Below, piece after piece: positions 1 to 64,000 of a DNA stretch of 64,000 bases; within the stretch, counting starts at the first letter, position 1; each line of letters starts with the position of its first letter. The stretch is from positions 1 to 64,000 of the forward strand of contig NZ_BOOU01000032.1 in NCBI RefSeq assembly GCF_016863395.1, in the 5' to 3' direction. The notes below the pieces were generated by a model that searched no databases, was not told where the DNA came from, and was given only the letters and a program-made list of their open reading frames with translations. The translations under genes were made by a program, and so were the position numbers. The DNA comes from Sphaerisporangium rufum. GTDB taxonomy: Bacteria; Actinomycetota; Actinomycetes; Streptosporangiales; Streptosporangiaceae.

Positions 1-234
1 ATAGCCGATGTCCAGGATGGTCTCGCGGATCAGGCCGGGGATGTCGACGTAGGTCTCCGTCGTCACCTCGCCGGCGACGTGGACCTGCCCCGTCGTGATC
101 ATCGTCTCCACGGCCACCCGGCTGGCCGGGTCGCCCTTCAGCATGGCGTCCAGAATGGCGTCGCTGACCTGGTCGGCGATCTTGTCCGGGTGACCCTCGG
201 TGACCGACTCGGAGGTGAACAGGCGGCGGGACAT
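1..234 (-). CDS. metK: S-adenosylmethionine synthetase, N-terminal part (cut by window edge)
   Basis: The 78 visible codons give the N-terminus of methionine adenosyltransferase, which makes S-adenosylmethionine from ATP and methionine in the cytosol. The opening [18 protein letters not shown] and the following [11 protein letters not shown] are family hallmarks; the histidine in EGHPDK lies in the ATP-binding site. The ATG at 232-234 (minus strand) follows a GAGGAG ribosome-binding site at normal spacing. The rest of the gene lies left of the window. The gene is read away from the SARP regulator and has an unusually long 5' region that contains a terminator-like hairpin, suggesting control in the leader. 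The identification is secure. Confidence 0.97.
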
Positions 235-910
235 CTCTCACTCCTCGTTCTCGGGGGGGCGGGACCGGCGTCCCGCGTCGTGGGAGCTTCGGGTGGGAAG
301 CGATCGTCTCCGGCCGCGCTCAAGGATCGGTCGGAGATGCCATGGGAACCACCGGAAACGGCCGGGCCCGCGTCCGGAAAAGCAAGGGCCATCGTGCGAG
401 TGACGCTCACACGACGGCCCTTGCCCGCGTGGGGACTTGCTGCGAAAGGGGGTCAGCGACCAGGGACACCACCTCGTCATACGCTCGAAATCCGGGCAAT
501 CTCGATGCTTCGATGCTAGGTGTCCGGCGAATCCCCTTCCCACCCCAGGGCACCCCCTAGCCTTTTTCAGCGGATAATCACCGTGTTATCGCTTCTGGCG
601 GGGGTTCGCGGCCTCTCCTGTTCCGGCGCCAGGACCGCTGCGAAGCCGCGGTCGCCGCATTACCCGACTTCCCCGATATTCCGGAAGTACGCCGCGAAAG
701 GCGCAGCAGATGGTGAAATCGGCGGCGAATGCACGACCGTCCGGCCGGGCGGCGAGCGGTACCATGTCCAGGCACGCGCGGGGAGAACACGGCGGCCCGT
801 TCCGCCGTCCGTCCGGCGTGGCGGCCGCTCCCGGGTGACGGGCGCGGCGAGGTACGGCCGGCGCGCGGGCACCGCCCGTGGCCCAGGTTCTTCCGGCGAG
901 GAGTAGGCGG
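235..910. other. Long divergent intergenic region between metK and the SARP gene
   Basis: These 676 bases hold no convincing gene; open frames crossing it lack family features. On the minus strand it contains the metK leader, with a possible -10 TAGCAT at 513-518 and a 19-bp hairpin ending in TTTT at 378-424. A weak leader frame (GTG GTG TCC... ending TGA within the hairpin arm) can be read but is not methionine-rich and lacks a good ribosome-binding site. The middle, around 560-600, is locally AT-richer and may hold promoters. A short inverted repeat ACTTCC-N10-GGAAGT lies near 668-689. No SAM-I or SAM-IV riboswitch was recognised by eye. Confidence 0.6.
378..424 (-). terminator. Intrinsic terminator-like hairpin in the metK leader
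   Basis: On the minus strand 382-424 folds into a 19-bp stem with a 5-nt loop; two positions are G-U pairs in this orientation and A-C mismatches in the other. It is followed directly by TTTT (378-381). No minus-strand gene lies upstream for it to terminate, and metK starts about 145 nt downstream, so transcription attenuation of metK is the simplest reading. Confidence 0.65.
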
Positions 911-3900
911 GTGGAGTTCCGGGTCCTCGGACCGCTTGAGGTGATCGCCGGAGGCGAGCGGCTGGACGCCGGAGGCACCCGGCAGCGGGTGATCCTGGCC
1001 TGCCTGCTGCTGGAGGCGGGCCGGGCGGTGTCCGTCGACCGGCTCGCCGAGGCGATCTACGGCGACGAGCCGCCGCCCACCTCGCGCGCCCAGGTACAGA
1101 TCTGCATCTCCGCGCTGCGCCGGCTGCTCGCCGCGCACGGGCAGGCCGGACTGATCTCCACCCGGGCGCACGGATACGTCATCCACGCCGGTGACGAGAC
1201 GCTGGACGCGCGCCGGTTCGAGACGCTGGCCGGCCGCGCCCGCCGGGCCAGGGACGCCGGTGACCCGGCCGAGGCGGTCCGCCTCTACCGCCGGGCGCTC
1301 GCGCTGTGGCGCGGCCCGGAGGCGCTGGCCGGCATCGAGAGCCGGCCGGTTCAGGCGGCGGCCGCCCGGCTCACCGAGGAGCGCGTCACCACCAACGAGG
1401 ACTGCCTGCAGATCGAGCTGGACCTCGGCCGGCACCAGGAGCTGGTCGGCGAGCTGACCACGCTGGTCGGCGCGCACCCGCTGCGCGAGCGCCTGCGCGG
1501 CCAGCTGATGATCGCCCTGTACCGGTCGGGGCGGCGGGCCGAGGCGCTGCAGGTGTACCGGCAGGCCAGAGAGGCCATGGTGGAGGAGCTGGGCATCGAG
1601 CCCAACGAGCGGCTGCAGCGCCTGGAGCACGCGATTCTGGTCGCCGACCCCGCGCTCGACCTGGCCGGCCCGGCCAAAGCCGCGTCCGGCGGGCCGGCCG
1701 GCCGGCCGCCGTCCGAGACGGGCGCCGGTCCGGCCGCGACGGCGGCACCGGCGGCGTCCCTCACCGTCTCTCCGGCGTACCCGGCCTCCCCGGCGGCGCC
1801 TCCGCCGGTGCCCTCGCTGCTGCCGAGCGCCGTCGCCGACTTCACCGGCCGCACCAAGCAGCTCGACGCGATCCACCGGGAGCTGGCGATCGCCGCCGAG
1901 GATCCCGCCCGGTTCGCCGTCCCGGTCATCGTGCTCACCGGGCGCGGCGGCATCGGCAAGACCACCGTCGCCGTGCACGCCGCGCACCTGATGGCCGATC
2001 GCTTCCCCGGCGGCCGGCTGTTCGCCGACCTGCACGGCGGCGCGGCCCGGCAGGTCAGCCCGATGCAGGTGCTGGAGCGCTTCCTGCGCGCGCTCGGCCT
2101 GCCCGGCAGCGCGATGCCCGACGGGCTGGAGGAACGCGCCGAGACCTACCGGGCGATGCTGGCCGAGCGCGGCACGCTGGTGGTGCTGGACGACGCCGCC
2201 GCCGAGAGCCAGGTGCTGCCGCTGCTGCCCGGCACCCGCAGCTCGGCGGTCATCGTGACCAGCCGCAGCCGGCTCGCCGGCCTGGCCGGCGCGGTGCCCG
2301 TCGACCTGGACGGCTTCGACGCGGACCAGTCGGTCGAGCTGCTGGCCCGCATCGCAGGCCGGGACCGGGTCCGGGCCGAACCGGAGGCCACCCGGACGCT
2401 GGCCGAACTGTGCGGGCGGCTGCCGCTGGCGCTGCGCATCGCCGGCGCCCGGCTGGCGGCCCGCCCGCACTGGTGGGTGGAGCAGCTGGTGAGCCGGCTG
2501 CAGGACGAGACCCGCCGGCTGGACGAGCTGAACCACGGCGAGATGGGCATCCGGGCGAGCATCGCGGTGACCTATCGGAGCGTCGGCGAGCGGGCCCGGC
2601 TGCTGCTGCGCCGGCTCGCGGTGCTCGAGGCCGGCCAGCTGCCGGTCTGGATCGGGGCCGCGCTGCTGGACGCGCCGTTCACCGAGGCCGCCGATCTGTT
2701 CGACGAGCTGGCCGACGCGCAGCTGCTCGAGATCACCGCCGGTCAGGGGGTGCACGGCGGATACCGGTTCCACGACCTGGTGCGGGTCTTCGCCCGGGAG
2801 CGGCTCGCCGCCGAGGAGACCCCGGCGGCCCGCCGGGACGCCCTGGAGCGGGCGCTCGGCTGCCTGCTGTTCCTCGCCGAGGCGGCACACCGCCGCGAGT
2901 ACGGCGCGGAATACGTGCAGATCCACGGTGGCGCGCGCCGCCACCCGCTGCCCGAGACGCTGGCCGCCCGCATCGTGGCCGAGCCGCTGGCCTGGTTCGA
3001 GCGCGAGCGCCCGCTGCTGGTCTCCGGCATCCGCCAGGCGGCGCAGGCCGGGTTCACCGAGTTGTGCTGGGACCTGGCCGTCAGCGCGGTCACGCTGTTC
3101 GAGGCACGCGCCTATCTGGACGACTGGCGGGAGACCCACGAGACGGCGCTGGCCGCCGCCCGCCAGGCCGGTGACGCGCGCGGGCAGGCCGCGATGCTGT
3201 ACTCCCGCGGATCGCTGCGCATCACCGAGAAGCGGTTCCCCGAGGCGCGCCGCGACTTCGAGGAGTCCTTACGCCTGTTCGAGCCGGCCGGGGACGGCGA
3301 GGGGACCGCGCTGGCGCTGCGCGGCCTGGGGTTCCTGGACCGGATGAGCGGCCGGTACGCCCAGGCCGCCGCGCACTACGAGCGGGCGCTGGCGGCCTCC
3401 ACCGCCTCCGGGGACCGGATCGCCGGCGCGTACGTCCTGCACAACCTGGCCCAGTTACGGCTGGACACCGGTGACCCGGCCGGCGCCGGCGACCTGCTGT
3501 CCCGGGCACTCACCCTCAGCCGCGAGGGCGGTAGCCGCCGGGTCGAGGCCCAGGTGCTGCACCGGATGGGCGACACGCTGCTGGCCACCGGCGAGCCGGA
3601 CCGGGCGGCCGGCGTGCTGAGGTCGGCCCTCGCCATCGTCCGGGACATCGGTGATCCGGTGGGCGAGGCGTACATCCTCAACGGGCTCGGGCTGGCCCTG
3701 CTGCGGCTCGGAGACGTCGCGGGCGCCGAGGAGTCGTTGCGGGCCGGGATGGGGCTGACCGCGGTGACCGGTGACCGGCTGGCCCAGGCGCGCTGCCTGC
3801 TCGGCCTGGGCGAGCTGGCCCTGGCCCGGGACGACCCCGAGCGTGCGGCCGCCGACTTCGAGCAGGCCCTGCGACTGTTCCGGTCCATCCACACGCCCGC

Positions 3901-4021
3901 CTACGAGGAGCGGGCCCGCGATCTGCTGGCCGGCGTCCGCGACCGGCCGCGCGGCCCCGGCTCCGCGGGCCGGCCGCGGCCTCCGACCGGCGGGATCTCC
4001 GGCGGGCGGCCCGCCCGTTAG
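911..4021 (+). CDS. AfsR/SARP-family transcriptional activator with NB-ARC and TPR domains
   Basis: A 1036-residue regulator of the large AfsR type. Residues 1-90 form an OmpR-like winged helix, about 100-245 the BTAD domain, 250-300 a Pro/Ala linker. The NB-ARC ATPase has its P-loop GRGGIGKTT near residues 344-352, and TPR-like helices run from about 715 to 1000. Such proteins bind direct repeats near the -35 of antibiotic biosynthesis or pathway-regulator genes. The GTG at 911 is chosen because GAGGAG stands upstream; a GTG at 878 lacks one. A phosphopantetheinyl transferase gene follows on the same strand, consistent with a role in secondary metabolism, but no biosynthetic cluster is visible. 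The target is unknown. Confidence 0.93.
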   Translation: MEFRVLGPLEVIAGGERLDAGGTRQRVILACLLLEAGRAVSVDRLAEAIYGDEPPPTSRAQVQICISALRRLLAAHGQAGLISTRAHGYVIHAGDETLDARRFETLAGRARRARDAGDPAEAVRLYRRALALWRGPEALAGIESRPVQAAAARLTEERVTTNEDCLQIELDLGRHQELVGELTTLVGAHPLRERLRGQLMIALYRSGRRAEALQVYRQAREAMVEELGIEPNERLQRLEHAILVADPALDLAGPAKAASGGPAGRPPSETGAGPAATAAPAASLTVSPAYPASPAAPPPVPSLLPSAVADFTGRTKQLDAIHRELAIAAEDPARFAVPVIVLTGRGGIGKTTVAVHAAHLMADRFPGGRLFADLHGGAARQVSPMQVLERFLRALGLPGSAMPDGLEERAETYRAMLAERGTLVVLDDAAAESQVLPLLPGTRSSAVIVTSRSRLAGLAGAVPVDLDGFDADQSVELLARIAGRDRVRAEPEATRTLAELCGRLPLALRIAGARLAARPHWWVEQLVSRLQDETRRLDELNHGEMGIRASIAVTYRSVGERARLLLRRLAVLEAGQLPVWIGAALLDAPFTEAADLFDELADAQLLEITAGQGVHGGYRFHDLVRVFARERLAAEETPAARRDALERALGCLLFLAEAAHRREYGAEYVQIHGGARRHPLPETLAARIVAEPLAWFERERPLLVSGIRQAAQAGFTELCWDLAVSAVTLFEARAYLDDWRETHETALAAARQAGDARGQAAMLYSRGSLRITEKRFPEARRDFEESLRLFEPAGDGEGTALALRGLGFLDRMSGRYAQAAAHYERALAASTASGDRIAGAYVLHNLAQLRLDTGDPAGAGDLLSRALTLSREGGSRRVEAQVLHRMGDTLLATGEPDRAAGVLRSALAIVRDIGDPVGEAYILNGLGLALLRLGDVAGAEESLRAGMGLTAVTGDRLAQARCLLGLGELALARDDPERAAADFEQALRLFRSIHTPAYEERARDLLAGVRDRPRGPGSAGRPRPPTGGISGGRPAR

Positions 4022-4348
4022 AATCACGCCGTACTCCCGGCGTCGGGCGGGCGGAAGGAATCCGGCTCCCCTGCCCGCCCCCCTTACTCGGCGCGTTGTC
4101 GCCCTTGCCGGGCGGGAACCGGTCCCGAGAAGGGACGGTGAACGATTACCCGGCGGTGTGGCCCGTCGATACGCTGCTCGGGTGACCGCTACCCGATTCA
4201 GCGATGAGACGTCCCCGGCGACCGGCATCTCGACCGCCGCCGCCGCGTGGCCGAGGACGGGCGCAGGCCACTCGTCCCGGTCCGGGGCCGGAGCGTGCGC
4301 ACCGGGCCATGGCCGGTCCGCACGGCCGCCACGCCGGCGTGAACCGGC
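4022..4348. other. Intergenic region before the phosphopantetheinyl transferase
   Basis: These 327 bases separate two same-strand genes. A GTG frame at 4182-4352 overlaps the next ATG as ATGA, but its composition (Arg, Gly, Ala, Ser) looks non-coding. An inverted repeat GTCCC-gagaa-GGGAC lies at 4122-4136. No ribosome-binding site or promoter is convincing. Confidence 0.5.
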
Positions 4349-5062
4349 ATGATCGGTTCGATCCTGCCCGACTTCGTGGTCGGCGTCGACCTGCTCACCG
4401 ATCCGCCGGACCCGGTGCTCTTCCCCGAGGAGGAGCGGGCGATCAGCCGGGCGGACGAGCGGCGGCGCCGGGAGTTCAGCACCGCCCGGGTGTGCGCGCA
4501 CGACGCGCTGCGCAGGCTCGGCATGCGGCCGGGTCCGGTGGTGCCCGGGGTGCGCGGCGAACCGCAGTGGCCGCCGGGCGTGGTGGGCAGCATCACCCAC
4601 TGCGCGGGCTACCGCGGCGCGGTCCTCGGCACCTCGGCCAAGGTGACCACGATCGGCATCGACGCCGAGCCGGACGAGCCGCTGGTGCCCGGGGTGCTGG
4701 AGGCGGTGTCGCTGCCCGAGGAGCGGGACAGCCTGCACCGGCTGGCCGCCCGGCATCCGCGTACCGCCTGGGACCGCGTGCTGTTCAGCGCCAAGGAGTC
4801 GGTGTACAAGGCGTGGTTCCCGCTGGCCCGGCGGTGGATCGACTTCGAGGACATCATGGTCAACATCGACCCGCGGCACGGTGAGTTCTCCGCCTGGCTC
4901 CGGGTGACCGGGCCCCGGGTGCACGGCCGGCGGATCACCGCCTTCTCCGGCCGGTGGACGGCCGAGGCCGGCCTCATCCTCACCGCGATCGTCGTCCCCG
5001 CCCCCGGCCGGGCCGCCCAGCCGCGCGTGCCCGCCGCCCCCCGGCCCTTCGCCGTCCGCTGA
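4349..5062 (+). CDS. 4'-phosphopantetheinyl transferase (EntD/Sfp/PptT type)
   Basis: This 237-residue enzyme moves the phosphopantetheine arm of coenzyme A onto a serine of carrier proteins (PKS, NRPS, fatty-acid ACP). The signature motifs are visible: GIDAEP near residues 102-107 (magnesium-binding acids) and FSAKESVYKAW near 146-156 (catalytic Glu and Lys). The PQWPPGVVGSITHC segment is the usual substrate-loop region of EntD/PptT enzymes. Length is normal. Its position after an AfsR-like regulator suggests it primes secondary-metabolite synthases encoded elsewhere. No strong ribosome-binding site precedes the ATG, so the start is less certain than the identity. Confidence 0.92.
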   Translation: MIGSILPDFVVGVDLLTDPPDPVLFPEEERAISRADERRRREFSTARVCAHDALRRLGMRPGPVVPGVRGEPQWPPGVVGSITHCAGYRGAVLGTSAKVTTIGIDAEPDEPLVPGVLEAVSLPEERDSLHRLAARHPRTAWDRVLFSAKESVYKAWFPLARRWIDFEDIMVNIDPRHGEFSAWLRVTGPRVHGRRITAFSGRWTAEAGLILTAIVVPAPGRAAQPRVPAAPRPFAVR

Positions 5063-5089
5063 ACGGCCGGCGCCGGGCCTATGCCCGGG

Positions 5090-5122
5090 TCGAATGTCTG
5101 TGCGAATGTTCCGGCATATACT
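5090..5122 (+). promoter_or_regulatory. Probable LexA (SOS) box and -10 element of a leaderless alkB-like gene
   Basis: The sequence 5090-5105, TCGAATGTCTGTGCGA, matches the actinobacterial LexA consensus TCGAAC-N4-GTTCGA at 10 of 12 defined positions. It covers the expected -35 area. A -10 hexamer TATACT lies at 5117-5122, exactly 7 nt before the ATG at 5130, so transcription would begin at or next to the start codon. Confidence 0.6.
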
Positions 5123-5129
5123 GACCGGT

Positions 5130-5756
5130 ATGAGCGCGTTCCAGGGGTCGTTGCTGGATCTGGGTGAGCGGTCCGGGCCCGGGCCGCTGGCCGGCACGGT
5201 ACGGCGCACCCCGCTCGGCCGGGGCGCCTGGGTGGACGTCCGCCCTGGGTGGATCTCCGGGGCGGACGCGCTGTTCGAGCGGCTGGCCCGGGTGGTGCCC
5301 TGGCACGCCGAGCAGCGGCGCATGTACGACCGCACGGTGGCCGTCCCCCGCCTGCTGAAGTTCTACGACGAGGGGGAGGCGTTGCCCGACCCGCTGCTCG
5401 GCGAGGCGGGCCGGGCGCTGAACGCCCACTACGCTCCCGAGCTCGGCGAGCCGTTCCGGACCGTCGGCCTGTGCTTCTATCGCGACGGGCGCGACAGCGT
5501 CGCCTGGCACGGCGACCGCATCGGCCGGGGCTCGACCGAGGACACGATGGTGGCGATCGTCTCGGTCGGCGCACCGCGCGCCCTGCTGCTGCGCCCGCGC
5601 GGCGGCGGGCCGACGATCCGCCACGAGCTCGGGCACGGAGATCTGCTGGTGATGGGCGGCAGCTGCCAGCGCACCTGGGAGCACGCGGTGCCCAAGACGG
5701 CCCGGGCGGCCGGCCCGCGCATCAGCATCCAGTTCCGCCCCCGCGGCGTGCGCTGA
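5130..5756 (+). CDS. AlkB-like Fe(II)/2-oxoglutarate dioxygenase (alkylated-DNA repair)
   Basis: A 208-residue member of the AlkB superfamily, which removes alkyl groups from DNA or RNA bases by oxidative demethylation using Fe(II), oxygen and 2-oxoglutarate. The iron ligands are visible as W-H-G-D (His127, Asp129) and the distal His near 185 in TWEHAVPK; the 2-oxoglutarate arginines lie in RISIQFRPR near the C-terminus. The opening MSAFQGSLLDLG and the ATG at 5130 fit the family; an in-frame ATG at 5094 would put the LexA-like box inside the coding region. A -10 element 7 nt upstream predicts a leaderless mRNA, and the LexA-like box predicts SOS induction. Confidence 0.9.
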   Translation: MSAFQGSLLDLGERSGPGPLAGTVRRTPLGRGAWVDVRPGWISGADALFERLARVVPWHAEQRRMYDRTVAVPRLLKFYDEGEALPDPLLGEAGRALNAHYAPELGEPFRTVGLCFYRDGRDSVAWHGDRIGRGSTEDTMVAIVSVGAPRALLLRPRGGGPTIRHELGHGDLLVMGGSCQRTWEHAVPKTARAAGPRISIQFRPRGVR

Positions 5757-5862
5757 CCGCCCCGGGGGCGGTCACTCCAGGTTCCCGGGGCTCCGGGGGC
5801 CGTCCGATCCGGTGCCCCCCCCCCCGGCGGGGGCGTCCGGTGGCGGCCCGCCCGCCGGCGGT

Positions 5863-5868
5863 TACCGT
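5863..5868 (+). promoter_or_regulatory. -10 element of a leaderless PfkB gene
   Basis: TACCGT ends 6 nt before the GTG start at 5875, leaving no space for a ribosome-binding site. The fit to TANNNT and the spacing match leaderless promoters of actinobacteria. Confidence 0.5.
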
Positions 5869-5874
5869 GGGGCG

Positions 5875-6819
5875 GTGACGATCGGGGCGCTGTTCGCGGG
5901 GCTGTGCACGTTCGACCTGGTCCAGTCGGTGGCGCGGATGCCCGGGGCGAACGAGAAGGTCACCGCGCTGCGCCAGGCGGTCGCGGCGGGCGGCCCGGCG
6001 GCCAACGCGGCGGTTACTTTCGCCCGGCTGGGCGGGTCGGCCACGCTGGTCAGCGCGGTGGGCGCGCATCCGCTCGCGGCCGGGATCCGGGCGGACCTGG
6101 CCGCCGAGGGGGTGCGGCTGGCCGACGTGACACCGGATGACCCGGAGCCGCCCGCCATCTCGACGATCATGGTGACCCGGGGCAGCGGCGACCGGGCGGT
6201 GGTGTCGGTCAACGCCGCGCATCGCCGGGTGCGTCCGCCCGCGGAGCTGCCCGCGCTGGTGGCGGCGAGCCGGGTGGTCCACCTGGACGGCCACCACCCC
6301 GGGCTCGCGCTGGCCGCCGCCCGGCACGCCCGGGACGCGGCCCGGCCGGTGGTGCTGGACGGCGGCAGCTGGAAGCCCGGCACGGCCGAGTTGCTGCCGC
6401 TGGTGGACGTCGCGGTGGTGTCGGCCGACTTCCGCCCGCCGGGCGCGCCGGCGGACGTGCTCGCCTTCCTGCACGCGGCCGGGGTGCGCTTCGCGGCGGT
6501 GACCGCCGGCCCGGCCCCGATCCGGTGGCGGGGCGAGCGCGGCACCGGCCAGGTGCCGGTGCCGGCCGTACCGGTGGTGGACACCCTCGGCGCCGGGGAC
6601 GTCCTGCACGGAGCACTGACGTTCGCGCTGGCCCGGGCCCTGACCGGAGACCACGGGCCCGGCTGCGCACCGGAGGGCGGACCCGGCGGCGAAGTCGGCG
6701 GCGGGCTCGATGACGCCCGCTTCGCGGCGGCGCTGGAGTTCGCCGTCCCGGTGGCCGGCGCCGCGTGCGCCTCCTTCGGGACCCGCGCCTGGACGTGGCC
6801 CGCCGGGAAGGTCAGCTGA
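5875..6819 (+). CDS. PfkB/ribokinase-family sugar or nucleoside kinase
   Basis: This 314-residue protein has the PfkB fold: an N-terminal substrate region with NAAVTFARLGGSATLVSAVG and the C-terminal signature DTLGAGD at residues 236-242, whose final Asp is the catalytic base. Family members phosphorylate ribose, fructose, adenosine, 2-keto-3-deoxygluconate and similar compounds; the exact substrate cannot be read from sequence. The GTG at 5875 is preferred because the upstream in-frame extension is low-complexity Pro/Gly and a TACCGT box lies 6 nt before it. The stop overlaps the convergent amidohydrolase gene by 8 bases. Confidence 0.88.
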   Translation: MTIGALFAGLCTFDLVQSVARMPGANEKVTALRQAVAAGGPAANAAVTFARLGGSATLVSAVGAHPLAAGIRADLAAEGVRLADVTPDDPEPPAISTIMVTRGSGDRAVVSVNAAHRRVRPPAELPALVAASRVVHLDGHHPGLALAAARHARDAARPVVLDGGSWKPGTAELLPLVDVAVVSADFRPPGAPADVLAFLHAAGVRFAAVTAGPAPIRWRGERGTGQVPVPAVPVVDTLGAGDVLHGALTFALARALTGDHGPGCAPEGGPGGEVGGGLDDARFAAALEFAVPVAGAACASFGTRAWTWPAGKVS

Positions 6820-8452
6820 CGGCCAGCCCCGCGGCGTCGTGCACGACGGCGCCGCCGACCACGGTGGCCAGCACGTCGATGCCACCGATGCGCTCCGCCG
6901 GGACGGATAGCAGGTCGTCGGCCAGCACGGTGAGGTCGGCGAGCTTCCCGCGCGCCAGCGTGCCCTTGTCCCGCTCCTCCCCCGCCGCGTACGCCGATCC
7001 GGCCGTGTAGGCGTACAGCGCCTGCCCGGCGGTGAGGGCCTCGGCAGGGTTGAACGGGACGCCGGCCGAGGTGACCCGGTTGACCAGGTCGTGGATGCCC
7101 AGCAGCGGGGCGCCCTCGACGACCGGGCAGTCGGAGCTGCCCGGCAGCACGATGCCGGCGTCCAGGAAGGAACGCTGACGGTAGCAGCCGAGCGCCCGCT
7201 CCGGGCCCAGGGCGTCCAGCATGCCGTCGCCGAGCTCGCTGACGAACCGCCCCTGCGGCACCGGGATGACGCCCAGGCGGGCGATCCGGGCCACCTGCGC
7301 GTCCCCGGTGACCGCGCAGTGCTCGATCCGGTGGCGGGCGCCGGGACGTGGACGGCGCGCCTGGGCCTCCTCGTAGGCGTCCAGCACGACGTCGATCGCC
7401 CGGTCGCCGATGGCGTGCGCGGCGATCCGCCAGCCGGAGGCGTGCGCGCGCAGCACGAACTCCCGCAGCTCGGCCCGGTCCTGCTGCAGCAGCCCTCGGT
7501 TGCCGGGCTCGGCGGCGTAGTCGCAGCACATCGCGGCGGTGCGGCCGATCAGCGATCCGTCGGTGAACAGCTTGACCGGGCCGACGCGCAGCCGGTCGTC
7601 ACCGAGTCCGGTGCCCACGCCGAGGTCGAGGCCGAACCGGCCGGGATCCAGCTCGTGCAGGTTCGGCGAGCCGGGCATCACGGTGACCCGCTGGGGCAGC
7701 ACGCCGCGGCGCACCGCCTCCTGGAAGGCGGCGATGTCCCAGGACGCGTTGCCGGCCAGCCCGTGCCCGACCCCCGGTTCGGTCAGGCTGGTGAGCCCGT
7801 CGGCGGCGACGGCCCGGCCGGCCAGTGCCAGGCCCTCGACGAAGTCCTCGAACGGGACCGGGCGCAGTACCCGGTGGGCCAGCCCCTGGGCCTGCTCGGT
7901 GAGCAGCCCGTCGGGCACGCCGTCGGTGTCCCGGCCGATGGTGCCGCCGGGGATATCGGCCGGCAGGTCCTGCGGGCGGGCGAAGCCCATCCGGGCCAAC
8001 GCCGCGGTGCTGGCCACGCCCATGTGGCCCGAAGTGTGCTGCAGCCACACCGGCCGGCCGCCGGCCGCCCGGTCCAGCCCGGTCCGGGACGGGTGCCGGC
8101 CGCCGAGCCGGTTCTGGTCGTAGCCGCCACCGCGCACCCAGGCGTCCGGCGGCAACTCGGCGGCCCGGGCGGCCACCGCCGCGTACAGCTCCTCCAGGGT
8201 GGCGACGGTGCCGTGCCGCAGGTCCAGTTCGCGCAGCCGCTGGCCGCGCATGGACAGGTGGTGGTGGGCGTCGTTGAGCCCGGGCACCGCGCAGGCCCCG
8301 CCGAGATCGACGACGGCGCCGGCGCCGAGGCCGTCGAGTTCCTCGTCCAGCCCGGCGATCCGCCCGGCGAACACACCGAGGCGGGTGGCGGCCGGCCGGT
8401 CGGGGTCCAGGGTGGTGAACCGGCCGTTCACGAACAGGACGTCCAGCCGCAT
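6812..8452 (-). CDS. YtcJ/NfdA-type metal-dependent amidohydrolase
   Basis: A 546-residue amidohydrolase of the YtcJ family, relatives of N-substituted formamide deformylase. The metal-binding motif LNDAHHHLS lies at about 59-67; the RIEHC and SDCPV motifs further on supply later metal or active-site residues. These enzymes hydrolyse amide or formamide bonds of varied small molecules. The ATG at 8452 follows GAGGAG with 8-nt spacing; a GTG 9 bases upstream overlaps that site and is rejected. It is the last gene of the ureAB-ureC-transporter-amidohydrolase operon, 36 nt after the transporter, so it may release or pre-process the nitrogen compound handled by the operon. The substrate is unknown. 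Confidence 0.88.
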   Translation of the reverse strand: MRLDVLFVNGRFTTLDPDRPAATRLGVFAGRIAGLDEELDGLGAGAVVDLGGACAVPGLNDAHHHLSMRGQRLRELDLRHGTVATLEELYAAVAARAAELPPDAWVRGGGYDQNRLGGRHPSRTGLDRAAGGRPVWLQHTSGHMGVASTAALARMGFARPQDLPADIPGGTIGRDTDGVPDGLLTEQAQGLAHRVLRPVPFEDFVEGLALAGRAVAADGLTSLTEPGVGHGLAGNASWDIAAFQEAVRRGVLPQRVTVMPGSPNLHELDPGRFGLDLGVGTGLGDDRLRVGPVKLFTDGSLIGRTAAMCCDYAAEPGNRGLLQQDRAELREFVLRAHASGWRIAAHAIGDRAIDVVLDAYEEAQARRPRPGARHRIEHCAVTGDAQVARIARLGVIPVPQGRFVSELGDGMLDALGPERALGCYRQRSFLDAGIVLPGSSDCPVVEGAPLLGIHDLVNRVTSAGVPFNPAEALTAGQALYAYTAGSAYAAGEERDKGTLARGKLADLTVLADDLLSVPAERIGGIDVLATVVGGAVVHDAAGLAVS

Positions 8453-8488
8453 GGCGGCCACTCCTCTCCCTCGGGTGCCCGGCGTTGG

Positions 8489-9775
8489 TCAGGCGCCGGT
8501 GGTGACCGGCGCCGGCCGGGCAGCCGCCGCCCGGCGGTGCAGCACGGTGACGCACGCCATGCTGAGCAGGATGATGAAGATGTACTGGGCGACCACCCAC
8601 CAGATCGTGCCCGACCAGTTCAGCAGCGCCTGAGCGATCAGCGGCGTGGTGCCGCCGATCAGCGCCCCGCACAGCTGGTAGGCCAGCGAGATGCCGGTGT
8701 AGCGGATCCTGGCCGGGAAGACCTCGGCGAGGAACCCGGCCAGCGCGGCGTAGGAGGTGCCGCTGAACACGATGCTGAGCGCCAGCCCGGTGGTGACCAG
8801 TGGCGGCGAGCCGGTGCCGACCATCAGGAAGGTGATCGGCGTGCAGACGATCAGCGCGGCGAACGCGATCAGCATGTATCGGGCGGCGCCCCACCGCTGG
8901 CCCAGGACGGCGCCGGCCGGCTGGGTGACGAACTGGACGACCGACACGATGATCAGCACGTTCAGCATGGTGCCCTTGGCGATGCCGAGGTCGGTGGTGG
9001 CCCAGGACAGGATGAAGGTGTTGGTGAAGTAGGCCGAGGCGATGCCGACGCCGCTCGCGCCGATGCCGAGCAGCACCAGCGGCCAGGCGGTGCGCAGCAC
9101 CTCGGCGATCGGCAGCCGGGCGACCTCGCGGCGCTCGCGCATGCGCACGAACTCCGGCGACTCCTCCACCCGCAGCCGGATGACCAGTCCGATGACCAGC
9201 AGCACCGCCGACGCCAGGAACGGGATGCGCCAGCCGTAGGACAGGAAGGCCTCGTCGGGCAACAGGCTGACCAGCGCGAACATCGCGGTGGCGAGGATGG
9301 AGCCGGCCGGGGAGCCCTGCTGGGCGAACGCGGCGTACAGCACGCGCTTGGGCCCGGCGTGCTCGGCGGCGATCAGCACCGCGCCGCCCCACTCGCCGCC
9401 CACCGCGATGCCCTGCACCATGCGCAGCACGGCGAGCAGGATCGGGGCGAGCACTCCGACCGAGGCGTAGGTGGGCAGCACGCCGACCAGGGTGGTGGCG
9501 CCGCCCATGAGCAGCAGGGTGGCCACCAGGGTGCCCTTGCGGCCCAGCCGGTCGCCCAGGTGGCCGAAGATGATCCCGCCGAGCGGGCGGGCCAGGAAAC
9601 CCACCCAGAAGGTGGCGAAGGACGCCATCACCCCGGCGGCCGGGCTGGCCTCGGGGAAGAACAGCCGGCCGAACACCAGGGCGGAGGCGGTGCCGTAGAT
9701 GTAGAAGTCGTACCACTCGATCGAGGTGCCGACGAAGGAGGCGATGCCCGCGCCGCGGGCCTTGGTCGTGCTCAT
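8489..9775 (-). CDS. MHS-family (ProP/KgtP-like) MFS metabolite:proton symporter
   Basis: A 428-residue membrane protein with about 12 hydrophobic segments. The opening GIASFVGTSIEWYDFYIYGT and the loop GHLGDRLGRKGTL are hallmarks of the metabolite:H+ symporter branch of MFS, which includes ProP, KgtP and ShiA. The motif RMVQGIAVGGEWGGA and the RIPFLASAVL segment also fit. Such carriers import small organic acids, betaines or related solutes. It sits between ureC and the amidohydrolase with gaps of about 36 nt on each side, so it is probably the importer of the operon's substrate. ATG at 9775 is chosen; a GTG at 9784 is possible. Confidence 0.92.
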   Translation of the reverse strand: MSTTKARGAGIASFVGTSIEWYDFYIYGTASALVFGRLFFPEASPAAGVMASFATFWVGFLARPLGGIIFGHLGDRLGRKGTLVATLLLMGGATTLVGVLPTYASVGVLAPILLAVLRMVQGIAVGGEWGGAVLIAAEHAGPKRVLYAAFAQQGSPAGSILATAMFALVSLLPDEAFLSYGWRIPFLASAVLLVIGLVIRLRVEESPEFVRMRERREVARLPIAEVLRTAWPLVLLGIGASGVGIASAYFTNTFILSWATTDLGIAKGTMLNVLIIVSVVQFVTQPAGAVLGQRWGAARYMLIAFAALIVCTPITFLMVGTGSPPLVTTGLALSIVFSGTSYAALAGFLAEVFPARIRYTGISLAYQLCGALIGGTTPLIAQALLNWSGTIWWVVAQYIFIILLSMACVTVLHRRAAAARPAPVTTGA

Positions 9776-9812
9776 GAGTATCACCAGGGGGTCGGTCGGA
9801 CGGGGGGACGGG

Positions 9813-11495
9813 TCAGGCCAGGTGGTGCAGCCGGGACAGCGGCACCTCGGCCGCCGCGCCGACGCGGGCCTCGGCGCCGTCCACCAGGACGGGACCCGGG
9901 GTCCGGGGCACCTCCACCCGCGGGGTGGCGGTGTTGTGGCACATGTCGGCCCGGGTGAGGCCGCGCGCGTGCCGGATGGCCGCGTAACGCAGCCCGGCGG
10001 GCAGCGCGTCGCGGGCGTCGGCGGAGTCGAGCGCCTCCCGCGCGACGAAGACGCGGGCCAGCCGGCCCGGCGCCCCGCCGAGGCCGCCGAAGTAGGGCCG
10101 GTACGTCCGAGGCTGGGTGAGCCGGGTCGAGCCGGAGCCGCTGCCGGACACCCCCCAGGCGACGAAGCCGCTCTTGATGACCAGTTCGGGCTTGGCGCCG
10201 AACCAGGCGGGGTGCCACAGCACGATGTCGGCCAGCCGGCCGGGCGCCACGGTGCCGACCTCGTGCGCGATGCCGTGCGCGCGGGCCGGGTTGACCGTGA
10301 GCTTTGCGAGGTAGCGAAGCACCCGGGCGTTGTCCGGGCCGGTGACGCCGGCCCGCCGGGCCTGCAGGTGGGCGAGTTGCCAGGTGCGGCGGACGGTCTC
10401 GCCGATCCGGCCCATGCCCATCGAGTCGGAGTTGACGATGCTGATCGCGCCGAGGTCGTGCAGCACGTTCTCGGCGGCGATGGCGTGCGCGCGGATGCGG
10501 CTGCGGGTGACCTCGACGTCGCTGTCGATGCGGTGGTTCTGCCGGTGCACCGTCATGGTCATCGGGAACAGTTCGCCGACGGTGTTGACGGTGTACGGGA
10601 TGGTCGGCGTGGTGGAGGACGGCAGGATGTGCGGCTCGGACAGGATGGACAGCAGGTCGGGGTGCCCGCCGCCGCCCTCGACGTGGTAGGCGTGCACGGT
10701 GCGGCCGGCGGTGGCGGCCAGGGTGTCGGACAGGTAGCCCGACTCGTTCATCGAGTCCGAGTGCAGCGCCACCGGCAGGTCGGCGCGCTCGGCGACGCCC
10801 AGGCAGGTGTCGACGATGCGCGGGGTCGCGCCGAAGTCCTCGTGGATCTTGAACCCGCCGGCCCCGGCGGGGACGGCCTCCTCCAGCAGCCGGGCCGAGC
10901 TGGAGGAGCCGCGGGCCAGGAAGGCGGCGTTCAGCGGGGTGCCGCGCCAGCCCTCCATGAGGGTGTGCAGGTTGTGCGCCGGGTTGCAGCCGACGTCCCA
11001 GACGCCGCCGAGCCCCATGCCGACGATGGTGGTGACGCCGGCGGCGAGCGCGGCGGGCGCGATGTCCGGGGAGGACAGGTGCACGTGGGAGTCGACGATG
11101 CCGGGCGTGGCGATCAGGCCCTCGCCGGGCACGACCGCGGTGTGCGAGTCGATGGTGAAGTCCGCCGGGGCGGCGATGCCCGCCGGGTCCTCGCTCCCGC
11201 CGACCGTGACCACCCGGCCGTCCTTGACGCCGATGGTGGTCTTGCGCACGCCGAGCAGCGGGTCGAGCAGGACGACGCTGGTGATGGCCAGGTCGAGCGC
11301 CGAGTCGCGCCCGGCGCGCGGGGCGGCGAGCAGGCCGTCGCGCACGGTCTTGCCGCAGCCGCCGAGCGGCTCGTCCCCGTAGGCGGTGTCGTCGCGTTCG
11401 ATCTCGGCCCACAGGCAGGTGTCGCCGAGCCGGATCCGGTCGCCGGTGGTCGGGCCGTACAGCGCGGCGTAGGTGTCGCGAGGGATCGAGGTCAT
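9813..11495 (-). CDS. ureC: Divergent urease alpha subunit (UreC homologue) with altered flap
   Basis: A 560-residue urease alpha-subunit homologue. All nickel-ligand positions are present by inspection: His137/His139 (DSHVHL), the carbamylated-lysine position Lys216 with His218 (GFKIHED), His245 (ALHSDSMNES), His271 (YHVEGGGGH) and Asp357 (NSDSMGMGR). The mobile flap differs from canonical ureases: Cys-His-His is replaced by Val316-His317-Arg318, and the glycine loop after His271 is about two residues shorter. The start ATG overlaps the ureAB stop as ATGA, so translation is coupled. No ureD, E, F or G gene lies nearby. It resembles what I recall of the second, accessory-free urease locus in Streptomyces. 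Whether it hydrolyses urea is open. Confidence 0.93.
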   Translation of the reverse strand: MTSIPRDTYAALYGPTTGDRIRLGDTCLWAEIERDDTAYGDEPLGGCGKTVRDGLLAAPRAGRDSALDLAITSVVLLDPLLGVRKTTIGVKDGRVVTVGGSEDPAGIAAPADFTIDSHTAVVPGEGLIATPGIVDSHVHLSSPDIAPAALAAGVTTIVGMGLGGVWDVGCNPAHNLHTLMEGWRGTPLNAAFLARGSSSSARLLEEAVPAGAGGFKIHEDFGATPRIVDTCLGVAERADLPVALHSDSMNESGYLSDTLAATAGRTVHAYHVEGGGGHPDLLSILSEPHILPSSTTPTIPYTVNTVGELFPMTMTVHRQNHRIDSDVEVTRSRIRAHAIAAENVLHDLGAISIVNSDSMGMGRIGETVRRTWQLAHLQARRAGVTGPDNARVLRYLAKLTVNPARAHGIAHEVGTVAPGRLADIVLWHPAWFGAKPELVIKSGFVAWGVSGSGSGSTRLTQPRTYRPYFGGLGGAPGRLARVFVAREALDSADARDALPAGLRYAAIRHARGLTRADMCHNTATPRVEVPRTPGPVLVDGAEARVGAAAEVPLSRLHHLA

Positions 11496-12058
11496 GCCCG
11501 GACCACCTCCACGAGCCGCTCGGTGCCCGGCGGGAAGGCGACGGCGGTGCCGGCCGGGACGTCCAGGCGCATGCCGGCCGCCGCCGCACGGTCGAAGGAC
11601 AGCGCCGGGTTGGCCTCGGCCAGCGGGAAGTGCGAGGAAAGGTACACGATCAGCTCGCCGCCGTTGCGGATGGCCAGGCGCCCGCGATCCCGCCCGGCGT
11701 TGATCTCCACGTCGCCGGCGGCCACCGCGACCGCGCCGGGGCCGGCGCCGCGCGGCGGGCCGAAGGGACGGTCCACCGCCACCAGCGCCGTGCCGCTGGG
11801 GAACATGGCCTCGACCTGTACCTGTGGCACCAGGTCCGCGACGCCGTCCATCACGTCGTCCGCGGTGAGCAGGGAGCGCGCCTGCTCGACGATGTCGTCC
11901 AGCGGCACGCCGTCCCAGGCCCGCTCCAGGATCTCGTCGCACAGCAGCGCCACCGCCTCGGGGGCGTTCAGCACACGGCCACGCGCCCGCCGGCGCCGGG
12001 CCAGCTCGGCCACCGTGAAGATGGTGAGCCGTTCCTGTTCACGAGGCGTCAGATGCAC
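11492..12058 (-). CDS. ureAB: Fused urease gamma/beta subunit (UreAB)
   Basis: A 188-residue fusion. The N-terminal half is gamma subunit (MHLTPREQERLTIF ... ARGRVLNAPEAVALLCDEILE), the C-terminal half is beta subunit (GDVEINAGRDRGRLAIRNGG ... NPALSFDRAAAAGMRLDVPAGTAVAFPPG). The canonical beta motif SHYHF is SHFPL here and the usual C-terminal tail is short, so the protein is divergent. It is the first gene of the operon and overlaps ureC by 4 bases. GTG at 12058 is the start giving a normal gamma N-terminus; the GGAAGG upstream is rather distant (about 14 nt). A promoter TTGGAT-N18-TACCGT precedes it. Confidence 0.9.
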   Translation of the reverse strand: MHLTPREQERLTIFTVAELARRRRARGRVLNAPEAVALLCDEILERAWDGVPLDDIVEQARSLLTADDVMDGVADLVPQVQVEAMFPSGTALVAVDRPFGPPRGAGPGAVAVAAGDVEINAGRDRGRLAIRNGGELIVYLSSHFPLAEANPALSFDRAAAAGMRLDVPAGTAVAFPPGTERLVEVVRA

Positions 12059-12111
12059 AACGACACGCCCGCCTTCCGGTCGACGACCTTCGCTGTCAGC
12101 GGAGTTCGTCC

Positions 12112-12141
12112 ACGGTAAGCACAGCGAGGCGCCCCATCCAA
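12112..12141 (-). promoter_or_regulatory. Promoter of the ureAB operon
   Basis: On the minus strand a -35 TTGGAT (12136-12141) is followed by 18 nt and a -10 TACCGT (12112-12117), which predicts a leader of about 45 nt before the GTG at 12058. The -35 lies just beside the dyad at 12149-12167. Confidence 0.45.
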
Positions 12142-12148
12142 TGGCATA

Positions 12149-12167
12149 CCATCGCGGAAACCGATGG
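12149..12167. promoter_or_regulatory. Dyad operator between the ureAB operon and pucR
   Basis: CCATCG-N7-CGATGG is a perfect 6-bp inverted repeat. It ends just before the pucR -10 TAGATT (12169-12174) and lies just upstream of the ureAB -35. A protein bound here could repress pucR and activate the urease-like operon. The PucR-like protein is the obvious candidate. Confidence 0.5.
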
Positions 12168-12180
12168 CTAGATTGTGCAG

Positions 12181-13344
12181 ATGAACGACACACCCGCTCC
12201 GTCGGTGGCCGCGCTGGCGCTGCGCTGCCTGGACGACATCGTGGCCATCACCGGGGTCTGGCTGTCCCGCGCGATGCTGATCGACCCCTACGGCCGGCCG
12301 GATCCGCCCGTCCCGGCCGAGGAACTGCGCGACACCGCGCTGGACGGCCTGGAGATGCTGTTGCGGCACGTGGCCACCGGGGTGGTGGCTCCGGGCATGG
12401 CCGGGTTCTCCGAGCGGGTCGGCGAGCGCCGGGCCGGGCAGGGGGTGCCGCTGGCCTCCCTGCTGGCCGCGGCCCGGCTGGACGCCCGGGTGATCTGGGA
12501 GGCCATGCGGGCGCGGGCCGTGCCGGCCGCGCTGCCCGACCTGATCGGCGGCGCGCACCACGTATGGGAGGCGGTGGAGCAGCACGTCACCGGGCTGATG
12601 ACCGGCTACCAGCGGGCGGTGATGGAGATGGGGCGCCAGCGGGAGGACCAGCACCGCGCCTGGTTCGCCCGGCTGCTGGACAACCAGGGCCGCAATCCGG
12701 ACGTCGTCCGCGACGCCGGCCGGGTGCTCGGCTTCCAGCCGGCCGGCCCGTTCCTGACCGCCGTGGCGCACCCCGAGGCCGGGGCGGCGCTGCGGGCCGC
12801 GGCGAACGGGCTGACGGCGGCCGGGCTGCGCTGCCACCGGCACGACACGCCGACCGGTGACGTGCTGGTCGTGCAGCTGCCCGACCGGCCCAGTGACCAC
12901 GAGGCCGGGGTGCTGGACGCGCTGGCCGGAGTGCGCTGCGGGGTCGCTCCCGCCGTGACCGGGCTGGCCGGGGTGCCGGCGGCCGTGCGGCTGGCCGCGG
13001 CCACGGCCCGCGCGCCGGGTGGCGGGACCGGGCCGCGGCGCCTGGAGGACAGCTGGCTCGCGGTGTTCGCCGGGACCGGTCCGGAGCCGGCCGCCGAGCT
13101 GGTCCGCCGGGTGCTCGGCCCGCTGGCCGGCACCGAGGGCGAGCGGCTGCTGGAGACGGTGCGCACCCACCTGTCGGGATCGGGGGCGATCGCCGACACC
13201 GCCGCGGCGCTGTACTGCCACCGCAACACCGTCCAGCACCGCTTCGCCCGGTTCCGCGAACTGACCGGGCGGGACGTCCGCGTCCCCCGGGACGCCGCGG
13301 TGGTCGCCCTGGCCCTGCAGGCCGCCGCCGGCCCGCCGCCCTGA
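12181..13344 (+). CDS. PucR/CdaR-type regulator with C-terminal HTH
   Basis: A 387-residue regulator. The C-terminus carries the PucR-type helix-turn-helix (LLETVRTHLSGSGAIADTAA then CHRNTVQHRFARFRELTG), which is diagnostic of the family; the N-terminal two thirds are a sensor-like region without a recognised ligand motif. PucR proteins control purine, allantoin and urea catabolism and other nitrogen or aromatic pathways. It is divergent from the urease-like operon across 122 bases that contain a dyad operator. A TAGATT box 6 nt before ATG 12181 predicts a leaderless mRNA; GTG 12175 in the same frame is less likely. Confidence 0.88.
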   Translation: MNDTPAPSVAALALRCLDDIVAITGVWLSRAMLIDPYGRPDPPVPAEELRDTALDGLEMLLRHVATGVVAPGMAGFSERVGERRAGQGVPLASLLAAARLDARVIWEAMRARAVPAALPDLIGGAHHVWEAVEQHVTGLMTGYQRAVMEMGRQREDQHRAWFARLLDNQGRNPDVVRDAGRVLGFQPAGPFLTAVAHPEAGAALRAAANGLTAAGLRCHRHDTPTGDVLVVQLPDRPSDHEAGVLDALAGVRCGVAPAVTGLAGVPAAVRLAAATARAPGGGTGPRRLEDSWLAVFAGTGPEPAAELVRRVLGPLAGTEGERLLETVRTHLSGSGAIADTAAALYCHRNTVQHRFARFRELTGRDVRVPRDAAVVALALQAAAGPPP

Positions 13345-13530
13345 CTAGGGCGGGCCCGCTCCGGTGCGGGCCGGCGCGTAACCGAGCAGGTCGCCGGGCT
13401 GGCAGCCGAGCACCTGGCACAGCCGGGCCAGGGTGGAGAACCGGATGGCCCGGCCCTTACCGGTCTTGAGGAATGCATCGAGCCCCGCGAACGGCCAGGC
13501 GAGCTGTCCGGGAAATCGAAAAACGATGAA
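13345..13530 (-). pseudogene. 5'-truncated XRE-family (YozG-like) regulator remnant
   Basis: The minus strand reads ...FLKTGKGRAIRFSTLARLC QVLGCQPGDLLGYAP..., the unmistakable C-terminal half of a small XRE repressor of the YozG type (the family line is LKTGKARAIRFSTL...LDCQPGDLL). The frame is closed upstream by a TGA at 13531-13533 and has no ATG, GTG or TTG start. The expected first helices of the DNA-binding domain are missing or unrecognisable. It ends in a normal TAG. It is therefore a decayed gene, lying directly downstream of the sugar ABC operon on the same strand; it might still be transcribed by read-through. Confidence 0.75.
13353..13372. terminator. GC hairpin after pucR
   Basis: GGCCCGC-N6-GCGGGCC folds into a 7-bp stem just after the pucR stop. 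It has no T-run, like many actinomycete terminators, and it overlaps the XRE remnant on the other strand. Confidence 0.4.
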
Positions 13531-13547
13531 TCAAGAGCAGGGGCCGA

Positions 13548-14372
13548 TCAGTCGAGGGCGCCGAGGGTGATGCCTTCGATGATGTGGCGCTGGGCGGCGA
13601 CCGCGACCAGCAGCACCGGGACGATGGCGATCAGCGACGCCGCCATGATCAGGTTGTACTGGGTGGTGAACTGGCTCTGGAACACCGACAACCCCTGCGA
13701 CAGCACCGACATCTCGGTGGTGTTCACCACGATCAGCGGGAACAGGAAGTTGTTCCAGTTCTGCAGGAACAGGATGATGGCCAGCGCGGCGGCGACCGGG
13801 CGGGCCAGCGGGGCGTAGACGGCGGCGAAGACGCGCAGCTCCGAGGCGCCGTCCAGCCGGGCCGCCTCGCCGAGCTCGCGCGGGGTGCCGAGGAAGAACT
13901 GCCGGAACAGGAACGCGCCGAGCCCGGAGGCGATGTTCGGCACGATCAGCCCCTGGTAGGTGTTGAGCCAGCCGAGATCGCCGAGCAGCTGCGAGATCGG
14001 CACGATGATCGCGCTGAACGGCACCATCAGCCCGCTGAGCGCCAGCACGAACAGCGGCCGCTTGCCGGGGAAGTCGAGCATGGCGAAGGCGTAGCCGGCC
14101 AGCAGGCCGCTGAGCAGCTGGCCGGCCGTGGCGGCCACCCCGAAGATCGTGGTGTTGAGGTACCAGCGGCCGAAGGGCGCCTGCGACAGCGCCTGGCCGA
14201 TGTTGCCCCACCGCGGGTGCTCCGGCCACAGCGGCGCCGCCGGGTTGACGATCTCGGCGTCGGTCTTCAGCGCCCCCGCCACCATCCACAGCAGCGGGAA
14301 GGCCACGATCAGCACGGCCAGGCCGAGCAGCGTGTACACCACGGCGCGGCGGGCCACCAGGCTAGCGGGCAC
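13548..14372 (-). CDS. Sugar ABC transporter permease, MalG type
   Basis: A 274-residue inner-membrane permease with six hydrophobic segments. The EAA loop that contacts the ATPase reads ELGEAARLDGASELRVF followed by LARP, as in MalG/CUT1 permeases. It is the third gene of the operon and starts with a GTG that overlaps the MalF-type gene by 11 bases. No ATPase gene accompanies it; CUT1 systems of actinomycetes usually share the MsiK ATPase. The transported sugar cannot be deduced. Confidence 0.93.
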   Translation of the reverse strand: MPASLVARRAVVYTLLGLAVLIVAFPLLWMVAGALKTDAEIVNPAAPLWPEHPRWGNIGQALSQAPFGRWYLNTTIFGVAATAGQLLSGLLAGYAFAMLDFPGKRPLFVLALSGLMVPFSAIIVPISQLLGDLGWLNTYQGLIVPNIASGLGAFLFRQFFLGTPRELGEAARLDGASELRVFAAVYAPLARPVAAALAIILFLQNWNNFLFPLIVVNTTEMSVLSQGLSVFQSQFTTQYNLIMAASLIAIVPVLLVAVAAQRHIIEGITLGALD

Positions 14373-15237
14373 GGTCGGCCCGCCCGAGCAGCCAGACCTG
14401 GGTGGCGGTGATCAGCAGGGAGAGCAGGAACAGCGCGACGCCCATGGCGTTCGCGCGGCCGGTGTCGAACTGCACGAATCCCTCGTTGTAGACGTAGTAG
14501 AGGGCGGTCTGGGTGGCGCCGTCCGGGCCGCCCTGGGTGAGCACGTAGATCTGGGTGAAGGTCTGCAGGCCGGTGAGCGTGGTGACCACCCAGATCAGCA
14601 GGGTGTGCCGGCGCATCATCGGCCACTGGACGTGCCGGAATCTGCGCACCGGGCCGGCGCCGTCCACGCTGGCGGCGTCCAGCACGTCGCGGGGCACCGA
14701 CTTCAGGGCGGCGACGTAGAGGATGACGTTCTGCCCGAAGAACTGCCAGGCGCCGAAGGTCAGCACCGCGACCAGCGCCGGACCGGGCGAGGACAGGAAG
14801 TCGGCCTGGGGCAGCCCGGCCGCCGACAGCAGCCGGTTCACCAGGCCGAACTGCGGGGCGAACATGTTGCCCCAGATCAGCGCGGTGGCCACCACCGGCA
14901 CCACCAGGGGGATCACGAACGGCGCGCGCAGCCGGGCGGCCCCGGGGACGCGCGAGTTGAGCAGCAGCGCCAGCACCAGCCCGGCCACCATGGTGAGCAG
15001 CACGAACCCGGCGGTGTAGACGCCGGTGACGCCGAGGGCGTGGCCGCCGCCCTCGGCGAGCATGTCCCGGTAGTTGTCCAGCCCGACGAACCGCGGCGAG
15101 GTGTCGAACACCCCGCCGCCCTGCAGGCTGCGCCACAGCAGCATGGCCAGCGGGACCAGCGAGAAGAGCGCGGTGAGCAGCACGGTGGGCGCCACGAAGG
15201 CGTAGGCGAGCGCCCAGGTGCCGTATCGCCGGCACAT
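14362..15237 (-). CDS. Sugar ABC transporter permease, MalF type
   Basis: A 291-residue CUT1 permease with six to seven membrane segments starting YAFVAPTVLLTALFSLVPLA. The EAA loop reads DVLDAASVDGAGPVRRFRHVQWP. The ATG overlaps the TGA of the upstream binding-protein gene by one base, so the operon is translationally coupled. It forms the membrane channel together with the MalG-type protein encoded next. Confidence 0.93.
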   Translation of the reverse strand: MCRRYGTWALAYAFVAPTVLLTALFSLVPLAMLLWRSLQGGGVFDTSPRFVGLDNYRDMLAEGGGHALGVTGVYTAGFVLLTMVAGLVLALLLNSRVPGAARLRAPFVIPLVVPVVATALIWGNMFAPQFGLVNRLLSAAGLPQADFLSSPGPALVAVLTFGAWQFFGQNVILYVAALKSVPRDVLDAASVDGAGPVRRFRHVQWPMMRRHTLLIWVVTTLTGLQTFTQIYVLTQGGPDGATQTALYYVYNEGFVQFDTGRANAMGVALFLLSLLITATQVWLLGRADRAR

Positions 15238-16535
15238 CAGCCGATCTTCTTGAGCGCGGCGTCCCCTTCCCGGGCCGCCGCGGCCAGCGCCTCCTGCGGG
15301 GTCTTGCGGCCCTTGAGCGCGGCGTTGATCTCGGTCCACAGCGCCTGGGAGATCGCGTTGTAGGCCGGGGTGATCGGGCGGACCTTGCCGGTCTTCTCCG
15401 CCTCGGCGAACACCTCGTACGTCGGGTCGGCGGCGATCTTCTCCTTGAGCGCCGGCTGCTCCAGCTGGGCGGGGTCGGAGGGCAGGCCACCGCTCTTGGC
15501 CGCCAGATAGGCGCCCCGCTCGGGGGTGCTGAGGAACTTCAGGAACGCCAGCCCGGCCTTCTCCGCCGCCGGGTCGGTCTTCAACAGCGCGGCCACCCCG
15601 ATGCCGAGGCTGGTGGCGGTGCCGGCGGCGCCGGCGGGCATCGGCGCGACGCCGAAGTCGACGCCGGCCTTCTGGAAGGTCGGCACCGCCCACTGGCCGT
15701 TGACGATCATGGCGACGGTGCCGGCGGCGAACGCCGGGGCGCCGTCGAAGCTGCCGGCCTGGGCGTAGCTGGTGGCGGGCGCGGCCTTGGCGCGCAGCAG
15801 ATCGACCCAGGTGGTCAGCGCCTTGACGCCGGCCGGGCTGTTGAACGCGGTGGCGGTGCCGTCGGCATTGAGGAACGATCCGCCCTCGGCGTGCAGCATC
15901 GGCGCCCAGGCGAAGGTGATCCACTCGGCCTCGCCGAGCGGCACGTAGAAGCCGTACTTGTTCTTGCCCGGGTTCGACAGCTTCCTGGCGGTCTCGGCGA
16001 GCTCGGTCCACGTCTTCGGGGGGCCGGCGATGCCCGCGGCGGCGAAGGCCTTCTTGTCGTAGAAGAGCACGATGTCACCGACGCCGGCCAGCGCCATGCC
16101 GAGCTGGTGCCCCTGGTAGAACAGCGACTCCTTGATGCCCGGATAGAGGGCGTCGGTCTCGGCGGTCAGCTTGCCGTCCAGCGGGACCAGCTTGCCGCTC
16201 TGCGCGATGACCGGCAGGTCGGAGGGGTTCTGGGTGAGCAGGACGGTGGGCTGGGTGCCGTTCTTCAGCGCGGCGATCACCTTGGGCAGGTACTGGTCGG
16301 AGCTGGCGATGTACTGGCCCTTGGCCGTCATGCCGGGGTTGGCCTTGGCGAACGCCGCGTCCACCTCGGCGATCTGGTCCGGCTGCCAGCTGCTGGTCCA
16401 GTAGGTGAAGGTGCCGGCCGCCGCGCCGGAGGCGCTCCCCGCGTTCCCGGCCTGCGGCGAACCGCCGCAGGCGGCGGCCGCGAGGGCCAGCCCGGCGGCG
16501 GCCACCCCGGCCGCCAGCCGCTTTCCGATCTTCAT
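15237..16535 (-). CDS. Lipoprotein sugar-binding protein of a CUT1 ABC transporter
   Basis: A 432-residue extracellular solute-binding protein (SBP_bac_1 type). The signal peptide MKIGKRLAAGVAAAGLALAA ends in the lipobox AAAC, so the mature protein is anchored to the outer face of the membrane at Cys23. Features typical of the family include the YWTSSWQPDQIAEVDAAFAK opening and the VNGQWAVPTF segment. It is the first gene of the three-gene operon, and the GGGGAAC before ATG 16535 is the likely ribosome-binding site. No regulator gene of LacI or ROK type is adjacent, so the ligand is unknown. Confidence 0.93.
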   Translation of the reverse strand: MKIGKRLAAGVAAAGLALAAAACGGSPQAGNAGSASGAAAGTFTYWTSSWQPDQIAEVDAAFAKANPGMTAKGQYIASSDQYLPKVIAALKNGTQPTVLLTQNPSDLPVIAQSGKLVPLDGKLTAETDALYPGIKESLFYQGHQLGMALAGVGDIVLFYDKKAFAAAGIAGPPKTWTELAETARKLSNPGKNKYGFYVPLGEAEWITFAWAPMLHAEGGSFLNADGTATAFNSPAGVKALTTWVDLLRAKAAPATSYAQAGSFDGAPAFAAGTVAMIVNGQWAVPTFQKAGVDFGVAPMPAGAAGTATSLGIGVAALLKTDPAAEKAGLAFLKFLSTPERGAYLAAKSGGLPSDPAQLEQPALKEKIAADPTYEVFAEAEKTGKVRPITPAYNAISQALWTEINAALKGRKTPQEALAAAAREGDAALKKIG

Positions 16536-16708
16536 GTTCCCCGTCGCTCCCCTGGCGCCCATGGCGGTGACCGCCGTTCCGGACCGGCCGCATCCGGCCG
16601 GACGCTCGACCCTATCCCCGCCGCACGCTAATAACCAAGTAAATAGGTAGGTAAATCTCCGGGTGGTACCTCGCATGTCTCCCTGGTACCCCACAAGATC
16701 CCGTTTCA

Positions 16709-16749
16709 CCCGTTCCGGCCGGGCCGCGGTTTCACCCCGCCGGAACGGG
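16709..16749. repeat. 11-bp inverted repeat upstream of NDH-2
   Basis: CCCGTTCCGGC (16709-16719) and GCCGGAACGGG (16739-16749) are perfect reverse complements separated by 19 bases. They lie between divergent genes, about 70 bases before the NDH-2 start, so a terminator role is unlikely; an operator or leader hairpin is more likely. Confidence 0.5.
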
Positions 16750-16817
16750 TACGCGCCGGACAGGGCCGGGCGGCATCTCCCGGCGCAGGCTAGGGCAGGT
16801 CGAAGGGAGCGTCGTTC

Positions 16818-18128
16818 ATGGCTGACCGGCAGCGGGTCGTCATCATCGGAGGGGGGTTCGCCGGGTTCACCGCGGCGCGCCGCCTCTCCCGGCTGGCCAG
16901 GGGCGCGATCGAGATCGTCCTGATCAACCCCACCGACTACTTCCTCTACCTGCCGCTGCTGCCGGAGGTGGCGGCCGGCGTCCTGGACCCGCGCAAGGTG
17001 GCCGTGCCGCTGGCGTCCAGCTGCCCGGGCGTCCGCCACCTGCTGGCCACCGCCGAGCGGATCGACGTCGACGGGCGGCGCGTGCACTGCGTCGACCCCG
17101 AGGGCAACCGCCGCGAGGTCCGCTACGACCGCCTGGTCATCGCGGCCGGCAGCGTCAACAAGCTGCTGCCGGTACCCGGGGTGGCTGAGCACGCGCACGG
17201 CTTCCGCAGCATCGCCGAGGCGCTGTACCTGCGCGACCACCTGATCCGGCAGATCGAGCTGGCCGAGGCCGCCGACGACCCCGCCGAGCGTGAGGCCCGC
17301 TGCACGTTCGTCGTGGTGGGCGCCGGCTACACCGGCACCGAGGTCGCCGGCCAGGGCATGCTGCTCACCGAGGACGCGCGGCGGCGCCGCCCCGGGCTGC
17401 GCGGGCAGTCGCTGCGGTGGCTGCTGGTGGACAAGGCGCCGCGCATCCTGCCCGAGCTGGACGAGCGGCTGTCGCGCACCGCGCAGCGCGCGCTGAGCGA
17501 CCGCGGGGTGGAACTGCGGCCGCAGACCACGGTGGCCGAGGCGACCGCGGACGGCGTCACCCTGTCGGACGGCGAGTTCGTGCCGACCCGCTCGCTGGTG
17601 TGGTGCGTCGGCGTGCGTCCCGACCCGCTGGTCGCCTCGCTCGGCCTGCCGGTGGAGCGGGGCCGGCTGTGCGTCGACGAGTACCTCAACGTGCCCGGCC
17701 ACCCGGAGATCTTCGCCTGCGGGGACGCCGCCGCGGTGCCCGATCTCACCCGGCCCGGCGAGTACACCGCGATGACCGCCCAGCACGCCTCCCGGCAGGG
17801 CAGCCGGGCGGCCGACAACATCGCCGCCTCCTACGGCCGCCGGCGGCGGAAGGCCTACCGGCACGGGGATCTGGGATTCGTGGTGGACCTCGGCGGCACC
17901 AAGGCGGCGGCCAACCCGCTCGGGATCCCGCTGTCCGGGCTGGCCGCCAAGGCGGTGACCCGCGGATACCACCTGCTGGCGCTGCCCGGCGGGCGGGCCC
18001 GGGTCGCCGGGAACTGGCTGCTGGACGCGGTGCTGCCCCGCCAGACGGTCCAGTTGGACCTGGTGCGCGGCGGATCGGTGCCGATCGACGCCGGCACCCC
18101 CGAGCGCCCGCACGGCACCGCCGGCTGA
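16818..18128 (+). CDS. ndh: Type II NADH dehydrogenase (NDH-2)-like flavoprotein
   Basis: A 436-residue single-subunit NADH:quinone oxidoreductase of the respiratory chain, bound to the inner face of the membrane. The FAD-binding motif VVIIGGGFAGFTAA is at residues 7-20, a second dinucleotide fold VVVGAGYTGTEVAG near 163-176 binds NADH, and the FAD-proximal EIFACGDAAAVPD lies near 296-308. The C-terminus is hydrophobic and amphipathic as needed for membrane docking. ATG 16818 follows AAGGGAG. The NADH motif alone does not separate NDH-2 from related pyridine-nucleotide flavoproteins, but overall layout and length fit NDH-2 best. Confidence 0.88.
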   Translation: MADRQRVVIIGGGFAGFTAARRLSRLARGAIEIVLINPTDYFLYLPLLPEVAAGVLDPRKVAVPLASSCPGVRHLLATAERIDVDGRRVHCVDPEGNRREVRYDRLVIAAGSVNKLLPVPGVAEHAHGFRSIAEALYLRDHLIRQIELAEAADDPAEREARCTFVVVGAGYTGTEVAGQGMLLTEDARRRRPGLRGQSLRWLLVDKAPRILPELDERLSRTAQRALSDRGVELRPQTTVAEATADGVTLSDGEFVPTRSLVWCVGVRPDPLVASLGLPVERGRLCVDEYLNVPGHPEIFACGDAAAVPDLTRPGEYTAMTAQHASRQGSRAADNIAASYGRRRRKAYRHGDLGFVVDLGGTKAAANPLGIPLSGLAAKAVTRGYHLLALPGGRARVAGNWLLDAVLPRQTVQLDLVRGGSVPIDAGTPERPHGTAG

Positions 18129-18173
18129 CCGCGCGGCCGGGTTTACCGGGGCGTCAGGTGGTAGAGGGCCGCC

Positions 18174-19127
18174 ATGGCCGATCACGACTCGGCGCCGGCC
18201 GGCGGTCCCGACATCCGGGTGGGCACCGCCGGCTGGACCGACCGCGCGCTGCTCGCCTGCGGCTGGTACCCGCCGGAGGCGACGACCCCGGAGCGGCGCC
18301 TTTCGTACTACGCCACCCGGTTCCGGATGGTCGAGGTGGACGCCACCTACTACCATCCGCCGTCCCAGCGCACCGTGGAGGCGTGGCGGGACCGCACCCC
18401 GGCGGACTTCGTCTTCAACGTCAAGGCGTTCTCGCTACTCACCCGGCACCCCACCCCGGTCGCCTCGCTGTACAAGGACCTGCGCGAGCGGGTCGGCGCC
18501 GGCCGGCGGACGGTCTACCTCGACGACGTGGGCGAGGAGGTCGCCGCGGAGGTGTGGGACCGGTTCCGCTCGGCGCTGCTGCCGCTGCACCGGGCGGGCA
18601 GGCTCGGCGCGGTGCTGCTGCAGTTCCCGCCGTGGTTCACCCCCGGTCCGGGGTCTCGCGAGTACATCCTGTCGTGCGTGGAGCGCTGCCGTCCCCTGCG
18701 GGCCTGCGTGGAGTTCCGCAACGCGGCCTGGCTGGCGCCGGAGCGGCGGGAGCGGACGCTGGACTTCCTGGCCGGGCATGACATCCCCTACGTCTGCGTC
18801 GACATGCCGCAGGGGCACCGGTCCTCGGTGCCGCCGGTGGTCGCCGCGACCGCGGACCTGGCCGTGGTCCGCTTCCACGGGCACTCCGCGCAGTGGGAGA
18901 GCAAGGTCAGCGAGGAGCGCTACCGCTACCTGTACGGCGAGGAGGAGCTGGCCAAGTGGGCGGTGGAGATCTCCGGCCTGGCCGGCCGGGCCCGCACCGT
19001 CCATGTGATCATGAACAACTGCTGCGGGGCCAACGCGCAGCGCAACGCGGCCCGGCTGGCCGAGCTGCTGGAGGTGGCCCCGCCCGGCCCGGATCAGACC
19101 TCGATGGATCCGCCGCTGCGCCAGTAG
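18174..19127 (+). CDS. DUF72 (YecE-like) family protein
   Basis: A 317-residue DUF72 protein with a predicted TIM-barrel fold. Recognisable elements are VGTAGWTDRALL, YATRFRMVEVDATYY, FVFNVKAF, VEFRNAAW and VVRFHGHSAQWESK. The biochemical function of the family is not established. The last 34 bases overlap the convergent DUF2087 gene, so the two messages are antisense at their 3' ends. Confidence 0.9.
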   Translation: MADHDSAPAGGPDIRVGTAGWTDRALLACGWYPPEATTPERRLSYYATRFRMVEVDATYYHPPSQRTVEAWRDRTPADFVFNVKAFSLLTRHPTPVASLYKDLRERVGAGRRTVYLDDVGEEVAAEVWDRFRSALLPLHRAGRLGAVLLQFPPWFTPGPGSREYILSCVERCRPLRACVEFRNAAWLAPERRERTLDFLAGHDIPYVCVDMPQGHRSSVPPVVAATADLAVVRFHGHSAQWESKVSEERYRYLYGEEELAKWAVEISGLAGRARTVHVIMNNCCGANAQRNAARLAELLEVAPPGPDQTSMDPPLRQ

Positions 19128-19609
19128 ACGCCGGCCTCCCGGCTGAGCAGTCCCTCGTCCACCAGGTAACGGCGCAGCGCCGCGTGGTCGTCGTGGAACG
19201 CGCGCAGCGCCACGTTGACGTCCTTCTCCGGATAGCGGACCCCGGGCTCGAACACCCGGGCGATGTAGTCGAGCAGCACCAGCCGCTTCTCCCGGCGGGA
19301 CGGGATGGCGCGCAGCCGGCCGTCGACCAGGAAGTTGCGCAGCACCCGATCCTCGGCGGACTCCGCCGCGGCGGACGGCTCGGCGGTCGCGTGCAGCAGC
19401 TCGCGGAACCGCTCCCGCCGTACCCGCCATCCCTTCTCCTCGGCCTCCACCAGGCCGCCGCGCTCCAGGCGGTCCAGCGCGCGGCGGGCCGCGTCGCCAC
19501 CGAGGCCGGACGCCGCCGGGTCGCCGGACAACACCAGCGCCGACAGCACCCGCAGCGTGTCCTCCTGGTACAGCAGCCCCAGCACGCGCCGGACCTGTTC
19601 GTCGCTCAT
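19094..19609 (-). CDS. DUF2087-domain protein with N-terminal winged-helix-like region
   Basis: A 171-residue protein. The N-terminal 80 residues are helical and resemble a winged-helix regulator; the C-terminal part is DUF2087, with FLVDGRLRAIPSRREKRLVL and the YPEKDVNVALR and LRRYLVDEGLLSR segments. DUF2087 often occurs in putative transcription regulators. The ATG at 19609 is favoured; a GTG two codons upstream is possible. Its 3' end overlaps the DUF72 gene. Confidence 0.85.
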   Translation of the reverse strand: MSDEQVRRVLGLLYQEDTLRVLSALVLSGDPAASGLGGDAARRALDRLERGGLVEAEEKGWRVRRERFRELLHATAEPSAAAESAEDRVLRNFLVDGRLRAIPSRREKRLVLLDYIARVFEPGVRYPEKDVNVALRAFHDDHAALRRYLVDEGLLSREAGVYWRSGGSIEV

Positions 19610-19758
19610 CGTCACCGTCCATCCGTGCTCGCCGCCGCCGGGCGCGGCGCGTCCGCCCATTGTGGTGCGGCCAGGGCCGGCGGCGCGAACCATATGCTCC
19701 GGGCGGCGAGCGGCGGCGGGCCCGGGGCGCGGCCCAGGGGACGGTGACCGGCGGCGGG

Positions 19759-20856
19759 TCAGCCGGCCCGGTGGTACTGGTCCGGCCGGCGGGGCCCGGC
19801 ACCGAGCTCGCGGGCGGCGCGGTTCGGCCAGTACGGGTCGCGCAGCAGCTCGCGGCCGAGCAGCACGGCGTCGGCGCGGCCGGAGGCGACGATCTCCTCG
19901 GCCTGCCGGGGCTCGGTGATCTCGCCCACCGCGGCGACCGGCAGGCCGGTCTCCCCCTTCACCCGCGCCGCGAACGGCACCTGGTAGCCGGGGCCGGTGG
20001 GGATGCGCGCGCCGGGCACCAGGCCGCCGGTGGAGGTGTCCAGCAGGTCGACCCCGCGGACCAGCAGTTCCTTGGCCAGCCGGACGGTCTCCTCGGCGGT
20101 CCAGCCCTGGCGTCCGTCCTCGGGGTTCTCGGTCAGCCAGTCGGTGGCCGAGACGCGGAACAGCACCGGCAGGTCGTCCGGCCAGACCGCGCGCACCGCG
20201 TCGACCACTTCCAGGGCCAGCCGGGTCCGGTTCTCGAAGGAGCCGCCGTAGGCGTCGGTGCGGCGGTTGGCGTGCGGCGACAGGAACTCGTGGATCAGGT
20301 AGCCGTGCGCGCCGTGCACCTCGACGACCTGGAAGCCGGCGGCCAGCGCGCGGCGGGCCGCGGCGGCGAAGGCGGCCACGATCGCGCCGATCTCGGCCAC
20401 GCTCAGCTCCGCGGGCACCGGGTGGTCGTCGGCGAAGGGCAGCGGGCTCGGCCCGACCGGCCGCCAGCCGCCCGCCTCCGGGCCGAGCGGCCGGCCGCCC
20501 CGCCACGGCTGGTCGGTGGACGCCTTGCGCCCCGCGTGCGCGAGCTGGACGCCGGGCACCGCGCCGTACTCGCGCAGGAAGGCGGCGATCCGGCCGAACG
20601 CCCGCTGCTGCTCCTCGTTCCACAGGCCGAGGTCGAAGGGGCTGATCCGGCCCTCCGGGACGACCGCGGTGGCCTCGGCGAAGATGAGCCCGGCGCCGCC
20701 GACGGCCCGGGAACCCAGGTGGGTCAGGTGCCAGTCGGTGGGCACCCCGGCCTGCGGCCCGGTGGGCGCCGCGCAGTACTGGCACATGGGTGACATCCAC
20801 GCGCGGTTGGCGATGGTCAGGCCGCGCAGGGTCAGCGGTTCGAACAAAGCGCTCAT
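19759..20856 (-). CDS. Old Yellow Enzyme family NADH:flavin oxidoreductase (YqjM-like)
   Basis: A 365-residue FMN enzyme of the OYE family, class III. It reduces activated C=C bonds (enones, maleimides, nitro compounds) with NAD(P)H. The redox-tuning cysteine is in MSPMCQY near residue 25, the substrate-binding histidines are in VHGAHGYLIHEFLSP, and HAGRKA is the conserved FMN loop. The ATG at 20856 follows AAGGAG. It is divergent from a small ArsR-like gene; a TTGACA -35 and several TACGA half-sites lie between them, pointing to repression relieved by electrophiles or thiol stress. Confidence 0.95.
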   Translation of the reverse strand: MSALFEPLTLRGLTIANRAWMSPMCQYCAAPTGPQAGVPTDWHLTHLGSRAVGGAGLIFAEATAVVPEGRISPFDLGLWNEEQQRAFGRIAAFLREYGAVPGVQLAHAGRKASTDQPWRGGRPLGPEAGGWRPVGPSPLPFADDHPVPAELSVAEIGAIVAAFAAAARRALAAGFQVVEVHGAHGYLIHEFLSPHANRRTDAYGGSFENRTRLALEVVDAVRAVWPDDLPVLFRVSATDWLTENPEDGRQGWTAEETVRLAKELLVRGVDLLDTSTGGLVPGARIPTGPGYQVPFAARVKGETGLPVAAVGEITEPRQAEEIVASGRADAVLLGRELLRDPYWPNRAARELGAGPRRPDQYHRAG

Positions 20857-20942
20857 CTGCAGCTCCTTGGCACCGCGGCCGGGGTGCCGCGGGGCGAGAG
20901 AGGTGGGGTGGACGGCCGCCCGGTCGGCCAGGCGGCTGCTAG

Positions 20943-21010
20943 TACGATACATTTCGTAGTACGATGATTGTCAAATAAGGACGCTCGCGGCCTGCGAGAT
21001 CTCGTACAAT
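20943..21010. promoter_or_regulatory. Shared operator/promoter region of the OYE and ArsR-like genes
   Basis: Four TACGA/TCGTA half-sites occur at 20943-20947, 20954-20958, 20960-20964 and 21002-21006. The first two form TACGA-N6-TCGTA, and the second and third form TCGTA-g-TACGA. An OYE promoter with -35 TTGACA (20969-20974, minus) reads into them, and the last half-site abuts the regulator's -10 TACAAT (21005-21010). A perfect palindrome CGAGATCTCG lies at 20995-21004. Confidence 0.6.
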
Positions 21011-21037
21011 CGACACCGAAGCCATCGGAGGAGCACC

Positions 21038-21391
21038 GTGCCGCCCGCGACGCCCACCCCGGCCCGCGTCCTCGCCCATCCCGGGCGGGAGGCGATCCGC
21101 CTGGAGACGGTGCTGCACGCCCTGGCCGACCCGATGCGCCTGTGCATCGTGCGCTTCCTGGCCGGCCGCGGCGACGCCGGCGCGACCTGCTCGGACATCG
21201 AGCTGGTGGTCAGCAAGTCGACGGGCACGCACCACTACCGGGTGCTGCGCGAGGCCGGCGTGATCAACCAGGTCTACCGCGGCACCGCGAAGATCAACAC
21301 GCTGCGCCGCGCCGACCTCGACGCGCTCTTCCCCGGCCTGCTGGGCAGCGTGCTGGCCGCCGACGCCGCGCAGCTCGGCCGCGAGGGCTGA
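21038..21391 (+). CDS. ArsR-like winged-helix transcriptional regulator
   Basis: A 117-residue HTH protein: ETVLHALADPMRLCIVRFLA is the ArsR N-terminal pattern, CSDIELVVSKSTGTHHYRVLREAGVI is the recognition helix region, and YRGTAKINTLRRADLDALFPGLL the wing. The single Cys in the recognition region and Cys in RLCIV could be redox-sensing, but this is inference. GTG 21038 follows GGAGGA. It is divergent from the OYE gene and probably represses it through the TACGA half-sites. Confidence 0.9.
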   Translation: MPPATPTPARVLAHPGREAIRLETVLHALADPMRLCIVRFLAGRGDAGATCSDIELVVSKSTGTHHYRVLREAGVINQVYRGTAKINTLRRADLDALFPGLLGSVLAADAAQLGREG

Positions 21392-21440
21392 GCCCGCCGG
21401 CCGCCTGCGCGGCCGATGTCCGAATGTGATGAAGCTTTAC

Positions 21441-21470
21441 TTGCCCCGCGCCCGGTTGGGCAATTATTTT
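21441..21470 (+). terminator. Probable intrinsic terminator after the ArsR-like gene
   Basis: TTGCCC-N11-GGGCAA forms a 6-bp stem followed by TTATTTT. It lies about 50 bases after the stop at 21391. Confidence 0.5.
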
Positions 21471-21474
21471 CAGT

Positions 21475-21502
21475 CAATCATCCGACTGTGAAGGAATGAT
21501 TG
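21475..21502. promoter_or_regulatory. Inverted repeat before the SIS-ngcEFG unit
   Basis: CAATCAT-N14-ATGATTG is a perfect 7-bp inverted repeat placed just upstream of the SIS gene. It does not resemble the DasR dre-site. A sugar-responsive regulator may bind here. Confidence 0.4.
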
Positions 21503-21559
21503 CGAAAGCCGCGGGTGGCCCCGCCGGCCCGGCTCTCCGCAACAGGAGCTGAGGGTATT

Positions 21560-22312
21560 TTGGAGATCAGCGCCGCCGCCTACGTCGCGCACATCCGGCG
21601 ACTGGTGCCCGAGGTCGCCCAGGGGCAGGCCGAGGCGGTCGACCGGGCCGCCGGGCTGCTGGCCGGCCGCCTGCGCGACGGCGGGGTGATCCAGGCCTTC
21701 GGCTCGGGTCATTCCGAGGCCATCGCGATGGAGATCGCCGGACGGGCCGGCGGGCTGGTGCCCACCAACCGGCTGGCCCTGCGCGACCTGGTCCTCTACG
21801 GCGGCGAGCCGCCCGGCACCGTCCGCGCCGCCGAGCTGGAGCGCGACCCCTCGGTGGCCCGGCGGATCTACGACCTGGCCCCGGTCGACCCGCGGGACGC
21901 CTTCGTGATGATCTCCAGCTCCGGGGTCAACGGCTCGGTGGTGGAGCTGGCCACCATCGTCAAGGAACAGGGCCACCCGCTGGTGGCGCTGACCTCCGTC
22001 CGGCACAGCACCCAGATGACCTCCCGCCACCCCTCCGGCCGCAAGCTGCTCGACCTCGCCGACGTCGTGCTGGACAACGGCGCGCCGTACGGGGACGCCG
22101 TGCTCCCGCTGCCCGGCGGCGGCACCTTCGGCGCGGTCTCCACGATCACCTCCGCGCTGCTCGCGCAGATGATGATCGCCGAGGTGGTCCGGCTGCTGCT
22201 GGCGGCCGGCGAGGAACCGCCCATCTACCTCTCGTCGAACGTCGCCGGTGGCGACGAGCACAACCACGCCCTGGAGAGCCGGTATGCCGGACGCATCCGC
22301 CGCGGCGGCTGA
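21560..22312 (+). CDS. SIS-domain sugar-phosphate isomerase-like protein (UPF0309 type)
   Basis: A 250-residue SIS protein: GGVIQAFGSGHSEAIAMEIAGRAGG is the phosphosugar-binding loop and MISSSGVNGSVVELA the second loop with conserved serines. Family members bind or isomerise phosphorylated amino sugars. It precedes the ngcEFG genes, and the 116-nt gap leaves room for a separate ngcE promoter. The TTG at 21560 has GAGGG 4 nt upstream and gives the expected N-terminus; a TTG at 21500 is possible. It probably handles the GlcNAc-type sugar imported by the transporter. Confidence 0.85.
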   Translation: MEISAAAYVAHIRRLVPEVAQGQAEAVDRAAGLLAGRLRDGGVIQAFGSGHSEAIAMEIAGRAGGLVPTNRLALRDLVLYGGEPPGTVRAAELERDPSVARRIYDLAPVDPRDAFVMISSSGVNGSVVELATIVKEQGHPLVALTSVRHSTQMTSRHPSGRKLLDLADVVLDNGAPYGDAVLPLPGGGTFGAVSTITSALLAQMMIAEVVRLLLAAGEEPPIYLSSNVAGGDEHNHALESRYAGRIRRGG

Positions 22313-22428
22313 CCGGCCGGTCCCGCCCCCCGACGTCCTCGCCCCGGCGAGGGCCCGCCTTTCGCACCGCCCCGCCGCGACGCGCCACCGCGCGGCCCGG
22401 CAAACGGCCCAGCCCCCACGGAGGACCC

Positions 22429-23853
22429 ATGGCTGACCACCCCCTGTCCCGGCGCGAGCTGCTGCGCAGCGCCGCCCTCGCCGGCCTGCTGCTGCCCGCC
22501 GCCGGTGCGCTGTCGGCCTGCGCCTCGCCGGCCGGCGGCGGTGGCGGTGCCGCATCGCCGGCCCCCACCGGGCCGAAGACGGCGGCCAACCCGCTCGGCA
22601 TCGCCGAGGACCGGCCGTTCGAGGTGGTGATCTTCGACGGCGGGTACGGCGACGCCTACGCCCGCACGATCCACGAGCCGCTGTTCACCGGCAAGCACGG
22701 CAAGGTGCAGATCAAGCACACCGCCACCAAGGAGATCGCCAAGACGCTGCAGCCCCGGTTCGCCGGCGGCAACCCGCCGGAGTTCATCAACAACTCCGGC
22801 GACAACGCGATGGACTTCGGCGCGCTGGCGCAGGACGGGCAGCTGCAGGACCTCACCGAGCTGCTGGACGCGCCGAGCTGGGACGACCCGAACGTCAAGG
22901 TGCGCGACACCATCCTGCCCTCGGCCGTCGAGCTCGGCACCTACGACGGCAAGTACTGCGTGCTCGAGTACGCCAACACGGTGTGGGGCATCTGGTACTC
23001 CAAGAAGCTCTTCGACGACAACGGCTGGCAGGTGCCGAAGACGTGGGACGAGTTCACCGCGCTGTGCGAGAAGATCAAGAAGTCCGGTGAGTGCGCCCCG
23101 TTCACCTACGCGGGCAAGCACCCGTTCTACATCTACGAGACGATCCTCACCCTGGCCGCGAAGATCGGCGGGGTGGACGTGCTGAAGAACATCGACAACC
23201 TGCAGCCCGGGGCGTGGAAGGCCGGCGCGGTCGCCACCGCGGCCGGCGCCTTCGCCGAGATCGGCGCGAAGTACCTGATGGAGGGCACCGAAGGGCTGGA
23301 CCACATCCAGACCCAGACCGCCCACAACAAGTACCAGGTGGCCATGCTGCCCTGCGGTTCGTGGCTGGAGAACGAGCAGAAGGACTCCACGCCCGAGGAC
23401 TTCGGCTACGCCATGTTCCCGCTGCCGTCCTTCTCCGGGTCCGACGCGCTGCCCTACGGCACCGTGCACTCGCGGCCGGGCGAGGAGTACTTCGTCGCGG
23501 CCAAGTCGGCCAACCCGCGGGCCGGCATGGAGTACATGCGGGCCATGCTCTCCAAGGAGGGCGCCGGCAAGTTCAGCGAGCTGGTCAGCGCGCTCACCGT
23601 GGTCAAGGGCGCCGCCGAGGGGCGCACCCTCACCCCCGGCCTGGAGTCGGCCGCCGGCGCGCTGTCGCAGGCCGGGACCAACGTGACCTACTTCCGGTTC
23701 CGCCAGTGGTACAAGGAACTGCACGACGAGGTCGCCGCGGCCACCGGCCAGCTCATGGCCGGGCGGTTGAAGGTGGACGCCTGGGCCGACCGGATCCAGA
23801 AGAAGTCCGACGAGATCAAGGACGACTCCTCGGTCAAGAAGTTCACCCGCTGA
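22429..23853 (+). CDS. ngcE: NgcE-like N-acetylglucosamine/chitobiose-binding lipoprotein
   Basis: A 474-residue binding protein matching NgcE of the Ngc chitin-sugar transporter: FDGGYGDAYA..., TATKEIAKTLQPRFAGGNPP and FINNSGDNAMDFGALAQDGQ are the family lines. The N-terminus SRRELLRSAALAG is a twin-arginine signal and LSAC is the lipobox, so it is a Tat-exported lipoprotein. ATG 22429 follows GGAGG. A 12-bp hairpin lies between it and ngcF. Ligand identity (GlcNAc, chitobiose) is by family and not proven. Confidence 0.92.
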   Translation: MADHPLSRRELLRSAALAGLLLPAAGALSACASPAGGGGGAASPAPTGPKTAANPLGIAEDRPFEVVIFDGGYGDAYARTIHEPLFTGKHGKVQIKHTATKEIAKTLQPRFAGGNPPEFINNSGDNAMDFGALAQDGQLQDLTELLDAPSWDDPNVKVRDTILPSAVELGTYDGKYCVLEYANTVWGIWYSKKLFDDNGWQVPKTWDEFTALCEKIKKSGECAPFTYAGKHPFYIYETILTLAAKIGGVDVLKNIDNLQPGAWKAGAVATAAGAFAEIGAKYLMEGTEGLDHIQTQTAHNKYQVAMLPCGSWLENEQKDSTPEDFGYAMFPLPSFSGSDALPYGTVHSRPGEEYFVAAKSANPRAGMEYMRAMLSKEGAGKFSELVSALTVVKGAAEGRTLTPGLESAAGALSQAGTNVTYFRFRQWYKELHDEVAAATGQLMAGRLKVDAWADRIQKKSDEIKDDSSVKKFTR

Positions 23854-23858
23854 GGGCG

Positions 23859-23893
23859 GCCCGCGGCCCGGTACCGGAGGGCGGGCCGCGGGC
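23859..23893 (+). terminator. Stem-loop between ngcE and ngcF
   Basis: GCCCGCGGCCCG and CGGGCCGCGGGC pair perfectly over 12 bp around an 11-nt loop, without a T-run. Such hairpins after a binding-protein gene usually raise its mRNA level relative to the permeases by stabilising the upstream message or by partial termination. Confidence 0.65.
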
Positions 23894-23943
23894 GTCCGGC
23901 GGGCCTGGCGGAATCACGACATGAAAGGCGGTGAGCCGCGGCG

Positions 23944-24885
23944 ATGAGCGGCACCGCGCGACCGGCCGGACCGAACCGGGTCGCCTTCGCCCGGGCGCGG
24001 TTCATCGCCGGGTTCCTCGCGCTTCCGGTCCTGCTGTACCTGATCTACGTGATCTCGCCGTACGCCCAGGCGTTCCACATCGCCATGACGAACTGGCGGG
24101 GCGTCAGCGCCTCCCCGGCGTTCGTCGGTCTTGAGAACTTCCGGCGGCTGCTCGGCGACGGGGTGTTCTGGACGGCGGTCGGCCACAACGGCCTGCTGCT
24201 GCTCTTGCTGCCCGTGCTCACCATCGCCATCGCGCTGTTCTTCGCCTTCCTGCTGAACGCGGGCGGTTCCGGGGGCGGCGTCTCGGGCGTCGCCGGTTCC
24301 CGGTTCTACCGGGTGATCTTCTTCTTCCCGCAGGTGCTGGCGGTGGCCATCGTCGCGGTGCTGTTCCAGCAGGTGCTGCGGCCGGACCGCAGCGGCATGC
24401 TGAACGGCCCGCTCATCGCGCTCGGCCTGCGGCCGGTCGGCTTCCTGTCCGATCCGCGGCTGGCGTTCTGGTCGATCCTCGCCGTGCTGGTCTGGCAGGC
24501 GGTCGGCTTCTACGTCGTGCTCTTCTCGGCCGGCATGGCGTCGATCCCCCGCGAGATGTACGAGGCGGCGCAGATCGACGGGGCCGGGCGGGCGCAGATG
24601 TTCTTCCGGGTGACCCTTCCGCTGCTCTGGGACACCGTGCAGGTGGGCTGGATCTACCTCGGCATCGCGGCGCTGGACGTCTTCGCCATCGTGTGGGTGA
24701 TGACGGCCGAGCACGGCGGGCCGGACCACTCCACGACGGTGATGGCCGCGGAGATCTACCGCAACGCCTTCCAGTACTTCAAGTTCGGCTACGCCTCGGC
24801 GATGGGCGTGGTGCTCTTCTTCTTCACGGTCGCCTTCGCGGTGGCCGCCCTGCGGCTGTCCCGCCGCGAGCGGATCGAGTTCTGA
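23944..24885 (+). CDS. ngcF: NgcF-like ABC transporter permease (MalF type)
   Basis: A 313-residue CUT1 permease: an N-terminal segment FIAGFLALPVLLYLIYVI, five more membrane helices and the EAA loop EMYEAAQIDGAGRAQMFFRVT. It pairs with NgcG to form the channel of the chitin-sugar transporter. The MsiK-type ATPase is not in the window. Translation starts at ATG 23944 after a weak GGCGGTGAG. Confidence 0.92.
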   Translation: MSGTARPAGPNRVAFARARFIAGFLALPVLLYLIYVISPYAQAFHIAMTNWRGVSASPAFVGLENFRRLLGDGVFWTAVGHNGLLLLLLPVLTIAIALFFAFLLNAGGSGGGVSGVAGSRFYRVIFFFPQVLAVAIVAVLFQQVLRPDRSGMLNGPLIALGLRPVGFLSDPRLAFWSILAVLVWQAVGFYVVLFSAGMASIPREMYEAAQIDGAGRAQMFFRVTLPLLWDTVQVGWIYLGIAALDVFAIVWVMTAEHGGPDHSTTVMAAEIYRNAFQYFKFGYASAMGVVLFFFTVAFAVAALRLSRRERIEF

Positions 24886-24900
24886 CGGATGGGCGGGGCG

Positions 24901-25848
24901 ATGGTCACCGAAACGGCGAACACCGGCGGCACCGGGCGGAGCGGGCGGACCCGGCTGAGCCGCAGCGCCGCCCGGCAGCGGCGCCGGGCACGCCTGGGCC
25001 CGCTGTCCGGCCTGTCCCACGTGGCGCTCGCGGTGTGGACCGTGCTGGTGGTGGTGCCCATCCTGTGGACGTTCCTGGCCTCGGTGAAGACCGAGGACGA
25101 GATCTTCGGCAGCGCCTGGTCGATGCCGGCCGCGCTGCGCTGGGACAACTGGGGCCGGGCCTGGGAGCAGGCGCACATCGGCCGCTACATGCTGAACAGC
25201 GTGATCGTGGTGGCGTTCGGCACGTTCGGCACCATGCTGCTCGGCTCGATGGCCGCCTACGTCCTGGCCCGCTACCGGTTCCGCGGCAACCGGGCGATCT
25301 ACCTGCTGTTCGTCTCCGGGCTGGCCTTCCCGGTGTACCTGGCGCTCACGCCGCTGTTCTTCGTGGTGCAGAACATGGGGTCGGTCCCGCTGGTCGGGCC
25401 GCTGATCGGCCTGGACACCCGGGGCGGCCTGGTGCTGGTGTACATCGCCTACTCGCTGCCGTTCACCGTGTTCTTCCTGTCGGCGTTCTTCCGCACCCTG
25501 CCGGGAGCGGTCGCCGAGGCGGCGTTCGTGGACGGGGCGTCCCACTCGCGGGTCTTCTTCCAGATCATGCTGCCGATGGCGAGGCCGGGCATCGTGAGCA
25601 TCACGATCTTCAACATCCTCGGCCAGTGGAACCAGTACCAGATCCCGCTGGTGCTGCTCAGCGGGCAGTCCAAGGACAAGTGGGTGCTCACCCAGGGCAT
25701 CGCCGACATCTCCACGGCGGCCGGCTACGACGCCGACTGGGCCGCGCTGTTCGCCGCGCTCAGCATGGCCATCCTGCCCATGCTCGTCGTCTACACCGTC
25801 TTCCAGCGCCAGATCCAGGCCGGGCTGACCGCCGGGGCCCTCAAATGA
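24901..25848 (+). CDS. ngcG: NgcG-like ABC transporter permease (MalG type)
   Basis: A 315-residue CUT1 permease with EAA loop VAEAAFVDGASHSRVFFQ and six membrane helices. The start could be ATG 24889 or 24901; the latter is preferred because GGATGGGCGGGG precedes it. It follows ngcF by 15 bases and completes the transporter with NgcE. Confidence 0.92.
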   Translation: MVTETANTGGTGRSGRTRLSRSAARQRRRARLGPLSGLSHVALAVWTVLVVVPILWTFLASVKTEDEIFGSAWSMPAALRWDNWGRAWEQAHIGRYMLNSVIVVAFGTFGTMLLGSMAAYVLARYRFRGNRAIYLLFVSGLAFPVYLALTPLFFVVQNMGSVPLVGPLIGLDTRGGLVLVYIAYSLPFTVFFLSAFFRTLPGAVAEAAFVDGASHSRVFFQIMLPMARPGIVSITIFNILGQWNQYQIPLVLLSGQSKDKWVLTQGIADISTAAGYDADWAALFAALSMAILPMLVVYTVFQRQIQAGLTAGALK

Positions 25849-25991
25849 CCCGGCCGGACCGGTGCCCTCGCCTGGCGGCGGGCCGGCGGTCGGCCGCCTC
25901 CCGCCGGTTCGGCTCCTGGCCTGACCGGCCGGCCTCCGCACCGGCCCGATCGGGCGAGTCCGGCGCCGGGCCCACCCGCGGCGCCGGGATC

Positions 25992-26273
25992 CTACCCGGC
26001 GTGCGCCCGCCAGTCCCGCCGCATCACCGCCCGGGACCGGCGCTCGTCGGGGTCGGTGCCACCCCAGATGCCGTGCTCCTCATGAGCCCGCAGCGCGTAG
26101 TCCAGGCAGGCGCCGCGGACCGGGCAGCGCCGGCACACCGATTTGGCACGTTCGTGCTGGGCGTGGCCCGGTCCTTTGGCGGAGATGGGAAAGAAGAGCT
26201 CTGGATCCTCGCTCCGGCATGCGGCGCGGCGCAGCCACGAGACATCGGGCAAGAGTATGTCGCGGACGGTCAT
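25992..26273 (-). CDS. WhiB-family iron-sulfur transcription factor
   Basis: A 93-residue Wbl protein. Four cysteines are arranged as ACRS ... VCRRCPVRGAC, the [4Fe-4S] ligand pattern, and the GIWGGTDPDERR motif is the family's beta-turn followed by basic residues (RRDWRAHAG) for DNA binding. Wbl proteins act with the principal sigma factor or as redox/NO sensors. The ATG at 26273 is chosen; frame upstream has only a TTG. The subtype cannot be fixed; the short, early-stopping form is closest to WblE/WblA-like proteins. Confidence 0.9.
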   Translation of the reverse strand: MTVRDILLPDVSWLRRAACRSEDPELFFPISAKGPGHAQHERAKSVCRRCPVRGACLDYALRAHEEHGIWGGTDPDERRSRAVMRRDWRAHAG

Positions 26274-26559
26274 GACGATCCCGGAAATTGTGAATTCGCA
26301 ACGGTGGTCAGTGCGGCTCAACCGTCACTCGGATGCCCGCTCAGCTGGACTTAACACAGGTTTTGGGGATGAATCACCGAGATGATGTCCATCCCTCGGC
26401 CGGCTCCCGCCCCTCCCGTCCCGGCCGGTGCGAGCGGCGCGATCCGGCGGGCGGGTCAGGGCCGGCCGATCACCGGGAGCGCCGAACGCCGCGACGGCGA
26501 AGGACCGGTTCCGGACGCCCCGCCCGGCGCCCGGTGGTGGTCCCCGGGCCGGGCCCCGG

Positions 26560-27177
26560 TCACGACAGGGCGCGGGCGATCAGGTCGGCGACGAGGTCGG
26601 CGTCGATGTGCTGGCCGGTGAGCTGGCAGAGGCTCTCCTGGTAGAGCAGGACGGCGGCGAAGGTGGCCGCCGCGGCCTCCAGGCGGGCCGCGTCGCCGCG
26701 GCTGCCCGGCAGGGTCAGTTCCAGGGCGAACCCGGCCCGGCGCACGATCTCGGCGTTCAGGTGGCGGATCCGCTCCCGGACCGAGCCGTGCGTGTCGGCC
26801 TCGCGGAACAGGATGCGGCGCATCGCCGGGGACGCCCGCAGCGGCACCCGGCGGGCCAGCCGCGACAGGGTGCCGGCCGGATCGCCGGGCACCGCCTCCA
26901 CCTGGCCCTCACCGAGCTCCTCGATGCCGACCCGCTCGTGGACCAGGGTGACCAGCACGTCGATCTTGCGGGGAAAGTAATGGAACACCAGTCCTTTGGG
27001 AACGTCCGCGCGCTTGGCGATCTCGGCGGTCGCCGTCGCGTCGTAGCCGCCGCCGGCGAACAGCTCCTCGGCGGCGTCCAGGATCCGGGTGCGCGCGTCG
27101 GCCGCGCCGGCACCGCCGGTGCGCCCGCCGGTCCCGGACCGCCGCCGGGCGGCCCGGGACCAGGCGGGTACGATCAC
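26560..27177 (-). CDS. TetR-family transcriptional repressor
   Basis: A 205-residue TetR protein. The DNA-binding domain is RTRILDAAEELFAGGGYDATATAEIAKRADVPKGLVFHYFPRKIDVL in its usual layout near residues 28-75. The rest is a helical ligand-binding domain without a recognisable ligand. GTG 27177 overlaps the TGA of the upstream SPW gene as GTGA, so the two are co-translated. A palindrome TTGACCG-cc-CGGTCAA at the promoter of the pair is its probable operator. Confidence 0.9.
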   Translation of the reverse strand: MIVPAWSRAARRRSGTGGRTGGAGAADARTRILDAAEELFAGGGYDATATAEIAKRADVPKGLVFHYFPRKIDVLVTLVHERVGIEELGEGQVEAVPGDPAGTLSRLARRVPLRASPAMRRILFREADTHGSVRERIRHLNAEIVRRAGFALELTLPGSRGDAARLEAAAATFAAVLLYQESLCQLTGQHIDADLVADLIARALS

Positions 27178-27521
27178 GCGCTCGCCGGCACCCGGCTGCG
27201 GGTCTGCAGGGCCGTCCACAGCCCGACGATAACCGTCACGGCGCCGGCGATCCATGCGGTGAGCGCCGCGGCGCCCGAGCCGTCGAATCCGAAGGCCCAG
27301 GGCGACAGGAACAGCAGGGCGCCGAACGCCGCGGTGACCCAGGAGGACGCGCCGCCCGCCCCGAGCAGGGACCACAGGGCGGAGACGAGCAGCAGCGCGC
27401 CGAGCACCAGCAGCGGCTGGACGGCGGCCGCGGTGCCGGTCGCCCAGACGAACGGTGCGAGCACGGCGGCCAGGCCGGCCAGGAACGCGACGACGTCGGC
27501 CCATGATCTGGTGAGGTCCAT
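27174..27521 (-). CDS. SPW-repeat integral membrane protein
   Basis: A 115-residue protein with four hydrophobic segments and the diagnostic SPWAFGF motif in its C-terminal half. SPW proteins are small membrane proteins of unknown function, widespread in actinobacteria. GGAGG precedes ATG 27521. The stop overlaps the TetR start, and a TetR-type palindrome lies 47 bases upstream, so the pair is likely autoregulated. Confidence 0.88.
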   Translation of the reverse strand: MDLTRSWADVVAFLAGLAAVLAPFVWATGTAAAVQPLLVLGALLLVSALWSLLGAGGASSWVTAAFGALLFLSPWAFGFDGSGAAALTAWIAGAVTVIVGLWTALQTRSRVPASA

Positions 27522-27567
27522 CGAAGCCTCCGAAGGAGAGGTGTCCAGGCCTCGACCATCGTGCTGA

Positions 27568-27583
27568 TTGACCGCCCGGTCAA
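27568..27583. promoter_or_regulatory. TetR-type palindromic operator
   Basis: TTGACCGCCCGGTCAA has perfect 7-bp arms around a CC centre. It lies 47 bases upstream of the SPW gene, where a promoter would be. Confidence 0.65.
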
Positions 27584-27638
27584 CACTCCGGACCGTTATG
27601 GAATGCTCACCTTGTGCGACGGCGAGCATGCTCGAAGG

Positions 27639-28445
27639 TCAGTCCAGCCGGCCGATCCCGCAGATGAAGTAGTTGCCGACGGTCCGCAGCACGGGGTGGA
27701 CCGCCTCGTCCTCGTCCGGGCGCCACTGGTGCAGGTTGACCAGGCCGGGATCGAGCAGCCGCAGGCCGGCGAAGTAGGGCGCGATCTCGTCGGACATCCG
27801 GGCCACGAACCGCGCCGAGGCGTCCCGGTAGACGCCCTCCACGCCCGGGGCCGCCTGCGGCCGCTGGTCCACCGCGACGTGCGAGATGGCGATGTGGCTG
27901 CCCGGGGCGAGCCCGGCCCGGATCCTGGCCAGGATGCCGGCCGGGTCGTCCTCGTCCGGGATGAAGTGCAGGATGGCCAGGAGCAGCACGGCGACCGGCC
28001 GGTCGAAGTCCAGATGCGCGCGGACGGCGGGGTCGGCGAGGATCTCCTCCGGACGCCGCAGGTCGCCGTCGGCCACGACCACGTCGGGACTGTCCTGCAG
28101 CAGCGCCCTGGCGTGCGCGAGCACCTGGGGATCGTTGTCGACGTAGACGGTGCGCGCGCCGGGCGCGTACCGCTCGACCAGCTGGTGCACGTTGGCCTGG
28201 GTCGGCAGTCCGGCGCCGATGTCGAGGAACTGCCGGATGCCCAGCTCGGCGAGATGACGCACCGCGCGGGCCAGGAAGCGGCGGTTCTCCCGGATGCCGA
28301 TGGGGATCTCCGGGACGAACCGCAGCACCTGCTCGGCCGCCGCCCGGTCGGCCGGGAGGTTGTCCTTGCCGCCCAGGAAGTAGTCGTACATCCGGGCGGC
28401 GTTCGGCACGGCCGGATCGAAGCCGCCGAGCACGGCCGGATTCAT
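27639..28445 (-). CDS. DUF574/Methyltransf_19 S-adenosylmethionine methyltransferase
   Basis: A 268-residue protein of the actinomycete-specific DUF574 group: NAARMYDYFLGGKDNLPADR, the FLDIGAGLPTQANVHQ SAM-binding loop and VYVDNDPQVLAHARALL. These are SAM-dependent methyltransferases with mostly unknown targets, often near regulators. A promoter with -10 TATGAT (28478-28483) and a 17-nt spacer from GACACT is visible, and CGGAGGG precedes ATG 28445. Confidence 0.92.
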   Translation of the reverse strand: MNPAVLGGFDPAVPNAARMYDYFLGGKDNLPADRAAAEQVLRFVPEIPIGIRENRRFLARAVRHLAELGIRQFLDIGAGLPTQANVHQLVERYAPGARTVYVDNDPQVLAHARALLQDSPDVVVADGDLRRPEEILADPAVRAHLDFDRPVAVLLLAILHFIPDEDDPAGILARIRAGLAPGSHIAISHVAVDQRPQAAPGVEGVYRDASARFVARMSDEIAPYFAGLRLLDPGLVNLHQWRPDEDEAVHPVLRTVGNYFICGIGRLD

Positions 28446-28558
28446 CGCGGCCCTCCGGGACTGGACATCACACCATGATCATAGCGGTGATCGCCTCATG
28501 AGTGTCTTTATCCGGACAACGCTGCCGGGCGGGGCCGGCGAAATGCCATGATCCCTCC

Positions 28559-28603
28559 ATGCCCGCTCCCTCGATGCCCGCTCCCTCGATGCCCGCTCCC
28601 TCC
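28559..28603 (+). repeat. 15-bp tandem repeat spanning the MFS start codons
   Basis: ATGCCCGCTCCCTCG is present twice exactly and a third time with the last base changed. The period is a multiple of 3 so the frame is kept, and copy-number change would add or remove MPAPS units and start codons without disrupting the gene. Confidence 0.9.
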
Positions 28604-29935
28604 CCCCGCCGGGTGCTCGGCGCGCGCCTCGCCGACGGCGTCACCCGGCGCAACATGTGGGCCCTGCTGTCGCTGGCGACGGCCGGCACGGCGGTGATCT
28701 CCTTCCTGCCGTCCGCCCAGCCGCACATCCTGTCCACCGTGCTCGGCGTTCCGGAAGGCGCCCAGGGGCGGATCGTCGGCCTGCTGGGCTTCGCCGCCGA
28801 ACTGGCGATGATCCTCAGCCTGGCCTGGTACGGGGCGATGGCCGACCGGTTCGGGCGCCGCCTGGTGGTGATCACCGGCCTGCTGCTGTGCGCGCTCGGC
28901 ACCGCGCTGTTCCCCTTCGCCGGCGGCACCGCGGCGCTGGTCGGGCTGCGCGTGGTCTTCGGGCTCGGGGTGGCCGCACTCAACGCGATGATGTCGACGA
29001 TCGCGATCGACTACGTGCGCAGCCGCTCCCGCGGGGCGTCCTACGGGCTGATCGGCGTGTTCGGCGGCCTCGGCGCGCTGGTCGCGGTGCTCGTGCTGGT
29101 ACGGCTGCCGCGCACCATGGAAGGGCTCGGCCTGGCGCCGGTCACCGCGACGCGGGTCTCCTTCCTCATCATCGCGGGCGGCCTGCTGCTCGTGGCGGCC
29201 GCGCTGTGGCCGTCCCTGTCGCGGACGGCGGGCACCGGGGCCGCCGCCCCGCACGCCTCGCTGCCCCGGCTGGCGCGCGAGGGCCTGGTGCTGGCGCGCG
29301 ACCCGGGCGTCGCGCTGTCCTATGCCGCCTCCTTCGTGGCCCGCGCCGACCTCGCCGTCGTCGTCGGGTTCCTGACCCTGTGGATCACCGACCAGGCGAC
29401 GGCGCGCGGGATGTCCGGGGCCGAGGCGCTGGCCAGGGCCGGGGCGATCGTGGGCGTCTCGCAGACCGTCGCGCTGCTGTGCGCGCCGCTGTTCGGCCGG
29501 CTCGGCGACCGGATGCGCCGGCAGGACCTGGTGGTGGTGGCCCAGGCGGTGGCCGCCGCCGCGTACCTGTCCACCCTGCTGATCTCCGATCCGCTCGGCG
29601 CCGGCATGATGGTCGTCGCCGTGCTGATCGGCGTGGGGGAGATCGCCGGCATCACCACCGCCGGACCGCTGCTCGCCCAGCAGGTGCCCGCCGGCGTCCG
29701 CGGCTCGGCCTTCGGCGTGCACACGCTGTGCGGAGCCGCCGGCATCATGATCATTTCAGCGCTGGGCGGCATCCTGTACGACGCGTGGCGCCCGGCGGGG
29801 CCGTTCGTGCTGTCCGGCGCCGCGGGCCTGCTGGTCGCGCTCTTCGGCCTGGCCGTGCGGCGGCGGATCGCCGCCGACCGCCGCGCCGACCTCGATCAGG
29901 AGGCGGCGGCCGGCGCGTCCGGCCGGCCCGGGTGA
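28559..29935 (+). CDS. MFS transporter with three tandem start codons
   Basis: A 458-residue major facilitator protein with 12 membrane segments and motif A variants (YGAMADRFGRRLVV; GRLGDRMRRQDL). The substrate class is not clear; a drug or sugar efflux role is possible. The coding region begins with a 15-bp tandem repeat so that MPAPS is encoded three times, each with its own in-frame ATG (28559, 28574, 28589). A CATGAT box 6 nt before the first ATG suggests a leaderless transcript. No ribosome-binding site precedes the other two ATGs. Confidence 0.85.
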   Translation: MPAPSMPAPSMPAPSPRRVLGARLADGVTRRNMWALLSLATAGTAVISFLPSAQPHILSTVLGVPEGAQGRIVGLLGFAAELAMILSLAWYGAMADRFGRRLVVITGLLLCALGTALFPFAGGTAALVGLRVVFGLGVAALNAMMSTIAIDYVRSRSRGASYGLIGVFGGLGALVAVLVLVRLPRTMEGLGLAPVTATRVSFLIIAGGLLLVAAALWPSLSRTAGTGAAAPHASLPRLAREGLVLARDPGVALSYAASFVARADLAVVVGFLTLWITDQATARGMSGAEALARAGAIVGVSQTVALLCAPLFGRLGDRMRRQDLVVVAQAVAAAAYLSTLLISDPLGAGMMVVAVLIGVGEIAGITTAGPLLAQQVPAGVRGSAFGVHTLCGAAGIMIISALGGILYDAWRPAGPFVLSGAAGLLVALFGLAVRRRIAADRRADLDQEAAAGASGRPG

Positions 29936-29981
29936 GCCCGGCCGGTGCCGCCGGGCCGCGCGGGCGCCGCTCCTGGCCGGG

Positions 29982-30407
29982 TCAGGGCCACCAGGCGAGC
30001 CCGAGCAGGAACGAGCGGCCGGAGCCGCCCTCCTGCCCCTCCCCCGGCGGGTCGCCAGGGCCGTCCGGGCCGTCGGAACCGTCCGGGCCGTCCCGATCGC
30101 CGCGATCCTCATCGGCGTCCGGGGCGCCCGGGGCGTCCGCCGGCGGACCGGCCGGGCCGGCGCCGGCGGGGTCGTCCACCGGCCGCGGGTGGCCGGCGGG
30201 GCCGGCCCCCGGCGTGCTCGCCCGGCCGGTGTCCGGCCACCGTTCGCCGTCGGGTTCCCCGTCGGGGCCCCGTCGCCGCGCGCGGTCCTCGCCCGCCCGG
30301 GCGGTGTGCCCCGGCGGGCCCGGGCGGTCGCGCGGCTCGACCGCCCGGGAGTCGGTGCCGGCGGGCCGGTCGGCCGGCCGGGGGTGCTGGTCGTCATCCA
30401 TGGCCAT
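29982..30407 (-). CDS. Disordered acidic hypothetical protein
   Basis: A 141-residue protein rich in Asp, Gly, Pro and Arg with DGPDGSDGPDGPGD repeats and a conserved-looking C-terminal tail GRSFLLGLAWWP. No known domain is recognised. Third-position GC is as high as in neighbouring genes and AAGG precedes ATG 30407, which supports it being real. The hydrophobic C-terminal tail could anchor or mediate contacts, but function is unknown. Confidence 0.55.
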   Translation of the reverse strand: MAMDDDQHPRPADRPAGTDSRAVEPRDRPGPPGHTARAGEDRARRRGPDGEPDGERWPDTGRASTPGAGPAGHPRPVDDPAGAGPAGPPADAPGAPDADEDRGDRDGPDGSDGPDGPGDPPGEGQEGGSGRSFLLGLAWWP

Positions 30408-30518
30408 CGTGACCTTCGGTCGCGGTGTCGTGCACGGGGGCGCCGGGGCGCTCCCCGCGAGGGCGGCCGGTGGGCGGCGCGCCCGGTGCGGTCGCGGCTG
30501 TCGCGGGCGTCCGGCCGG

Positions 30519-31262
30519 TCAGCCGAACAGCCCGTCGAGCCAGGCCAGCCAGGCTCGTTCCGCCTCGGCCGGCTCTCCCTGTTCGGTGAAGATGTGGTGG
30601 GTCACCACGACGGTGTCCAGCGGACCCTCGGCGAAGCGGTAGAGCGCCTCACCGGTGCGCACGCCGAGCAGGCCGGGGGCCACCTGGTCGGCCACCCCCT
30701 CGATCGGGCCCGGCCCGTCGGGGGTGAGCCGGACCCGGTCACCCTGCACCACGGGGCCGGTGAGCCCGAGCCCGCGCCGAAGCGTCTCGCCGACCGGCTC
30801 GTGGCGGCCGGGTCGTGGCCGCACCGGGTAGACCACCAGCGCGAACCGACCGGGGAAGTGGGTCAGGTACTGGTCCAGCGTGTGCAGGTACATGTCCCAG
30901 CCTCTGTTCAACGCCTCGTACTCCGTTCTCCAGTCACCGCCGAGAACGCCGCTCTGCACCAGGCGGAGCATGTTCCCGCCCTCGCCGTGCTCCTCCACCA
31001 GGAAGTCGAAGCCGGAACCGGCCCGAGCGCCGTCGTCGGCGCCCCGGTAGGCCAGCCGGTCGCCCGTTCGCCAGGTCGCCACCACGGTGTCCGCCGGCAG
31101 CACTCCGAAGAACCGGCGCGCCCGGCCCGCCGCGCCCGAGAGGGCGTCGTCCGGGCCTGGGAGCCAGGCGTCCAGGGCGGTGCCGGCCGCGATGGCCTCC
31201 CACGCCTGCTCCAGAGCGCCCCGCAGCTCGAACTGCCGGCGCGACTCGAACGGCTGGGTCAT
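30519..31262 (-). CDS. SRPBCC/AHSA1-like ligand-binding protein
   Basis: A 247-residue START/SRPBCC fold protein (activator of Hsp90 ATPase-like group): FESRRQFELRGALEQAWEAIAAGTALDAWL opens the domain, and FDFLVEEHGEGGNMLRLVQSGV and the GWDMYLHTLDQYLTHF segment are typical. Such proteins bind hydrophobic ligands and are normally co-transcribed with an ArsR regulator. Here the upstream ArsR gene appears reduced to a 29-codon remnant. A dyad operator still precedes the pair. Confidence 0.85.
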   Translation of the reverse strand: MTQPFESRRQFELRGALEQAWEAIAAGTALDAWLPGPDDALSGAAGRARRFFGVLPADTVVATWRTGDRLAYRGADDGARAGSGFDFLVEEHGEGGNMLRLVQSGVLGGDWRTEYEALNRGWDMYLHTLDQYLTHFPGRFALVVYPVRPRPGRHEPVGETLRRGLGLTGPVVQGDRVRLTPDGPGPIEGVADQVAPGLLGVRTGEALYRFAEGPLDTVVVTHHIFTEQGEPAEAERAWLAWLDGLFG

Positions 31263-31263
31263 C

Positions 31264-31353
31264 TCAGCGCCCCTCGGCCTCGGAGCCGTGCGCCTCGCCC
31301 GCCAGATGCATGGCCACCGCGGCCACGTCCTCGTAAACCATCACCTCGAACAT
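31264..31353 (-). pseudogene. ArsR regulator remnant with internal deletion
   Basis: A 29-residue frame MFEVMVYEDVAAVAM then HLAGEAHGSEAEGR. The first 15 residues match the usual N-terminus of ArsR proteins encoded before SRPBCC genes, and the last 14 resemble their C-terminal tail. The whole HTH region is missing, as after an in-frame internal deletion. The stop lies 1 base before the SRPBCC start. This reading relies on memory of the family and needs alignment; it could also be an uncharacterised small peptide. Confidence 0.5.
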
Positions 31354-31368
31354 GGCTCCACGGTCTCA

Positions 31369-31406
31369 CCGACAATGGAAGTTGTCAAGACTATGGAACT
31401 TGTCGG
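31369..31406. promoter_or_regulatory. Dyad operator at the SRPBCC promoter
   Basis: CCGACAA (31369-31375) and TTGTCGG (31400-31406) form a perfect inverted repeat. Within it AATGGAAGTTGTC and TATGGAACTTGTC repeat with an 18-bp period. A minus-strand -10 CATAGT (31390-31395) lies inside. The pattern is that of an ArsR-type operator. Confidence 0.55.
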
Positions 31407-31533
31407 ATTGCGCCCGGTTCGCCGCCGCCGCACGGGCACCCGGCCGGGGCGGCGCCCGCCGCGGTGTCGCCGAAGTGCCCTTCAGGCGGTGAGGCCGAGG
31501 TGCCGGACGGCGATGCGGGGGTAGGGGACGGTG

Positions 31534-31767
31534 ATGTTCATCCTGTTCGGCCTGCGCACCCTCGTCCATCGGCTCGGCGCGGTCACCGCCACCTGCCGGA
31601 ACTGCGGCAACACCGCCGCCCAGATGGTGACCAGGAACGTCACCAAGTTCAGCCTGTTCTTCGTCCCGCTGTTCCCGGTCCGCACCCGGTACGCGGCACA
31701 GTGCACCTACTGCGGGGCCGCCTACGGGATCTCGCGCGAGGAGGCCGAGCGCCTGCCGCTGCGCTGA
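31534..31767 (+). CDS. Small zinc-ribbon protein
   Basis: A 77-residue protein with two zinc-binding knuckles, CRNC near residues 22-25 and CTYC near 58-61, and the pattern TKFSLFFVPLFPVRTRYAAQCTYCG found in small zinc-ribbon proteins of actinobacteria. The function is unknown. The ATG at 31534 (GTG 31531 just upstream) has a weak ribosome-binding site. Confidence 0.85.
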   Translation: MFILFGLRTLVHRLGAVTATCRNCGNTAAQMVTRNVTKFSLFFVPLFPVRTRYAAQCTYCGAAYGISREEAERLPLR

Positions 31768-31814
31768 CGCGCGCCGCCGGGGTTGCGACCGGCGACGGCG
31801 GGGATGACGAGATC

Positions 31815-32276
31815 ATGACGAGCGAGGCGGCGGATCCGGCCGCGATGCTGGCCGTGGCGCTGGCGGAGGCGAGGAAGGGGTTCGCCGAGGGCGGGGTGCC
31901 CGTGGGGGCCGCGCTCTTCGGGCCGGACGGCGGGCTGCTCGGCCGGGGCCGCAACCGCCGCGTCCAGGACGGTGACCCCTCGCTGCACGCCGAGACCGCC
32001 GCCTTCCGGGCGGCCGGCCGGCGGCCGGGCTACCGGGGCACCACCATGGTCACGACGCTGTCCCCGTGCTGGTACTGCGGCGGCCTGATCCGGCAGTTCG
32101 GGATCCCGCGGGTGATCGTCGGCGAGAGCCGCACGTTCACCGGATGCCACGCCTGGCTGGCCCGGCACGGCGTCGAGGTGCTGGTGCTGGACTCCGCCGA
32201 GTGCGCCGACCTCATGCGGGCCTTCGTCGCCGCCCGCCCGGACCTGTGGCACGAGGACATCGGCCAGGACGCCTGA
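31815..32276 (+). CDS. Cytosine deaminase, yeast Fcy1-like
   Basis: A 153-residue zinc deaminase of the CDA fold. Zinc ligands are His and the catalytic Glu in LHAETAA, and two Cys in PCWYC. The C-terminal GESRTFTGCHAWLARHGVEV... and PDLWHEDIG tail match the yeast-type cytosine deaminase rather than the bacterial CodA or tRNA adenosine deaminase. It converts cytosine to uracil and ammonia (pyrimidine salvage). ATG 31815 follows a weak GATGACGAG; it may be co-transcribed with the zinc-ribbon gene. Confidence 0.88.
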   Translation: MTSEAADPAAMLAVALAEARKGFAEGGVPVGAALFGPDGGLLGRGRNRRVQDGDPSLHAETAAFRAAGRRPGYRGTTMVTTLSPCWYCGGLIRQFGIPRVIVGESRTFTGCHAWLARHGVEVLVLDSAECADLMRAFVAARPDLWHEDIGQDA

Positions 32277-32323
32277 CCGCGGCGCCCCGATCCCGCCGGC
32301 GAAGCTCCTGGCCGACCGGCGCC

Positions 32324-33262
32324 CTACCTGGTCCACAGGCCTTCCTGGACCGCGCCCACCAGGCTCATCAGCTCGGGGGTCACCCGCTCCGGATACCAGG
32401 TGACCCCGTAGGTCAGTCGCAGGTCGCCGGCGTCCAGCGGGACGAACGCGACGTCCGTCCGGCGCACCGAGGCGACCACCGGCCCCGGGACCGGCAGCAC
32501 GCCCGACCCGGCCGCGACCAGGTCGAGCGCGGCGGCGAAGTCGTCGAGCTCCGGGCCCGGCACCCGGCGGGGCCCGCCCGGCAGCAGCGCGTCCAGGCGC
32601 GCCCACATGCCGCCGGGCGGACGCTCGCCCGGCATGATGACCGCGTACCGCGCCAGCCGGTCCGGCCGCACCCGGGGCGCGCCGGCCAGCGGGTCGCCGG
32701 ACGGCACCGCCAGGTGGCCGACCGTCAGGTGGAAACGCGCCCCAGTGGTCGGACCGATCGGGAACGGGGCGGGGAGGATGGCCACGGCGACCTCACCGGC
32801 GGCGAGCGCGGCCACCGCCGCGCGCCGCCCGGCCGCCATCAGCTCGACGTCGATCGCCGGCGTGCGCCTGGCCAGCCGGCGGGCGGCCTGGGCCGCCAGC
32901 GCGCCCACCGGCGGAGCATAAGCGAGACGAATGACCGGCCGGGGCGGCCTGGCCAGCCGGGCCGCCTCGGCCGAAAGGTCGCCGGCCGCCCGGAGCAGGG
33001 CCTCGGCGTACGGGACCAGCGTGCGCCCGGCCGGGGTCGGCCGGACCTCGCGGCTGGTCCGCTCGAACAGGCGGACGCCGAAGGACCGCTCCAGCCGGGC
33101 GACGGCCTGGCTGACCGCCGGCTGGGACATGCCGAGATCGGTGGCCGCGCCCGAGAAGCTCAGCCGCCGGGCGACGGTCACCAGGCAGGCGACGTCGCGC
33201 AGTGACGGGGGCGGCGGTACGGGCGGCACAGGGCAAGTATGGCCGCCGGCTGCACCGTCCAT
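32324..33262 (-). CDS. LysR-family transcriptional regulator
   Basis: A 312-residue LysR protein. The N-terminal HTH reads VTVARRLSFSGAATDLGMSQPAVSQAVARLERSFGVRLFERTS, and the substrate-binding domain follows. It is divergent from metE with an 85-base gap, the same arrangement as E. coli metR and metE. No clear MetR-type TGAA-N5-TTCA site or T-N11-A box was found in the gap, so the regulatory link is inference. Confidence 0.88.
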   Translation of the reverse strand: MDGAAGGHTCPVPPVPPPPSLRDVACLVTVARRLSFSGAATDLGMSQPAVSQAVARLERSFGVRLFERTSREVRPTPAGRTLVPYAEALLRAAGDLSAEAARLARPPRPVIRLAYAPPVGALAAQAARRLARRTPAIDVELMAAGRRAAVAALAAGEVAVAILPAPFPIGPTTGARFHLTVGHLAVPSGDPLAGAPRVRPDRLARYAVIMPGERPPGGMWARLDALLPGGPRRVPGPELDDFAAALDLVAAGSGVLPVPGPVVASVRRTDVAFVPLDAGDLRLTYGVTWYPERVTPELMSLVGAVQEGLWTR

Positions 33263-33347
33263 TGATAAGGCCGGTGAATAGATCGTCGAGAGTGGCCGGG
33301 AAAGGGGGCACGATGCGGGGCGTTCGCCACCTGACCGAGGAGACCGG

Positions 33348-35627
33348 ATGACCGCCGAACGCACCCCGCCCGCCGCCACGATCCTGGGATACCCGCGGAT
33401 CGGGCCGCGCCGGGAGCTGAAGCACGCGCTGGAGGCGTACTGGGCCGGGCGGGCCACCGCCGACGATCTGCACCGCACCGGGCGGCGGCTCCGCGAGCAG
33501 ACGTGGCGGCGGCTGGCGGCGCTCGGCCTCGCCACCCCGCCGTCCAACACCTTCTCCCTGTACGACCACGTGCTGGACACCGCGGCGCTGCTGGACGCGG
33601 TGCCCGACCGGTTCCGCGGCGGGACGGCGCTGGACACCTACTTCGCGATGGCCCGCGGCACCGGCACGGTGCCGCCGCTGCGGATGACCAAGTGGTTCGA
33701 CACCAACTACCACTACATCGTCCCGGAGATCGGCCCGGACACCGCGTTCCGCCTGGCCGGCGACAAGCCGCTCGCCGAGGTGCGCGAGGCCCGGCGGATC
33801 GGCGTGGCGACCCGGCCGGTACTTCTCGGCCCGGTGACCTTCCTGCTGCTCGCGCAGGCCGCGCCCGGCGCCCCGGCGGGGTTCGCCCCGCTGGACCGGC
33901 TCGGCGACGTGGTCGCCGTCTACCGGGAACTGCTGGCCGCCCTGGCCGCCGAGGGGGCCGGCCAGGTCCAGCTGGACGAGCCCGCGCTGGTGACCGACCT
34001 GACGCCGGCCGCGCTCACCGCGGTCGAGACCTGCTACTCGCGCCTCGGCCGGTCGCCGTCCCGTCCCGAGCTGCTGGTGGCCACCTACTTCGGCCATCCC
34101 GGCGCGGCGCTGCCGGTGCTGGCCGGCACGCCGGTGGAGGCCATCGGCCTGGACCTGGTCCGCGGCGCGCAGACCCTCGCCGACCCGGCCGCGCTCGCCG
34201 CGCTGGCCGGCAAGACCGTGGTGGCCGGCGTGGTGTCCGGCCGCGACGTCTGGCGCACCGACCGCGACCGTGCCCTGGCGGCGCTGCGCACCGTGCGCGA
34301 GCACGCCGCCCAGGTGGTGGTCGGCACCTCCTGCCCGCTGCTGCACGTCCCCTACGACGCCGAGGCGGAGACCGGCCTGGATCCGGCGCTGCGCCGGCGC
34401 CTGGCCTTCGCCGAGCAGAAGGTCGCCGAGGTGGTGGAGCTTGCCGGACTACCGGCCCGGAGCGCCCCCGGCACGCCCCTGCCCGCCGCGCCGCCGCCGG
34501 CCGCGCCCGCCACGTTGCCCGAGCCCGGCAGCCGCGCCCCCTACCAGGTGCGGGCCGCGGCGCAGGCGGCGCACCTGCGGCTGCCGGACCTGCCGACCAC
34601 TACCATCGGGTCGTTCCCGCAGACCGGTGACCTGCGGGCCGCCCGCGCGGCGCTCGCCGCCGGGAGGCTGACCGCGGCGGAGTACGAGGAGCGGGTACGC
34701 GCCAAAATCGAGCACGTGGTGCGGCTGCAGGAGCGGCTGGGCCTGGACGTGCTCGTGCACGGGGAGCCGGAGCGCAACGACATGGTGCAGTACTTCGCCG
34801 AGCATCTGGACGGCTTCGCGGTGACCCGGCACGGGTGGGTCCAGTCCTATGGAAGCCGCTGCACCCGGCCCCCGATCATCCACGGGGACGTGCGGCGGCC
34901 GGCGCCGATCACCGTCCGCTGGGCGCGCCACGCGCGGTCGCTGACCGAGCGGCCGGTCAAGGGCATGCTGACCGGGCCGGTGACCATCGTGGCCTGGTCG
35001 TTCCCCCGGCCCGACCTGCCGCTCGCCCAGGTGGTGTTCCAGGTGGCCGAGGCGGTGCGCGCGGAGGTGGCCGACCTGGAGGCCGCCGGCGTCTCGGTGA
35101 TCCAGGTGGACGAGCCGGCGCTGCGCGAGCTGCTGCCGCTGCGCCGGGCCGGCCAGGACGAGTACCTGGCCTGGGCGGTGGCGGCGTACCGGCGGGCGAC
35201 GTCGGGGGCGGCCGACCGCACCCAGATCCACACGCACCTGTGCTACTCCGACGCCGAGCAGATCCTGGCCGCGGTGGACGCGCTGGACGCCGACGTCACC
35301 AGCGTCGAGTCGGCCCGGTCGGACGGCCGGATCCTCGCCGGGCCGGCGGTGCGCGGCTTCGCGCGCGGGCTCGGCCCGGGCGTGTACGACATCCACTCGC
35401 CCCGGGTGCCCACCGGCGCGGAGATCGAGAAGTCGCTGCGGGCCGCGCTCGACGCGCTGCCCGCCGCCCGGGTGTGGGTCAACCCCGACTGCGGGTTGAA
35501 GACCCGGGCCTACGCCGAGGTGGAGGCGGCGCTCACCACGATGGTCGCCGTCGCCCGCCGGCTGCGCGCCGAGGCGGCGCCCGATCCCGGTCAGGCGGCC
35601 GAGGCGCCGGCGGCCAGCGAGAAGTAG
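33348..35627 (+). CDS. metE: Cobalamin-independent methionine synthase
   Basis: A 759-residue zinc enzyme that methylates homocysteine with 5-methyltetrahydrofolate. Zinc ligands are visible in IHTHLCYS (His and Cys) and NPDCGLKTR (Cys), and the homocysteine/folate motifs [22 protein letters not shown] and [10 protein letters not shown] are present. GAGGAG precedes ATG 33348. No cobalamin riboswitch is visible in the 85-base upstream gap, so control by the divergent LysR or another regulator is more likely. The 3' end overlaps the convergent metal ATPase gene by 37 bases. Confidence 0.97.
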
Positions 35628-37879
35628 GCCTCCTCCTCCTGGTCGAAGTGCAACGTCAGCACGGCGTGCAGCCCGTAGAGGCAGGCGCGCAGGTCGGCGA
35701 GCCGCTCGGGACCGGGACCGTCCAGGCCGGCCAGCTCCAGATGGCGGCCCAGCCGCCGGACCAGCCGGTCGATCTCGGCGTGCGTCCTGCTCATGGTGAC
35801 GGTGGTCTCCGGCCCGCCGAGGACCCGGCTCATGGCCGGGTAGAGGCGGTCCTCCTCGGCGTGCTCGTGCGGCAGCAGCTCGCGGGTGAGGAACTCGTGG
35901 ACGCGGCGCAGGTCCTCGCGCGCCGCGGCCGGCTCGTCGGCCGCCAGCCGGTCCGCGCACTCGCGGATCAGTTCCAGCGAGGGGCGCAGTCCGGCGTGCT
36001 CCAGCTGGAAGCGGCGCAGCAGCTCCTCGGTGGCGGCGTCCACCCGCGTGCGCGTGCCGCGGGCCGGCCGCAGCGCGCGCAGCGCGTTGAAGATCACCGC
36101 CACGTCGATGCCCTCCTGGAGCACCGCGCCGGCCGCGGGCGGCAGCAGCCCGGCCGCGGCCACGACCATCGCCGCCAGCGACAGGCCGATGCCGACGCCC
36201 GCGCTCTGCACCGCGATCCGCCGGGTGCGGCGGGCGATGTCCAGCGCGTCGGCGAGCCGGTCCAGCCGGTCGGCGGTGATCACCACGTCGGCGGCCCGGG
36301 TGGAGGCGGCCGAGCCGCGGGCGCCCATGGCGACGCCGACATCGGCCGCCGCCAGCGCCGGGGCGTCGTTGACGCCGTCGCCCACCATCACGGTCGTCGC
36401 CCCGGCGACCTCCTCGCGCACGGCCGCGACCTTGCCGGCCGGGCCGTGGCCGGCCAGGACCCGGTCCACGCCGAGGACCGCGGCCACGCTCTCGGCGACC
36501 TCCGCGCGGTCACCGGTGAGCATGACCAGCCGGTCGACGCCCGCCGCGCGCAGCCGGCGCAGCGTGCGGGGGGCGTCGGCCCGCACCGCGTCCCGCAACA
36601 GGATCACCCCGGCGGGCCGGCCGGCCAGATTGACCCACACCGTCATGGCGCCGTCCAGCGCGGCCCGCGCCCGCACCGCGGCCTCCCAGCGGGACGACCG
36701 GGGCCCGGCCGCCTTGCCGACCAGGACCGGGCGCCCGCCGATCCGGGCCGCCATGCCCTGGCCGGGCTCCTCCCGGGGGTCGTCCGGCACCGGCAGCGCG
36801 AGCCCCCGCGCCCGGGCGGCCCGCACGATCGCGGTCGCCAGGACGTGCGAGGAGACCTGGTCGACGGCGGCGGCCAGGCGCAGCACCTCGGCGGCGTCCC
36901 CGCCGGGCGCGGCAACCACGTCCGCCACCTGGGGGCGGCCGGCGGTCAGCGTGCCGGTCTTGTCCAGTATCAGGGTGCGGGCCCGGCCGAGCGTCTCCAG
37001 CGCCCCGCCGCCCTTCACCACCACGCCGTGCCGGGCGGCGCGCGACAGGCCGGAGGCGATCGCGGCGGGCGCGGCGAGCAGCAGCGGGCAGGGAGTGGCC
37101 ACGACCAGCACGGCGACCGCGCGCACCGGATCGCCGGAGGCCAGCCAGGCGGCGCCGGCCACCAGCAGGGTGGCGGGCACGAACCAGGCGGCCGCCCGGT
37201 CGGCCAGCCGCACCACCGGGGCGGTGCCCGCCTCGGTCTCCCGGGCCAGCCGGACGACGCCGGCGTAGGTGCTGTCGGCGGCGGTCACCGTGGCGCGCAG
37301 GTCGAACGGCGAGCCGGCGTTGACCACGCCGCTGGGGACGGCGTCCCCCTCGTCGCGCTCGACCGGCAGGGACTCGCCGGTGAGCGCGGACTCGTCCAGC
37401 AGCGCGGTCCCGCGCACGACGACGCCGTCGACCGGCACCGTCTCGCCGGCCGGCACCAGCAGCAGATCACCGCGGGCGATCTCCGTCACCCCGATCGGCT
37501 GCGGCACCCCGCCGATGTAGCGCCGGGCCGTGCGCGGCACCCGTTCGTACAGCGCGGCCAGGTCCCGGCGGGCGCGCCGCAGGGCACGCTCCTCCAGGGT
37601 GCGGCCGCCGGCCAGCATGACGGCGATCATCGCGCCGGCCAGGTACTCGTGCACGGCGAGCGCCCCGGCCAGGGCGAGTGCCGCGATGGCGTCCACGCCG
37701 AACCGCCGGGCGCGCAGCGCGGTGGCCACCCACCACACCGCGGGCACCAGGGCGAGCACCGTCGCGGCGGCGAAGACCAGGTCCCCGGCACGCCCGGCCC
37801 CGGCCAGGTGCAGGATCCCGCCGGCGAGCAGCGCCCCGGCGGTCCCCGCCGGGAGCAGTAGCCGTCCCTTGCCTTCCAC
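35591..37879 (-). CDS. P1B-5-type metal ATPase fused to a C-terminal hemerythrin domain
   Basis: A 762-residue P1B ATPase. The TGES motif is at 167-170, the membrane metal site TPC at 262-264, DKTGT at 306-310 and GDGVNDAP at 500-507; the HP locus reads SSHV (343-346). There is no N-terminal metal-binding domain. Residues about 615-755 form a hemerythrin-like di-iron domain ([27 protein letters not shown]). The TPC motif plus C-terminal hemerythrin defines the P1B-5 class, whose studied member Nia of Sinorhizobium exports nickel and iron. GTG 37879 follows GGGAGA. A DosR-like box lies 58 bases upstream. Confidence 0.93.
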
Positions 37880-37936
37880 GTGTGCAGGGTCTCCCGCCGG
37901 GCCGCGGGCGGCCAGGGCGGATGTGCCCGGGGATCG

Positions 37937-37950
37937 GGGCCGAAAGGCCC
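37937..37950. promoter_or_regulatory. DosR-like 14-nt box upstream of the metal ATPase
   Basis: GGGCCGAAAGGCCC has the 5-4-5 dyad geometry of the DosR/DevR box (GGGAC-N4-GTCCC). It lies 58 bases before the GTG start, a normal activator position. Confidence 0.5.
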
Positions 37951-38062
37951 GTGGCCGGGGTCGGGGGTGTCACCGAGGACAGCGCCGGCGGCGCAGGTCG
38001 GCCGGGCGGGACGCCGGGCACCGCGCCGTCGCGGGGTTCCCGCCGCTTACGAGTGCCCTGAG

Positions 38063-38090
38063 GCCGGGTGCCGGCCGGCCGGCACCCGGC
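38063..38090. repeat. Perfect 28-bp palindrome
   Basis: GCCGGGTGCCGGCC is followed at once by its exact reverse complement. It could act as a bidirectional transcription barrier between the divergent genes or as a protein-binding site. Confidence 0.8.
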
Positions 38091-38213
38091 GCATCCGGAG
38101 CGGGCCTCCGCCGCGAAGGGAGGAGCGGACGGATCATCCGCCGGCGGGCCGGACATCGGCCCACCGGCCCGGTGATCCGGCCGCGGACGCGGGACGGCCT
38201 GCGAGGAGGCGGC

Positions 38214-38681
38214 GTGGCGGAGCGATCGGCCGGGACGGCACGGGAGATGAACGCGGAGATGACGGCGCGGCTGCTCGCCGGGCCGCCGCAGCCACTGGAG
38301 GAGGGCGGCCTGGCACTACGCGTCCTGCACGTGCCCGGCCGGCGGAGCGGCCGGCCGCAGCGCACCCCGCTCGGCGTGACCCGGCTGGACGGCCACGACT
38401 ACCTGGTGTCCCCCGAGCCGGGACGCGACTGGGTGCGCAACGTCGAGGCGGCCGGCGGCTGCGAGCTGCTCGCCGGCGGCACCCGGGACGCGCGCCGGGC
38501 GGTGCGCGCGTCCGGCGCCGAGGCGGCGCGGGCCGTCGCGCGGTACCTGGCCAATACCCGGGCGCCCTGGGTGCTGTCCCGGTTCCCGGTGCCGGCGGGC
38601 GCCACGCCCGAGGAGGTCGAGCCGCACCTGGCCGCGCTCGCGGTCTTCCGCCTAGAGCCCGGCAGCGGGGGCGGCCGGTGA
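38214..38681 (+). CDS. DDN-like F420-dependent nitroreductase-family protein
   Basis: A 155-residue member of the deazaflavin-dependent nitroreductase family (PF04075 type): LRVLHVPGRRSGRPQRTPLGVTRLDGHDYLVSPEPGRDWVRNV is the F420/flavin-binding line, and PEEVEPHLAALAVFRLEP closes the fold. The enzymes reduce quinones, nitro compounds or other electrophiles with reduced F420. GTG 38214 follows GGAGG. The stop overlaps the next gene's GTG (GTGA), so the two form a unit. Members of this group occur in dormancy regulons. Confidence 0.88.
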   Translation: MAERSAGTAREMNAEMTARLLAGPPQPLEEGGLALRVLHVPGRRSGRPQRTPLGVTRLDGHDYLVSPEPGRDWVRNVEAAGGCELLAGGTRDARRAVRASGAEAARAVARYLANTRAPWVLSRFPVPAGATPEEVEPHLAALAVFRLEPGSGGGR

Positions 38682-39907
38682 CCGCCGGCGCGGGGCGGGT
38701 GGTCGTGGTGGGCGGCGGGCCGGGCGGGCTCGTGCTGGCCTACCTGCTCGCCCGGGCCGCCGTCCCGGTGACGCTGCTGGAGGCTCGCGCCGACTTCGAC
38801 CGCGACTTCCGCGGCGACTCCCTGCATCCCTACACCCTGGAGCTGCTCGACCGGCTGGGGCTGGCCGAGGATCTGCTGCGGCTGCCGCACCACCCGGCCC
38901 GCTGGTTCCGTTTCCACACCCCGACCGGCACGGTGACCACCACCGACTACGGCCGGCTGCGCACCCGGTACAACTTCGTGGCGCTGATGCCCCAGGCGCG
39001 CTTCCTGGACTTCCTGGCCGGCCGGGCCCGGGAACTGCCGGGGTTCGAGCTGCGGATGGGCGCCCGGGTCACCGGCCTGATCCAGGACGGCGGCGCGGTG
39101 CACGGCGTGCGCTACCGCGATCGGGACGGCGAGCACGAGATGGCGGCCCGGCTGGTCGTCGCGGTCGACGGGCGGTTCTCCAAGGTGCGCCGCCTGGCGG
39201 ACCTGCCGGTCCGGTCGCTCGGCGCGACGACCGACCTGCTGTGGTTCCGGCTGCCGCGCCGGGAGGGCGACCCGCCGGACGCCGACGTCGATCTGTATTT
39301 CGGCCGCGACCACTACGTGGGGCTGCTCGGCGGCGTCGACTCCTGGCAGGTGGGATACAGCCTGCCCAAGGGCGGGTTCCCGGCGGCCCGCGAGGCGGGG
39401 GTGACGCCGATCCGCCGGTTCGTGGCCGAGCATGTGCCCTGGCTGGCCGACCGGGTGCACCTGCTGGACGACTTCGGGAAGATCACCCTGCTGTCGGTGG
39501 ACATCTCGCTGGCCGGCCGCTGGTACCGCCCCGGGCTGCTGATGATCGGTGACGCCGCCCACGTGATCTCCCCGGTCGGCGGGAACGGGATCCTGATGGC
39601 GGTGCAGGACGCGGTGGCGGCGGCCAACGTGCTGGTGCCCGCGCTGCGCGGGGACGGGCCGGTGCCGGTGGCGGCGCTCGCGGCCGTGCAGGCGGCCCGT
39701 GAACCGGCGATCCGCGCGGTGCAGCGCCAGCAGGTGCGGGTGGAGCGCCGCGCCGCCCGGGCCCGGGCCACCGGCCGGCCGCTGCTGCCGGTGCGGCTGC
39801 TGCGGGCGGTCACCGCGATTCCCGGCGTGCGGGCCCGGGCGGCCCGGTCCAACGCCTACGGACCGCGGCCGCCGCGGCTGGACATGGCGCTCCTGGCCGC
39901 CCGGTAA
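38678..39907 (+). CDS. FAD-dependent monooxygenase (PHBH fold)
   Basis: A 409-residue flavoprotein: the Rossmann motif VVVVGGGPGGLVLAYLLA near residues 8-25, LHPYTLELLDRLGL and the FAD-binding GDAAHVISPVGGNGI near 288-302. The class includes aromatic hydroxylases and squalene/geranylgeranyl oxidoreductases; the substrate is unknown. It is translationally coupled to the F420-type reductase, which might feed or reduce the same compound. Confidence 0.85.
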   Translation: MTAGAGRVVVVGGGPGGLVLAYLLARAAVPVTLLEARADFDRDFRGDSLHPYTLELLDRLGLAEDLLRLPHHPARWFRFHTPTGTVTTTDYGRLRTRYNFVALMPQARFLDFLAGRARELPGFELRMGARVTGLIQDGGAVHGVRYRDRDGEHEMAARLVVAVDGRFSKVRRLADLPVRSLGATTDLLWFRLPRREGDPPDADVDLYFGRDHYVGLLGGVDSWQVGYSLPKGGFPAAREAGVTPIRRFVAEHVPWLADRVHLLDDFGKITLLSVDISLAGRWYRPGLLMIGDAAHVISPVGGNGILMAVQDAVAAANVLVPALRGDGPVPVAALAAVQAAREPAIRAVQRQQVRVERRAARARATGRPLLPVRLLRAVTAIPGVRARAARSNAYGPRPPRLDMALLAAR

Positions 39908-39909
39908 CG

Positions 39910-40578
39910 TCAGGGGTCGCCGAGGACCGAGCGGATGCCGCCGATCAGGTGGGCGCGGAACGCGGGGTCGTCGTAGGTCCCGGCGGCGTGCCCGAGCGCG
40001 GTGTACCAGGTGCGGGCGCCCGCGTGCCTGCCGGACCAGGCGATCGGGTGGTCGCCGCCCATCGACAGCTCCCCGGGGTCGTAGGTGCTCTCGTCCAGGG
40101 TGAGCTGCACGCGGACCCGCGGGCGGGGGTCGGTCCGGAAGGTGTACCACTCGTCGGTGTGGTGCCACTCGGCGGGCAGGTGCCCGGTGGCGGGGGTGCC
40201 GGCGTCGGCCACCCGTAGCACCGCCGGGTGGACGCCGGGCGGGTGGGCGAGGAAGCGGGCGCCGACCAGGCCCTCGTAGAAGTCCCAGTCCGGCTCGGCG
40301 GTGGCGGCGGCGTGTACGCCGGCGAAGCCGCCGCCGCGCCGGGTGAACCGCTCGTAGGCCGCCCGGCCCTCGGCGTCCAGCACGGTGCCCGACGCCTGCA
40401 GCCACACCACCGCCGCGTACCCGGCCAGCCGGTCGTCGCGGAAGTGCCCGGGGTCCTCGGTGTGCTCGGTGGCCAGGCCGGCGGCCCGGCACAGCTCGCG
40501 CACGGCGGCCACCGCGGCCGGGATGGAGTCGTGGCGGTATCCGGTGGTGCGGGTGAACAACAGCAGCCTCGGCGGCAT
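39910..40578 (-). CDS. ThuA-like protein
   Basis: A 222-residue protein of the ThuA family (glutamine-amidotransferase-like fold): LLLFTRTTGYRHDSIPAAVAAV, GGGFAGVHAAATAEPDWDFYEGLVGA and the HHTDEWYTF segment. ThuA proteins act in trehalose or other carbohydrate metabolism. ATG 40578 follows GGGAGGG. Two DosR-like boxes lie 112-148 bases upstream. Confidence 0.88.
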   Translation of the reverse strand: MPPRLLLFTRTTGYRHDSIPAAVAAVRELCRAAGLATEHTEDPGHFRDDRLAGYAAVVWLQASGTVLDAEGRAAYERFTRRGGGFAGVHAAATAEPDWDFYEGLVGARFLAHPPGVHPAVLRVADAGTPATGHLPAEWHHTDEWYTFRTDPRPRVRVQLTLDESTYDPGELSMGGDHPIAWSGRHAGARTWYTALGHAAGTYDDPAFRAHLIGGIRSVLGDP

Positions 40579-40890
40579 CCGCCCTCCCTCGCGCCCGCGG
40601 GACCCTCGCCGCCCGGGCGCGGCCGCCGGTCCGCCAGGTGGGCTCCACCTTGTCACAGCGGGCACCGGACGGCGAGCGCGGCGTCCGATGGGACCTTCGC
40701 TCCGGCGGCGACGGGACCGAAGCCCCTGGGCCGGGCGGCCACCGGGTGGTGAAGGTGGACTTCAGGGCCGCTCTGCACCGGAGGGGATCAGATGTCCGAT
40801 CGGCATCCGGGAGACCGGACGGGGCGGGCCACCACCGGCGCACCGTCCCGGACCGCGGAGCGGGACGCCGCCCCGGCGGCGCCCGCCCGT
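40579..40890. other. Intergenic region with two or three DosR-like boxes
   Basis: No functional gene is supported in these 312 bases. Two clear boxes at 40690-40703 and 40713-40726 and a weaker one at 40756-40769 are present. A GGAGGGG ribosome-binding site and ATG at 40792 follow them on the plus strand, but that frame soon runs antisense into the phosphoribosyltransferase and looks non-coding; it may be a decayed gene start. Confidence 0.55.
40690..40726. promoter_or_regulatory. Tandem DosR-like boxes
   Basis: GGGACCTTCGCTCC (40690-40703) and GGGACCGAAGCCCC (40713-40726) are 23 bp apart, about two helical turns, as DosR dimers usually sit. They could drive ThuA (minus) or a lost plus-strand gene. 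Confidence 0.5.
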
Positions 40891-41574
40891 TCAGTCTCCG
40901 GTGTGCCGGCGCGGCGCGCCGGGGCCCGGCACCGCCGGCTCCCGGGCGGCCCGCCGCAGCAGCTCGACGACCTCCTCGTCGGTGGTCTGCCGGAAGTCGG
41001 CGTACCAGGCGCCGATGGCGTGCAGGAAGGGCGGCGTCTCCAGGCAGACCACCTCGTCGGCGACCTCCCGCATCGCGGCGATCACGTCCGGCGCGCCCAC
41101 CGGGACCGCGAGCACCACCCGGGACGCGCCGCGCGCCCGGGCGACCCGGCACGCGGCCCGCGCGGTGCCGCCGGTGGCGATGCCGTCGTCCACGACGATC
41201 ACCGTGCGGCCGGCCGGGTCGACCGGCGGCCGGCCCTCGCGGAACCGGCGGGCCCGCCGGGTGACCTCCGCCCGCTCGCGGCGTTCCACCTCGGCGATCT
41301 CCTCCGGGTTCAGGCCGGCCACCCGGACGATGTCGGGGGTGACGACCCGCACCCCGCCCTCGCCGACCGCGCCGAAGCCGAGCTCGGGCTGGTACGGCAC
41401 GCCGAGCTTGCGCACCACGATCACGTCCATCGGCGCGTGCAGCGCCCGGGCGACCTCGGCCGCGACCGGCACCCCGCCCCGGGGCAGCCCGAGGACGATC
41501 GCACCGGCTGTTCCGGGGATCTCGCGCAGCCGTCCGGCCAGCCGCACGCCCGCGTCATGACGGTCGGTGAACAT
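40891..41574 (-). CDS. Phosphoribosyltransferase-like protein (dormancy-regulon type)
   Basis: A 227-residue type I phosphoribosyltransferase. The PRPP loop is VIVVDDGIATGGT near residues 122-134, and LGLPRGGVPVAAEVARAL and VIVVRKLGVPYQPELGFGAV are the N-terminal motifs. The base acceptor is not recognisable. A homologue, Rv0571c, sits beside pncB2 in the mycobacterial DosR regulon, the same neighbours as here. GGAGGG precedes ATG 41574; a DosR-like box lies 96 bases upstream in the shared gap. Confidence 0.9.
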   Translation of the reverse strand: MFTDRHDAGVRLAGRLREIPGTAGAIVLGLPRGGVPVAAEVARALHAPMDVIVVRKLGVPYQPELGFGAVGEGGVRVVTPDIVRVAGLNPEEIAEVERRERAEVTRRARRFREGRPPVDPAGRTVIVVDDGIATGGTARAACRVARARGASRVVLAVPVGAPDVIAAMREVADEVVCLETPPFLHAIGAWYADFRQTTDEEVVELLRRAAREPAVPGPGAPRRHTGD

Positions 41575-41669
41575 CGGACCCTCCCCTCCGGCGCCCCGGC
41601 TCGCCCGCCGGGACCTCCCGCGGCGACGTCCCCATGTCCAACGTGGAACGGGGCGGCGGGCGACCGGTA

Positions 41670-41683
41670 GGGCAGAAGGTCCC
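41670..41683. promoter_or_regulatory. DosR-like box between the phosphoribosyltransferase and pncB
   Basis: GGGCA-GAAG-GTCCC has 5-4-5 geometry. It is 96 bases from the phosphoribosyltransferase start, a normal distance, but only 19 bases before the pncB ATG, so it fits the minus-strand gene better. Confidence 0.45.
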
Positions 41684-41701
41684 TTACCCGAGGAGGCGGA
41701 C

Positions 41702-43093
41702 ATGGCCGGCGGACTGCTCACCGACCTGTACGAACTCGGCATGGCGGCGGCGTACCTGCGGGCCGGCATGACGGGGCGGGCGACGTTCAGCCTGTTCGTC
41801 CGCCGACTGCCGCCGGATCGCGGGTTCCTGGTGGCGGCCGGGCTCGCCGACTGCCTGGACTTCCTGGAGGGGTTCTCGTTCGCGCCCGGCGAGCTGGACT
41901 ACCTGCGCGGCACCCGGCGGTTCGCCCCCGAGGCGCTGGAGGCGTTCGCCCGCCTGCGGTTCACCGGGGACGTGTGGGCGGTGCCGGAGGGGACGGTGGT
42001 GTTCGCCGGCGAGCCGCTGCTGGAGGTGACCGCGCCGATCGCCGAGGCACAGCTGGTGGAGACCGTGCTGCTCAACCACGTGACCTTCCAGACCGCCGTG
42101 GCGAGCAAGGCGGCGCGCTGCGTGCTGGCCGCGGGCGGCGCCCGGCTCGTCGACTTCGCCTTCCGGCGCGCCCACGGCGTGGAGGCGGCGGTGGCGGTGG
42201 CCCGGGCGGCGGCGATCGCCGGGTTCGCCGCGACCAGCAACACCGAGGCGGCCCGGCGGTACGGGCTCGTACCGGCCGGGACGATGGCGCATTCCTACGT
42301 CGAGGCGTTCGGAGACGAGCGGGCGGCCTTCGAGGCGTTCGCCGCCGAGTTCCCCGCCGACTGCGCCTTCCTGGTGGACACCTACGACACCATGGGCGGG
42401 GTGCGGGCGGCCGTCGCCGCCGTGGCCGGGACGCCGCGCTCGCGCCGGATCCGGATCCGGCTGGACTCCGGCGACCTGGCCGAGCTGTCCCGGGCCGCGC
42501 GGCGGACGCTGGACGAGGCCGGGCTGCGCCGCGCGGAGATCTTCGCGAGCGGCGGGCTGGACGAGCACGCGATCGCCGAACTGGCGGCCGGCGGCGCGCC
42601 GATCGACGTGTACGCGGTGGGCACCCGGCTGGGGGTGTCGTTCGACGCGCCGTCGCTGGACAGCGCCTACAAGCTGGTCGTCTACCAGGACCGGCCGACG
42701 ATGAAGCTGTCGCCGGGCAAGGTGAGCGCGCCGGGGGCCAAGCAGGTGTTCCGCCCGGACGCCGGGACCGGCGGGGAGCCCGGCGACATCGTGGCGCTGC
42801 GCGAGGAGCCGGTGCCGGCCGGGTACCGGACGCTGCTGGCGCCGGTGATGCTGTCCGGGCGCCGGCCGGCCGAGGCCGAGCCGCTCGCCGCCATGCGCGA
42901 CCGGTGCGCGGCCGGGCTGGCCCGGCTGCCGGCCGCCGCCCGGGCGCTGCGCGACCCGGTGCCGCCGCCGGTGCGCTACAGCCGGCGGCTGACCCGGCTG
43001 GCCTGCCAGGTGCGCCGGGACATCCTGGCCGCGGCGGCCGCCGGCGCGCCCGATCCGGCGGCCGGTGACCGCCGCGACGGCGGCCGGCGCTGA
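41702..43093 (+). CDS. pncB: Nicotinate phosphoribosyltransferase
   Basis: A 463-residue enzyme that makes nicotinate mononucleotide from nicotinate and PRPP (NAD salvage). Visible motifs include LTDLYELGMAAAYLRAGMTG, FAATSNTEAARRYGL, GTMAHSYVEAFGDE with the catalytic His, and LDSGDLAELSRAAR near the phosphate site. GAGGAGG precedes ATG 41702. It is divergent from a phosphoribosyltransferase and close to other dormancy-type genes. Confidence 0.95.
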   Translation: MAGGLLTDLYELGMAAAYLRAGMTGRATFSLFVRRLPPDRGFLVAAGLADCLDFLEGFSFAPGELDYLRGTRRFAPEALEAFARLRFTGDVWAVPEGTVVFAGEPLLEVTAPIAEAQLVETVLLNHVTFQTAVASKAARCVLAAGGARLVDFAFRRAHGVEAAVAVARAAAIAGFAATSNTEAARRYGLVPAGTMAHSYVEAFGDERAAFEAFAAEFPADCAFLVDTYDTMGGVRAAVAAVAGTPRSRRIRIRLDSGDLAELSRAARRTLDEAGLRRAEIFASGGLDEHAIAELAAGGAPIDVYAVGTRLGVSFDAPSLDSAYKLVVYQDRPTMKLSPGKVSAPGAKQVFRPDAGTGGEPGDIVALREEPVPAGYRTLLAPVMLSGRRPAEAEPLAAMRDRCAAGLARLPAAARALRDPVPPPVRYSRRLTRLACQVRRDILAAAAAGAPDPAAGDRRDGGRR

Positions 43094-43114
43094 GCCGGTG
43101 CCGGGCCGCCGCGG

Positions 43115-43972
43115 TCAGCGGCCGACCACCAGGACGTCCAGGAAAATGGGGTTCTTGCCGGCCAGCAGCGGCCGGCCGTCGGCGTCGGTCATCTTCCAGT
43201 AGATCTTGCACCGGCCGGGCCGGTCACCGGCGCGGACCGGGACGGCGATCTCGACCGACCGGCCGGGCTCGGTGGTGGCGATCGGCACCCTCTCCGGCGC
43301 GGTGCACGGCCCGTCGCCGCCGCGGGCCACCCGGGTGAGGAAGCGCTGCCGCCACCGGGTGGTCCCGGTGTTGCGGATCAGCCACTTCTTCACGAACATG
43401 CCCCCGGCGGCCACCTCGCTGCCGTCGGGGTAGGTCACGTCCCGCTCGAAGGTGGAATCGTCGCGCGCCGGCGGGGTGGGCGGGCCCGCGGGGGTGTCCG
43501 GCCTGGAGGTCGCGACGAGCACGGCGGCGGTCCCGCCGGCCAGCGCCGCGGCCGCCGCGGCGATCGCGGCAACCCGCCGCGGCCGCCGGGCCGGCTCGCC
43601 GGCCGCGCCGTCCCGACCGGTGGCCGTCCCGGCCTGGTCCGGCGGGCGCAGTGCGTCCCGGGCGGCCTCCCAGCGTGCCCGCCACTCCCGTTCCACCTCC
43701 TCCGCGTCCTGGCCGAGGCGGCCGGCCGCCAGCACCCGGACGAACTCCCAGGTCGTCTCCCAGCTGGGCAGCACCTGGCCGCGGGCGGCGGCCGCCAGCG
43801 ACGACTTGGACGCGGCGGCGCCGAGCCGCCCGGCCATCTCGGCGAACGACGGGTCGCCCGCCCGCTCCTTGAGGTCCCAGAGCCGGTCGGCGAAGGCCGC
43901 CGCCGGTCCGGCGTCCGGATCGGGCCGGGCGGGCCTGCGGCCGGGCCTGCCCGGCACCGGTGTGTCCTTCAT
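43115..43972 (-). CDS. HTH-like, single-TM protein with C-terminal NBR1-Ig-like domain
   Basis: A 285-residue protein in three parts. Residues 20-110 resemble an XRE-like helical module found in actinomycete proteins (FADRLWDLKERAGDPSFAEMA ... SSLAAAARGQVLPSWETTWEFV). A hydrophobic segment, about 134-155, is a likely membrane anchor. Residues 175-285 form an NBR1-Ig-like beta domain (DVTYPDGSEVAAGGMFVKKW, IRNTGTTRW, PGRCKIYWKMTDADGRPLL). The domain would lie outside the cell. A promoter -10 TAGGGT (44045-44050, minus) is visible. Function is unknown; it may sense cell-wall ligands. Confidence 0.8.
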   Translation of the reverse strand: MKDTPVPGRPGRRPARPDPDAGPAAAFADRLWDLKERAGDPSFAEMAGRLGAAASKSSLAAAARGQVLPSWETTWEFVRVLAAGRLGQDAEEVEREWRARWEAARDALRPPDQAGTATGRDGAAGEPARRPRRVAAIAAAAAALAGGTAAVLVATSRPDTPAGPPTPPARDDSTFERDVTYPDGSEVAAGGMFVKKWLIRNTGTTRWRQRFLTRVARGGDGPCTAPERVPIATTEPGRSVEIAVPVRAGDRPGRCKIYWKMTDADGRPLLAGKNPIFLDVLVVGR

Positions 43973-44183
43973 CGCACCTTCCCCGCTCGGGTCCGCCGGG
44001 TACGCCGGGACGCCGCCCGCCGGACGAACCTGACTTCGGGCGTGACCCTACTGCACGCCGCCGGTGGAAGATCGGCCTGGCCGGGATCGGATCACCACTC
44101 CGGATCGGCTCCGGCCGGATACCGTGGACGCCAACGGCGGGCACCGGTGCTCCGCCCGCGTCCGACCGGGGTGAGCTGAGGCA

Positions 44184-44918
44184 GTGGGCGTCATCGACGG
44201 CACCGTCGAGAAGATCAAGCAGATGATCGTCCAGGGTGAGGTCCGGCCCGGAGACAAGCTCCCCGTCGAGAAGGATCTCGCCGAGCTGCTCGGCGTGTCG
44301 CGCAACACCCTGCGCGAGGCGGTGCGCGCCCTGGTCGCCATGCGGGTGCTGCAGACCCGGCAGGGCGACGGCACCTACGTCACCAGCCTGTCCCCCGGTT
44401 TGCTGCTGGACGGCATGGCGTTCGTCAGCGACATGCACCACGGCGCCGACGCCCAGCTGTTCCTGCACGTGCGGCGGCTGCTGGAGCCCGAGGCGACGGC
44501 GCTGGCCGCCACCCGGGTGACCTCCGACGACCTGTGCAGGCTGGACACGCTGCTCACCCGGGCCGAGGTCCTGGCCGAGCGGCCCGCCGCCGACCACGAC
44601 GCGCTGGTGGCCATCGACCAGGAGTTCCACGCGCTCATCACCTCCCGGTGCGGGAACCCGGTGCTGGCCGCCGTCATCGACAACCTGTCCGGCCGGACGG
44701 TCCGGGCCCGGGTGTGGCGCGGGATGACCGAGCCCGGCGCGATCCGCCGCACGCTGACCGAGCACCGGGCGATCTACCGGGCGCTGGCGGCCGGGGACGC
44801 CGACCGCGCGCGGCTGCGCGCCGCGGTGCACATCCTCGGCGTGGAGGACGCGATGGCCGCCGGCGGCGAGTCCGCCCCGCCGGTGAGCGGCGGCCGATCG
44901 GACGTCCGGCGATCTTAG
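44184..44918 (+). CDS. FadR/GntR-family transcriptional regulator
   Basis: A 244-residue regulator: winged HTH VEKIKQMIVQGEVRPGDKLPVEKDLAELLGVSRNTLREAVRALVAMRVLQTRQGDGTYV, then an FCD ligand-binding domain. A TACCGT -10 lies at 44120-44125. The effector is unknown (family ligands are acyl-CoAs or organic acids). Neighbouring oxidative genes start 200-1500 bases downstream. Confidence 0.92.
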   Translation: MGVIDGTVEKIKQMIVQGEVRPGDKLPVEKDLAELLGVSRNTLREAVRALVAMRVLQTRQGDGTYVTSLSPGLLLDGMAFVSDMHHGADAQLFLHVRRLLEPEATALAATRVTSDDLCRLDTLLTRAEVLAERPAADHDALVAIDQEFHALITSRCGNPVLAAVIDNLSGRTVRARVWRGMTEPGAIRRTLTEHRAIYRALAAGDADRARLRAAVHILGVEDAMAAGGESAPPVSGGRSDVRRS

Positions 44919-45146
44919 GGTCGTCGGCGGGACATCCCGCCACGGAAGTCCGCCACGATCATTGACAACCCGGTCGGACCGCCGGATGCTGTCCAGCTGT
45001 ACGCCCATTTTCTGCCCATCACGCCCACTATTCGGGCTTCAGTTGGAAAGCCGAGCCGTGCCCCCGATTCCTGGCAGCCGACGAGCGTGCGATGCCGTGC
45101 GCGCCACGCCCGCGACGCCCGCCGCGGCCGGCCGGACGGTCCTGCC

Positions 45147-45620
45147 ATGAGGGCCGCCGCCGACCTCACCGCCGCCCGGCTGTCGGCCTGGTGCGACCTG
45201 CCCGGTGACCGATCGGCCCCCGCCCTGGCCCGCCGGTGGGTGACGGCCATGCTCGCCTCCTGGGATCTCGGCCTGTCCTCCGGCGAGCGGGCGACCATCG
45301 TCGGGCTGACCAGCGAGCTGGTCACCAATGCCGTGCAGCACGCCGTCCCGGCCCCGGGCTCCCCGGCGGGCGTCCGGGTCACCGTCAGGGCCGGGCGCGG
45401 CGTGGTCTGGCTGGCGGTCTGCGACCCCGACCCGACCCCGCCGGCGGTACGGGAGCCCGATTTCCTGGCCGAGAGCGGCCGCGGACTGTACCTTGTCCAG
45501 GCGCAGGCCGACCGCTGGGGCTCGGTTCCGCACGCCGGCGGCAAGTACGTCTGGTTCTCCCTGTGCTGCGGCGCCGCCCGGCCGTCCCCCCGCCCGCACC
45601 GCTTCCGTTCCGTTCCGTGA
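45147..45620 (+). CDS. HATPase_c anti-sigma-factor-like ATP-binding protein
   Basis: A 157-residue GHKL ATP-binding protein: N-box ELVTNAVQHA near residues 57-66, VCDPDP (G1) and ESGRGLYLVQ (G2). Such small standalone proteins act as anti-sigma or serine kinase switches (RsbW type) in actinomycetes. The ATG at 45147 lacks a strong ribosome-binding site. It may be co-transcribed with the downstream hydrolase. Confidence 0.88.
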   Translation: MRAAADLTAARLSAWCDLPGDRSAPALARRWVTAMLASWDLGLSSGERATIVGLTSELVTNAVQHAVPAPGSPAGVRVTVRAGRGVVWLAVCDPDPTPPAVREPDFLAESGRGLYLVQAQADRWGSVPHAGGKYVWFSLCCGAARPSPRPHRFRSVP

Positions 45621-45640
45621 CCACCGAAGGAGCTCCGGCC

Positions 45641-46417
45641 ATGCCCGCCACCCCCGCTGTCGTCCCGCCCTGCGACGTCGTCGGCTCAGGCCCGCACCGG
45701 GTGATCGCGCTGCACGGCTGGTTCGGCGACCGCCGCTCCTTCGCCAGGATCCACCCCTACCTGGACACCGACGCCTTCACCTACGCCTTCCCCGACTACC
45801 GGGGCTACGGCGAGGCGCGCGGCGTCGAAGGCGAGCACACCCTGGCCGAGATCGCCCGCGACGTGATCGCGCTGGCCGACAAGCTCGGCTGGGACACCTT
45901 CTCCCTGCTGGGCCACTCGATGGGCGGCACCGCGATGCAGCGCGTCATGCTGGACGCGCCCGGCCGGGTGCGCCGGCTCGCCGGCGTCTCCCCGGTGCCG
46001 GCCTCCGGCGTGCCGTTCGACGAGCAGGGCTGGGCGCTGTTCTCCGGCGCGGCGGCCGACCCCGGCAACCGGCGGGCGATCATCGACTTCACCACCGGCA
46101 ACCGGCTGCCCGGCCGGTGGCTGGACGAGATGGTCGCCACCTCGCTGCGCGTCTCGGACGAATACGCCTTCCGCGCCTACCTGGACGCCTGGGCGGGCAC
46201 CGACTTCCACGCCGAGATCGAGGGTGACCCCACGCCGGTGCTCGTCGTCGCCGGCGCGCACGACCCCGCGCTGTCGGCGGAGGTGATGCGCGGCACCTGG
46301 CTGAACTGGTATCCCAACGCCGAGCTGGTCGTCCTCGCCGACGCCGGCCACTACGCGATGGAGGAGACGCCGCTCGCGCTCGTCTCGGCCGTCGAGCGCT
46401 TCCTTTCGGCCGGCTGA
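45641..46417 (+). CDS. Alpha/beta hydrolase
   Basis: A 258-residue alpha/beta-hydrolase: HGWFGDRRSF oxyanion region, nucleophile elbow GHSMGG, and catalytic His in ADAGHYAMEE. Substrate unknown; the family includes esterases, peptidases and C-C hydrolases. AAGGAG precedes ATG 45641. It is followed 41 bases later by a P450 gene. Confidence 0.9.
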   Translation: MPATPAVVPPCDVVGSGPHRVIALHGWFGDRRSFARIHPYLDTDAFTYAFPDYRGYGEARGVEGEHTLAEIARDVIALADKLGWDTFSLLGHSMGGTAMQRVMLDAPGRVRRLAGVSPVPASGVPFDEQGWALFSGAAADPGNRRAIIDFTTGNRLPGRWLDEMVATSLRVSDEYAFRAYLDAWAGTDFHAEIEGDPTPVLVVAGAHDPALSAEVMRGTWLNWYPNAELVVLADAGHYAMEETPLALVSAVERFLSAG

Positions 46418-46458
46418 CCGGCCGGGCACGGCGACCGGGACGAGGAGACACCGACACG

Positions 46459-47742
46459 ATGGCTGTGGCCAGGCCGGCCGGGCCGGTGATCGACGTGTTC
46501 GACCCGCGGGTGTACGCGGCGGGCATCCCGCACGACGCCTACCGCCTGCTGCGCGACGAGGACCCCGTCCACTGGCATCAGGAGCCCGCCGTCGGCGACT
46601 GGCCGGCCGGTCCGGGGTTCTGGGCGGTGACGCGGTACGCCGACGTCGTGCGGGTGCTGCGCACCCCGGGCGAGTACAGCTCCTTCGCCGGTGCCACCCA
46701 GATCCGCGACCCCGACCCGGCCGACCTGCCGTTCATCCGGCGGATGATGCTCAACCTGGACCCGCCGGACCACGGGCGGCTGCGCCGCGTCGTCTCGGGC
46801 GCCTTCACCCCCCGACGGATCGGGCGGTTCGCCGACGCGGTGGCGGCCCGCGCCCGGGAACTGGTGGACCGGGTCGCCGAGCGCGGCACCTGCGACCTGC
46901 CGGTGGACGTGACCGACGAGTACCCGGTGGCCAACCTGGCCGATCTGCTCGGCGTGCCGCCCGGCGACCGCGGGCTGATCCGGGCGTGGACCGACCGGGT
47001 CGTCGGATACCAGGACCCCGACCACGCCGGTACCGCGCGCGGCCCGGACGGCCGGCCGGTGAACCCGCGGTCCCCGGCCCGGCTGGCCGACATGTTCGAC
47101 TACGCCCGCGCGCTCGCCGAGCACAAGCGCCGCCGGCCCGCCGACGACCTGATGACGGCGCTCGCCTTGGCCGAGGAGGACGGCCGCCGGCTGGACGACG
47201 CCGAGCTGTCGATGTTCTTCTTCCTGCTGGTGATCGCGGGCAACGACACGGTACGCGCCGCGCTGCCCGGCGGGCTGGCCGTGCTGCTGGACCACCCGGC
47301 CGAGCACCGCAGGCTGCTCGCCGACCCCGGGCTGCTGGACCCGGCGATCGAGGAGCTGCTGCGCCGGCACCCGCCGGTGCTCAGCTTCCGGCGCACCGCG
47401 GTCGCCGACACCGTGCTGGCCGGGCGGCCGATCGCGGCCGGCGACAAGGTCGTGGTCTTCCACGCCGCGGCCAACCACGACGAGCGGCGCTTCCCCGACC
47501 CGATGCGGCTGGACATCGCGCGCCGGCTCAACGACCACGTGTCCTTCGGGGACGGGCCGCACGTGTGCCTGGGCGCCCGCTTCGCCCGGCTGCAGATGCG
47601 CGCGTTGTACCGGGAACTGCTGTGGCGCCTGCCGGACCTGGAGCCCGCCGGGCCGCCCGTCCGGCTGGTGTCCAACTTCATCGGCGGGGTGAAGCACCTG
47701 CCGCTGCGCTTCACCCCGGTCCCCCGGTCCGGTGCCCGGTGA
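46459..47742 (+). CDS. Cytochrome P450
   Basis: A 427-residue P450. The I-helix oxygen motif AGNDT is at 260-264, the ExxR is in EELLRRH, and the heme loop FGDGPHVCLGARF has its Cys ligand at residue 370. Sequence style is closest to the CYP124/125/142 group of steroid or branched-lipid hydroxylases, which is an impression. The last 4 bases overlap the IclR gene (GTGA). Redox partners are not nearby. Confidence 0.95.
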   Translation: MAVARPAGPVIDVFDPRVYAAGIPHDAYRLLRDEDPVHWHQEPAVGDWPAGPGFWAVTRYADVVRVLRTPGEYSSFAGATQIRDPDPADLPFIRRMMLNLDPPDHGRLRRVVSGAFTPRRIGRFADAVAARARELVDRVAERGTCDLPVDVTDEYPVANLADLLGVPPGDRGLIRAWTDRVVGYQDPDHAGTARGPDGRPVNPRSPARLADMFDYARALAEHKRRRPADDLMTALALAEEDGRRLDDAELSMFFFLLVIAGNDTVRAALPGGLAVLLDHPAEHRRLLADPGLLDPAIEELLRRHPPVLSFRRTAVADTVLAGRPIAAGDKVVVFHAAANHDERRFPDPMRLDIARRLNDHVSFGDGPHVCLGARFARLQMRALYRELLWRLPDLEPAGPPVRLVSNFIGGVKHLPLRFTPVPRSGAR

Positions 47743-48479
47743 CCGCGCCCCACGACGACCCGGCCGGCCGGGCGGGCGGCACCCCGGACGGCGGGACGGA
47801 CGGCACCGCCGGCCCGGCGGGCTCCAAGACCATCGACACCGGGCTGCGGTTGCTGGAGCTGCTGCGCGACCACCCCGACGGGCTGACCATCACCGGGCTG
47901 TCCCGGGCGGCCGGGATACACCGCAACGCGGTCTCCCGGCACCTGGCCGCGCTGCGCGCCCACCGGCTGGTCGGCCGGGACGGCAACGTCTTCACGCTCG
48001 GTCTCGGCATCGTGGAGCTCAACGCGGCCGTGCGGCGCCGGCTGCGCGTCGCGGCGGCCGCCGCGCTGCAGGAACTCGCCGACGCCTGCCACGCCACCGC
48101 GTTCATCACCGTGCTGGACGCCGAGGAGGACCAGGCCGTCGCGCTGACCGTGGCCGAGCCGCGCGGCTCCAGCATCCATGTGGCCTACCGGGCCGGCAAC
48201 CGGCACCCGGCCGACCGCGGCGCCCCCGGCATCGCCATCCTGTCCGGCCGGCCACCCCGGCCCGGGGAGCGGGACGCCGTGGCGCGCGCCCGCCGCGCCG
48301 GCCACGCGACGAGCTCCGGGGAGCTGCAGCCGGGTGCCTGGGGGCTGGCTGTGCCGATCGTCACCGGTGACCGTCCGGTGGAGGCCAGCGTGGGCGTGGT
48401 GACCATCGGTGAGCGCGGCGAGGACGCCACCGCGCCGCTGGTCCGCGCCGCCGCCGCGCACATCGCCCGGCTGTTCTGA
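47739..48479 (+). CDS. IclR-family transcriptional regulator
   Basis: A 246-residue IclR protein: an HTH (IDTGLRLLELLRDHPDGLTITGLSRAAGIHRNAVSRHLAALR) and an effector domain with the usual FITVLDAEEDQAVALTVAEP and LAVPIVTGD segments. GTG 47739 overlaps the P450 stop. It probably controls the hydrolase/P450 genes and perhaps the downstream flavin monooxygenase. Effector unknown. Confidence 0.9.
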   Translation: MTAPHDDPAGRAGGTPDGGTDGTAGPAGSKTIDTGLRLLELLRDHPDGLTITGLSRAAGIHRNAVSRHLAALRAHRLVGRDGNVFTLGLGIVELNAAVRRRLRVAAAAALQELADACHATAFITVLDAEEDQAVALTVAEPRGSSIHVAYRAGNRHPADRGAPGIAILSGRPPRPGERDAVARARRAGHATSSGELQPGAWGLAVPIVTGDRPVEASVGVVTIGERGEDATAPLVRAAAAHIARLF

Positions 48480-48494
48480 CCGCTGCCGTCTCGC

Positions 48495-48539
48495 GGGCCG
48501 CGTCCGGCTCCCGGCGGCGCCGGAACCCGGACGCGGCCC
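48495..48539 (+). terminator. GC-rich hairpin after the IclR gene
   Basis: GGGCCGCGTCCGG and CCGGACGCGGCCC pair over 13 bp. No T-run follows; this I-shaped form is common in actinomycetes. Confidence 0.6.
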
Positions 48540-48637
48540 CGGCGGCCGCCCGCCGCCGCCGAGCCGCTACCGTTGATCACTCGCGGGCGGCCCCACCCCG
48601 GCGGCCGCCCTCGGGGACGACGCAAGGAGGACCGCCG

Positions 48638-50209
48638 GTGCACTCCGCACAGGTGATCATCGCGGGCGGGGGCCCGGCCGGGCTGGCCGCGGCGGTGGAG
48701 CTCGGCCGGCGCGGCGTCCGCTGCCTGCTTGCCGAGCCGAGGGTCACGATCGACCAGGACCGGCCGCGGGCCAAGACCACGAGCATCCGCACCATGGAGC
48801 ACCTGCGCCGCTGGGGGCTGGCCGGCCGGCTGCGCGCCGCCGCGCCGCTGAAGGTCTCCTGGTCGCAGGACGTGATCTTCTGTACCGGCCTGCTCGGCGA
48901 GGAGCTGACCCGCTTCTCCGGCGCGTTCGGGCTGTACGACCGGCGCGCCGACCACATCGCCGAGCCGGGGCAGCAGGTGCCGCAGCCGGTGGTGGAACGC
49001 GTGCTGCGCGAGGCGGTCGCCGAGCTGCCGGCGGTCACCTGGCTGGGCGGGCACGCGGTGACCGCGGTCGAGGACCGCGGCGACCGGGTGCTGGCCACCC
49101 TGGCCGGCCCGGACGGCGGCGCCGTCACCGCCGAGGCGGAGTACCTGCTCGGCTGCGACGGCGCGGGCGGGGTCACCCGGCCGGCGATCGGCGCCGCCTA
49201 CCAGGGATCCTCCGGCGAGCGGCCGAACCTGAGCGTCGTCTTCCGGGCGCCGGGCCTGGCCGCCCGGCTGGACCTGCCGCCCGCCGTGCAGTACTGGGTG
49301 GTCGGGCGGGCGACGGCCGGCCTGATGGGCCGGCTGGACCTGGCCGGCCGCTGGTGGGCCATCGTGCAGGGCGTCGACGCGCGGCGCGGCCCGGCCGACC
49401 CCGAGGCGCTGGTCCGCGACCTGCTCGGCGGCCCGGCCGCGGCCGGCGTCGAGCTGGAGATCGTGGCCACCGACCCGTGGGTGGCCCGGATGCTGCTGGC
49501 CGACCGCTACCGCTCCGGCCGGGTCTTCCTGGTGGGCGACGCCGCGCACCTCAACCCGCCGTGGGGCGGGCACGGCTTCAACACCTGCGTCGGCGACGCG
49601 GTTAACATCGGCTGGAAGCTCGCCGCGGTGCTGGCCGGCTGGGGCGGCCCCGGCCTGCTGGACACCTACGAGCCGGAGCGGCGGCCGGTCGCCGCGCAGA
49701 CCATCGCCGACTCCTCGGCCCAGGAGCGGCTGCTCGCGCCGTCCTTCGCCGGCCTGCCGCGCCCGGACCTGGCCACGGCGCTGCGCGCCAAGGCGGGCGA
49801 GTTCCACAGCGAGGGCCTGGTGCTCGGTTACCACTACGCCGGCTCGCCGATCGTCGCCGCCGACCCCGCCCCGGCGCCCGCGCACGACCCGATGACCTAC
49901 CACGGCTCGGCCCGGCCGGGTGCCCGGCTGCCGCACGCCTGGCTGCCGGACGGCCGATCCCTGTACGACACGCTCGGCCCCGGCTTCACCCTGCTGCGCC
50001 TGTCGCCGTCGGCCGATCCCGGGCCGTTCGAGCGGGCGGCGGCCGTCCGGGGCGTGCCGCTGGCGGTCACCGACCCGCCCGGCCTGCCGGACCCCGGGCG
50101 GTACGGCGCGCCGCTGGTGCTGGTCCGGCCGGACCAGCACGTGGCCTGGCGCGGCGACGGCGGTGACCCCGGCCGGGTGCTCGACCTGGCGCGCGGCGCG
50201 ATCGGCTGA
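48638..50209 (+). CDS. FAD-dependent aromatic monooxygenase (phenol hydroxylase/MhpA-like)
   Basis: A 523-residue monooxygenase: FAD motif VIIAGGGPAGLAAAVELGRRG, the R-x-K-T-T-S-I-R-T-M-E substrate line, GDAAHLNPPWGGHGFNTCVGDAVNIGWKLAAVL (second FAD motif) and a thioredoxin-like C-terminal domain as in MhpA and PgaE-type enzymes. It hydroxylates a phenol or polyketide-like ring with NAD(P)H. GTG 48638 follows AAGGAGG, and TACCGT at 48568-48573 is its likely -10. Confidence 0.9.
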   Translation: MHSAQVIIAGGGPAGLAAAVELGRRGVRCLLAEPRVTIDQDRPRAKTTSIRTMEHLRRWGLAGRLRAAAPLKVSWSQDVIFCTGLLGEELTRFSGAFGLYDRRADHIAEPGQQVPQPVVERVLREAVAELPAVTWLGGHAVTAVEDRGDRVLATLAGPDGGAVTAEAEYLLGCDGAGGVTRPAIGAAYQGSSGERPNLSVVFRAPGLAARLDLPPAVQYWVVGRATAGLMGRLDLAGRWWAIVQGVDARRGPADPEALVRDLLGGPAAAGVELEIVATDPWVARMLLADRYRSGRVFLVGDAAHLNPPWGGHGFNTCVGDAVNIGWKLAAVLAGWGGPGLLDTYEPERRPVAAQTIADSSAQERLLAPSFAGLPRPDLATALRAKAGEFHSEGLVLGYHYAGSPIVAADPAPAPAHDPMTYHGSARPGARLPHAWLPDGRSLYDTLGPGFTLLRLSPSADPGPFERAAAVRGVPLAVTDPPGLPDPGRYGAPLVLVRPDQHVAWRGDGGDPGRVLDLARGAIG

Positions 50210-50219
50210 CCTGGGCCCC

Positions 50220-50262
50220 GTCCCACCCCGCCGTATCCAGTCCCACCCCGCCGTGTCCCGCC
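50220..50262. repeat. 20-bp tandem direct repeat
   Basis: GTCCCACCCCGCCGT occurs twice with a 20-base period, followed by a partial third unit. It is non-coding spacer sequence before the helicase; no function is evident. Confidence 0.6.
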
Positions 50263-50452
50263 CCGACGGGCCCGGCCCGCGGCGTCCCGGCGCCGACACG
50301 TCAGGGGGCCGCCCGGCCGGCCCGTCCCCGGCCGGGCGGGGCGGGATTGTCGGGCCGGTCGCCTACGCTTCCCCTGCCGGCCCGTTCCTCCGGCCGGCGC
50401 CGGGACGGCCGCCCGATGTGGCGCGGCCGGTGAGCCGAGGGGAACGCCGCGC

Positions 50453-52585
50453 ATGGAGGTCTCCGTCGAGCGGCTGGTGTACGTCCGGGAGGACGACTAC
50501 ACGGTCGCATGGGTGAGCGCCGAGGGGCACCCGGGGTTCGCCGCCGCGGGCCGGGCCCTGGCCGGCGCGCAACCGGGCGAGACGCTCCGGCTGGCCGGCG
50601 GGTGGGGCGAGCACCCGAGGCACGGCACCCGCTACGTGGTCACCGGCTGTGAGCGCGTCGTGCCCGCCACCGTGCGGGCGGTCCGTCTTTACCTGGGGTC
50701 GGGGCTGATCCGCGGCATCGGCCCGCGGCTCGCCCACGCCATCGTCGACCACTTCGGCGAAGCGGCGCTGAAGGTCATCGACACCGAGCCGGACCGGCTG
50801 CGCGAGGTGGTCAACATCGGCCCGGCCCGCCAGGCGCAGATCGTCGCGGCCTGGCGCGACCAGCAGGGCATCGCCGATCTGATGGTGCGGCTCCAGGGGT
50901 TCGGGCTCAGCCCGCTGCTGGCCACCAAGATCTACCAGGTGTTCGGCGCCGACTCCGCCGAGGTGCTGGCGCGCGACCCCTACCGGCTGATCGGCCAGGT
51001 GCGGGGGGTCGCGTTCGGCACCGCCGACCGCATCGCGCTGCGCTCGGGAGTGCCCGAGCGCAGCCCGCAGCGGATCAAGGCCGCGGTGCTGGACCGGCTG
51101 GCGGCCGCGGCCGCCCGCGACGGCCACTGCCACCTGCCGCTGCCCGCGCTGGCCGGCCAAGCGGCCGAGCTGACCGGGCTGGAGGCCGGTGACGTCCGGC
51201 CGGTGGTGGACGCGCTGGCCGCCGAGCGGCGCCTGGTCGTCGAGACCTCGCCCGACCGGCCGGACCAGGCGGTGGCCTACGCGGCGGAGGTGCACGAGCG
51301 CGAGGTGCGGCTGGCCGTCCATCTCGCCCGGCTGCTGGGCGCGCCCTCGACGCTGCCACTGCGGGCCTACCAGGAGGACCCGGCCCTGCACGAGGACCAG
51401 CGGATGGCGGTCAACATGGCGCTGACCAGCACCGTGTCGGTGATCACCGGTGGTCCGGGGTGCGGCAAGAGCCACACGGTGCGGGCGGTCGCCACCACGG
51501 TGCGCGCGGCCGGCGGCCGGGTTACCCTGGCCGCGCCCACCGGCAAGGCCGCCCGGCGGCTGGCCGAGTTGACCGGCCTGCCGGCGATGACCGTGCACCG
51601 GATGCTGGCGCACCGGCCCGACCAGGACGCCGGCACGCTGTTCCAAGAGAGCCCGGTCCACGCCGACCTGATCGTGGTGGACGAGGCGTCGATGCTCGAC
51701 CTGCAGCTGGCGGCGCGGCTGGTCGCGGCCGTCCCCTCCGGCAGCCACCTGCTGCTGGTCGGCGACGGCGACCAGCTGCCGAGCGTCGGCCCGGGCGAGG
51801 TGCTGGCCGACCTGCTGCGGGTGCCGCCGGTGCCGCGGGTCCGGCTGACCCATGTCTTCCGGCAGGCCGAGGGCAGCGCCATCGTCCGCGCCGCGCACCA
51901 CGTCCGGGCCGGCCGGGTGCCGGAACTGCCGGGCGGCGGCGGGTTCTGGTTCGAGGAGCTGGACGATCCCGAGCGGGTGGCCGAGCGGGTGGTCCACCTG
52001 GCGACGGTGGCCATCCCGCGCAAGCAGCGGATCGACCCCGCGCAGGTGCAGGTGCTGTGCCCGATGCGCCGCGGCGTCACCGGCGCCGTCGAGCTCGGCC
52101 GGCGGCTGCAGGAGCGGCTCAACCCGGCCGCCGAGGGCCGGCCCGAGCACTGGTCGGGGGCGGACGTCTTCCGGGTGGGCGACCGGGTCATGCCCATCCG
52201 CAACAACTACGACAAGGGCGTCTTCAACGGCGAGACCGGCACGGTCACCGCAGTGACCCCGCAGGACCGGGTGGTCGAGGTGCGCACCGGCGACGGCGAG
52301 GTGGTGGAGTACGGCTTCGGCGAGCTGGACGACCTGGCGCACGCGTACGCGGTGAGCGTGCACCGGGCGCAGGGCAGCGAGTACCCCTTCGTGGTCGCGC
52401 CGATCGTCGCCGAGGCCGGTGGGGTCATGCTGCGGCGCCGGCTGCTGTACACCCTGGTCACCCGGGCCCGGTCCTGGGTGGTGCTGGTCGGCTCGCGGGA
52501 GGCGCTGGAGACGGCGGTGCACCGGGTCGGCCACCGCCGCAACACCGGCCTGGCCCGCCGGCTGGCCGCCGCGCTGCCCGGGTGA
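50453..52585 (+). CDS. recD2: RecD2-type ATP-dependent DNA helicase
   Basis: A 710-residue SF1B helicase. The N-terminal OB-like and helix-hairpin-helix segment (IRGIGPRLAHAIVDHFG) is the RecD2-specific extension. Walker A GGPGCGKS is at 333-340, Walker B VVDEAS near 407-413, and C-terminal motifs VHRAQGSEYPFV and LYTLVTRAR are present. It unwinds 5'-to-3' in recombination or repair. It may be translated from ATG 50453 after GAGGGG. No RecBC partner is adjacent, as expected for RecD2. Confidence 0.95.
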   Translation: MEVSVERLVYVREDDYTVAWVSAEGHPGFAAAGRALAGAQPGETLRLAGGWGEHPRHGTRYVVTGCERVVPATVRAVRLYLGSGLIRGIGPRLAHAIVDHFGEAALKVIDTEPDRLREVVNIGPARQAQIVAAWRDQQGIADLMVRLQGFGLSPLLATKIYQVFGADSAEVLARDPYRLIGQVRGVAFGTADRIALRSGVPERSPQRIKAAVLDRLAAAAARDGHCHLPLPALAGQAAELTGLEAGDVRPVVDALAAERRLVVETSPDRPDQAVAYAAEVHEREVRLAVHLARLLGAPSTLPLRAYQEDPALHEDQRMAVNMALTSTVSVITGGPGCGKSHTVRAVATTVRAAGGRVTLAAPTGKAARRLAELTGLPAMTVHRMLAHRPDQDAGTLFQESPVHADLIVVDEASMLDLQLAARLVAAVPSGSHLLLVGDGDQLPSVGPGEVLADLLRVPPVPRVRLTHVFRQAEGSAIVRAAHHVRAGRVPELPGGGGFWFEELDDPERVAERVVHLATVAIPRKQRIDPAQVQVLCPMRRGVTGAVELGRRLQERLNPAAEGRPEHWSGADVFRVGDRVMPIRNNYDKGVFNGETGTVTAVTPQDRVVEVRTGDGEVVEYGFGELDDLAHAYAVSVHRAQGSEYPFVVAPIVAEAGGVMLRRRLLYTLVTRARSWVVLVGSREALETAVHRVGHRRNTGLARRLAAALPG

Positions 52586-52612
52586 GCGGGTGGCCGGGTC
52601 AGGATCGCCGGG

Positions 52613-53149
52613 TCAGGGCAGCCGGCCGACGTGCGCCAGGGCCTGCTTGAGCAGGATGCCCTGGCCGCCGGTCATCTCCTGCTGCACCGTCGGCGACGAC
52701 GCCTCCTGCGGGGTGAACCACACCAGGTCCAGGGCGTCCTGCCGCGGCCGGCAGTCACCGGCGACCGGCACCACGTAGGCCAGCGACACCGCGTGCTGGC
52801 GCGGGTCGTGGTACGGGGTCAGGCCCTGCGTCGGGAAGTACTCGGCGATGGTGAACGGCTGCGGCGTGGCCGGGACGTGCGGCAGGGCCGTCGGGCCGAG
52901 GTCCTTCTCCAGGTGGCGCATGAGCGCGTCCCGCACCCGCTCGTGGTACAGCACGCGGCCGGAGACCAGCGCCCGGCTCACCGTCCCGTCGGCGCCGATG
53001 CGCAGCAGCAGGCCGATGTGCGTCACCGTGCCCTTGTCGTCCACCCGCACCGGCACCGCGTCGACGTAGAGGATCGGCATCCGCGCCCGGGCGGACCGCA
53101 GTTCCTCCGGCGACAGCCAGCCCGGCGTGGTCTCGGTGATTTCAGTCAC
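52613..53149 (-). CDS. DUF4916 NUDIX-like protein, probably leaderless
   Basis: A 178-residue protein resembling the DUF4916 branch of the NUDIX superfamily (PILYVDAVPVRVDDKGTV..., TIAEYFPTQGL, DLVWFTPQEA). The canonical nudix box G-x5-E-x7-REUXEE is not evident, so hydrolase activity is doubtful. A TACGAT box (minus 53156-53161) lies 6 nt before the GTG start, with no ribosome-binding site, so a leaderless mRNA is likely. Confidence 0.75.
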   Translation of the reverse strand: MTEITETTPGWLSPEELRSARARMPILYVDAVPVRVDDKGTVTHIGLLLRIGADGTVSRALVSGRVLYHERVRDALMRHLEKDLGPTALPHVPATPQPFTIAEYFPTQGLTPYHDPRQHAVSLAYVVPVAGDCRPRQDALDLVWFTPQEASSPTVQQEMTGGQGILLKQALAHVGRLP

Positions 53150-53155
53150 CCGCCG

Positions 53156-53161
53156 ATCGTA
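53156..53161 (-). promoter_or_regulatory. -10 element of the leaderless NUDIX-like gene
   Basis: TACGAT on the minus strand ends 6 nt before GTG 53149. It fits TANNNT. Confidence 0.5.
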
Positions 53162-53415
53162 CTTTCCGGACAGACCACCTCGCTCCCCCGGGCACCCCGC
53201 CCGCGCCATTCCCCGGGCACGCGGCCGGCGCGGTGTGGATTCCGCGGGCGCCGGCCGGCGGGCTGGAGGTGGCGGTGGTGCTGCACGCGCCGGCGATGTT
53301 CGCGGTGGCGGGCCTGGACGCGCTGGTCGTCTACGAGGTGGCCGGGCTGACCGTGCTGCGCCGGGCGTGGTTCAACGTGGACCGGATGTGGGCGGCGGCG
53401 TTCATCGTGGCCTAG
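53161..53415 (+). pseudogene. Fragment of a hydrophobic membrane protein
   Basis: An open frame runs from about 53161 to a TAG at 53413-53415; its last 60 residues from GTG 53233 are strongly coding-like and hydrophobic (LEVAVVLHAPAMFAVAGLDA and VYEVAGLTVLRRAWFNVD then RMWAAAFIVA). The end stops abruptly in a transmembrane-like segment. It resembles the truncated middle/C-terminal part of a membrane protein, but I do not recognise the family. It could also be a small single- or double-TM protein starting at 53233. Confidence 0.4.
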
Positions 53416-53458
53416 GAAAACCATGCAGATTGCCGTCCGGTCGATCCCGGACATGACG

Positions 53459-53489
53459 GCGGCCCGCCGCGATGGGGGCGGCGGGCCGC
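53459..53489. terminator. 12-bp hairpin terminator downstream of the BBE oxidoreductase
   Basis: GCGGCCCGCCGC and GCGGCGGGCCGC pair perfectly with a 7-nt loop, 22 bases beyond the stop of the minus-strand oxidoreductase (53511). No T-run. Confidence 0.65.
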
Positions 53490-53510
53490 GGTCGAGCCGG
53501 CGTGCGGGGA

Positions 53511-54890
53511 TCAGCCGGCGGCCGGGGGGATGTTCTGGTTGAGCCGGAACACGTTGGCCGGGTCGTAGACGGCCTTGATCGCGGCGAGCCGGTCGTAGGT
53601 CGCGCCCGGGTAGGCGGCGCGGACCCGCTCCTCGCCCTCGTCGCCGACGAAGTTGACGTACGCCCCGGCGTCGCTCTGCCGCAGGGCCTCCGACAGCTCG
53701 GCGACCCACGCCTCGCGCACCGGCCGCTCCTCGGCGCCCTGGTAGAAGGCGGCGACGTTGACCAGGATCTTGCTGTCGCGGTGGGCGAACGCGGTGGCGT
53801 CCACCGGCACCCGGGCCATCGCCCCGCCGAGCACCCGCAGCTGCACGGCGCGCATCACCGCGTCGGACGACTCCAGGTACTCGATGACGGTCTCGGCCAC
53901 GCTCCGGTCGACCTGGTCGATGAACATGGTCCGCGCCACGGCCGTCGGCTGCTCGGCGGCCTCCTCCGGCGGGAACAGGCCCGAGTACGGCATGGTCTGC
54001 ACCATATCGGCGAGCGGCTCGGCCAGCGCGCGGAACGGCGCGACGGCCCGCTCGCCGGCCTTGGTGTCGCCGGCGTAGGCCAGGAAGGCGAACAGGATCA
54101 GCTTGCCGTGCAGCTCGCTCGGCAGGAACGGCATCGGCGGCGCCGGCATGACGTTGGCGATCGTCGAGAGCTCCTCCGGCGCGGCCTCGGCGGCCGCGAT
54201 GAACCCGGTGATGGTCTCCGGCGTGACCGGCAGGATCAGGATGCCGCCCACGATGGACGGCACCGGGTGCAGCCGGAACCGCAGCCGGGTGACCACCCCG
54301 AAGTTGCCGCCACCGCCGCGGATGGCCCAGAACAGGTCCGGGTGCTCGTCGGCGTCGACGTGGCGCACCTCGCCGTCCGCGGTGACGACCTCCGCGGCCA
54401 GCAGGTTGTCGATGCTGAGCCCGTGCTTGCGGACCAGGAACCCGATGCCGCCGCCGAGCGTGATGCCGCCGACGCCCACCGAGCCGGTGTCGCCGAACCC
54501 GGTCGCCAGGCCGTGGGCGCCGACCGCGGTGGTGTACTCGCCCGCGGTGCAGCCGCCCTGCACCCACGCGGTCCGCCCCTCGACGTCGATGTCGATCGCG
54601 CGCATGTCGCGCAGGTCGAGCACGATGCCGCCCTCGGTCGCGCTGTGGCCGGCGTTGCTGTGCCCCCCGGCGCGCACCGCCAGCTCCATCCCGCTGTCGC
54701 GCGCGAAGGTGATCACCCGCGAGACGTCGGCGGCGTCGGCGGGCCGCACGACGGCGGCCGGCCGCCGGTCGTAGCCGCCCATCACGATCGCGCGCGCCTG
54801 GTCGTACCCCTCGTCCTGTGGTTCGATCACCCTGCCGGTGAGGGTCGCGCGTAAGCGCGCGATCGTGTCGGGTGAGACGTTCACCTGCAT
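53511..54890 (-). CDS. FAD-binding oxidoreductase of the berberine-bridge (BBE) type
   Basis: A 459-residue flavoprotein: FAD_binding_4 domain with RAGGHSNAGHS (His77 in GGH, the usual covalent FAD site), GVGGITLGGGIGFL and GGGNFGVVTRLRFRL, and the C-terminal BBE motif YDPANVFRLNQNIPP. Family members oxidise sugars, alkaloids or polyketides. A second flavin-linking Cys typical of bicovalent members is not at its usual place. GGAGGGG precedes ATG 54890. Confidence 0.93.
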   Translation of the reverse strand: MQVNVSPDTIARLRATLTGRVIEPQDEGYDQARAIVMGGYDRRPAAVVRPADAADVSRVITFARDSGMELAVRAGGHSNAGHSATEGGIVLDLRDMRAIDIDVEGRTAWVQGGCTAGEYTTAVGAHGLATGFGDTGSVGVGGITLGGGIGFLVRKHGLSIDNLLAAEVVTADGEVRHVDADEHPDLFWAIRGGGGNFGVVTRLRFRLHPVPSIVGGILILPVTPETITGFIAAAEAAPEELSTIANVMPAPPMPFLPSELHGKLILFAFLAYAGDTKAGERAVAPFRALAEPLADMVQTMPYSGLFPPEEAAEQPTAVARTMFIDQVDRSVAETVIEYLESSDAVMRAVQLRVLGGAMARVPVDATAFAHRDSKILVNVAAFYQGAEERPVREAWVAELSEALRQSDAGAYVNFVGDEGEERVRAAYPGATYDRLAAIKAVYDPANVFRLNQNIPPAAG

Positions 54891-55090
54891 GAAGAAACCC
54901 CTCCGCGGCGCCGCGCCGGCTGCCGCTCATCGCTTACCACAGTGCCGTGCTCGTTTCCCGCGATGACCGAGTCACCGATCAGGGATCACTGCCCCGATCC
55001 TCCCGCGCGCCGGCGTGCGCCTTCAACCGCACTAGGGGTAGGGCAGGGGTGGGGGTCGGCCGGCCCGGACGGGTGTCACGGCCTAGGGCG

Positions 55091-55960
55091 TCACGGCCGT
55101 GGCCAGGTCGCCGCGAAGTCGCGGACGGCCCGCCACACCCGGGCCGGCGCCTCCTCCGGCGCGAAGTGCCCGGCGTCCGGTATCACGGCGGTCGTCACGT
55201 TCCGCAGACCCGCGTCCCGGAACCCCCGCGCGTAGGCGGCGATGTCGCCGTACTCGCCGTCGCCGCGCAGATACAGCAGCGGGGTGTCCACCGGCGCCCC
55301 GCCGGCGAAGGCGGCATTGTCCCGCGCGTCCTCGGGGAACGCCCGGTAGAGGTCGAACCCGGCGGTGAGGGCGGCGTCATCGCGGTAGGCGGCGGCGTGG
55401 GCGGCCCTGGCCTCGGCGCCGATCCTGGCGGGCTCCGCCGACAGCACGTCGTAGAAGTGGCCGAAGTACTCGGCCTGGCGGCCCCGGACCAGCGTCTCCG
55501 GCAGGTCCGGTACCGCGTGCAGGCCGAAGTGCCAGATGGCCGGGTTGGCGATCACCTGTCGCCACGGGTCCACCCCCGGGATCACCGTGTTCATGATGAC
55601 GACGCGGCCGGCGTCGGAATAGCGGCGGAGGTAGGCGTAGGCCACCATCCCGCCCGCGTCGTGCCCGCACAGCGTCAGATCGGCGAGTTCCAGGCGTTCC
55701 GCCAGGCCGCGGACCACCTCGGCCAGCGCCGACTTCGCGCCGCCGGGCACCGCCCCCGCCGATTCCCCGACGCCGGGCAGGTCGATGGCGATGACCCGCG
55801 CGTCGCGGCCGGCGGCGGCCATCACCCCGGCCCAGGCGCGCCATGACTCCGGCCAGCCGTGCAGGAACAGGAACGGCCTGCCCTCCGGGTCGCCGGACTC
55901 CACGACGTGCAGGACGCGGCCGTCGACGGAAACCTGGGTGTGACGCGGATCGCCGGGCAT
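55091..55960 (-). CDS. Epoxide-hydrolase-like alpha/beta hydrolase
   Basis: A 289-residue hydrolase with oxyanion motif HGWPESWRAW and nucleophile elbow GHDAGG, where the catalytic residue is Asp101 rather than Ser, as in epoxide hydrolases and haloalkane dehalogenases. The base is His in PDAGHFAPEE near the C-terminus. Ring-opening Tyr residues cannot be assigned. It stands alone between the BBE gene and the TPR/retropepsin gene. Confidence 0.9.
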   Translation of the reverse strand: MPGDPRHTQVSVDGRVLHVVESGDPEGRPFLFLHGWPESWRAWAGVMAAAGRDARVIAIDLPGVGESAGAVPGGAKSALAEVVRGLAERLELADLTLCGHDAGGMVAYAYLRRYSDAGRVVIMNTVIPGVDPWRQVIANPAIWHFGLHAVPDLPETLVRGRQAEYFGHFYDVLSAEPARIGAEARAAHAAAYRDDAALTAGFDLYRAFPEDARDNAAFAGGAPVDTPLLYLRGDGEYGDIAAYARGFRDAGLRNVTTAVIPDAGHFAPEEAPARVWRAVRDFAATWPRP

Positions 55961-56047
55961 GGACCATGTCTATCAAGACGGGCCGTCAGAACGGTCCGCC
56001 GGGGCCGCGGCCGCCGGGCACCGGACCCCGGCGGCCGCGGATGGCGA

Positions 56048-57349
56048 TCAGGTGGCCTTGCCGCGGGCGATGTACATGTTCATGTCGGTGAAGTCGAGGG
56101 TGACGTTGTACGGCTTGAAGAAGGCGTGCGGGAAGTCGCCCAGCACGTCGAACCCGAACGGGCTGCCCGCCGGCCGGTCGTCTGCGTAGCAGTAACCGTC
56201 CCGCACGACGGCGTTGCCCAGGCGGATCTCCTTGGGGTAGCACGGGTAGCTGACCACGCCCTGTCCCCCGGCGAACGCCTCCCGCGGGCGGTCGTAGTCG
56301 GTGCGGATATGCAGCCGCCGCGCCGTCTCCGCCGGCATGCTCGCGAGCTGCTCGCTGGTTCCGCCGATGCCCAGGGACACCACCTGGGGCCCGGAGTCGG
56401 CGATGGCGCCCCTGGTGTGCAGCAGATGCTCGCGGGCCAGCCACAGCGGCAGCGGCTCGGCGCCCGCCTTCAGGGCGTCGGCGCGTACCTTGCTCGCGGT
56501 CTCCGGGGTCCGGCGGCGCAGGACCAGCGAGCGGCCCGCGTAGTCGAAGGTGGACAGGAAGTGGTAGAAGATCCAGGTGCCGAGGATGCCGTCCTCGGTC
56601 TGCGTGGGCACGTCCGACTCGGTGTCGGAGTCCGACCACTCCACCGGGATGTTGCGCAGTTCGACGCCGCCCAGCCTGAAGGACTCCAGCACCCCGTAGT
56701 ACAGCCAGGTGGTACCGCCCTGGTACTCGATCTTGTCCTCGGCGACGGCGCGCAGCCCGAGCTCCTTGGCCGCCGTCGCCGACATCCCCAGCCACGGGGC
56801 GTGGGTGTAGAACGCGAACCGCTTCGGCGGCCCGCCGTTGAGCGAGCCCTCCACCACCGGGATCGGGTCCATCTGCACCCAGGGTACCCGGGCGAGGTCG
56901 CCGCCGATCTGGTACGCCTCGCCACGAACCGCCCCGAACCACTTGGCCCAGGATTCCTCGCCCGCCACCTGCCAGTGCGGTGCGGACTGCGCCAGCCTGT
57001 CCTGCCGGATGTAGCAGTCGGCCAGCAGCCGGTTGGCCGCCTTGTCGTCGGGCGCCAGCGCGAGAGCCATCTGGAGATACTTCTGGGCGTCAGGGAACCT
57101 GTTGGACAGCAGGGCGACATAGCCGCGCTGGCGAGCCGCGTTCAGGTTCCTGGGGTCCGTCTTGAGGATCTCCTCGTAGGCGCGGCCGGCCTCCTCGAAC
57201 CTGCCGGCCTTGAACAGCGCGTCGGCGTCACCGTCGCCGGCCTGCGCCCTGGCCGGGCCGCCCAGCAGCGGCGCCGCCGCGGCGGTACCGGCCAGCACGG
57301 CGGCCCCCCGCAGTAACGAACGCCGGTCCCATTCTCCGTACCGAGCCAC
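56048..57349 (-). CDS. Tat-exported TPR protein with degenerate aspartyl-protease domain
   Basis: A 433-residue secreted protein. Residues 1-35 are a twin-arginine signal (DRRSLLRGAAVLAGTAAAAP). Three TPR-like repeats follow at about 40-125 (FKAGRFEEAGRAYEEILKTD etc.). The rest resembles the retropepsin-like domain of TPR-linked proteins, but the catalytic DTGA is replaced by YTHA (residues 181-184), and the second aspartate motif is not seen, so proteolysis is unlikely. GAAGGAG precedes GTG 57349. It is divergent from the VanY gene across a region with GATAY repeats. Confidence 0.75.
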   Translation of the reverse strand: MARYGEWDRRSLLRGAAVLAGTAAAAPLLGGPARAQAGDGDADALFKAGRFEEAGRAYEEILKTDPRNLNAARQRGYVALLSNRFPDAQKYLQMALALAPDDKAANRLLADCYIRQDRLAQSAPHWQVAGEESWAKWFGAVRGEAYQIGGDLARVPWVQMDPIPVVEGSLNGGPPKRFAFYTHAPWLGMSATAAKELGLRAVAEDKIEYQGGTTWLYYGVLESFRLGGVELRNIPVEWSDSDTESDVPTQTEDGILGTWIFYHFLSTFDYAGRSLVLRRRTPETASKVRADALKAGAEPLPLWLAREHLLHTRGAIADSGPQVVSLGIGGTSEQLASMPAETARRLHIRTDYDRPREAFAGGQGVVSYPCYPKEIRLGNAVVRDGYCYADDRPAGSPFGFDVLGDFPHAFFKPYNVTLDFTDMNMYIARGKAT

Positions 57350-57467
57350 GCCTTCTCCTTCTTGATGATCACCGCTGGAGCCGGGGCGCCACGTCCCCGG
57401 CGCGGGCCGCCGCGGCCCGCGCGTCCACTGAAGACGCTCGGCCGTTGCGGTGGCGTATGTGGTTTCC

Positions 57468-57579
57468 GATACGCCCGCGATATGCCGGTCAGCGGCCAGG
57501 CGTTACCGGGTGAAACCCGCCTCCGAATTTCGGTGCGGGTGCTCGGAGAACCGCGAGCGGTGAATATCGCGGGCATATC
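57468..57579. promoter_or_regulatory. Paired GATAY direct-repeat elements between divergent genes
   Basis: The motif GATAY-GCCCGC-GATAT (57468-57483) recurs on the opposite strand at 57564-57579 with one mismatch. Each holds a GATA direct repeat with 11-bp period, the style of response-regulator tandem sites. One lies on each side of the divergent promoters. Confidence 0.55.
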
Positions 57580-57626
57580 AAAAATCGGATACGTACCGGC
57601 AACACCGCGCTTCCTTCACTGGTCGC

Positions 57627-58355
57627 ATGACACAGAACCCGGCATCGGCCCGAGCGATGACCCGCCGGCTCCGCCTGACCGTCGCCACGGCGGTGATCGG
57701 CACGGCCTGCACGACCGCTCTCGGCTGCCAGGCCCCGAATTCGGCGTCCGCCCGGCCCGAACCACCCACCATCGCCGCCTCGCCCGCACCACCGGGGACG
57801 TCCGAGTCCGGATCGAGGCCCGCCTCCCCCGGGCACCTGTCGAGGCCCGCCTCCTCGGTACCGCTCGCCAAGCCCCCTCGCCGGGAGCGCCGCACCGCGC
57901 TCGGCGAGGCCGACGGGGCCGTCCCCGCCGGGGTGACGGTCTTCGACGACACCGTTCCGGGAGTGGCGAACCTCGACCCGGCACTGCTGCGGGCCCTGCG
58001 CCGGGCCGCGGCGGACGCCGCCGACGACGGGATCCGGTTCTACGTCAACAGCGGCTGGCGCTCCCCGGCGTACCAGAACCGGCTGCTGCGGGAGGCGGTC
58101 GCCAAGTACGGCAGCGAGGAGGAGGCCGCCCGATGGGTGTCCACCCCGGCGACGTCCCAGCACGTGTCGGGAGACGCGGCCGACATCGGGCGCGGCGACG
58201 CGACGGCGTGGCTGTCGGAGCACGGCGCCGCCTACGGCCTGTGCCAGGTGTACCGGAACGAACCCTGGCACTACGAGCTGCGTCCCGGCGCGATCGACGG
58301 CGGCTGCCCGCGCATGTACGCCGACCCCACCCAGGACCCGCGCACCCGGGGATGA
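57627..58355 (+). CDS. VanY-type D-Ala-D-Ala carboxypeptidase (lipoprotein)
   Basis: A 242-residue zinc peptidase. An N-terminal hydrophobic signal ends in a lipobox-like LGC. After a Pro/Ser linker, the PF02557 domain has RSPAYQNRLLREAV, the zinc/catalytic TSQHVSGDAADIG and EPWHYELRP, the SxHxxGxAxD and ExxH-type motifs of VanY and VanX. It trims the terminal D-Ala of peptidoglycan peptides outside the membrane. No van resistance genes are adjacent. It is divergent from the TPR/retropepsin gene and may share regulators. Start ATG 57627 is uncertain. Confidence 0.88.
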   Translation: MTQNPASARAMTRRLRLTVATAVIGTACTTALGCQAPNSASARPEPPTIAASPAPPGTSESGSRPASPGHLSRPASSVPLAKPPRRERRTALGEADGAVPAGVTVFDDTVPGVANLDPALLRALRRAAADAADDGIRFYVNSGWRSPAYQNRLLREAVAKYGSEEEAARWVSTPATSQHVSGDAADIGRGDATAWLSEHGAAYGLCQVYRNEPWHYELRPGAIDGGCPRMYADPTQDPRTRG

Positions 58356-58424
58356 CCCGAGGAGGGCGATACACCGCTCGTTCCGGTACCACTGGGCCGG
58401 GACGCGGGTTCGGCCGCGGGCCGG

Positions 58425-59651
58425 CTAGCGAACGGGCAGGCCGGTGACGGCGCGGCCGATGATGAGCTTCTGGATCTCGCTGGTGCCCTCGAAGATGGTG
58501 AAGATCTTGGCGTCCCGGTGGAAGCGCTCGACCGGGTGCTCGCGGGTGTAGCCGGCGCCGCCGAGGATCTGGACGGCCTGCTCGCTGACCCACACGGCGG
58601 TCTCCCCGGCGACGAGCTTGCACATCGAGCCCTCGGCCTGGTCGAAGGGCCGGCCGTTGCGTGCCATCCAGGCCGCCCGCCAGGTCATCAACCGGGCGAT
58701 GTCCACCCGGGTGGCCATCTCGGCCAGCAGGAAGGCGACCGCCTGGTTCTCCCCGATCGGCCGGCCGAACTGCTGCCGCTCGCGCGCGTAGTCGCGGGCG
58801 TACTCGTAGGCGGCGCGGGCGATGCCGACGGCCATCGCCGCGACGGTGGGCCGGGTGGTCTCGAAGGTGCGCATCGCGGCCTGCTCGCCGCCGCGGCCGC
58901 CCTCGCGGACCCGGGCCAGCCGGGCGTCCAGCTTCTCCTTGCCGCCGAGCAGGCAGCGGCCGGGGACCCGGACGCCGTCCAGCACGACCTCGGCGGTGTG
59001 CGAGGCGCGGATGCCGTGCTTGCGGAACTTCTGCCCCTGCGACAGTCCGGCGGTGCCCGGCGGCACGACGAAGGAGGCCTGGCCGCGGGCGCGCAGCGCG
59101 GGGTCGACCGAGGCGACGACGACGTGGACGTCGGCGATGCCTCCGTTGGTGACCCAGGTCTTCACCCCGTCCAGCACCCAGTCGCCGGTGGCCTCGTCGT
59201 GCACGGCCCGGGTGCGGATGGCGCCGATGTCGGAGCCGGCGTCCGGCTCGGAGGCGCAGAAGGCGCCGAGTTTCACCTCGCCCGGGGTGCCGAACATCTG
59301 CGGCAGCCACTCCCCCATCTGCTCGGGCGTGCCGTTGGCCGCCAGCGCGGCAGCGGCCAGGCCGGTGCCGACGATGGACAGCCCGATGCCGGCGTCGCCC
59401 CAGAACAGCTCCTCGAAGGCGACCGGGATGCCGAGGCCGCTCTTCTCGAACCACTGCTCGGCGAAGAAGTCCAGCGAGTACAGCCCGATCTTGGCGGCCT
59501 CCTGGATCACCGGCCAGGGGGTCTCCTCGCGCTCGTCCCACTCGGCACCGGCCGGGCGGACGACGTCGGCGGCGAAGCGGTGGGTCCAGTCCTTGATCTC
59601 GCGCAGTTCCGGTCCCGGCTCGGGACAGAAGTCGCTGGCGGTCTCGGCCAT
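58425..59651 (-). CDS. Acyl-CoA dehydrogenase
   Basis: A 408-residue flavoprotein of fatty-acid or amino-acid oxidation. FAD-binding AFCASEPDAGSDI and WVTNGGIADV are the ACAD signatures, GRPIGENQAVAFLLAEM lies in the middle, and IFEGTSEIQ carries the catalytic Glu region near the C-terminus. Chain-length preference cannot be inferred. It stands alone and is transcribed toward the VanY gene. Confidence 0.95.
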   Translation of the reverse strand: MAETASDFCPEPGPELREIKDWTHRFAADVVRPAGAEWDEREETPWPVIQEAAKIGLYSLDFFAEQWFEKSGLGIPVAFEELFWGDAGIGLSIVGTGLAAAALAANGTPEQMGEWLPQMFGTPGEVKLGAFCASEPDAGSDIGAIRTRAVHDEATGDWVLDGVKTWVTNGGIADVHVVVASVDPALRARGQASFVVPPGTAGLSQGQKFRKHGIRASHTAEVVLDGVRVPGRCLLGGKEKLDARLARVREGGRGGEQAAMRTFETTRPTVAAMAVGIARAAYEYARDYARERQQFGRPIGENQAVAFLLAEMATRVDIARLMTWRAAWMARNGRPFDQAEGSMCKLVAGETAVWVSEQAVQILGGAGYTREHPVERFHRDAKIFTIFEGTSEIQKLIIGRAVTGLPVR

Positions 59652-59758
59652 CTCGGCGGCTCCTCGTGCGGTCCGGCGGGACGCCGGGCGTCGGCCGCCC
59701 CGGCGTGAGTTACCAAGGGTAACAGCAAGCCGGGGCGGCCGGCTCGGGCCGCCGGCGG

Positions 59759-61171
59759 TCAGTCCTCCGAGGCCAGGGACCAGTGCCCGTCACCGCGGTC
59801 GCGGTAGGAGCCCTGGGTCTGGGCGTTCAGCCGGTTCACCCGGACCCCGTTCGCCGAGTTGGTCCGCGGATCCTTGATCTTGATGATTTCCAGGCCCTTG
59901 TGGAAGTCGCTGGCGTAGATGTGGCCGTTGTAGTAGTACGCCGACCAGAAGCCGCCGAAGCCCTCCGGTGCCGGGCCGCGCTCGAGGTACCCGATCTCCC
60001 GCGGCCGGGCCGAGTCGGTGAAGTCCCAGATCGACGCGCCGCCCTGGTACCAGGCCTGCACCATGATGTCGCGGCCTCGGACCGGGATCAGCGAGCCGTT
60101 GTGCGCGACGCAGTTCTCGGTGTCGGCCTGGTGCCGCGGGATCTTGTAGTAGCTCCGGAACACCAGCTGGCCGCGCACGATGTCGAAGATCGCGTCAGCG
60201 CCGCGGGTGGGACCGGTGGCCTCGTTGCAGGTCGCCTCGCCGCCGCCGCCGAGCTCGTCGGTGAAGACCACCTTGGTGCCCTCGTTGTTGAAGGTGGCCG
60301 AGTGCCAGAACGCGAAGTTCGGATCGGTGACCCGCGCGGTGACCTTCGGCTGCTCGGGATCGCGGATGTCGAACAGCACCCCGTCGCCCATGCAGGCGCC
60401 GGCCGCGATGCCCTTCTCGACGTAGGCGGTGATGTCGTGGCAGCCGCTGGTCGGCAGCAGCAGCCCCGGCTGGGTCTCGTTGCCGCCGTCGGGGAACAGC
60501 ACAGGGGTGGACACCACGGCCGCCGACGTGGGCGCCCCCAGCGGCACCTTCACAATGGAGATCTTGTCGTGCGGCGGCCGGCAGTCGGGGAAGGTCTCCG
60601 ACGGCTGGTAGGAGGAGACGTACAGGTACACGTTGCCGCGGCGCCTGTCCGGCACCAGGGTGTGGGTGTGCGAGCCGCAATTGGTCTCGACGGACTTGAT
60701 GTACTTCGGCTGACTCTTGTCACTGATGTCGAAGATGCGGATGCCCTCCCAGGAGGACGCCTGGGTCGCCGACTGGGGGGCGCTGTTGCAGGAGTCGTCG
60801 CTGCGGGACTGGTCGACCGAGGCGAAGAGCAGGTCGCCGTAGACCGAGACGTCCATCTGCGAGCCCGGGCACACCACCGAGCTGACCAGGGCGGGCTTCT
60901 TGGGGTTCTTGATGTCGTAGATCGAGAAGCCGCCGTAGTTGCCGACGTAGGCGTAGTCGCCCTGGAAGGCCATGTCGGTGTTGATCGTCGCGGCGATCGG
61001 GGCCGGCTTGGCGACGGTGGTCACGTGCTGGACGTTCGGGCTCATGACGATCTGGTCGGTGCCCGGGATATCGGCGGCCTGGGCGGGGAGCGCCGCCAGG
61101 ACCATGGCCGCCGAGCCCACCAGGGCGAGGAGCCGGCCGGTCAGACCGCCTCTACGGGGGGTGGACAACAC
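59759..61171 (-). CDS. Secreted LVIVD-repeat beta-propeller protein
   Basis: A 470-residue protein with a Sec signal (cleavage after AQA, residues 1-32) and LVIVD-type repeats (GGFSIYDIKNPKKPALVSS, WEGIRIFDISDKSQPKYIKS, GASIWDFTDSARPREIGYL), probably a beta-propeller. Function unknown; such proteins are extracellular and in several actinomycetes pair with DUF305. AAGGAGG precedes the GTG start. It is divergent from the DUF305 gene across about 175 bases. Confidence 0.88.
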   Translation of the reverse strand: MLSTPRRGGLTGRLLALVGSAAMVLAALPAQAADIPGTDQIVMSPNVQHVTTVAKPAPIAATINTDMAFQGDYAYVGNYGGFSIYDIKNPKKPALVSSVVCPGSQMDVSVYGDLLFASVDQSRSDDSCNSAPQSATQASSWEGIRIFDISDKSQPKYIKSVETNCGSHTHTLVPDRRRGNVYLYVSSYQPSETFPDCRPPHDKISIVKVPLGAPTSAAVVSTPVLFPDGGNETQPGLLLPTSGCHDITAYVEKGIAAGACMGDGVLFDIRDPEQPKVTARVTDPNFAFWHSATFNNEGTKVVFTDELGGGGEATCNEATGPTRGADAIFDIVRGQLVFRSYYKIPRHQADTENCVAHNGSLIPVRGRDIMVQAWYQGGASIWDFTDSARPREIGYLERGPAPEGFGGFWSAYYYNGHIYASDFHKGLEIIKIKDPRTNSANGVRVNRLNAQTQGSYRDRGDGHWSLASED

Positions 61172-61287
61172 GAAGTACCCTCCTTGGGGACTTATGCCGT
61201 AGGAGATGCTTTGTACGCAGATTTTCTCCCAACCGTTTTACTTCGGCCATAGGTCACTTTGTCAGGATTCTGTTGCGAAGTGCCGCC

Positions 61288-61300
61288 TTACCATCGGTAA
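61288..61300. promoter_or_regulatory. TTACC-ATC-GGTAA palindrome at the DUF305 promoter
   Basis: A perfect 5-bp dyad around ATC lies in the -35 region of DUF305, whose -10 is TAGGGT at 61311-61316. It may bind the regulator of the DUF305/LVIVD pair. Confidence 0.45.
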
Positions 61301-61347
61301 TCTCCTGCGTTAGGGTGCGGCCGGAACGACCTACTTCAGGAGGCCCG

Positions 61348-61977
61348 GTGCGTCTCGCGCTGATCGCCGCCATCGGCATCGCCCTTCCCGTCCTGGCCGG
61401 CTGCGCCCGCGACGCCGAGCCGCCGCGCGCCTCCTCCACCGCGCCGGTCATCGCGCCGGGACGCCCGGGCGAGCCGGCCAGAACCCTGGACCCGGCGGCG
61501 ACCGCGCCCGCCGTCCCCTCCCCCACCGCCGCCGCGGCCGACGTCCGCTTCATGCAAGACATGATCGTTCACCATCGCCAGGCGCTGGAGATGAGCACCG
61601 CCGCGGCCACCCGGGCGGCCTCCGACGGGGTGCGGCGCATCGCGGCGCGGATCGCCGCCGCCCAGGGCCCGGAGATCAAGGCGATGGAACGGTGGCTGCG
61701 CGACCAGGGGCAGCGGGTGCCCGACCACCACGCCGCGCACGACCGCATGCCCGGGATGGCCACCGAGGCCCAGCTGACCGCGCTGCGAGCGGCGCGCGGC
61801 GCGGCGTTCGACCGGATGTTCCTCGACCTGATGATCGCCCACCATCTCGGGGCGATCACCATGTCCGCCACCGAGATCGAGGACGGCACGCACACCATGG
61901 TGCAGGAGCTGGCCCAGGACATCTCGGTCGGCCAGACCGCCGAGGTCAACCGGATGCGCCGCCTGCAGGCCGGCTGA
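61348..61977 (+). CDS. DUF305 lipoprotein
   Basis: A 209-residue protein with a lipobox LAGC at the end of a short signal, then two DUF305 repeats with the MIVHHRQALEMS and MIAHHLGAITMS histidine motifs. DUF305 proteins bind metals, often copper, in the envelope. AGGAGG precedes GTG 61348. It is paired divergently with the LVIVD gene. Confidence 0.9.
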   Translation: MRLALIAAIGIALPVLAGCARDAEPPRASSTAPVIAPGRPGEPARTLDPAATAPAVPSPTAAAADVRFMQDMIVHHRQALEMSTAAATRAASDGVRRIAARIAAAQGPEIKAMERWLRDQGQRVPDHHAAHDRMPGMATEAQLTALRAARGAAFDRMFLDLMIAHHLGAITMSATEIEDGTHTMVQELAQDISVGQTAEVNRMRRLQAG

Positions 61978-62061
61978 CGGCCGGTCCCCGCGCCGGCGAT
62001 ACCTTCCCCGCAGAGCACCTTTCCCGGCATCATCGGGGACGCATCGGCATGCGGAGACGGG

Positions 62062-63165
62062 GTGGCGAGGATGGACGGGCCCGGCACGGGCATCGAGCGG
62101 ACCGCCGACGGCGGGCGGGACGCCGCGGAGGGCTCCGGCACCGACCATGCGGCCGCCGCGGCCGCCGCGGCCGTCGTGCGCGGCGGCGGCGAGGCGGCGT
62201 TCGGGGCGCTGCTGGAGGGTCACCGGCGGGAGCTGCGGGTGCACTGCTACCGCATGCTGGGCTCGCTGGAGGACGCCGAGGACCAGGTGCAGGAGACGTT
62301 CCTGCGCGCCTTCCGGGGACGGGCCGGCTTCGAGGGGCGCAGCACCGTCCGCGCCTGGCTGTACCGGATCGCGACCAACGCCTGCCTGGACTTCCTGGAC
62401 CGCCATCCGCGCCGCCCGCAGCCGCGGCCCGAGCCCGCGCTGGCCACCCCGGGGGTGACCGCCCGCTCGCGGACCGAGGTGCCGTGGCTGCGGCCCTTCC
62501 CGGACGTGCTGCTGGAGCCCGCGGGCCCGCCCGGCGAGCAGCCGGACGCCGCGCTGGTGGCCCGGGAGACGATCGAGCTGGCCTTCCTGGCGGCGATCCA
62601 GCACCTGCCGCCCCGCCAGCGGGTGGTGGTGATCCTGCGGGACGTGCTCGGCTGGCCGGCGCCGGAGACCGCCGAGCTGCTGGACACCAGCGTCGCCGCG
62701 GTGAAGAGCGCGCTGCAGCGGGCCCGCCCGGTGCTGCGCGAGCACCTGCCGGCCGACCGTGGGGCATGGGCACCGGCCACCGAGCCCACCGCCGAGGAGC
62801 GCGAGGTGCTGCGGCGCTACATCACCGCGGTCGAGCGGGCCGACCCGGAGGTCCTGGCCGCCGTGCTGCGCAAGGACGCCCTGCAGACCATGCCCCCGGC
62901 GCCGATCTGGATCCTCGGCGGCCCGGCCATCGTGGCGAACTGGACGCCGGCCATGGTGGGCCCGCAGGCGTGGGGCGACTGGCGGCTCGTCCCCACCGCG
63001 GCCAACCGCCAGCCCGCGGCGGCGGCGTACCTGCGGCGCCCCGGCGACACCGCCTTCCGGGCCTCCTGGCTCGCGGTGCTGCGGGTCGAGGACGGCCTGA
63101 TCTCCGAGATCACCACGTTCGGCGAGGACCTGTTCCCGGCGTTCGGGCTGCCACCCGTCCGGTGA
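62062..63165 (+). CDS. ECF sigma factor with C-terminal SnoaL-like domain
   Basis: A 367-residue sigma-70 factor: region 2 (HCYRMLGSLEDAEDQVQETFLRAFRGRAGF), region 4 (LPPRQRVVVILRDVLGWPAPETAELLDTSVAAVKSALQRAR) and a C-terminal SnoaL-like domain (residues about 245-360) that in this ECF class controls activity instead of an anti-sigma factor. GTG 62062 follows GGAGA; ATG 62071 is possible. Target promoters unknown. Confidence 0.92.
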   Translation: MARMDGPGTGIERTADGGRDAAEGSGTDHAAAAAAAAVVRGGGEAAFGALLEGHRRELRVHCYRMLGSLEDAEDQVQETFLRAFRGRAGFEGRSTVRAWLYRIATNACLDFLDRHPRRPQPRPEPALATPGVTARSRTEVPWLRPFPDVLLEPAGPPGEQPDAALVARETIELAFLAAIQHLPPRQRVVVILRDVLGWPAPETAELLDTSVAAVKSALQRARPVLREHLPADRGAWAPATEPTAEEREVLRRYITAVERADPEVLAAVLRKDALQTMPPAPIWILGGPAIVANWTPAMVGPQAWGDWRLVPTAANRQPAAAAYLRRPGDTAFRASWLAVLRVEDGLISEITTFGEDLFPAFGLPPVR

Positions 63166-63247
63166 CCGATTCCTTTTCGCGCGGGCCGCCGTCTCAACCC
63201 TTGCGACGACGGCCCGCCCGGGGCCGCCCGGTGTGAAGGGAACGACG

Positions 63248-64000
63248 ATGACCGATCTTCAGCGACAGGTCCAGGACGCCGCCGACCGGCTGGTGGAGTC
63301 CGGCGCCGAGACGGGCGTGCAGGTGGCGGTCTACCGGCACGGCGAGCAGGTGGTCGACGTGGTGGCCGGCCTGGCCGACCCGGCGACCGGCCGGCCGATG
63401 ACGGCCGCGACGCCGGTCTACTGCTCCTCCACCGGCAAGGGTGTCACCGCGACCGTGGTGCACGTGCTCGCCGAGCGCGGCGTGCTCGGGTACGACACGC
63501 CGATCGCCGAGGTGTGGCCGGAGTTCGGTGCGCACGGCAAGCAGGACGCGACCGTCGGGCAGGCGCTCACCCACACGACCGGGGTGCCCGGCCTGCCGGT
63601 GGACACCACCCCGGAGGACCTGTGCGACTGGGACCGGATGTGCGCCGTGGTCGCCGGTTCGCGGCCCTGGTGGCGGCCCGGCACCCGCGCCGGGTACCAC
63701 GCCCAGACCTACGGCTACATCCTGGGCGAGGTGGTCCGCCGGGTGACCGGGCGGCCGATCTCGCAGGTGCTGCGCGAGGAGGTGGCCGGCCCGCTCGGCG
63801 TGGCCGGCGAGCTGTTCTTCGGCGTCCCCGAGCCGCTGCTCGGCACGGTGGCCCGGCTGGACGAGCCGTCGGGGGCGCCGGAGATCCCGGCGGAGATGCT
63901 CGCGGCCATGCCGTTCTTCCAGGTCGTGAACGGCGCCACCGCCGCGCCGCCCGCGGCGATGCCGGACGCGGCCTTCGGCAACCGGGCCGACGTGCTGGCC
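63248..64000 (+). CDS. Serine beta-lactamase-like esterase, N-terminal part (cut by window edge)
   Basis: The first 251 residues of a class-C beta-lactamase/EstB-type protein. The SxxK nucleophile motif is in YCSSTGKG near residues 58-65, and YHAQTYGYILGE supplies the Tyr motif, where the usual YxN is YHA. Family members are esterases or D-Ala peptidases. ATG 63248 is preceded by AAGGGAACG. The rest lies right of the window. Confidence 0.9.
   Translation, partial: MTDLQRQVQDAADRLVESGAETGVQVAVYRHGEQVVDVVAGLADPATGRPMTAATPVYCSSTGKGVTATVVHVLAERGVLGYDTPIAEVWPEFGAHGKQDATVGQALTHTTGVPGLPVDTTPEDLCDWDRMCAVVAGSRPWWRPGTRAGYHAQTYGYILGEVVRRVTGRPISQVLREEVAGPLGVAGELFFGVPEPLLGTVARLDEPSGAPEIPAEMLAAMPFFQVVNGATAAPPAAMPDAAFGNRADVLA

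Follow-up and report, generated by a model that had tools for sequence, protein, structure and literature searches.

Textbooks present urease as acting on a single substrate, urea, with a single metal, nickel, and as strictly dependent on maturation proteins. Maturation genes are reportedly unnecessary for the iron urease of Helicobacter mustelae (UreA2B2), which we take to be the protein of structure 3qga, and we know of no association of this enzyme with a deiminase, a YtcJ-type amidohydrolase or an MHS-type transporter. Accessory-free ure(AB)C genes have been described in Streptomyces, where SCO5525-5526 comprise a ureAB fusion and ureC only (PMC2492869). Streptomyces ure(AB)C genes have also been called urea-utilizing, and SCO5527 appears in a list of homologues for the arginine-decarboxylase pathway of Pseudomonas (both in PMC3293853). 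In the AguA/AguB pathway, the N-carbamoylputrescine amidase AguB occurs with AguA (PMC9397018). No paper was found, among the titles and abstract openings seen, to assign a ureido function to such urease relatives.

The window, a 64,000-nucleotide stretch of Sphaerisporangium rufum, carries a minus-strand run of a ureAB fusion, ureC, an MHS-type symporter gene and a YtcJ-type amidohydrolase gene, with a PucR-type regulator gene divergent from it. The ureAB fusion (11492–12058, minus strand, 188 aa, GTG start) joins the urease gamma and beta subunits and scores 124.8 bits against Pfam Urease_gamma and 84.5 bits against Urease_beta, both above cutoff, and 227.4 bits against the NCBIfam bifunctional gamma/beta model PRK13192, below its cutoff of 243. 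It overlaps by 4 nt the gene for the ureC-like catalytic subunit (9813–11495, minus strand, 560 aa), which is followed after 28 nt by the gene for the MHS-type metabolite/H+ symporter (8489–9784, minus strand, 431 aa). The symporter stays below the cutoffs of both TIGR00883 (362 bits, cutoff 443) and the shikimate transporter model (317 bits, cutoff 538). A further 27 nt (36 nt with a downstream ATG as the start) separates it from the amidohydrolase gene (6812–8461, minus strand, 549 aa), whose product has the Amidohydro_3 domain required of the YtcJ family (PF07969, 311.7 bits). Its closest solved relatives are uncharacterized metal-dependent hydrolases, and it reaches no NCBIfam equivalog cutoff, including those of the allantoinase and hydantoinase models. 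The layout that the original prediction had described, with its gene order, strands, spacing of 4–37 bases and divergent regulator, held for all five genes.

The PucR-type transcriptional regulator is encoded on the plus strand from 12181 (ATG) or 12175 (GTG) to 13344, and matches the Pfam PucR C-terminal HTH (64.4 bits) and GGDEF_2 (31.6 bits) families. The divergent promoter region (12059–12180) contains conserved short words that form a candidate operator, TGCACAA and ATTGTGC near 12168–12186, partly within the start of the regulator gene. As raw counts, the 7-mers ATGCACA, ATTGTGC and ACGTTGG occur in 17, 16 and 19 of 45 intergenic regions, respectively. A scan for promoters and terminators gave no promoter-like and one terminator-like site, with no excess over shuffled sequences.

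The window UreC is a member of the urease family with an altered active site. It matches Pfam Urease_alpha (109.8 bits), so that gamma, beta and alpha subunits all exceed their Pfam cutoffs. It also passes the threshold for PRK13207 'urease subunit alpha', a wider NCBIfam subfamily (673.8 bits, cutoff 354), but falls short of the urease equivalog TIGR01792 (557.2 bits, cutoff 680). In the tree it lies within an actinobacterial clade of its own (clade X); the grouping of this clade with clades Y and Z has a support of 93/82, below the program's threshold, in a tree that included the loop columns. All 52 distinct clade X sequences keep the metal ligands, the carbamylatable Lys217, His320 and Arg336 (presumably in K. 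aerogenes numbering), and all 52 have Val in place of the flap Cys319 and Gly in place of Ala363. Their active-site loop is 14 residues long (52/52), a deletion of 3–4 residues relative to the canonical 17–18; Cys319, Ala363 and the full loop were present in 9/9 canonical ureases compared. These changes may make the pocket wider than the canonical one. The predicted structure of the window UreC (12 sequences; mean pLDDT 64.1) is uninformative on the pocket and was set aside, because confidence falls below 50 at loop 160–172 and at 355–363.

The absence of ureD, ureF and ureG at the locus, as originally proposed, was borne out: the UreD, UreF and UreG profiles match once each in this genome, on contig C47, and the window lies on C32. 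A search for another urease gene set, suggested alongside that proposal, turned up a separate ureABCFGD operon away from the window, whose UreC shares 45% identity with that of the window. Among genomes with a short-loop UreC, five have no UreD and no UreF, with UreG absent or far below cutoff; one of these is a single contig carrying a clade X operon. Maturation proteins are therefore probably dispensable for the short-loop family; the metal would then enter the enzyme unaided and might be other than nickel. The separate operon, the changes in loop, flap Cys and Ala363, and the relatives in UreD/UreF-free genomes all agree with the earlier view that this is not a housekeeping urease.

The same genomes bear on two alternatives in which the substrate is urea. 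The enzyme could be a true nickel urease that borrows UreD, UreF and UreG from the other operon for its maturation and is supplied with urea by its neighbours. The host has UreD, and so do 30 of 36 genomes tested that carry the short-loop family, which would allow maturation in trans in these organisms; UreF, UreG and UreD moreover adjoin a fourth short-loop group (group W, 3 loci), the window genome has one copy of each, and the retained metal ligands, His320 and Arg336 and the PRK13207 score point the same way. We nevertheless regard this alternative as unlikely, given the five genomes without UreD and UreF and with no UreG above cutoff, the loss of Cys319, Ala363 and the full loop, and the neighbours of its relatives (see below), since deiminases yield ureido compounds and release no urea. 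An accessory-free urease with another metal, functionally comparable to the iron enzyme of Helicobacter mustelae, would account for the five genomes and for the strong match to 3qga ('Urease subunit beta 2'; 460 bits). However, both the full-length loop and the flap Cys are present in 3qga, so the pocket changes call for a cause beyond the loss of maturation genes, and a dedicated transporter with deiminase or YtcJ neighbours would be unexpected for urea, which makes this alternative distinctly improbable.

The gene neighbourhood recurs in relatives, which argues that the operon arrangement is not a product of chance. Our clade X set has 52 rows, representing 51 distinct places (L119 repeats L073), with genes called by a codon-usage caller and hence approximate starts. 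In 47 of the 52 rows the urease-like operon has a divergent PucR-type gene, and its gene run contains an MHS gene in 43 and YtcJ in 34. An ADI/DDAH-like gene lies directly 5' of ureAB in seven rows, including Nonomuraea operons, and never together with YtcJ; 11 rows have neither in the run, some loci being cut short and two having gaps or small calls. In clade Z, an agmatine-deiminase-like (AguA-like) gene lies directly 3' of ureC in 21 of 27 loci, which are close kin, many more than 90% identical, and not independent events. This AguA-like gene accompanies clade Z in 21 of 23 genomes against 1 of 10 others (Fisher p = 1.3e-5), an association that is descriptive only because the genomes were hand-chosen and related. 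Five of the AguA-like proteins scored 282–350.5 bits against the agmatine deiminase equivalog, below its cutoff of 381.8, which was exceeded in 0/33 genomes. Nitrilase-family matches to AguB, below cutoff, occur in 33/33 genomes, so a test for the absence of AguB is weak and AguB-type activity may reside elsewhere.

A ThDP-enzyme gene in the neighbourhood was considered as a glyoxylate carboligase or allantoin gene, a reading that was rejected: its best family is PRK08199 (718.6 bits, cutoff 539), and glyoxylate carboligase ranks far behind acetolactate synthases. Against 5-guanidino-2-oxopentanoate decarboxylase it scores 239.5 bits (cutoff 500). An arginine/2-ketoarginine/4-guanidinobutyrate pathway is compatible with the neighbours, was confirmed by no model and is not claimed here.

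We estimate a probability of roughly 0.58 that the operon is an uptake-and-degradation module whose UreABC-like enzyme is a ureido hydrolase (R-NH-CO-NH2 to amine, CO2 and NH3). The MHS symporter would import a nitrogenous compound, which the YtcJ amidohydrolase in the window, or a guanidino deiminase in relatives, would convert to a ureido compound, R-NH-CO-NH2. Hydrolysis of the ureido group to R-NH2, CO2 and NH3 by the UreABC-like enzyme would follow, using a binuclear metal centre of the urease type on the carbamylated lysine, in a pocket altered by the short loop, C319V and A363G. UreDFG would not be required, and PucR may sense the imported compound or its product. The ureido substrate and the roles of YtcJ and PucR are what we infer from the gene context. 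A ureido or carbamoyl substrate is favoured because relatives adjoin guanidino-deiminase-like genes, whose known products are ureido compounds. The transfer of this argument from clade Z to clade X is indirect, since their UreC proteins are only ~50% identical and the deiminase neighbour belongs to relatives; in the window operon and those closest to it, YtcJ is found instead.

The original prediction had named ureido, carbamoyl or formamide compounds as substrates; the first two are retained, and the formamide option has family resemblance of YtcJ as its sole backing. In that option, YtcJ would be an NfdA-like deformylase in isonitrile or N-substituted formamide degradation and UreABC would act on a formamide; YtcJ and N-substituted formamide deformylase share a family. 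We consider it highly improbable, as no nitrile/isonitrile hydratase or formate gene is among the identified genes of the operon runs, urease chemistry targets carbonyl diamides, and the deiminase neighbours would be left unexplained. In a special case of the ureido hydrolase reading, YtcJ would open a cyclic (hydantoin- or allantoin-like) ureide to a ureido acid, which UreABC would decarbamoylate. The amidohydrolase superfamily of YtcJ includes hydantoinases and allantoinases, PucR recalls regulators of purine catabolism, a GlcD-like oxidase is found in 2/52 clade X rows, and YtcJ and the ADI-like deiminase never occur together within a run, as if alternative producers of one type of intermediate. 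However, the window YtcJ reaches no allantoinase or hydantoinase cutoff and PucR-type regulators govern many pathways, and we rate this special case as rather unlikely.

More tentatively, the ureido hydrolase reading could extend to the whole branch. A urease lineage would have given rise to ureido hydrolases that dispense with UreDFG. In many Streptosporangiaceae (clade Z) these would take the place of the nitrilase AguB after agmatine-type deiminases, and in clade X, alongside MHS transporters, they would serve other pathways for guanidino compounds or ureides; AguA-like, ADI/DDAH-like and YtcJ proteins would have been recruited as ureido producers. If true, a widespread actinobacterial branch, marked by its altered pocket, its presence in genomes that lack both UreD and UreF, and the deiminase neighbours in relatives, has turned the urease scaffold to carbamoyl-amine hydrolysis. 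Counts of ureC, for example in soil and rumen surveys, and 'urea-utilizing' genome annotations would then overcount ureases.

The window enzyme resembles canonical nickel ureases (UreABC with UreDEFG) in domain architecture, metal-ligand residues, Lys217, His320 and Arg336, and differs in its short loop, C319V, A363G, sub-cutoff TIGR01792 score and lack of linked maturation genes. With UreA2B2 of Helicobacter mustelae (3qga) it shares the urease fold, but not the full-length loop and Cys flap. SCO5525-5526 have the same ureAB fusion and ureC without accessory genes; they probably belong to clade Z, and would hence be ~50% identical to the window clade. From its gene number and a Streptomyces locus in our set (L076), SCO5527 would be the adjacent deiminase. 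S. coelicolor has in addition a canonical urease gene set, SCO1231-1236. AguB removes a carbamoyl group from an amine, as proposed here for UreABC, and clade Z UreC adjoins an AguA-like gene; AguB is a nitrilase-family enzyme, whereas UreABC is an unrelated metalloenzyme.

The operon, recovered by profile searches, comprises ureAB (11492–12058), ureC (9813–11495), an MHS symporter gene (8489–9784) and a YtcJ-type amidohydrolase gene (6812–8461), all on the minus strand, with a PucR-type regulator gene divergent from it on the plus strand (12181 or 12175 to 13344). All five genes are present where the original prediction had placed them. The ureAB and ureC genes overlap by 4 nt; 28 nt separate ureC from the symporter gene, and 27 nt the latter from the YtcJ gene. 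In the intergenic region between PucR and the operon (12059–12186 in the window), the words TGCACAA/ATTGTGC and ACGTTGG are conserved in relatives and constitute a candidate operator. A convergent PfkB-family sugar kinase gene (5812–6819) runs 8 nt into the 3′-end of the YtcJ gene, and a sugar-type ABC permease gene (13548–14372) lies past PucR. Among the operon runs of relatives (52 clade X rows), no recurrence of either gene was seen.

Against TIGR01792, the equivalog model for urease alpha, the window UreC reaches 557 bits (below the cutoff of 680), and against the broader subfamily PRK13207 it reaches 673.8 (above the cutoff of 354). An order-wide search of 200 genomes returned matches in 159, with 66–100% identity to the window UreC in 15; the next matches listed were at 51% or lower. 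Scanning of genome contigs yielded 49 loci, 45 of them in clade X, the short-loop clade containing the window UreC, and four others. Clade X includes two loci from uncultured Acidimicrobiaceae (L070 and L072; UreC at 55–57% identity), where a putative ornithine carbamoyltransferase gene lies two genes from ureC. The L070 copy, the one scanned, passes ornithine carbamoyltransferase models, and this gene forms another link to ureido chemistry.

In K. aerogenes numbering, all 52 clade X sequences retain H134, H136, K217, H219, H246, H272, H320, R336 and D360, and carry V319, G363 and a 14-residue loop, compared with C319, A363 and a loop of 17–18 residues in all nine canonical UreC. The 14-residue loop is also found in the short-loop groups Y and Z (16/16, four with C319) and W (3/3, with A319). 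In a tree of 39 sequences, with the active-site-loop columns kept in the alignment, X (100/99), Y+Z (100/100), W (100/100) and canonical UreC (100/99) were each recovered, as was the split of all short-loop groups from canonical UreC (100/99). The grouping of X with Y+Z (93/82) fell under the program's threshold.

Across the 52 clade X rows, which represent 51 places, the gene runs contain UreAB (51), MHS (43), YtcJ (34), a ThDP enzyme (18), an aldehyde dehydrogenase (10), an ADI/DDAH-like protein (7) and a GlcD-like protein (2), with a divergent PucR in 47. YtcJ and the ADI-like gene never share a run; neither is found in 11 rows, some owing to a shortened locus or interrupted run. The ADI-like protein of locus L063 exceeds the Pfam ADI cutoff (57 bits; cutoff 22.8) and can be aligned to solved DDAH proteins, while attaining no NCBIfam equivalog cutoff. 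At L039, the ThDP enzyme exceeds the PRK08199 cutoff and the dehydrogenase that of PRK13473 (aminobutyraldehyde dehydrogenase).

Of the 27 clade Z loci, 21 have an AguA-like gene immediately 3′ of ureC on the same strand and two have one elsewhere in the locus; none was found in L088, L090, L095 and L096. Five AguA-like proteins scanned fell below the TIGR03380 cutoff (282–350.5 bits; cutoff 381.8), and both scanned with Pfam passed PAD_porph. Among 33 chosen genomes, 23 have a Z enzyme, and AguA-like matches occurred in 21 of these; of the 10 without a listed Z enzyme, one (G050) had such a match, and there the gene adjoins an AguB-like nitrilase (219 bits). The AguA and AguB cutoffs were attained in none of the 33. 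In clade Y, a distantly related YtcJ-type amidohydrolase comes immediately downstream in all three loci, which also have an amino-acid permease and a regulator of the LacI type; two of them have a nitrilase-like gene. In the three Blastococcus-type W loci (L077, L078 and L079), ureC is followed directly by UreF, UreG and UreD, with AtzE-like amidases nearby. The short-loop ureAB-ureC pair at L088 (G106:C1:373000–392000; 71% to clade Y) lies next to a condensation-domain protein, a weak B12-binding-domain match (29 bits; cutoff 32.1) and an APH-type kinase, neighbours that point to possible membership of this pair in a biosynthetic cluster.

Deiminases of the agmatine and arginine types convert guanidino to ureido groups, releasing ammonia rather than urea. 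The AguA and AguB pathway is treated in PMC9397018. The urease-family enzyme, with its altered loop, would remove the ureido group made by the adjoining deiminase. In the window, the YtcJ amidohydrolase stands where relatives have a deiminase and would supply the ureido compound, from either a guanidino compound or a cyclic ureide. Since urease-family genes lie right beside deiminases of two different families and the active-site loop is altered, removal of a ureido group is the best explanation, with a probability of roughly 0.58; the figure is no higher because the window has no deiminase, identity between X and Z UreC is only about 50%, and the Z loci are closely related to one another.

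The original prediction had set this operon apart from a housekeeping urease, and another urease was indeed found in the genome. The Urease_alpha profile detects two UreC copies, one in the window and one on contig C47, where ureA, ureB, ureC, ureF, ureG and ureD lie on the same strand (locus L003); its UreD, cobW/UreG and UreF proteins exceed their Pfam cutoffs. The UreD, UreF and UreG profiles each have a single match in this genome, always on C47, and these proteins could help the window enzyme in trans. UreD was present in 30 of 36 genomes carrying a short-loop UreC; profile searches did not find it in G061, G002, G188, G007, G106 and G123. In G188, a draft of 730 contigs, UreF and UreG are present; in the other five the searches found neither UreF nor an above-cutoff UreG. 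G061 is a single contig of 4.19 Mb, with one UreG-profile match at 43 bits (cutoff 204), and carries both a clade X operon (L084; PucR, UreAB, UreC, YtcJ, MHS, ThDP enzyme and ALDH) and a clade Y operon (L083). G106 comprises two contigs, and the draft assemblies of G007, G123 and G002 have 90 to 170 each. Judging from these five genomes, UreDFG are probably dispensable for the short-loop family, at least in these hosts.

PMC2492869 describes urease clusters in S. coelicolor and S. avermitilis that comprise ure(AB)C alone, plus another cluster with accessory genes. In PMC3293853, SCO5525–5526 are termed urea-utilizing genes and SCO5527 is given as a homologue within the arginine-decarboxylase pathway of Pseudomonas, with the step unspecified; SCO5525–5527 appear to have the clade Z arrangement. 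Among the papers listed in literature searches, which covered few subscription papers, no title or abstract opening proposed a ureido function. The solved 3qga ('Urease subunit beta 2'), the iron urease of H. mustelae, shows the full loop and the Cys flap in the alignment, unlike clade X; a changed loop therefore does not simply indicate accessory independence.
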